In this document: positions 1 to 21,348 of the stretch, piece by piece
Layout of the letters: every line of letters starts with the position of its first letter
Numbering within the stretch: the first letter of the stretch is position 1
DNA from: a virus
IMG/VR virus record: IMGVR_UViG_3300030520_001138
Location: 1 to 21,348 of that record
Length of the DNA: 21,348 bases
Reading direction: 5' to 3' (one strand)
Made by a program: the position numbers and the translations under genes
Notes under the pieces: model-generated
Databases searched by the model: none
What the model was told of the DNA's origin: nothing
Seen by the model: the letters and a program-made list of their open reading frames with translations, nothing else

Positions 1-66
1 CAGCAGGTGATCGCCGATCCGGCCTGGCTTGGCGTCGCGACGCGGCTGGTCCGCGCGCTGGGATGA
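1..66 (+). CDS. C-terminal end of an unidentified host-side gene (partial)
   Basis: An open frame enters from the left edge in frame 1 and ends at the TGA at 64-66. It gives 21 residues ending LGVATRLVRALG. Codon use is high in G/C at third positions, as in the other genes. The fragment is too short to assign a family. The palindrome just downstream is of a type common in chromosomal gaps, so this is more likely the flanking chromosome than a prophage gene. That is inference. Confidence 0.45.
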   Translation, partial: QQVIADPAWLGVATRLVRALG

Positions 67-99
67 GCGGCTGCGGCGAACCCGCGATTATGTGTCGCC

Positions 100-120
100 A
101 TGCCGGGCTCGATCCGGCAT
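100..120. repeat. Extragenic palindrome (REP-like)
   Basis: ATGCCGG at 100-106 is a perfect inverted repeat of CCGGCAT at 114-120, with a 7-base loop gctcgat. Palindromes of this wording (ATGCCGG, a short loop containing GAT, CCGGCAT) recur between genes in many alphaproteobacterial genomes, sphingomonads included. It follows the TGA at 66 by 33 bases and could act as a transcript-end hairpin, but no T-run follows. The rest of 67-327 shows no convincing gene. A weak TTGGCT (178-183) with TATGGA 17 bases later could be a promoter for the gene at 328. Confidence 0.5.
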
Positions 121-327
121 CCAGGGCTGCAGACGCGACACTGGTGGGCGGTGACCCTACCCAACGCGATGCCGTTTTTGGCTGAAATCTGCCAATTCTG
201 TATGGATAGCCAGAGATAATGTCCCTCTTTGTGCCCCCACGATAATTTTGCACGTTTCGGGCTCCATCGTGCCCTGCTCGCGGGCGGGAGCTGGTGATAT
301 GCTCGCCACCGAATCGGGGAGGTGAAC

Positions 328-552
328 ATGCCGCAGACGAACGATCGAGGTGAGACCTTCGGGGAATGGCTGCTCGCACAGAAGTATCCAGAGGGGCCGA
401 TCGCCATCCTCGTCGCCGCCGCCAAGGCCGATCCCAAGTTCCCTCGCCGCGGATCGCCCGACGATGTCCGCAAGCGGTTGAATGAGATGCAGGCCGATGG
501 CGACATGCACGCGGTGGTCGACGACGCCGAGACCGACTGGCTGAGCTACTGA
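328..552 (+). CDS. YozE-SAM-like small phage protein
   Basis: A 74-residue acidic protein. The core TFGEWLLAQK (about residues 9-18), then AAAKADPKFPRRGSPDDVRKRL and the end DDAETDWLSY, fits the YozE/SAM-like fold: an aromatic near the N-terminus, an xWLxxQ helix, a DPxFP motif and a final helix. Proteins like it are common in sphingomonad prophages and their function is not established. An in-frame GTG lies at 322, but GGGGAGG at 316-322 is spaced correctly only for the ATG at 328, so I use 328. It is the first gene of a rightward cassette and its TGA overlaps the next ATG (TGATG at 550-554), which suggests translational coupling. Confidence 0.75.
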   Translation: MPQTNDRGETFGEWLLAQKYPEGPIAILVAAAKADPKFPRRGSPDDVRKRLNEMQADGDMHAVVDDAETDWLSY

Positions 553-719
553 TGTCGGCGCACCATGTCAGGCCGTGGAGCGATGCCGAGGATAAGCGAC
601 TGATGCGCATGTATAGAGAGGGCTACGAGCGCAGCCTCATCGCGGAGTCGCTGGGCCGCACCAGAGAGGCTGTTACGAAGCGCAAGCGACAGATCGAGGA
701 AATATGCCCGACGAGCTAA
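552..719 (+). CDS. Small SANT/GcrA-like helix-turn-helix protein
   Basis: A 55-residue basic protein whose start overlaps the upstream stop (TGATG). It reads PWSDAEDKRLMRMYREGY, then IAESLGRTREAVTKRKRQI. That is the layout of Myb/SANT-like or GcrA-like DNA-binding helices: a Trp and acidic residues in helix 1, a Gly-aromatic turn, then an IAxxLGRTxxAV recognition unit. The single domain fills the whole protein, so it probably binds DNA as a small regulator. Its target is unknown. Its last codons overlap a second short frame at 704-781 that resembles the start of a HIRAN domain. Confidence 0.75.
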   Translation: MSAHHVRPWSDAEDKRLMRMYREGYERSLIAESLGRTREAVTKRKRQIEEICPTS

Positions 720-781
720 GCCTCGCGGTCGTCGGCGAGGCCCACGATGCTGGACTGACTATTGGGAAGGAATGGGCTTGA
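704..781 (+). pseudogene. Vestigial HIRAN-like N-terminal fragment
   Basis: A 25-residue frame from an ATG at 704 reads PDELSLAVVGEAHD and then TIGKEWA before a stop. The ELSLAVVG part repeats ELTLAVVG at the start of the HIRAN domain encoded about 470 bases downstream, and the nucleotides are alike too (gtcgtcggcg is shared). The simplest reading is that a HIRAN gene start was duplicated, or was split when the IHF-alpha gene arrived between the two copies. It could also be a short leader peptide that happens to resemble it. No Shine-Dalgarno sequence is obvious. Confidence 0.4.
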
Positions 782-1071
782 GCGCACCAACGATAAACCG
801 CGCCGATATAAGCGAGGCAGTTCATCGCGAAATCGGGCTGTCTCGGTCCGATGCGGCGAGCCTTCTCGAACAGGTTCTAGATCTGATGCGCGAAGCCCTG
901 TGGAGCGGCGAGGACGTCAAGATCGCGGGCTTCGGCACGTTCAAGCTGCGCGACAAGCCCCTCCGCGTGGGGCGCAATCCCACCAGCGGGGTGATCGTCC
1001 CGATCGAGCCCCGCCGGGTCGTGACCTTTCAGCCGTCTCAGAAACTACGCATCGATGTTTCGGGCAACTGA
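772..1071 (+). CDS. Integration host factor alpha-subunit homologue (phage-borne)
   Basis: A 99-residue HU/IHF-family DNA-bending protein. It contains GLSRSDAASLLEQVLDLM (dimer helices), then VKIAGFGTFKLRDK, VGRNPTSG (the minor-groove arm with its intercalating Pro) and PRRVVTFQPSQKLR. The ARRVVTF-like wording and the wording around the arm favour the alpha subunit over HU. Hosts already carry ihfA, so this is probably an extra copy; its partner would be the host beta subunit. The ATG at 772 sits one base after GGGAAGG (764-770). The in-frame TTG at 778 is better spaced and may be the real start. Its stop overlaps the ATG of the HIRAN gene. Roles in phage integration or packaging are known for IHF, but its role here is inferred. 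Confidence 0.9.
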   Translation: MGLSAPTINRADISEAVHREIGLSRSDAASLLEQVLDLMREALWSGEDVKIAGFGTFKLRDKPLRVGRNPTSGVIVPIEPRRVVTFQPSQKLRIDVSGN

Positions 1072-1595
1072 TGTCAGGCCGCACTCGGGGCGTGGCAATG
1101 GGCAAAGCGCGATTGCTGTCGCAGCTGCGTGCTAAGGCAGGTGTAACTAAGGCTCCTACCCCGCCCCCATCCGAGCTTACCCTCGCTGTCGTCGGCGCCC
1201 GCTTCGACAACCCGCGGCGCAAGGGGAAGCCCACCGGCAACCGGCAGTCCGAGATCCTGATGTGCGAGCCGGGCGACCCGATAACGCTGGAGCATGAGCC
1301 GAAGAACGAACACGACCAGAATGCCATCGCGGTCTATTCCTCGCGCCGCGTGCAGATCGGCTACATCGTCGCCGATCGGACCGTACTGATCCACAAGGCG
1401 TGGGGCGAAGCTCGCGAGGTCCGCGCCATCTTCCAAGAGCCGATCGTCGGCGGTGCGGCGATCCGGGTGGCATTCGATCGCGATCCGGTGTTACCGCCGC
1501 CTCGGCCGGCCGACCATATTCCCGAGGCCAGGAAGATGGTGGGTGGCAGTCCCGACGCGTGGGACGGCGTCGACTATGTCCCGCCGGATGAATGA
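1071..1595 (+). CDS. HIRAN-domain protein
   Basis: A 174-residue protein. A basic N-terminal tail of about 35 residues is followed by a HIRAN domain at about 36-135: LAVVGARFDNP, a GNRQSEI segment, GDPITLEHEPKNEHDQNAIAV and RVQIGYI. The EPxNxxDxxAIxV plus GYI pattern is the family signature. The C-terminal 40 residues are Pro-rich and look unstructured. In HLTF-type helicases HIRAN binds 3' single-stranded DNA ends; stand-alone phage copies are common and poorly understood. The ATG at 1071 overlaps the IHF-alpha stop. A second in-frame ATG at 1098 has GGGG at 1087-1090 in a better position and may be used. It is the last gene of the left cassette and is convergent with the membrane-protein gene. 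Confidence 0.8.
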   Translation: MSGRTRGVAMGKARLLSQLRAKAGVTKAPTPPPSELTLAVVGARFDNPRRKGKPTGNRQSEILMCEPGDPITLEHEPKNEHDQNAIAVYSSRRVQIGYIVADRTVLIHKAWGEAREVRAIFQEPIVGGAAIRVAFDRDPVLPPPRPADHIPEARKMVGGSPDAWDGVDYVPPDE

Positions 1596-1617
1596 TGACG
1601 GCGATCGGGCATCAGCG

Positions 1618-2640
1618 TCAGTTAGCGTCGAAGCGCCGGACTCCCGTAACAACCGCGTCAACTATCTCGCCGCGCCTTTTTGTTGTTGCAACGGTCGCCC
1701 AGATCGGTGTCTTGCCCCACTCCGCCGCAGCAATGATCTCCCGGTCCTTAACCGAGACCATGGCGTCCCGAACAGTCGCAAAAAAGCTATGTTCGGTTTC
1801 GACATCCTCGAGCTTCACCCTGTACCCATCATCGGGATCGGTATCGACTCGTATCACGCGATAGCGCCCCTCGATCATCTCGCTCTCGGACTCAGCTCTG
1901 GCCGCCCGCGCAACTCGACGGGCAACCTGAGGCGCGATTTCAACCCCTGCAATCTCGGTGGAATCGACTTTTGAGGCAGCTCGGAGAAGGCCTTGACGGC
2001 CTTCTTCGCTAGCCTGGTAAAGCGCTCGGGTGCCCATAGCCTTCTCCAAGGCGCCAAGCATCAGCTCGGTTTTTTCAATGTCGGCCTCGGACGCATAACG
2101 CTGTGCAGCGAGAAGCTGCTTCACCTGATTGCTCGACGCATCCTGTTCGGCGCGTTTTGTGCGATGCTCTAGCCACGCGCGGAAAACAGCCGTTCCAGCA
2201 AGGGCCAGAACGAACGCGAGGATGACGATCGTGATCTGTTGACCGGTCATATGCTTTGCTGCTGACTCCGCGAATTTCTCAGCGACATCTTCAAGGTCGG
2301 GAAGTAGCTTGGTGCAGCCTTGGCCGACCTGGAAGCGAACCTCGAACTCCTTTCGCTGCTCGTTGCTCAGCGAGCGGAGATTGGTAGTCCCCTCTTCTAT
2401 GAGCATGTAAGATCGGTAAAGCCCATTCTGAAAGTCGAGGAGGGCTTCCATCATGGGTGCCGTTAGCGTCTCGTGTTCCGCTTCTAGCCAGAATGTAATC
2501 TCAGCCTTTGGCCAGCCGTCAAATGATGGAACGATAGCCTCGTCACCGAACTCCCCCGCCTCTACGCGCCGTAGGAGATCCCAGGCGTCATCCTCCGAAG
2601 TAATCACATGCTTGCGCGCGACCTTCGGGCCTCGAGCCAT
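1618..2640 (-). CDS. Single-span membrane protein of unknown function (candidate moron)
   Basis: A 340-residue protein read leftward. The open frame extends to 2814, but the ATG at 2640 has GGAGGGGG just upstream and I use it. An N-terminal soluble part (1-134) with acidic and aromatic patches leads to one clear transmembrane helix at about 135-156 (QITIVILAFVLALAGTAVF). A basic stretch EHRTKRAEQ follows, then a helical, probably coiled region (165-255) and a beta-rich C-terminal segment (258-340) with repeated short hydrophobic strands. I recognise no family. It is flanked on both sides by rightward genes and has its own upstream gap with a TTGACT box (complement of 2694-2699), all typical of an independently expressed lysogeny gene. 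A superinfection or defence role is possible but unproven. Confidence 0.75.
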   Translation of the reverse strand: MARGPKVARKHVITSEDDAWDLLRRVEAGEFGDEAIVPSFDGWPKAEITFWLEAEHETLTAPMMEALLDFQNGLYRSYMLIEEGTTNLRSLSNEQRKEFEVRFQVGQGCTKLLPDLEDVAEKFAESAAKHMTGQQITIVILAFVLALAGTAVFRAWLEHRTKRAEQDASSNQVKQLLAAQRYASEADIEKTELMLGALEKAMGTRALYQASEEGRQGLLRAASKVDSTEIAGVEIAPQVARRVARAARAESESEMIEGRYRVIRVDTDPDDGYRVKLEDVETEHSFFATVRDAMVSVKDREIIAAAEWGKTPIWATVATTKRRGEIVDAVVTGVRRFDAN

Positions 2641-2925
2641 ATTTCCCCCTCCACCGATTAGCGGAGGCAGATAGGCACAAGGAAATACATAAGAGTCAAC
2701 GGGGCTCAGCCGGTCACGATCAACTTCCATGCCGGCACGCCGCCGCCGGACGACGCCGTGGCTATCGTGCAGGTCGTCTGCACTGCCTCGATTGCGAACC
2801 GTCCGAGGCCTCACGCGCGCCGTCCGTGCTAACCGCTCCGCTCGTATAGCGAACGATTGCCCGAACGCTTTCGTCAGACGTTCCTAAGCTGCCGACCCCA
2901 TTGCGTCAGCTGTCAGGAGAACAAA

Positions 2926-3105
2926 ATGTCTGCAGAAGGTAAATCCGACGGCGATCAAGCCGCTAAGGAACTGGACGATGCACACCGTCACGCGGATCCC
3001 AGCCGCGGTGGCGAGGGCGCAGACGAGGGTGAGGACGAAGGTGGCGCCGCGAAAGAGGGCAATGAAGACCACCTGAAGGAAGACCAGAAGACGAAACTAG
3101 GGTGA
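2926..3105 (+). CDS. Small acidic, probably disordered protein
   Basis: A 59-residue protein rich in Glu, Asp, Gly and Lys with almost no hydrophobic residues; the middle reads GGEGADEGEDEGGAAKEG. The ATG at 2926 is preceded by CAGGAGA (2914-2920) at ideal spacing, which makes this a real start despite the low complexity; the frame is open upstream to 2857. A strong hairpin follows nine bases after the stop. No family is recognised. Acidic, disordered phage proteins can be DNA mimics or partner-binding peptides, but nothing here proves either. Confidence 0.6.
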   Translation: MSAEGKSDGDQAAKELDDAHRHADPSRGGEGADEGEDEGGAAKEGNEDHLKEDQKTKLG

Positions 3106-3113
3106 CGTGACCA

Positions 3114-3143
3114 GCCTGCTCGGCGCTCTAACGCTGGGCAGGC
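3114..3143 (+). terminator. GC-rich hairpin after the acidic gene
   Basis: 3114-3125 pairs with 3132-3143 in a 12-base-pair stem around the loop ctctaa. The two non-Watson-Crick pairs are T-G and G-T, which would be G.U in plus-strand RNA. It starts nine bases past the stop at 3105. No T-run follows, so it may be a transcript-end stabiliser or a factor-dependent terminator rather than a classic intrinsic one. Confidence 0.4.
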
Positions 3144-3221
3144 GCGGTGGTAGATGTTCCGGTCGCGGATCGATCAGATTATGGAAGCCGCGGCGAAGGA
3201 CGCGCGATAATGAAACGGATC

Positions 3222-3273
3222 GTCTCAACATTGAGACTTTTTGGGATTGCACGTTGATCGATCTCGTTTGAGA
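3222..3273. promoter_or_regulatory. Pair of TCTC/GAGA palindromes, possible operator or terminator
   Basis: GTCTCAA-CA-TTGAGAC at 3222-3237 is a perfect inverted repeat followed by TTTTT (3238-3242). A second, shorter palindrome TCTC-N4-GAGA lies at 3262-3273. Both are upstream of the GTG at 3310. The first could be a weak plus-strand terminator, because of the T-run. The repeated half-site TCTC/GAGA in two copies also fits a dimeric repressor. No repressor gene is visible in the window to pair with it. Confidence 0.35.
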
Positions 3274-3309
3274 GTTGGCGACATTTAGCGCCACCGGGGG
3301 GATTCGGTC

Positions 3310-3564
3310 GTGAACATCATCTGTAAGGTGCGCGGCCACAAGCGCGATCGACATCGAGTCTGGTACGACGATATGGACTGGCGGACGAACTGCAGTCGCT
3401 GTGACCAGCCGCTCATAAAGGATCATCACACGCAAGCTTGGCGTCAGTTTGATCCGGCAGTGGATTTGCCGCTCGGTCGCAAAGGCAGATCCGAGCGTCG
3501 TAAAAAGATCAGCGCAACCGTTGCGCCAAGGGTCACACCGTTCCGGCCGGATAGTCAGGCATAG
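3310..3564 (+). CDS. DUF1660-like small zinc-ribbon protein
   Basis: An 84-residue protein starting MNIICKVRGHKRDRHR with CSRCDQ later. A CxxxGHK box followed about 25 residues on by CxxC is the signature of the short prophage proteins grouped as DUF1660; the Cys and His residues probably bind one zinc. The C-terminal third is basic (GRKGRSERRKK). The start is GTG, preceded by GGGGGG at 3296-3301. Its last 32 bases overlap the convergent gene ending at 3533. A shorter relative is encoded at 19025-19159 at the other end of the element. Function unknown. Confidence 0.65.
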   Translation: MNIICKVRGHKRDRHRVWYDDMDWRTNCSRCDQPLIKDHHTQAWRQFDPAVDLPLGRKGRSERRKKISATVAPRVTPFRPDSQA

Positions 3565-3820
3565 GCAGCGAGCCCTGCGCCTGCACCCACTCTGCCCAGC
3601 GCCCGGCATAGTCCAGATCAGTAAAGCTCTGACGCTGAAGCCATCGCCGATCGCCGACCTCCTGATGGTCGGCGTCGAGCTTCACGGCATAGGGCCGCTG
3701 GGGGAGCGAGCCCGCGAAGATGCCCGGCGTGGGGACGGATGCGAACCGCACCACCTCGCCGGGGTAGATCTTCGGCGGCTTGCCCGAGATGCCCCGAAAC
3801 AAGCCGCCGAAGATGCCCAT
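3533..3820 (-). CDS. Last gene of the late block, unknown function
   Basis: A 95-residue protein beginning MGIFGGLFRGISGKPPKIYPGEVVRF and ending with an aromatic-rich stretch (AGRWAEWVQAQ). There is no transmembrane helix and no recognised domain. Its ATG lies two bases after the stop of the preceding gene (TGACAATG), so it is translated with the late operon. It is the final leftward gene and its 3' end overlaps the zinc-ribbon gene running the other way. The short hydrophobic Gly/Phe N-terminus could associate with a membrane, but that is a guess. Confidence 0.6.
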   Translation of the reverse strand: MGIFGGLFRGISGKPPKIYPGEVVRFASVPTPGIFAGSLPQRPYAVKLDADHQEVGDRRWLQRQSFTDLDYAGRWAEWVQAQGSLPMPDYPAGTV

Positions 3821-3822
3821 TG

Positions 3823-4248
3823 TCAGGCCGCCGCTGCGACTTCGACGGCATCGACCACGAGGGTGGTGACCGTTTTGAGACCGCCCGCGCTGGTGATCGC
3901 CGACGCGAGCGCGACCAGGCCGCTCTCGAAGTTCGTCAGCGTAGCGCGGTAGGCTGCCTGGGCGACGTCGAGCGCGACAGCGGTGATGATCGAGACATCC
4001 GCCTTGATGCCCTGCGATTCAGCGGTCGCGACAAGCGCGTTGGTGATCGCGAACACCTTCTGCGCGCCAGTCATGCCGGTCGTGTCGAGTGCGAGCTTGG
4101 CTGCCATGTCGGTCGCCGCCTTGCCGAAAGCGTCGGCCAGCTCCTGCTGGATCGCCGCGGTCAGGTCCGTGGTGTCCTTACTTGCGCCAGGGATAAGGAT
4201 GCCGGCGACGAAGCCGAGCACCTTCTTGAGGGTTGAACCGATGGACAT
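3823..4248 (-). CDS. Alanine-rich phage protein, unknown function
   Basis: A 141-residue protein starting MSIGSTLKKVLGFVAG. The frame extends upstream to 4572, but AAGGAGAA just before the ATG at 4248 fixes the start; it overlaps the stop of the preceding gene. A short hydrophobic N-terminal stretch (about 10-22) is followed by Ala/Thr-rich helices, including QKVFAITNALVATAESQ and SIITAVALDVAQAAYRA. The long amphipathic helices and the position among small membrane genes after the endolysin recall LLH-type holin-associated proteins, but I cannot see a defining motif. A structural or lysis accessory role is possible. Confidence 0.65.
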   Translation of the reverse strand: MSIGSTLKKVLGFVAGILIPGASKDTTDLTAAIQQELADAFGKAATDMAAKLALDTTGMTGAQKVFAITNALVATAESQGIKADVSIITAVALDVAQAAYRATLTNFESGLVALASAITSAGGLKTVTTLVVDAVEVAAAA

Positions 4249-4259
4249 GTCATTCTCCT

Positions 4260-4547
4260 TCAGGGTTGAGGGTCCAGCGCCGCCTGAGCGGTCTCGCCAG
4301 GTTTCAGGGTAACGTCGGGCTGGACGGGGTTCGGCGTGGCAGCGCTCGCGATGTCGAGGGCCTTGCCAGTGTTGTCGGCGTTCTTCGCCGAGCCGCTGCT
4401 GCTGCCGATCCAATAGCCCCAGGCGCCAGCGAAGGCGGCGATCAGCGCGCCGTTCATCGTCTCGCTGGGGTTGAAGATGTAGGCGCCGCCGAACAGCAGG
4501 ATGATGGTGTATGAGATCGCGAAACGCGGATCGAGAAAGGTGTTCAT
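4260..4547 (-). CDS. Small two-span membrane protein (holin-like candidate)
   Basis: A 95-residue protein. Two hydrophobic helices lie at about 9-26 (FAISYTIILLFGGAYIF) and 31-48 (MNGALIAAFAGAWGYWIG), joined by a tight acidic turn. A flexible tail rich in Ala, Asn and Pro follows. The ATG at 4547 has GGGAG six bases upstream. Its stop overlaps the ribosome site of the next gene. Two-span proteins with a soluble tail next to an endolysin are often holins or antiholins, but an alternative holin candidate lies at 6948-7271, so the assignment is open. Confidence 0.65.
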   Translation of the reverse strand: MNTFLDPRFAISYTIILLFGGAYIFNPSETMNGALIAAFAGAWGYWIGSSSGSAKNADNTGKALDIASAATPNPVQPDVTLKPGETAQAALDPQP

Positions 4548-4641
4548 GGGATGCTCCCGAAGGGCTAGGCACGGGGGAATTGTTTCTGTCGGGGAGCGCT
4601 GATCATGTGCCGCAAATTTCCAGCAGCGAGGAGTGATCGCG

Positions 4642-4851
4642 GTGGCTGAACGCGACCCCGAATTATCGAGTGACGACCGCAGGCACCCGTATGAGCGGTG
4701 CCCAACTCAGACGCCCAGCGAACTTCATGACAACCCGGAGGCCCAAGCCGGCCCTGGTTGGGGCGTGCTACTGGTCGGAGTCTTTGCAGCGATCGTGATC
4801 CTGCTCTTGTGGAGGTATCTGATCCTCAGCCTATGGCGCCAGCTTTCTTGA
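4642..4851 (+). CDS. Tail-anchored small membrane protein, opposite strand
   Basis: A 69-residue protein from a GTG at 4642, with GAGGAG at 4628-4633 eight bases upstream; an in-frame GTG at 4633 overlaps that site and is less likely. The first 40 residues are polar (MAERDPELSSDDRRHPYERC). A single transmembrane helix (GVLLVGVFAAIVILLLWRYL) lies near the C-terminus. It sits divergently to the gene at 4260-4547 inside an otherwise leftward block, so it needs its own promoter. No family is recognised. The clear ribosome site and helix favour a real gene. Confidence 0.5.
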   Translation: MAERDPELSSDDRRHPYERCPTQTPSELHDNPEAQAGPGWGVLLVGVFAAIVILLLWRYLILSLWRQLS

Positions 4852-4912
4852 ATTGCCGCTCTCCGCAGAACACGATGAGGCTATGCTTCTCGGCGTTCAT
4901 GGAGCGCTGCCG

Positions 4913-5101
4913 CTAGCGATCAAGGATGAAGGCGTTCGGATCGCGGCGATGCGCCGCCATGATCTTCGGGCAGGCCTCGTACGAATGATCCTTGCCGCCG
5001 CAGTATGAGCAGCGCAGATGCATGCGCGCCGACGAGCCGCCATAGGTGTGCGGGCAAAGAGGCTTCATGTGGCGCTCGGAGCCGCAGTAGGTGCACCTCA
5101 T
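4913..5101 (-). CDS. Twin CCHC zinc-knuckle protein
   Basis: A 62-residue basic protein made almost wholly of two zinc knuckles: C3-x2-C6-x4-H11-x4-C16 and C31-x2-C34-x4-H39-x4-C44 (CTYCGSERHMKPLC and CSYCGGKDHSYEAC). This is the CX2CX4HX4C spacing of retroviral nucleocapsid and eukaryotic RNA-binding knuckles, which bind single-stranded nucleic acid. The ATG overlaps the endolysin stop (ATGA at 5098-5101), so the two are co-translated. Its coupling to lysis genes is notable because an RNA-binding job is not expected there. Function unknown. Confidence 0.8.
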   Translation of the reverse strand: MRCTYCGSERHMKPLCPHTYGGSSARMHLRCSYCGGKDHSYEACPKIMAAHRRDPNAFILDR

Positions 5102-5616
5102 GCCGCGTTCGCCGGCAACAAGCCTTCGGTGAGCAGCGTCCGCACCTTGGCCGTCACCTCGCCGCGGGTGATGTCGTGATCATGGTTGAGGTCGAGCCCC
5201 TCGTTTTCGAGGTAGAGCTTGGGATGATCGCCGCCGGCCTCGAACAGGATCGCGCTATCCGACTCGCCGACGCCGGCAGGCCATAGGATTGCGCAGTAGA
5301 GATCGCCGAGGTTGTGCAGCCGTCCCCGCCATGGCCGGAAGTAGAGGTCGACATAGTCCAGCTGCGCGAGCGCGGTCATAGCGGCGAGCTTGGCCGTGGT
5401 GGTGTGCAGCTGGCCTACCGTCTGCGGCATGAACTGGATGAGACCGACGGCACCGCTGCCGGCAGCGTTGCGAACGACAGCCGTGAACTTGCGTCCGGTC
5501 TCCCACGCCATGCAGGCCATCAGGTCCGACGGGTCGCAGCCGAGACCGTCGGCTATCGCGCGCACGCGATCACGAAAGGCGGGCGCGACGAGGCGCCCCC
5601 AGGCGAGTGGGTTCAT
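5098..5616 (-). CDS. Lysozyme-fold endolysin (SLT-like) with an EF-hand-type loop
   Basis: A 172-residue peptidoglycan-cleaving enzyme. MAWETGRKF puts the probable catalytic Glu at residue 39, and GSGAVGLIQFMPQT (54-66) is the substrate-groove motif of the SLT/transglycosylase lysozyme fold. The core ends near residue 125. The C-terminal part carries LDLNHDHDITRGE (141-153), which matches the 12-position EF-hand loop with D, N, D, D and a final E153, so it may bind calcium. There is no signal peptide, so export needs a holin. The ATG at 5616 has GGAAGGA upstream. It is the first gene after the hairpin array when read in the late direction. Confidence 0.85.
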   Translation of the reverse strand: MNPLAWGRLVAPAFRDRVRAIADGLGCDPSDLMACMAWETGRKFTAVVRNAAGSGAVGLIQFMPQTVGQLHTTTAKLAAMTALAQLDYVDLYFRPWRGRLHNLGDLYCAILWPAGVGESDSAILFEAGGDHPKLYLENEGLDLNHDHDITRGEVTAKVRTLLTEGLLPANAA

Positions 5617-5650
5617 GGACCTATCCTTCCGTGTTTGTTAGGGCCCGAGC

Positions 5651-5721
5651 AGGCTGGGAATCTTGTTGGGAAACTTGTTCCGGCTTAGAGCCCTGCCGCG
5701 TTGACCTCGCCGGCAGGGTTC
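5651..5721 (+). repeat. Hairpin unit 1
   Basis: Hairpin 1 pairs 5651-5660 with 5678-5686 (one bulged G at 5658; wobbles 5652/5685 and 5655/5682). A5687 is the linker. Hairpin 2 pairs 5688-5698 with 5711-5721 (11 pairs; one wobble, 5690/5719). The T5694-A5715 pair and its neighbour C5693-G5716 are exchanged relative to unit 2. Confidence 0.65.
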
Positions 5722-5774
5722 GCCCCTGCGGATCGCGCGGACCTATTTTTCGACGTCAGTAGTTTTGCCACGCA

Positions 5775-5844
5775 GGGTGTCGGGATGTTTCCAAACAAAC
5801 GATGCCTAGAGCCTCGCCGCGTGCCCTAAACCGCGGCGAGGCTC
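5775..5844 (+). repeat. Hairpin unit 2
   Basis: Hairpin 1 pairs 5775-5781 with 5801-5807 and includes three G.U-type pairs. A5808 is the linker. Hairpin 2 pairs 5809-5821 with 5832-5844, 13 perfect pairs around a 10-base loop, followed by gcTTTT. This is the unit most like an intrinsic terminator on the plus strand. Confidence 0.7.
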
Positions 5845-5900
5845 GCTTTTCAAAACCGCGGTGGACGTCGCACTTCGAAAGGCGCATTTGATTGCGATGC

Positions 5901-5963
5901 CACCCATCCAGGGGTGACACTCTCTCACTGACCCTGCCGCCTACAAGCGGGGGGGTTTTCTTT
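5901..5963 (+). terminator. Diverged hairpin unit 3 ending in a T-run (plus-strand terminator)
   Basis: CACCC at 5901-5905 pairs with GGGTG at 5912-5916. A second stem pairs 5931-5940 with 5947-5956 (one G-G mismatch), and its top strand CCCTGCCG matches hairpin 2 of units 1 and 4. TTTTCTTT follows at 5955-5962, making it a good intrinsic terminator for rightward transcription. No rightward protein gene lies upstream within the gap, so it would end a non-coding transcript. The lead-in gcgatgc is shared with unit 4. Confidence 0.6.
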
Positions 5964-6011
5964 AGAAGTTGACGCTGGGCCCGATCGCTGACGTAAGCAG
6001 TTTAGCGATGC

Positions 6012-6085
6012 AGGGCCGGCAACTCCTGCAAAAACCGTCCGGCCTTAGAGCCCTGCCGTAATCGTCCCTGACCTCGGCGGGGCTC
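6012..6085 (+). repeat. Hairpin unit 4
   Basis: Hairpin 1 AGGGCCGG (6012-6019) pairs with CCGGCCTT (6039-6046), with one G.T pair. A6047 is the linker. Hairpin 2 pairs 6048-6058 with 6075-6085, with one T.G pair (6054/6079). The hairpin 1 stem matches unit 7 almost base for base while the loops differ. Confidence 0.7.
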
Positions 6086-6127
6086 GTAGTGCCGGATCTG
6101 TAGTCGATCTAAACGGTTGAGGGCCTT

Positions 6128-6194
6128 AGAGCCGGTTAGCCTCATACCCTCGCCGGTTTTAGAGCCTCGCCGTTGTGAGCCAACGGCGGGGCTC
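6128..6194 (+). repeat. Hairpin unit 5
   Basis: Hairpin 1 AGAGCCGG (6128-6135) pairs with CCGGTTTT (6153-6160), with two G.T pairs. A6161 is the linker. Hairpin 2 pairs 6162-6175 with 6181-6194, 14 pairs (one T.G, 6167/6189) around the 5-base loop tgagc. This is the longest hairpin 2 in the array. Confidence 0.7.
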
Positions 6195-6213
6195 GTTAAG
6201 CATTTGGTAACCA

Positions 6214-6290
6214 GCGGGGTCCAACATCCCCGCGTCGTCTCATGGTCGTGGCGACACGCCTCGCCGGCCTCCCCCACGTGCCGGCGAGGC
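6214..6290 (+). repeat. Diverged hairpin unit 6
   Basis: GCGGGG (6214-6219) pairs with CCCCGC (6228-6233), and GCCTCGCCGGC (6258-6268) pairs perfectly with GCCGGCGAGGC (6280-6290). The second stem shares GCCTCGCCG with hairpin 2 of units 2, 5 and 7 but lacks the leading GA and the single-A linker. Position and stem wording make it a diverged member of the array. Confidence 0.5.
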
Positions 6291-6372
6291 ACCTGATCTC
6301 AGCACAGCGCGCGTAGTGCGGCCGCGCTTGACCAGATATGGACCTATACTTCGATGTTGATAGTGTGACGGA

Positions 6373-6443
6373 AGGGCCGGCGACTTCTGCCAGGGACTTC
6401 CGGCCTTAGAGCCTCGCCGAAACTGAACCTGTCGGCGGGGCTC
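6373..6443 (+). repeat. Hairpin unit 7
   Basis: Hairpin 1 AGGGCCGG (6373-6380) pairs with CCGGCCTT (6400-6407), with one G.T pair; GGAAG (6370-6374) can alternatively pair with CTTCC (6397-6401). A6408 is the linker. Hairpin 2 pairs 6409-6420 with 6432-6443, with one T.G pair. It ends 11 bases before the stop codon of the adjoining leftward gene. Confidence 0.7.
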
Positions 6444-6454
6444 GCCTTAACCGA

Positions 6455-6955
6455 TCAGAGCTTCGGTGCTCCGGCAGCGACAATCCGCGCCGCCGAGATC
6501 GCCGACTTCTCCGCGCTCTCTATGATCTCCTGCTTCTCGCGCTGTTCGCGTACCCGCTTTGCAGCCTGCTGCGCACGCTCCGGGTTCTCCTCGATCAGCG
6601 TGAGAAGCATGGTGAGGGACTGATCAAGATTGTTCATGCGATGCCGCATCACGCCGATCTCTGCCGAGTGGGCCGCATCCTTCGCCTCGATCTTCGCTTC
6701 GTACTCGCGGCGTGTCTCCTCTATCTTCGTCACTTGCGCAGCCGCTCCCGCTTCTAACTTATCGATGCGTTCGAGGAGATCGCCGCGCAGTGAGCCGTCG
6801 GCATCGTTGCGCTGCTTCAGAAGCAGCGGCCGTGAGCGGATCCAGTAGGTCAGCGCGCCACCGACCAACGTCCAGATGCCCGCGCTTGTAAGAATGCTGC
6901 CGAGGGACAGGCCACCCCAGGTCGACAGCGTGGTGAAGGACACGGCATTACCCAT
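6455..6955 (-). CDS. N-terminally anchored coiled-coil protein (spanin-like candidate)
   Basis: A 166-residue protein from the ATG at 6955, with GGGGGAAG upstream; the longer frame to 6985 lacks a good ribosome site. One transmembrane helix lies at about 17-39 (LSLGSILTSAGIWTLVGGALTYW). It is followed by a long charged helical region (50-150) with heptad-like spacing (LLERIDKLEAG, TKIEETRREYEAKIEAK). This is the shape of an inner-membrane spanin such as lambda Rz, though no outer-membrane partner is visible. It overlaps the upstream membrane gene by 8 bases and is the last gene before the hairpin array in the late direction. Confidence 0.7.
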   Translation of the reverse strand: MGNAVSFTTLSTWGGLSLGSILTSAGIWTLVGGALTYWIRSRPLLLKQRNDADGSLRGDLLERIDKLEAGAAAQVTKIEETRREYEAKIEAKDAAHSAEIGVMRHRMNNLDQSLTMLLTLIEENPERAQQAAKRVREQREKQEIIESAEKSAISAARIVAAGAPKL

Positions 6956-7271
6956 TGCGCTTCCCCCGGTAGGCTCGCCCTGCACGGATCGACTGCACGG
7001 CGACGATGAGCGAGAAGACGTAAAGCCCTAGGTGAAATGCCTCGGAGGTGCTGGCGACATACCAGCGGATGTTGAAGCCGAGGACCATCGCCGCGAACAG
7101 CGCGTCGCGAGCCCATAGAACGTCGTGCTCGATCGAGCGGCCGGTGAATACGCGCCAGAGGGAGCCCAGGTTGGTCGCGAGTACATATGTCCATCCAATG
7201 CCGCCGATCACGCGCAGGATGTCGATCAGAGACACGCTCGCGAGCGCGCTCCATAGGTGTGGATGCGTCAT
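6948..7271 (-). CDS. Three-span membrane protein, holin candidate
   Basis: A 107-residue protein from the ATG at 7271, with AAGGAGAT at ideal spacing. Hydrophobic helices lie at about 15-35 (LIDILRVIGGIGWTYVLA), 55-75 (RDALFAAMVLGFNIRWYV) and 79-96 (FHLGLYVFSLIVAVQSI). A basic tail (RAGRAYRGKRNG) ends it. Three helices and a positively charged C-terminus match class I holins, and the endolysin lies in the same operon. The holin role is inferred from topology and context, not from a recognised family. Confidence 0.7.
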   Translation of the reverse strand: MTHPHLWSALASVSLIDILRVIGGIGWTYVLATNLGSLWRVFTGRSIEHDVLWARDALFAAMVLGFNIRWYVASTSEAFHLGLYVFSLIVAVQSIRAGRAYRGKRNG

Positions 7272-7314
7272 GCGATCTCCTTTTAGAGCGGCGCGAGCAC
7301 GCCGGCCTGTGGGA

Positions 7315-7479
7315 CTATTGAGCGGGCGGGACGCTGTTGGGGGTGTCAACTGCCCCCGTCACCTGCTCCGCCTGCGACCGCAGTGCCGCAGCGCTCGCCA
7401 AGTCGCCCATTCGCTCAGCCTGATCCGCGGACGAACTAAGTATCTGCCGCGAGATCGCGGCGCGCTGGTCGTCGTTCAT
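7315..7479 (-). CDS. Small hydrophilic protein between tailspike and holin
   Basis: A 54-residue protein starting MNDDQRAAISRQILSSSADQ. Ala- and Gln-rich helices are followed by a Pro-containing tail. The ATG at 7479 comes one base after the tailspike stop (TAAAATG), so it is probably translated by re-initiation. The open frame extends further upstream only inside the tailspike gene. No family is recognised. It may be a chaperone for the spike, since small genes in that place sometimes are, but there is no direct evidence. Confidence 0.5.
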   Translation of the reverse strand: MNDDQRAAISRQILSSSADQAERMGDLASAAALRSQAEQVTGAVDTPNSVPPAQ

Positions 7480-7480
7480 T

Positions 7481-9319
7481 TTATACCGATCCTGTGTTGC
7501 AGAGGACTTGGAAGATCGTTTCGCCGGGCAGTCCGGCGTCGTTGAGGGCAAAGCCGCTCGCGGGCACCCCGCCAAGCTTCACCGTGACATTGAAGACGCT
7601 ACCCGCCCGATTGGCGGCCGGCATGGCAAACGATGCCGTCAGATCGATATCGCTGTAACCAACGGGGCATGCGACGAACCGGAAACCAGGCTGCTGCACG
7701 CCGTTGAAAAAGAGCAGAACCTGAAGGTTTGCCGCGGCCGCAGACGTATTGTGCATGAGATGATGCATGCTGATCTTGCCACGAGCAGCGCCATCAAACG
7801 TCTGCGGGATGTCGAAGCTGCCGAGTAGCATCGTGTTATCGGATGCGACGGCCGGGCTGTTGACGAGCAGGTCTATCTCATAACCACGCCCATGGCCGAC
7901 GTTGCGTTCCTTCCCCTGCGTGACGACCTGGTAGAGATACTGGCCTCTGAAATCGCAGATGAAGTCGAGCGCATTGTCGATCTTCGCGACATATCCGCTG
8001 GTCCCGGCCAGCAACCCCTGCAGAGACGTCTGGAGCGGACCGCCCTGCAAAAGCTGGATTTCGCTGATGGCGTAATCCTGGATCGGGTTGTTGCTGTCGC
8101 CGGTGATCGTATAGGCTTGGTAGGCGGACGCATCGAGGCCGTTGTTCGTCCAGGTGTGCCCGGCGAAGTGTATGGATATCGCGCCGGAAACCCGCAGCTG
8201 TCCGCTGGTCTGGGCGCCGAGGCGGGCGACCTTGTTGCCGATCTGCTCGAACGACGAGTTTATCAGCGTCAGGCCGAGCAGCCCCAGGGTGCCGTTGCCG
8301 TCCTCCTGGTAGAAGCCGTAGGGGCTGAAGCCCCCGTGGCAGCCCATGAGCAGCAGGGCCCCGATGCCCCCGGGGGACACGCCCGCTATCTTGCTCGTGC
8401 CGTGGGAGCCGTACGTCGCGAACAACGCCCCCGTGAAGACGCAGTCGAAGTAGCGATAGTCGCCGGTGTTTCGCTCCCAATACAGATTGTACCAGCAGTT
8501 CGAGACCTGCAAATTGGTGCCACCAAGATGGCCGGCGTTGTTGTTGTGGACGATGCCCTTGTAAAAGAAGTTGACCGTGACATCGACGAGATGAATGAAG
8601 CCGCAATTCTCGTCGAAGAGGATGCCATTGCCGAGAAAATTGCACGTGGCTGGATTCGAGGATCGTGTCGCGGTGCGGGTCGCCAGGCCAACGATGCCGA
8701 AGCCGCGGAAGGGTGCCGAATTTATCGCCGCGCTATCGGCGACCTTTCCGCCGATGCGAACCAGTGCAAGATTATTGACCGTATCGTTCGGGACGAAGCC
8801 ATTCCAATAGGACAGCGACGACGCGGAAACCATGAGCTTTGTGCACCATGCTCCCTCGCCGACCATCCCCGTAAGCAGCTGCAGCATCTGACTGATGACG
8901 TAGAGGCCGGCCGGAACGTAGATCGGTACGTTAGAGAGGATCGCCAACGCGATCGCCGCCTGAAACGCGGCAGTGTCGTCGGTTACACCATCTCCCACGG
9001 CACCGCATTTGCGGACGTTGACGGCGCCATCGACCGTCAACCTGAAGCCGAGAGGGTTGCCCGAGATCGTGGTGCTGGAAAGAAACGCGGTCTTCGGGTT
9101 CGCGGAGACATACGCCGACGTCACGCTCTGATCGTAGATATAATCTGCGATACCGAGACCAGGTTTGGTGTGGCCCGCCGTTCTTAGCGCTGGCACGCCT
9201 TGGGGTGCGGCGATCCCGCCGGATGCGGCGAAGAGAGCGATAGCCGACACGTTACCGCCGATCCCGCCCACAGGGCCGCGAAGGCCTGGGATTTGCACAG
9301 CGATTGGACCGTTGATCAT
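7481..9319 (-). CDS. Tailspike with pectate-lyase-type beta-helix
   Basis: A 612-residue receptor-binding protein. The N-terminal 95 residues are Gly/Ala-rich and probably attach to the tail. KCGAVGDGVTDDTAAFQAAI (about 104-123) is the hallmark opening of the pectate-lyase-3 fold, followed by VPIYVPAGLYVIS and many short strands rich in Gly, Asn and Ser (residues 150-470) as in right-handed beta-helices. A C-terminal beta-sandwich-like region (about 475-612) may trimerise or bind. Such spikes often cleave surface polysaccharide; whether this one is an enzyme cannot be read from the sequence. Its ATG overlaps the upstream stop (ATGA). Confidence 0.85.
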   Translation of the reverse strand: MINGPIAVQIPGLRGPVGGIGGNVSAIALFAASGGIAAPQGVPALRTAGHTKPGLGIADYIYDQSVTSAYVSANPKTAFLSSTTISGNPLGFRLTVDGAVNVRKCGAVGDGVTDDTAAFQAAIALAILSNVPIYVPAGLYVISQMLQLLTGMVGEGAWCTKLMVSASSLSYWNGFVPNDTVNNLALVRIGGKVADSAAINSAPFRGFGIVGLATRTATRSSNPATCNFLGNGILFDENCGFIHLVDVTVNFFYKGIVHNNNAGHLGGTNLQVSNCWYNLYWERNTGDYRYFDCVFTGALFATYGSHGTSKIAGVSPGGIGALLLMGCHGGFSPYGFYQEDGNGTLGLLGLTLINSSFEQIGNKVARLGAQTSGQLRVSGAISIHFAGHTWTNNGLDASAYQAYTITGDSNNPIQDYAISEIQLLQGGPLQTSLQGLLAGTSGYVAKIDNALDFICDFRGQYLYQVVTQGKERNVGHGRGYEIDLLVNSPAVASDNTMLLGSFDIPQTFDGAARGKISMHHLMHNTSAAAANLQVLLFFNGVQQPGFRFVACPVGYSDIDLTASFAMPAANRAGSVFNVTVKLGGVPASGFALNDAGLPGETIFQVLCNTGSV

Positions 9320-9759
9320 GCTGTGGTCACTCCCGGCGAGACGATGAAGGGGCCGCTCGACAGGACTTCCGTTGTCCCGTCGGCGTAAGTGAGGCGGATG
9401 TCGAAGGCGAAGACCTGGTCGGAATCGAGGTCCGCCGGCTCGGGGGCGGGCAGCTGCGCCAGTACCGCCAACTCCGCCATTTGCGCGGCAGCCATTCCCG
9501 GCAAGGTCGCAAGTTGGGCCGGGGTAAAGCCGAAGCCGAGGTCAAGCGCGAGCGTCCGCGTCCCGTCACCGTTGTCCGTGTCGGTGAAGGCGACCGGATT
9601 GAGCGTCAGCAACGCCGGGTCCGGCGCGCCGGCGTATAGTCTCACCTGTATGGCGACATACCCGCCAATGAGCGGAAGTTGTCCTCCCGGATAGATGTAG
9701 CTGAGCGGAGGTGCCCACGTCGCGTTACGCGACGCGGTGAGCGTCTGTTGGATCGGCAT
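9316..9759 (-). CDS. Tail-associated protein upstream of the spike
   Basis: A 147-residue protein starting MPIQQTLTASRNATWAPPL. The N-terminal half has alternating strands (VAIQVRLYAGAPDPALLTL and GDGTRTLALDLGF), and the C-terminal half has DQVFAFDIRLTYADGTTEVLSSGPFIV. This resembles the small beta-sandwich proteins encoded between tail tip and spike in siphophages, probably a connector or upper-baseplate piece. It contains no enzyme motif. It ends by ATGA overlap into the spike gene and begins 13 bases after the tail-tip gene. Confidence 0.65.
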   Translation of the reverse strand: MPIQQTLTASRNATWAPPLSYIYPGGQLPLIGGYVAIQVRLYAGAPDPALLTLNPVAFTDTDNGDGTRTLALDLGFGFTPAQLATLPGMAAAQMAELAVLAQLPAPEPADLDSDQVFAFDIRLTYADGTTEVLSSGPFIVSPGVTTA

Positions 9760-9771
9760 GCTGTCCCCGAT

Positions 9772-11199
9772 TCAGAAATAGGTGATGACGATCGCGAGCC
9801 CGGCGCCGCCTGTGCCGCCATTGCCGCCGTTGCCGGACTGCGATGCCCCGCCGCCGCCCGCGCCCGACCCGTTGGCGCCACCATTGCCGCCGGTGCCGCC
9901 ATTGCCGGCTGCGTAGGCACCACCGCCTCCACCGGACGATCCGACGCGCCCGGCATAGGCGACGCCAACACCGCCATTGCCGCCCGTCGTGGTGCCTGCT
10001 GCAGTATCCTCGTACGTCGCCATGCCGCGGCCCGCAGCGCCTGCATTCTCGACGTTCGCCGCTGTGAAGCCGCCGCCCGAACCGCCGCCATTGCCGCCGG
10101 TCATCATCGAGATGCCGCCAGATGAAGCGACGCCCAATGCAGAACATCCGCCGCCGGCCGAACCACCAACCGGATTGGTTGAAGAGCCGCCCGTCGTCCC
10201 GCTGGCCCCTGCAACAAGCGCCCCCGTGCCAGCTGTAGCGCCTGAACCCGACGAGCCGGCCGAACGAAGCGAACCGGCACCGCCACTCGCCGATGCAACC
10301 GAAGGTGCGCCGCCACCCCCGCCGCCGCCGCCGAATGCCGTGATATACGATCCGAAGATGGTGTTTCCGCCAGCACCGCCGGCAGTCCCGGCACCGGCCG
10401 TCGTGGCTCCAACGCCAGCGGTGCCAGCTGATCCCACGGTTACCGAAACCGACGCGCCTAGATCGCTCGCCAGATAGGTCATATCCGCACGGCCAGCGCC
10501 GCTGCCGCCCGCTCCACCGGACGCGGCGGTCGATGCGGCAACCTTGGGGCCGCCACCGCCGCCGCCTCCACCGCCGAAGAGGATGACGCGAACCGACTTC
10601 GCTCCCGAGAAGGTCACGCTGCCCTTGGCGTCATAGGACAAAGTGATCGACGACGCGGCGAGGCCGGATAGCTTGGATGCGGTCGTCAGGCCGGGCGGGC
10701 CGAGATCTCCGAGTTGCGCGGCCTCTGGCTGCGCTCCGAGCTGCGTGCTGACGTATAGGTGACCCCGGTCGGGGACTTCGGCGGTGTAGCCATCGATCAA
10801 CGTGATGACGCCGTCGACATAGAAGTTCTCAATGCCTTTGATCGGACCGGTCGAGTAGATCGTGATCAGCGTTTCGTTGACGTCGTCTTTGCCATAGGCT
10901 TGGCGATAGACGATCTGGCCGCCGCTATAGCAGCGGCCCATGATATGCGGGATGCCTGCCTGCGGGTCCGACTGCCAAGCCATCGGATTGGCGATCTGCT
11001 GCGGCTTTTTGGCAGTCAGTTCCGCCAGAATGCCGAGTCCGGCCGTCGCGGCAGCCAATGCCGTCGAGGCCGTCGCCACGGACACGCCGACGGCCGTGGT
11101 CGCAGCTGCGGCCGTCGGCCCTATCGAGACGCCATAGGTTGCGACGGCGAGCGCGACGACACCGACAATCTCGGCCGCGGTCCGCAGGAAATGGCTCAT
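9772..11199 (-). CDS. gpJ-type tail tip N-terminus fused to a glycine-rich adhesin domain
   Basis: A 475-residue protein in two unlike parts. Residues 1-193 match the start of tail-tip/host-specificity proteins: a hydrophobic N-terminus, then NPMAWQSDPQAGIPHIMGRC, QAYGKDDVNETL and GIENFYVDG. Residues 194-475 are a glycine-rich tail domain beginning SVTFSGAKSVRVILFGGGG, with runs of up to nine Gly, SVSVTVGSAG and the typical ending AIVITYF. A gpJ is normally about 1000 residues with a hub region, which is missing here. The join is in frame near 10620. I infer that a deletion fused gpJ to a downstream fibre gene. Poly-Gly domains of this sort act as adhesins in T-even gp38, but the families need not be related. 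The ATG overlaps the peptidase stop. Confidence 0.8.
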   Translation of the reverse strand: MSHFLRTAAEIVGVVALAVATYGVSIGPTAAAATTAVGVSVATASTALAAATAGLGILAELTAKKPQQIANPMAWQSDPQAGIPHIMGRCYSGGQIVYRQAYGKDDVNETLITIYSTGPIKGIENFYVDGVITLIDGYTAEVPDRGHLYVSTQLGAQPEAAQLGDLGPPGLTTASKLSGLAASSITLSYDAKGSVTFSGAKSVRVILFGGGGGGGGGPKVAASTAASGGAGGSGAGRADMTYLASDLGASVSVTVGSAGTAGVGATTAGAGTAGGAGGNTIFGSYITAFGGGGGGGGAPSVASASGGAGSLRSAGSSGSGATAGTGALVAGASGTTGGSSTNPVGGSAGGGCSALGVASSGGISMMTGGNGGGSGGGFTAANVENAGAAGRGMATYEDTAAGTTTGGNGGVGVAYAGRVGSSGGGGGAYAAGNGGTGGNGGANGSGAGGGGASQSGNGGNGGTGGAGLAIVITYF

Positions 11200-11618
11200 G
11201 CCACGGTCCAGGCGGTTTCGAGTTGGACCCGGCGCAGGACGCTGACGCCTGCGGCATCCTCGTGAAAGCCGAGCATGGCGCCGTTGCCGAGCATGATCCC
11301 GAACGCACCGAAGCTATCCGTTCCTGCACCGAGCACGATGTCGCCGGTCAGCGCGAAGGCCGGCGCGATCCGCGCAAGCAACAGGCCGTCCAGCACATCG
11401 CCGATCGTCTCGTGTCCGCCCCGGCGCAGCGCGGCCCGCGCGCCGAGCGCGGTGCGATAGCGGCCGAAGCGAGTTAGCCCGGCGTTGTAGCCCAGCTGGC
11501 GAAGATGCCATGCGACGATGCGGGAACAATCGCACACGCCCCAAGAGAATGGCTTGCCGACCCAATAGTCGAGCGTTGCCTGCGCTGCGTCGCGGCGACG
11601 CTCCAGAATATCCGTCAC
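11196..11618 (-). CDS. NlpC/P60-like tail peptidase (DUF6950-like)
   Basis: A 140-residue protein. GKPFSWGVCDCSRIVAWHLRQ places a probable catalytic Cys in a WGxCDC context at the start of a helix, as in NlpC/P60 cysteine peptidases carried at tail tips. GDIVLGAG and later GFHEDAAGV may supply the remaining core strands; a His is present at GFHED. I chose the GTG at 11618, which overlaps the upstream stop (GTGA), over the ATG at 11651, which lies inside the previous gene with no better ribosome site. Its place between the tail tip protein and other tip genes is standard for this peptidase. It would cut peptidoglycan during DNA entry. Confidence 0.75.
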   Translation of the reverse strand: MTDILERRRDAAQATLDYWVGKPFSWGVCDCSRIVAWHLRQLGYNAGLTRFGRYRTALGARAALRRGGHETIGDVLDGLLLARIAPAFALTGDIVLGAGTDSFGAFGIMLGNGAMLGFHEDAAGVSVLRRVQLETAWTVA

Positions 11619-12208
11619 CGGCTCACACCGGATTCGGGCGATGTGCCCCAATATATCTGCCTGAGAATGCCGGTCACGTCGGCAAGCCCCGTCTCGCCCG
11701 GCCAGAGGTGGCGATGAAAGGTGTCCGATAGGCGGATCCCGTCGTCGGTGAAGAAGAAGAGCTCGTCATCCGACGTGATCTCCATTTCCAGCGTCCGGCT
11801 ATTCGCACCGCCCTTGAGCGTCACGGTGTCGAGTGAGCCGGAGAACTGCAGTTCGGGCATGTCGATCGGGAGGCCGGTCGCCATGTTGAGAACGCCGAGC
11901 CACAGCGATACGGCCGAGCCTTGCATCTGCGGTTGCGCGAGCGTCGTCGCTGCTACGTCGTCCTTCGGCGCGAACGTCATCCGGACGGCGGGTGCCTCGT
12001 CTCCAGTGCCGTCGGTGAGCGTTTCCATCGACATGATCGATCCGAACATGGGATCGTCGCCGAGATAAGTGTTGCCGCCGAACGGGACCTGGCCCGCGCC
12101 TTCCAGCAGATAGATCGTGCGACCAGGCAAGGCGATCGATAGCGCGCCGAACATCATCACGACCGGCTGGGCGAGGGCCGCATCGTTGGCGGCCGAGAAT
12201 GTCGACAT
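11615..12208 (-). CDS. Tail-tip or hub-associated protein
   Basis: A 197-residue protein beginning MSTFSAANDAALAQPVVMMFGALSI. It is beta-rich, with segments VRMTFAPKDD, VSLWLGVLNMATGLPID and TLEMEITSDDELFFF, and ends with LRQIYWGTSPESG. Position (after tape measure and distal tail protein, before the peptidase and gpJ) and size match the hub-side minor tail proteins of lambda-like siphophages, including those placed like GTA gp13. I do not recognise a precise family. It starts by TGATG overlap with the gene before it and looks intact. Confidence 0.7.
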   Translation of the reverse strand: MSTFSAANDAALAQPVVMMFGALSIALPGRTIYLLEGAGQVPFGGNTYLGDDPMFGSIMSMETLTDGTGDEAPAVRMTFAPKDDVAATTLAQPQMQGSAVSLWLGVLNMATGLPIDMPELQFSGSLDTVTLKGGANSRTLEMEITSDDELFFFTDDGIRLSDTFHRHLWPGETGLADVTGILRQIYWGTSPESGVSR

Positions 12209-12804
12209 CAGGCGGCCTCGGTGATCATGATTTTCGCGGGCACGCCCTTGGCGATCGAAAGCTCGATCTCGACGCTATTGCCGGTGAGAAAGCCCTCGAT
12301 CATGGGCTTAAAGAACTCGCAGACAGCGCCGTCGTCAGGCGAGACGCGGAGCATGGGCCAAATCATCGCCGCCATCTTGCCGGTAGGATCGGCGATCCCC
12401 TGATTGGCCAGATGGTGCAGGTATCTGCGGCCACCCTGGATGATCGAAAAGAACTGGCCGATCCTGCCCATATATTCTGGCGTGAAGCCACGGATATTCA
12501 GCGTCGTGCCGAGTTGCCCTGCTCCATCGACGACGGGCGCACCTGGCTCGCCGACATGAAAACCGGGCTGCGGAACCGGGAAAAGGGCACCATCTACCAA
12601 CGCTTGGCGGATTGCCGACATCAGCACGCGCCCGTCGGGCTCTGGGCGCAAGCGTGGAAACAGGATGTCGATCGCGCAGCGACTGCCAAGGCGATTGACG
12701 CGCTGGGCCGCGCCGCCGCCCGGTGGCGTCAGCGTGCCACCGAAATCCAGGAAGCGGATCACCGCGCTCTGCGGGAGCCGCGGTTGGGGAATTAAGATCG
12801 ACAT
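12208..12804 (-). CDS. Distal-tail-like minor tail protein
   Basis: A 198-residue protein starting MSILIPQPRLPQSAVIRFLDFGGTL, with NIRGFTPEYMGRIGQFFSII in the middle and a C-terminal segment ending VPAKIMITEAA. It lies directly after the tape measure, the place of distal tail proteins in siphophages. The region upstream reads TAGTGATG: the tape-measure TAG is followed in frame by GTG (12807) and ATG (12804), and I use the ATG. No enzyme motif is seen. The assignment rests on position and size. Confidence 0.65.
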   Translation of the reverse strand: MSILIPQPRLPQSAVIRFLDFGGTLTPPGGGAAQRVNRLGSRCAIDILFPRLRPEPDGRVLMSAIRQALVDGALFPVPQPGFHVGEPGAPVVDGAGQLGTTLNIRGFTPEYMGRIGQFFSIIQGGRRYLHHLANQGIADPTGKMAAMIWPMLRVSPDDGAVCEFFKPMIEGFLTGNSVEIELSIAKGVPAKIMITEAA

Positions 12805-12806
12805 CA

Positions 12807-14615
12807 CTACGCGTTGGACAGCGAGCGACGGCGCGATCGTGCGAGATTATCGCTCGCCAGTCGCGCACCTCCGGTAGCGCCGCGCACCGTGGCGCGGCTG
12901 CCGACAGCGTTCATCTGGTCGACCAGATCCTGCGTGACGACGGCGCCTTCGAGATGGAAATGGTTCTGCGTCCCGCCGTTGTCGTTGCCTGCCTGCAAGA
13001 GCCGACGCGTGTCGGCCGCGTTAATGACGCGGCTACCGCCCGGAAGATTGAGAAGCTCCGGGCCATTCTCGCCGACTTCGGCAAACCCGGCCGGCGAAGA
13101 CTCCGTGCCGGATGCGAAGTGGATCGGGTTCGCGGCGATGATGCTGGCGATGCTGGTATCGGCCGTCGCATCGACAGCGCTAAATGGATTTCCGCCGCCG
13201 AACAGGCCTTTCAGCCTACCGAACAGACCGGAGATGCCGCTCAATCCCCCGCCGCTGCTGCCGCCGCCGAAGAGCGAACTGATCGTCGGATTATTCTCGC
13301 CGAGAAGCAGGTTCTTGAGCGGGTTGATCAGAGCCATCTTCTCAAGCTCCTCGCGAACGTCCGCGAGCAGCGTTTTCAGCTTGTCGCCCTTGGGATTGAA
13401 AATATCGTCTATGACTTTGTCGCCGGTCTGCTGAACTTCCTGCCACGCTGCAGTCTGCTTCTGGACTTGGCCGTTCATCTTTGCTGCCGCGTCAACGCCA
13501 GCGAGGACGGCTTTCGCCTGATCGCTGTCGAGCGGGATAAGGTGGGCCGTCAGATCCTGCTCGGCCTTCAGGTGGTCGAGTATCAGCTCGCGCGCGTCAG
13601 CGGTCATGTGCAGGGTCGCCAGCTGGGCTTGCGCCATCGCCATGACGTCCTGCTGACTGTTGAGGGTCTGACCACTGAAAAGCGCGCCATCGGTCGTTTG
13701 CTTCGTCCGCGCTTCGGATACCTTGTCCTCGACGTAAGCGGTGCGCTTGGGGTCGTCATCGGCGAGGTGGGAATACTTGTCGGCAGCTTCACGCTCCGCA
13801 GCGCGCCGTGCGATTTCGATCTGACCCTTACCAGTACGATCGCCGGCGAAATCAGCCTGGTCGCGCAAGCCTATGATCGAATCATCGGTCGAGTGGATAG
13901 CTTGGGTGGCTGCGAACCGCTCCGATGCCGCATGATTATCATTCAGCGCCTTGGTCAGAGACGCCACGGCCGCCGCAGCCGTGATCGCGGCATCGCCGGT
14001 AGCATTGGTCTGCGCAATGAGCAGCGGTCGCAATTTCGCGTCGTCCGCGATGGCGTCGTTCATGGCACCATAGCCGACTGTGCCGGCAGTGATGGCGGCC
14101 AGCACCCGACTGTGCGCGGACGCCTCGTCTTCCAGCTGCGCCGCGGCCTTCGCGCCATCCATGATGCCGGTCGAGACCGTCACGGCAAGTTGTCGGCGAT
14201 ATTGATCCTCTACCGAGATGCCCTTGCCGGTGGCATCGTGCGCCGCCTTCTCGCGCGCCTCCGCTTCAGCGCCGGCCGCGCTGCTCTGCATGTACGCCGA
14301 GGCAGCAGCGAGCGCGCCGCGAGCGCTTGCATCCATAGCGGCGGCTTCGCGTGCGAGCGTCTCGGCATGCTTGGCACCAGCACCGTCCACGCGCTCGGCC
14401 TGTTGCTCCTGCTGTGCGAGGAGCGCGGCATATTGCGCAGCGTTGGCATTCTGGCTGCCGTTATAGCCGGTCCCGACACTCGCATTGACGGTCGCCTGCG
14501 TCGAAGATGGCATGATCGCAGCGATTTTCGCCGCCGCGTCAGCTTGCTTCTGGGTGGCCTTCCCGATCTCGTCGGTGGCTCGCTCGTAAGATGCAACGAG
14601 GCGCGCCGAATGCAA
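12807..14615 (-). pseudogene. Tape measure protein lacking its N-terminus
   Basis: About 600 codons are open. The interior is long Ala/Gln/Glu-rich helix. The end carries AEVGENGPELLNLPGGSRV, HFHLEGAVVTQDLVDQMN and a basic tail, which are hallmarks of tape-measure C-termini. The frame has no ATG at its beginning: the first possible start is a TTG at 14613-14615, inside the tail tube gene in another frame and without a ribosome site. The sequence right after it, ARLVASYERATDEIGKATQK, reads like the interior of a tape measure. The 5' part of the gene has therefore been lost in a deletion that joins it to the tail tube gene at about 14600. Confidence 0.8.
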
Positions 14616-14865
14616 GCTTCAGCCAATGGCCGATATTGCGCACGTCGACGGGGACGACGAAATCGCCGTCGTTGGTCGCGACATCCTCGATCGGGTCCTG
14701 CGGCTCGCGGCCGAAGCCGAGCAGGTCCGACGTGATGAGCGGACGCTCTTCGCCCATCGAGTGGCTGGCGCTTGGCAGCGAGAAGAAACCAGCGTTCGGA
14801 GTAACGCCGGGCGTCGCTTCGAAGACGCCGGCAAATGTGGCATTGGCGCCGATTGCGCGACCCAT
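14539..14865 (-). pseudogene. Truncated tail tube protein
   Basis: The start is sound (AAGGAGAA six bases before the ATG at 14865). Residues 1-89 match the N-terminus of siphophage tail tube proteins: MGRAIGANATFAGVFEATPG, SLPSASHSMGEERPLITSDL and ATNDGDFVVPVDVRNIGHW. That family is usually about 300 residues. After AFGAP (residue 89, near 14600) the sequence turns into 19 basic residues ending at 14539. That tail is the wrong frame of the tape-measure gene, which starts being read at the same point. A deletion has removed the rest of the tube gene, the usual assembly chaperone genes and the front of the tape measure. A tail tube cannot be built from this product. Confidence 0.85.
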
Positions 14866-14876
14866 AGTCGTTCTCC

Positions 14877-15314
14877 TTAGAGCGGATGCGGGGTGGAGTA
14901 GGTGGCAATGATCACGCCCGAGACGCTGCTCGTTGTGAGCGACGCCTCGACGTAATCGTCGTTTGAGGGAGGCGCGGACGCGTCGAGGTAATCGACGAGG
15001 CCGCCTAGAAAGCGGTCAGCCTCAAGCGCCGCGGCCATCAGATCGAGGATGGCGTCGACGACCTGCGCGCCTGTCAGATCCCCCGAAGGAGGGGCCTCGA
15101 CCGTGAACGGAATCTGATGCTCGTAGTTGTAGGTTGGCGGGCAGAGATCGATTTCCGGCTTACCGGGATCACCCGCTTCGATGGTGACGCGGCCGTTCGT
15201 CCCGATCCGGTCGGGGGCGGCGTCTTCGCCATCGATGCCCTGAAGATCGACGCCCGGAAGCGCGGCGGCGAACATGGCCTTCACCGCCAGCGGGACGTCG
15301 AGGCTCTTGCTCAT
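14877..15314 (-). CDS. Tail terminator / tail completion protein
   Basis: A 145-residue protein from the ATG at 15314, which overlaps the upstream stop (ATGA). It has a helical N-terminus (DVPLAVKAMFAAALPGVDLQ), a central beta region (IPFTVEAPPSGDLTGAQVV), a helix DAILDLMAAALEADRFLGG and the ending SGVIIATYSTPHPL. The order (just before the tail tube gene), size and alpha-beta layout are those of tail terminator proteins such as lambda gpU. The gene looks intact. Confidence 0.7.
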   Translation of the reverse strand: MSKSLDVPLAVKAMFAAALPGVDLQGIDGEDAAPDRIGTNGRVTIEAGDPGKPEIDLCPPTYNYEHQIPFTVEAPPSGDLTGAQVVDAILDLMAAALEADRFLGGLVDYLDASAPPSNDDYVEASLTTSSVSGVIIATYSTPHPL

Positions 15315-15967
15315 TGGCCTAGCCCTTCCTCGAGCCGAGAGACAAAGCCGGCAGCGCCCGTGTCGCCGGCTGCCTGCAAATCCAGCTTCTTGGGCATCTT
15401 CACGCTCGACATGAGCACGAACATCAGGACGAGCTCGCCGCTCGAACCATGCGCCAGGCGTCCCTTGCGGACACGGCGCACGGCGCCGCGAGCGGTCGTG
15501 CCACGCCCCTGCACGATGAAGGCGAGCAGCCGGCCGGCGCGCCCCTTCTTGATGACGAACTCTTTGGCGCCGAAGTCGGCAAGCACCTGATCCGGCGACA
15601 TCGTCTTGGTCGATGACGCCCGACCACCGCCGCGTGCGCGAGGGACGTTCTTGGTCGGCAGCCACAGATAGTTCTTGCCGCCGAGCGGCGAGATCGTCGC
15701 GCCGCGGGCGAAGGCGTCGATGATGTCAGGCGCGTTCGACCATGCGTAGCCAGCCGGGTTCAGTGAGTTGCGGCTTTCGGGGTATGTGTCGGCCCGCCAC
15801 GTGTTCGCGAGACGATTGCCCATGCCGGCATCGCGGATCTGGTCGCGCAGGGTCTCTTTCAGCGTCGTCGTCGCGCCGCGCATCGCCTCGGTGGTGATCT
15901 TGGCAATCTGATCCTCGGCGTCGCCGATCGCGGTCGGCAAGCCGGTTATGCTGACCGTCGGACCCAT
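15311..15967 (-). CDS. DUF6441-like neck protein
   Basis: A 218-residue basic protein. The N-terminal helical segment (IAKITTEAMRGATTTLKETL) is followed by RDAGMGNRLANTWRADTYPE, a central region AYAWSNAPDIIDAFARG-like with NYLWLPTKNVPRAR, and an end with VLMSSVKMPKKLDLQ. These features match DUF6441 proteins, which lie where HK97 gp10-type neck or tail-completion proteins lie in siphophages. Starts and stops overlap on both sides. The gene looks complete. Confidence 0.75.
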   Translation of the reverse strand: MGPTVSITGLPTAIGDAEDQIAKITTEAMRGATTTLKETLRDQIRDAGMGNRLANTWRADTYPESRNSLNPAGYAWSNAPDIIDAFARGATISPLGGKNYLWLPTKNVPRARGGGRASSTKTMSPDQVLADFGAKEFVIKKGRAGRLLAFIVQGRGTTARGAVRRVRKGRLAHGSSGELVLMFVLMSSVKMPKKLDLQAAGDTGAAGFVSRLEEGLGQ

Positions 15968-16302
15968 CAGGCGGGCTCGGTCGGACAGGCCCAGCTCATG
16001 CCCTCGACGTCGAGGATGGCCGCGCCGTTGATCCGGAAGGTGAGCATCTGCGCGGTCTGCGCATCGGCGACCTGAAGCGTGTCGCCCTTCGATGGTTGTG
16101 CAACATCCGAGCGCTGGACGTCAAAGCTGTTCGTATCTGCAATGCGGTCGCCATTCCGGCCGCCGGTCGCTTGGCTGCCCTGAGCCCAGATAACGCGGAT
16201 AGGGTTCGCCAACGGTGCGCCGCCCTTTGGCGTGTAGATCGCCGCCACGGAGCCGGCTGCGCTGTGGAGCACAGCAAGCGCCGTGGCGAACGGATCAGGC
16301 AT
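15967..16302 (-). CDS. Head-tail adaptor-like protein, first gene of the surviving late block
   Basis: A 111-residue protein from the ATG at 16302. DPFATALAVLHSAAGSVAAIY and YTPKGGAPLANPIRV, followed by FDVQRSDVAQPSKGDTL, resemble small head-tail joining proteins of the lambda gpFII type. The open frame continues upstream to 16560 only as the shadow of a rightward gene. No Shine-Dalgarno sequence precedes the ATG, unlike most late genes here. The truncated rightward gene begins to be readable right at this point. Both facts suggest that a deletion ends just upstream of the start codon and removed the head genes along with this gene's ribosome site. Confidence 0.65.
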   Translation of the reverse strand: MPDPFATALAVLHSAAGSVAAIYTPKGGAPLANPIRVIWAQGSQATGGRNGDRIADTNSFDVQRSDVAQPSKGDTLQVADAQTAQMLTFRINGAAILDVEGMSWACPTEPA

Positions 16303-16458
16303 GGTTATCAGCGCTTTCTGTCGCCCGAACAGCGCGCCGCGCGTGACGCGATTTACCGTCGCGGAAATGGCCGGAAGCGGAAGGAGCCCGCGCCGGCCCG
16401 TGTCGTAAACTTTCCGCGTGTTGCGCGCGGATGCCACACAGATCGGATCGCAGCGTGA
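16303..16458 (+). pseudogene. 3' remnant of a rightward early gene
   Basis: A rightward frame reads RFLSPEQRAARDAIYRRGNG and then KEPAPARVVNFPRVARG up to the TGA at 16456-16458. The TGA overlaps the GTG of the next gene (GTGA), the same coupling used throughout this operon, so the frame is a real C-terminus. To the left it continues only as the antisense of the head-tail adaptor gene, so its own 5' part is missing. No family is recognised. The cut edge is within a few bases of 16303. Confidence 0.6.
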
Positions 16459-16745
16459 GCGCGCTCCGGACCGCAGCCCCCGCACCCGTTGACCAGGAGC
16501 TTCGCTGGCTTGATCGGCTGGTCGATCGTCCGTCGGCATATGCCCGGCTGTGGCTGACATGCGCCACCGAGGCGGGCGCGAACATGCAGGTGAGCGGCGA
16601 CAAGCTGGTCGCCTCTTGGGCCCCCGACGACCGCCACGTCGAGCGCGGCGAGCATCTTCGCATCCTCACCACACATATGGACGATGCGGGCCACCGCGCC
16701 GCCGTCCTCAACCTCTTGGAGACCGCGCGATGCCCCGCTTCGTAA
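16455..16745 (+). CDS. Small early phage protein, unknown
   Basis: A 96-residue protein from the GTG at 16455, overlapping the stop of the truncated gene. It contains VDQELRWLDRLVDRPSAYAR, LTCATEAGANMQVSGDKLVA and HRAAVLNLLETARCPAS, all helical and mildly acidic. It is the first complete gene of the early operon. An upstream ATG at 16431 lies in the previous gene and has no ribosome site. No family or motif is recognised. Confidence 0.6.
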   Translation: MSALRTAAPAPVDQELRWLDRLVDRPSAYARLWLTCATEAGANMQVSGDKLVASWAPDDRHVERGEHLRILTTHMDDAGHRAAVLNLLETARCPAS

Positions 16746-17239
16746 ATAATGCCGCTTGGACGCATCACTTCAACGCCAACCTGATCGTGTCCATTGGCAA
16801 CGGCCGTCGACGCGAGAGCGGCTTCGGCTTCGTGCATACGGCTAAGCTAAAGGACGGCGGCGAGATCATCCTCGATGGAAATGCTGCCTACGAGCTGACG
16901 AACCCGGTGATTGCGGTGATCCCCGCCACGGAAGGCTACAGCACAATCGAGATGGGGGAGTGCCCTGATGGAAGCCCTTATGAGTTTCGCCAGCCCGTAA
17001 TCGCATGGCAGCTGAAGCAAGCCGGCGAAATGGTGCCCGTGACGATCCGAGGCCCAAATAACGGCAACACCGAAGACGCCGCGGTGGAGCAGCCAACGGG
17101 CGAGGTCTGGGACCCCTCCGAAGACGCGATTTACGACAGCGCCGCGATCTTCCGAGAAGCCAGCCTGAAGAAAGTCGCCGATCGCGACGCCGAACGGCGC
17201 GCGCAGAAAGTCCACGCCAATTCAGAGGAGAAGGCCTGA
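16730..17239 (+). CDS. Early phage protein, unknown
   Basis: A 169-residue protein starting MPRFVNNAAWTHHFNANLIV. The N-terminal half is beta-rich (SGFGFVHTAKLKDGGEIIL, VIAVIPATEGYSTIEMG), and the C-terminal 50 residues are helical and charged (EVWDPSEDAIYDSAAIF, then VADRDAERRAQKV). The ATG overlaps the previous gene by 16 bases, with TTGGAGA nine bases upstream. A frame extending back to 16550 runs through the preceding gene and is rejected. I do not recognise it. Confidence 0.65.
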   Translation: MPRFVNNAAWTHHFNANLIVSIGNGRRRESGFGFVHTAKLKDGGEIILDGNAAYELTNPVIAVIPATEGYSTIEMGECPDGSPYEFRQPVIAWQLKQAGEMVPVTIRGPNNGNTEDAAVEQPTGEVWDPSEDAIYDSAAIFREASLKKVADRDAERRAQKVHANSEEKA

Positions 17240-17652
17240 TGTCGTTTCAGGATAGCCCGATGACGCCGGCCGAAGATGCCGCGACCATCGCATGGAACGA
17301 ATATGCCGACGCCGCCCAAGCCGCGCGCGCCGCATGGGACCAACCCAACGTCACGATGTCGGCGCGGATGCGCTTGCACGGGGTAGCGGTTGACGCCCAC
17401 GATCGCTTTGCGGACGCCTATCGTCTGCTTTCCAAGCCGACACCTCCGGACATGACGGCCGAGCGCGATAGCCTCGCGATCGAGGGCGTGGCCCTTCTCT
17501 TCGCTTTGGCGGCGTTCGTCGGCCTGTTCCTGCCCGACTTCCAAGCTGAGTTCTGGCCGATCGCCTTCACGTTCATCGTGGTCGCGCTGCTTGGTGCCTG
17601 GACCTATCGGTTCGCTGGCCGGCTGAGCAGGCATCTCGGCCGCCGCCTATGA
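17239..17652 (+). CDS. Two-span membrane protein of the early operon
   Basis: A 137-residue protein. The N-terminal 80 residues are soluble and helical (TIAWNEYADAAQAARAAWDQ, AHDRFADAYRLLSK). Two transmembrane helices follow at about 82-99 (IEGVALLFALAAFVGLF) and 104-124 (FWPIAFTFIVVALLGAWTY), with a basic tail (GRLSRHLGRRL). The ATG overlaps the preceding stop (TGATG), and GAGGAGAAGG lies upstream. Early membrane proteins in prophages sometimes act in exclusion of other phages, but there is no direct evidence. Confidence 0.7.
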   Translation: MSFQDSPMTPAEDAATIAWNEYADAAQAARAAWDQPNVTMSARMRLHGVAVDAHDRFADAYRLLSKPTPPDMTAERDSLAIEGVALLFALAAFVGLFLPDFQAEFWPIAFTFIVVALLGAWTYRFAGRLSRHLGRRL

Positions 17653-17969
17653 CCGACCTCTTCGACTATCCGTCGTCGCCCGGCGCCCGCAACCGCGACA
17701 CCTCGCGCGCTGCCGCCGATGCGATGGCTGCCACCGCGCCGCTGCTACGTGGCAAGGTGCTGGCAGTCCTTGAACGCTCGAACGGCCTCACCGCCGACGA
17801 GGTCGCCGGGCGGCTCGGGCTGTCGATCCTCTCCATCCGTCCGCGCTGCACCGAACTGAGCCGCTTGGGCCAGATCCGCGACAGCGGGGACCGTCGCAAT
17901 AACGCCAGCGGCAAACGCGCCATCGTCTGGATGGCCGTGCAGCCTGCCCGTCTTAATCGAAAGGGATGA
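17649..17969 (+). CDS. Winged-helix DNA-binding protein
   Basis: A 106-residue protein. After MTDLFDYPSSPGARNRDTSR comes a helix (AAADAMAATAPLLRGKVLAVL), then LTADEVAGRLGLSILSIRPR as helix-turn-helix, TELSRLGQIRDSGDRRNN as the last helix and wing, and KRAIVWMAV as the final strand. It is a single-domain winged helix of a type frequent in alphaproteobacterial prophages, most likely a small regulator or a replication-linked DNA binder. The ATG overlaps the previous stop (ATGA). Confidence 0.8.
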   Translation: MTDLFDYPSSPGARNRDTSRAAADAMAATAPLLRGKVLAVLERSNGLTADEVAGRLGLSILSIRPRCTELSRLGQIRDSGDRRNNASGKRAIVWMAVQPARLNRKG

Positions 17970-17971
17970 TT

Positions 17972-18553
17972 ATGAGCGCCACCACCGCACCCGAGACCAA
18001 GAGCTTCAACGGCGACTTCCTCCTGTTCCGCAAGGATAGCCAGGGCATGCGCAAAATGCCGAAGGGTAGTCATCCGCGCCCACCGCGCTTCCGCCACAAG
18101 AAGTTTGCCGAGGCGGAGGCGGAAGCCACGCGCTTGCTTGTTAGCAACCCCGACAGCACGTTCATCGTCCTGCAGGAGGTCGCCAGGATCAAACTTAAGC
18201 CGGTCTCCATGTCGGCCGCCGAAGATTGGTTGTTGCGGTGGCGCGGCGCTGGCGAGGGTAACGGCATCGCGCGCATGGGAAAGACCGTCTGCATGATGAC
18301 ACCCGGTCGCGAAGTTCTGTCTTCAGGTGAAGGCGCGCTGATCGGCGAGTTGAACAGCGATGCCGAGCTCCACGCGATGGTGTGGCAGCGTTTGGCCCGT
18401 GAGGAGCGCGAGACTGTGTCCGGGGACAATCCGCCGACGCCGATGAAGTGCCGCCGCGTCGGCTGCCAACGCATGTCCACGCACGCTTCCGGAATGTGCG
18501 ACGAGCATCAGCCGGGCTTCGCCCAGGCGGATGATCAAGAGCAGGCAGCATGA
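17972..18553 (+). CDS. Early phage protein with a C-terminal Cys/His cluster
   Basis: A 193-residue protein. The ATG at 17972 has AAAGGGA upstream; the in-frame ATG at 17966 overlaps that site. The N-terminal part is basic (RKMPKGSHPRPPRFRHKKF), then a helix, EAEATRLLVSNPDSTFIVLQ. Near the C-terminus a cluster, CRRVGCQRMSTHASGMCDEH (about 164-183), has spacing C-x4-C-x10-C-x2-H and could hold a zinc ion. The region between has no recognised domain. Confidence 0.65.
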   Translation: MSATTAPETKSFNGDFLLFRKDSQGMRKMPKGSHPRPPRFRHKKFAEAEAEATRLLVSNPDSTFIVLQEVARIKLKPVSMSAAEDWLLRWRGAGEGNGIARMGKTVCMMTPGREVLSSGEGALIGELNSDAELHAMVWQRLAREERETVSGDNPPTPMKCRRVGCQRMSTHASGMCDEHQPGFAQADDQEQAA

Positions 18554-18774
18554 GCGATCCCGTCGAAGAGGTGCGCGCGGCGCTTCGGCAGTCGAAGCTA
18601 TACCTTGCAGATCTCGTACAGGAGCACCGCTCCGCCGCTATCCCGGCGCTGCTTGCGGCCCTCGTCGAGTGGGGTGTCGAGCACGGCGCCGTCGAAATGG
18701 TCCGCAACAGCCTCAAGAGTGCCAGCGACATGTCCTATGCGGCCGAGGCCTTATTCAAGGGAGAGCGGCACTAA
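18550..18774 (+). CDS. Small helical early protein, unknown
   Basis: A 74-residue protein starting MSDPVEEVRAALRQSKLYLAD. It is all helix by appearance, with AAIPALLAALVEWGVEHGAV in the middle and SDMSYAAEALFKGERH at the end. Its ATG overlaps the upstream stop (ATGA) and its TAA overlaps the next ATG (TAATG). No family is recognised. Confidence 0.65.
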   Translation: MSDPVEEVRAALRQSKLYLADLVQEHRSAAIPALLAALVEWGVEHGAVEMVRNSLKSASDMSYAAEALFKGERH

Positions 18775-19028
18775 TGCCCGTTGATTTAGATCGCCGCCGT
18801 CCGAAGCCCACAAACCTCGTATTCGAGGCCGCCAAAGACTGCGATCCTACGGAGGATCACATCTTGTTCTCGTTCCAAAGCGAGGACGAGGCCGGGGTTT
18901 GCGTCGGGTTCATCCATGAAACGACGCGGGTATTTCGGGACTTCATCTTCCTCGATGCCGATCAGTGTCAAGAGTTCGGGGAAGCGTTGATCGAGGCTGC
19001 TCGAATCGCTCGCGAGGCAAGGCGATGA
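18774..19028 (+). CDS. Small early protein, unknown
   Basis: An 84-residue acidic protein starting MPVDLDRRRPKPTNLVFEAA. Strands ILFSFQSEDEAGVCVGFIHE and VFRDFIFLDADQCQEFGEAL alternate, suggesting a small alpha-beta fold. It starts at TAATG and ends at ATGA, so it is coupled on both sides. A longer frame from 18531 lies over the previous gene and is rejected. No family is recognised. Confidence 0.65.
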   Translation: MPVDLDRRRPKPTNLVFEAAKDCDPTEDHILFSFQSEDEAGVCVGFIHETTRVFRDFIFLDADQCQEFGEALIEAARIAREARR

Positions 19029-19159
19029 TAGCGAGGCTCAAACGCCTCCGCTGTGTCCTGTCTGGCGGCCATCGTCTCGATCCGATCTGGAAAACGTCGG
19101 CCAGCGCGCGCCTCGTTGGCTATCGCTGCTCGCGCTGTGAGGGGACGTTCCGATCATGA
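19025..19159 (+). CDS. Tiny zinc-ribbon protein related to the one at 3310
   Basis: A 44-residue basic protein: MIARLKRLRCVLSGGHRLDP, then GYRCSRCEGTFRS. The CxxxGGH box and the later CSRC pair repeat the pattern of the DUF1660-like protein encoded at 3310-3564, and both share CSRC exactly. One zinc per molecule is likely. It is coupled by ATGA at both ends, which strongly supports its being translated despite its size. Confidence 0.65.
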   Translation: MIARLKRLRCVLSGGHRLDPIWKTSASARLVGYRCSRCEGTFRS

Positions 19160-19365
19160 GCGGCGCGACCGATTGCATCGCCGCGCTGCGCAGGCATGGA
19201 CCGCTTCGCACCGCGCAGCTGGCGGAGATGACCTGCGACCATAGCGGCGGCGTGGCACGCACCATGGCCGGGCTGATTAGCGACGGTCGCGTCAAGCGCA
19301 TCGACGGCGGATCAGGTCGCGGGTCGATCGCGCTCTATGCGCTGGTCGGGCAGGTGCGGGCATGA
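19156..19365 (+). CDS. Small winged-helix / MarR-like DNA-binding protein
   Basis: A 69-residue protein reading CIAALRRHGPLRTAQLAEMT, then VARTMAGLISDGRVKRIDGG and a closing strand IALYALVG. The three helices followed by a two-stranded wing with a basic tip (DGRVKRI) are a minimal winged-helix domain. It probably binds DNA. It is coupled by ATGA on both sides. Confidence 0.75.
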   Translation: MSGATDCIAALRRHGPLRTAQLAEMTCDHSGGVARTMAGLISDGRVKRIDGGSGRGSIALYALVGQVRA

Positions 19366-19595
19366 CAGATCAGACGTCCATGGTCCGCATTGAGGAGGCT
19401 TGGCTCCGCACGGCTGACATCTCGCACATGGCATGGGATCGCGGGCACAGCTTCACGCACCTGCGGATCACTATGAGCGATGGGACAATCTACATCGTCA
19501 AGGATTGGAACGGCAGCGCTTACGCCGCCGAGCAGGCGATCCTTGCGGGTGTCGCAGCCGATGAAGCGCGCGAGAGCGGGAGGTGCGAGCCATGA
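19362..19595 (+). CDS. Small early protein, unknown
   Basis: A 77-residue protein starting MTDQTSMVRIEEAWLRTADI. The middle has strands HLRITMSDGTIYIVKDWNGS and the end a helix AYAAEQAILAGVAADEA. This gives a compact beta-beta-alpha fold with no catalytic motif. It is coupled by ATGA on both sides. No family is recognised. Confidence 0.6.
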   Translation: MTDQTSMVRIEEAWLRTADISHMAWDRGHSFTHLRITMSDGTIYIVKDWNGSAYAAEQAILAGVAADEARESGRCEP

Positions 19596-19834
19596 ACCGC
19601 GCCGACAAAGCCAAGCGGACGTTGCTTGGCATAGAGATACCGCGCGACGAGCTGGCCTGCCAAATCGCAGAGGCATCTATGGGGGCGATGCGGCCAATGG
19701 GCTGCACCGCTACCGAGGCACTCGCCAAGGCCGAGGCAATCGATCCGGGGCAGGCGCGTCGCTGGCGCGAAGCCGCTGATCGAGCCGTCCTCTATTTCCA
19801 CAAATGCGTGAACGGAGCGAGGCAACCGTCATGA
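19592..19834 (+). CDS. Small early protein, unknown
   Basis: An 80-residue protein starting MNRADKAKRTLLGIEIPRDE. It has helices ELACQIAEASMGAMRPMGCT and TEALAKAEAIDPGQARRWRE, and a basic C-terminus. The frame is open three codons further up, but the ATG at 19592 overlaps the previous stop (ATGA), the operon's usual pattern. No family is recognised. Confidence 0.6.
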   Translation: MNRADKAKRTLLGIEIPRDELACQIAEASMGAMRPMGCTATEALAKAEAIDPGQARRWREAADRAVLYFHKCVNGARQPS

Positions 19835-20049
19835 CCGACCGCCGGCAAGATAGCCTCCTACGCCTCCCAGCGGTACGCGAGCGAACGGGCCTATCGGCTT
19901 CGACGATCAACCGCCGCGAGGCGGCGGGGACGTTCCCCCAGCGTATCCGCATCGGGGAAAATAGCGTCGCCTGGTATCTGTCCGACGTCGAGGACTTCGT
20001 AGCCGACCCCTTCAGCTACAAGGTCGATCGGGCCGATCGCGCCGCCTGA
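19831..20049 (+). CDS. AlpA-type helix-turn-helix regulator / excisionase-like
   Basis: A 72-residue protein reading LLRLPAVRERTGLSASTINR, then AAGTFPQRIRIGENSVAWYL and SDVEDFVADP. This is the MerR-like winged helix of the AlpA family: a recognition helix with a STI(N/Y)R motif, the FPxxxxxG wing and the W-xxx-E/D-V-xxW/F end. AlpA proteins activate or direct excision of P4-type elements, and this one ends exactly where the convergent integrase gene ends. An in-frame ATG at 19804 lies in the upstream gene; ATGA coupling favours 19831. Confidence 0.85.
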   Translation: MTDRRQDSLLRLPAVRERTGLSASTINRREAAGTFPQRIRIGENSVAWYLSDVEDFVADPFSYKVDRADRAA

Positions 20050-21348
20050 TCAACGATCAGCCGCCCGGCCGTCTACGAGGTCGTTGGCTGGCACGAGGCC
20101 TTCGCACAGCATGTCCGCCCACTCGACCGCCAGCTCGCGGCGCCGGGCAGAGTGCTGGCTGCGATTGTAGGCGAACTCCGACCCCGACAATCCCTTGGGC
20201 TTGTGCGCGAGCATCAGATCGACAACGTGGCGGTCGCCTTCCATGCGCGGCGGCGCCGGGCGGTCGTTCAGCAGCGTCGAGAAGGCCGAGCGCCATCCAT
20301 GCGGAACGTGCCGATCCTGATAGCCCTCGCGCTTGTAGAGGGTTTCCAGCGCGGCCGTCGTCATTGGCCGGCGCGTGGTGCGCTGGCCGGGGAAGAGGAT
20401 CGGGATGCGGCCAGTCAGCCGGTGCAGCGCGCGGAGTAGCTCGACGGCCTGCCGGGGCAGCGGCACGTCGTGCGCGAAAGCCGCCTCGCCCTTGCTCTCT
20501 AGCTCGAGCTTCATGCGCTCGGCCGGGATGCGCCAGATGGCATCGGGTGCTGGCGCGGATGGAACAGTCCAATCGATACCCTCGATTTCGCTCCAAGCTG
20601 CACCAGCGAGCACTCCGGGCCGCACCGCCGTGAGTGCCAATAGCCTAGACGCCAGCTTCGTGGCGGGACCCGCCGTCGAATCGTCGATGCAGCGCATCAG
20701 CGTGCGAAGCTCGCCGAGGTCGGTAAGCGCCGGCTGCTTGCCGCGCACCACGATCGGGCGGAGCGCCTTGCCCACGGTGGCCGCCGGGTCCGTCGGGACG
20801 ATGCCTTCGCTCATCCCGTACACGAATATGGCCGATATATGCTCGCGCCGCCGCTTCGCTGAATCGAGGGAGCCGCGGGCTTCGATCTTGCGCAGCACCC
20901 GGAGGATCATGGGCCCGTCTATGTCCGCCAAGGGAAGCGCCCCGAGATCCGGGAACACGTCGCGCTCAAGCCCCTGCAGTAGCTTTCTCGAATAGGTGGG
21001 CGACCAGCGCGGCCGCTGCGCCTCGTGCCAAGCGCGACCGATCTTCTCCATCGTGGCGCCGGCCGCCGCGTGGGCGGCCATGCGCCGCTTATGCTCCTCG
21101 ACCACCGGATCGCGATGGTCGCGTAGCAGGCGCCGGGCGTCGTCACGGCGATCACGCGCCTGGGCCAGCGTCACCTCGGGATAGCGGCCGAACGTCAGCC
21201 GTTTCTCCTTGTCGGCGAACCGATACTTCATGCGCCAGGACTTCCCGCCCTTGGTCGTCACGAACAGGTATAGGCCCAGCGAATCGCCGAGCTTATAGTC
21301 CTTGTCTTTAGCCTGCGCCTTTCGGCATTGCGCATCGGTTAGCGGCAT
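20050..21348 (-). CDS. P4-type tyrosine integrase
   Basis: A 432-residue site-specific recombinase. Residues 1-90 are the arm-binding domain of P4-like integrases (MPLTDAQCRKAQ, GLYLFVTTKGGKSWRMKYRF, TFGRYPEVTLAQARD). The core-binding helices span about 95-195. The catalytic domain shows Arg243 (LTAVRPGVL), a probable Lys280 (ERMK), His350 and Arg353 (HGWRSAF), His382 and the nucleophile Tyr394 (EFAYNRS). All key residues are present, so the protein should be active. Its start codon is the last base of the window, so promoter and attachment site lie outside. Such integrases usually insert at tRNA genes. It is convergent with, and directly abuts, the AlpA gene. Confidence 0.95.
   Translation of the reverse strand: MPLTDAQCRKAQAKDKDYKLGDSLGLYLFVTTKGGKSWRMKYRFADKEKRLTFGRYPEVTLAQARDRRDDARRLLRDHRDPVVEEHKRRMAAHAAAGATMEKIGRAWHEAQRPRWSPTYSRKLLQGLERDVFPDLGALPLADIDGPMILRVLRKIEARGSLDSAKRRREHISAIFVYGMSEGIVPTDPAATVGKALRPIVVRGKQPALTDLGELRTLMRCIDDSTAGPATKLASRLLALTAVRPGVLAGAAWSEIEGIDWTVPSAPAPDAIWRIPAERMKLELESKGEAAFAHDVPLPRQAVELLRALHRLTGRIPILFPGQRTTRRPMTTAALETLYKREGYQDRHVPHGWRSAFSTLLNDRPAPPRMEGDRHVVDLMLAHKPKGLSGSEFAYNRSQHSARRRELAVEWADMLCEGLVPANDLVDGRAADR

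Follow-up and report, generated by a model that had tools for sequence, protein, structure and literature searches.

A tandem array of two-hairpin units beside the lysin-like gene of a virus with a likely sphingomonad host

The 838-bp gap (5617-6454) between an ORF of no assigned function and the lysin-like gene of a 21.3-kb IMG/VR virus record (IMGVR_UViG_3300030520_001138; "the window" is positions 1 to 21,348 of this record, the whole stretch analysed) is a tandem array of two-hairpin units with a period of 114-124 bp. The repeat is confirmed as being above chance, and its structured form is probably an RNA of the + strand, opposite in sense to the late genes. Our best explanation, held tentatively, is a tandemly amplified and partly decayed cassette of terminator type, read on the + strand beside the lysin gene and acting in cis.

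Layout of the array and its surroundings

The tail genes and the lysin-like gene of the virus lie on the - strand. A bacterial host from the sphingomonads is likely, not proven, because the best plasmid relative of the integrase belongs to Sphingomonas paeninsulae (48.7% identity) and because the left-end DNA of the window matches, among plasmids, that species only. The start codon of the lysin-like gene abuts the array, so that the gene directly adjoins unit 1, and at the other side an ORF in late-gene direction ends just before it. This ORF matched no Pfam or PHROG family, and a 99% identical copy was found only in a further record of this phage. Several other genes were noted: a small zinc-knuckle protein gene (4913-5101, -; CCHC-like, PF21759 borderline) directly downstream of the lysin gene; two small + strand ORFs (3310-3564 and 4633-4851), opposite to the late genes around them and possibly prophage-expressed morons, one DUF1660-like (borderline) and the other with a hydrophobic stretch; an HU/IHF-like DNA-binding protein gene near the left end (772-1071, +; PF00216, E 1.4e-22); an AlpA-family regulator adjoining the integrase (19804-20049, +; PF05930, E 9.5e-12); and a tail-fibre-like protein (9772-11199, -), one long half of which is glycine-rich.

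Direct repeats, identified by a repeat search, run across the gap. Each unit measures about 105-110 nt and consists of a 33-nt leader, a first hairpin (H1), a linker that is usually a single A, and a second hairpin (H2; GAGCC...GGCUC); successive unit starts (Table 1; that of unit 6 is approximate, ~6217) are spaced by 122, 124, 114, 117, 123, and 123 bp. The leader, which begins GGACCUAU... / GGACCTAT, is homologous between units in the unit alignment; in unit 1 its position makes it exactly antisense to the lysin ribosome-binding site. This leader, like the probable + strand opposite the late genes, had escaped the first-pass annotation, in which the units began at the first hairpin; the hairpin pairs described there hold, and the starts shift to 5617, 5739, and so on. 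The coordinates of its five hairpin pairs agree with ours, H2 beginning with GAGCC in all five strong units, and the single A described as common to them is indeed the linker in four; in unit 5 (6127) this A is paired into the stem. The H2 of unit 2 has 13 perfect pairs and is followed by GCTTTTC, and the second hairpin of unit 3 is followed by TTTTCTTT.

Table 1. Units of the array and flanking or reference genes in the window
Feature	Position	Strand	Parts	Match or support
Lysin-like gene	5098-5616	-		PHROG 4928, E 4e-46; tblastn relatives named lytic transglycosylase
Unit 1	5617-5722	+	leader 5617-5650, H1 5651-5686, H2 5688-5721	leave-one-out E 0.0023
Unit 2	5739-5845	+	leader, H1 5776-5807, H2 5809-5844	leave-one-out E 5.5e-6
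Unit 3 (diverged)	5863-5976	+	hairpins ~5895-5921, ~5929-5955	resembles unit 2 (z 3.1, p 0.005)
Unit 4	5977-6086	+	leader, H1 6012-6046, H2 6048-6085	leave-one-out E 1.6e-11
Unit 5	6094-6195	+	leader, H1 6127-6161, H2 6162-6194	leave-one-out E 4e-5
Unit 6 (hardly recognisable)	6217-6339	+	hairpins 6258-6290, ~6293-6338	array phase
Unit 7	6340-6444	+	leader, H1 6373-6407, H2 6409-6443	leave-one-out E 1.3e-9
ORF of no assigned function	6455-6985	-		
Integrase with arm-type DNA-binding domain	20050-21348			

The units' own model scores, being circular, were not taken as proof; in their place, a profile built from four strong units was run on the window with those four masked. In five cases out of five the left-out unit was the best match in the window, on the + strand, at E values between 1.6e-11 and 0.0023, which bears out the earlier description of a shared plan with structure-keeping divergence. 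Pairwise alignments compared with shuffles support every pair among the five strong units (z 2.1 to 8.6), which are about 70-80% alike in aligned columns. By a strict count the gap holds three doublets of adjacent hairpins, whereas GC-rich control loci totalling 238 kb have 0.14 per 838 bp. Besides the five strong units, unit 3 is probably a sixth, its similarity being significant against unit 2 only, and unit 6 would be a seventh that is in phase but has little sequence support (p ~0.05 against units 5 and 7). The first-pass annotation had also placed two diverged units in these gaps; weak but real similarity upholds the former, and the latter is marginal, its hairpins, formerly put at 6214-6233 and 6258-6290, falling in phase at 6258-6290 and 6293-6338. 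No further full-length copy of the unit occurs elsewhere in the window. A coding repeat was rejected, as neither strand has a frame that stays open across all units and the mismatches between units 4 and 7 are distributed 4:6:8 by codon position; tRNA or tmRNA identity was likewise checked and rejected.

Stem conservation and the structured strand

The consensus of H2 in the five strong units is GAGCC[CT][CT]GCCG...CGGC[AG][AG]GG[CT]TC, and it is fully paired in each of them when G-T is counted; for H1, 80% of cells are paired, in an alignment that has one unit out of register. When the partner is shifted by one column, pairing drops from 92% to 53%. Five pairs have changed on both sides, compared to 2.4 in shuffles (22/500). 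The stem covariation proposed by the first-pass annotation is thus present but thin: with only five sequences, related to one another, it is suggestive, not significant. The loops differ between units, as had been described, and carry no conserved motif; among the unpaired parts only the leader is shared.

The strand of the structured molecule was judged from wobbles and fold energies. In a stem search that scored G-T and A-C alike, the gap has 10 G-T against 1 A-C on the + strand, while the rest of the window has 169 against 161; because changes are shared by descent, the independent wobble events are fewer than this ratio implies, about seven by our count. The whole gap folds at z -12.3 on the + strand and -7.2 on the - strand, the + strand folds better in eight of the ten hairpins of the strong units, and on the - strand four of the five H2 stems contain an A-C mismatch. 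The wobble bias and the fold energies both favour the + strand, so that the structured RNA is probably that of the + strand; it is thus probable that the units are not just parts of the late mRNA. Being in line with the late genes and directly before the lysin gene, and having in unit 2 an H2 that is perfect on both strands, the array could be taken for part of the late (-) mRNA, either a structured leader or a processing region, through which lysin expression is attenuated or stabilised, but the A-C mismatches, the weaker fold, and the lack of any U-tract after the hairpins on that strand make this very unlikely.

Relatives of the array and its possible function

Relatives were sought widely. 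No homologous array was found by blastn against phage and plasmid records, by exact H2 and leader patterns in 2.9 million IMG/VR viral contigs (where the leader pattern had no match at all), or with the unit model in about 80 viral loci that carry related lysins. The same holds for about 390 genomes each from Pseudomonadota and from the class and the family of genome G224 (partly overlapping samples; the ExbB protein of G224, the reference of the latter two, is closest to Phyllobacterium), although absence there is weak evidence because these samples may hold few sphingomonads. No Rfam family matched at gathering score, the best weak match being far below its cut-off, in keeping with the earlier statement that no named family has this plan; the arrays that the first-pass annotation had anticipated in other phages did not turn up in any of these searches. 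Several candidates were discarded: exact 14-mer matches in 70 viral contigs, which come without the hairpin unless the contig is of this very phage; two H2-pattern matches (L091, L092), generic perfect hairpins in another virus; and three covariance-model matches in genomes (L090, L097, L098), at chance level given the number of genomes, of which L097 and L098 appear to lie within coding sequence. In everything searched so far, the array is private to one phage. The second record of this phage (IMGVR_UViG_3300030906_000086; 15 kb) matches the window at 99.99% identity from position 6342 onwards. Its contig ends where unit 7 begins, as though the hairpin array had defeated assembly or sequencing, and therefore does not confirm the array as a whole.

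In the lysin relatives that were checked, the stretch before the lysin gene measures at most 268 bp. The array might be an inert relic, produced by repeated tandem duplication upstream of the lysin gene and drifting under no selected function: it is confined to one phage, related phages do without it, its units have diverged to about 70-80% likeness, and two of them are nearly gone. A relic should, however, lose both its stems and any strand preference. Here the stems are kept while the loops drift, with five pairs changed on both sides, and the wobbles are one-sided, so that we regard a relic as rather unlikely.

In the related phage L002, the lysin is 88% identical and, by the same count, preceded by 109 bp. 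These 109 bp hold a hairpin pair, of which the one GC-rich hairpin, with its tail, reads GGCCCCGC...GCGGGGCC-CTTTTC on the strand opposite the lysin. The likeness to the array is one of plan and place only, not of sequence. Elsewhere in L002, at 9950-10790 (- strand), a cluster of GC-rich hairpins, two of them doublets with TTTTT tails on the strand opposite the lysin, lies downstream in a convergent zone that separates the late genes from a gene for an ImmA-like peptidase; these look like strong intrinsic terminators around an 85-aa ORF.

The reading of the array as an amplified terminator cassette is favoured because of its strand, the strength of its stems, two U-rich tails, and the comparison with L002. 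On the + strand, the H2 of the five strong units has 11-14 pairs and a folding energy of -22.4 to -27.6 kcal/mol, as befits the stable GC-rich hairpin of an intrinsic terminator. A single cassette of leader and two stacked hairpins upstream of the lysin gene would have been amplified in tandem and have partly decayed; its + strand would be transcribed from the lysis side, possibly by way of the + strand ORFs there (one of them DUF1660-like, borderline); and the array, whose H2 has a terminator-type stem, would stop or slow this transcription and thereby keep antisense RNA out of the tail genes. Against such a role, the U-rich tract of 7-9 nt that should come right after the hairpin is missing from the array, TTTT tails occurring on the + strand only after units 2 and 3 while four of six units have no U-tract; the H2 loops, at 5-16 nt, are long beside the average of about 4 nt in Zymomonas terminators; a terminator needs neither leader nor H1; the likeness to L002 does not extend to sequence; and a scan of 4400-7500 for sigma-70-like sites showed no promoter-like site near the array.

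The units could also be multicopy small + strand RNAs that act in trans or in cis, each unit yielding its own RNA or all being cut from a longer one; a leader could, for example, pair with the lysin ribosome-binding site and so delay lysis. Tandem copies of about 105-110 nt with two hairpins each agree with this, as does the + strand bias of the wobbles. The leaders of units 2 and 7 also pair with the region around the lysin start, at about -25 kcal/mol, which is stronger than in 98-99% of shuffles. This pairing, however, is explained without selection, because the units descend in common with unit 1, the exact antisense, and the leader of unit 4 pairs with the lysin start no better than shuffles. 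In addition, the sigma-70 scan showed no promoter-like site near the array, there is no conserved loop motif, and only two units end in a U-tract. Small RNAs of this kind are therefore unlikely in our view, and it is more doubtful still that five to seven antisense RNAs bind the lysin ribosome-binding site in concert, as a multicopy antisense timer that determines when lysis occurs.

With stems kept, sequence drifting, and the structured strand opposite a lysis gene, the array lends itself to testing whether phage lysis is under antisense control, and equally to studying how terminators or small RNAs multiply in a genome as compact as this. Should it prove to be no more than a relic or an amplified terminator, it would be a minor curiosity.

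Comparison with known systems

Two kinds of repeated elements resemble the array superficially. The RNA of type III toxin-antitoxin systems consists of tandem structured repeats beside a gene, but the units of this array have about three times the length and have diverged much further; no toxin family is present among the neighbouring genes, and beyond the array the + strand offers no downstream toxin gene, being antisense to ORF 6455-6985. REP/BIME elements are diverged palindromes that cluster between genes and are dispersed over many intergenic regions. The array likewise is a cluster of diverged palindromes, but it is not dispersed, no copy occurring elsewhere in the window or in the searched sequences.

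Intrinsic terminators and multicopy small RNAs come closer. In the sphingomonad Zymomonas mobilis, for which transcript ends have been mapped, terminators combine a U-tract with a stem of about 11 bp and a loop that averages about 4 nt (PMC7566282). The array shares with them the GC-rich stems of at least about 11 pairs and at most -15 kcal/mol, as well as the U-rich tail in two units; it differs in its paired hairpins, its conserved leader, its five to seven tandem copies, its longer loops, and the absence of most U-tracts. LhrC1-5 of Listeria are expressed multicopy small RNAs with CU-rich target motifs common to the copies (PMC6794450). Like them, the array has five copies of a structured RNA (105-114 nt), homologous by the leave-one-out test, and a possible pairing with a ribosome-binding site. 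Unlike LhrC, it shows no target-binding motif shared in its unpaired parts, since the loops are not conserved and the leader alone is common; no promoter is seen, and the units are antisense in a phage late region. The array belongs with the tandem structured RNA elements, and has part of what defines an intrinsic terminator and part of what defines a multicopy small RNA.
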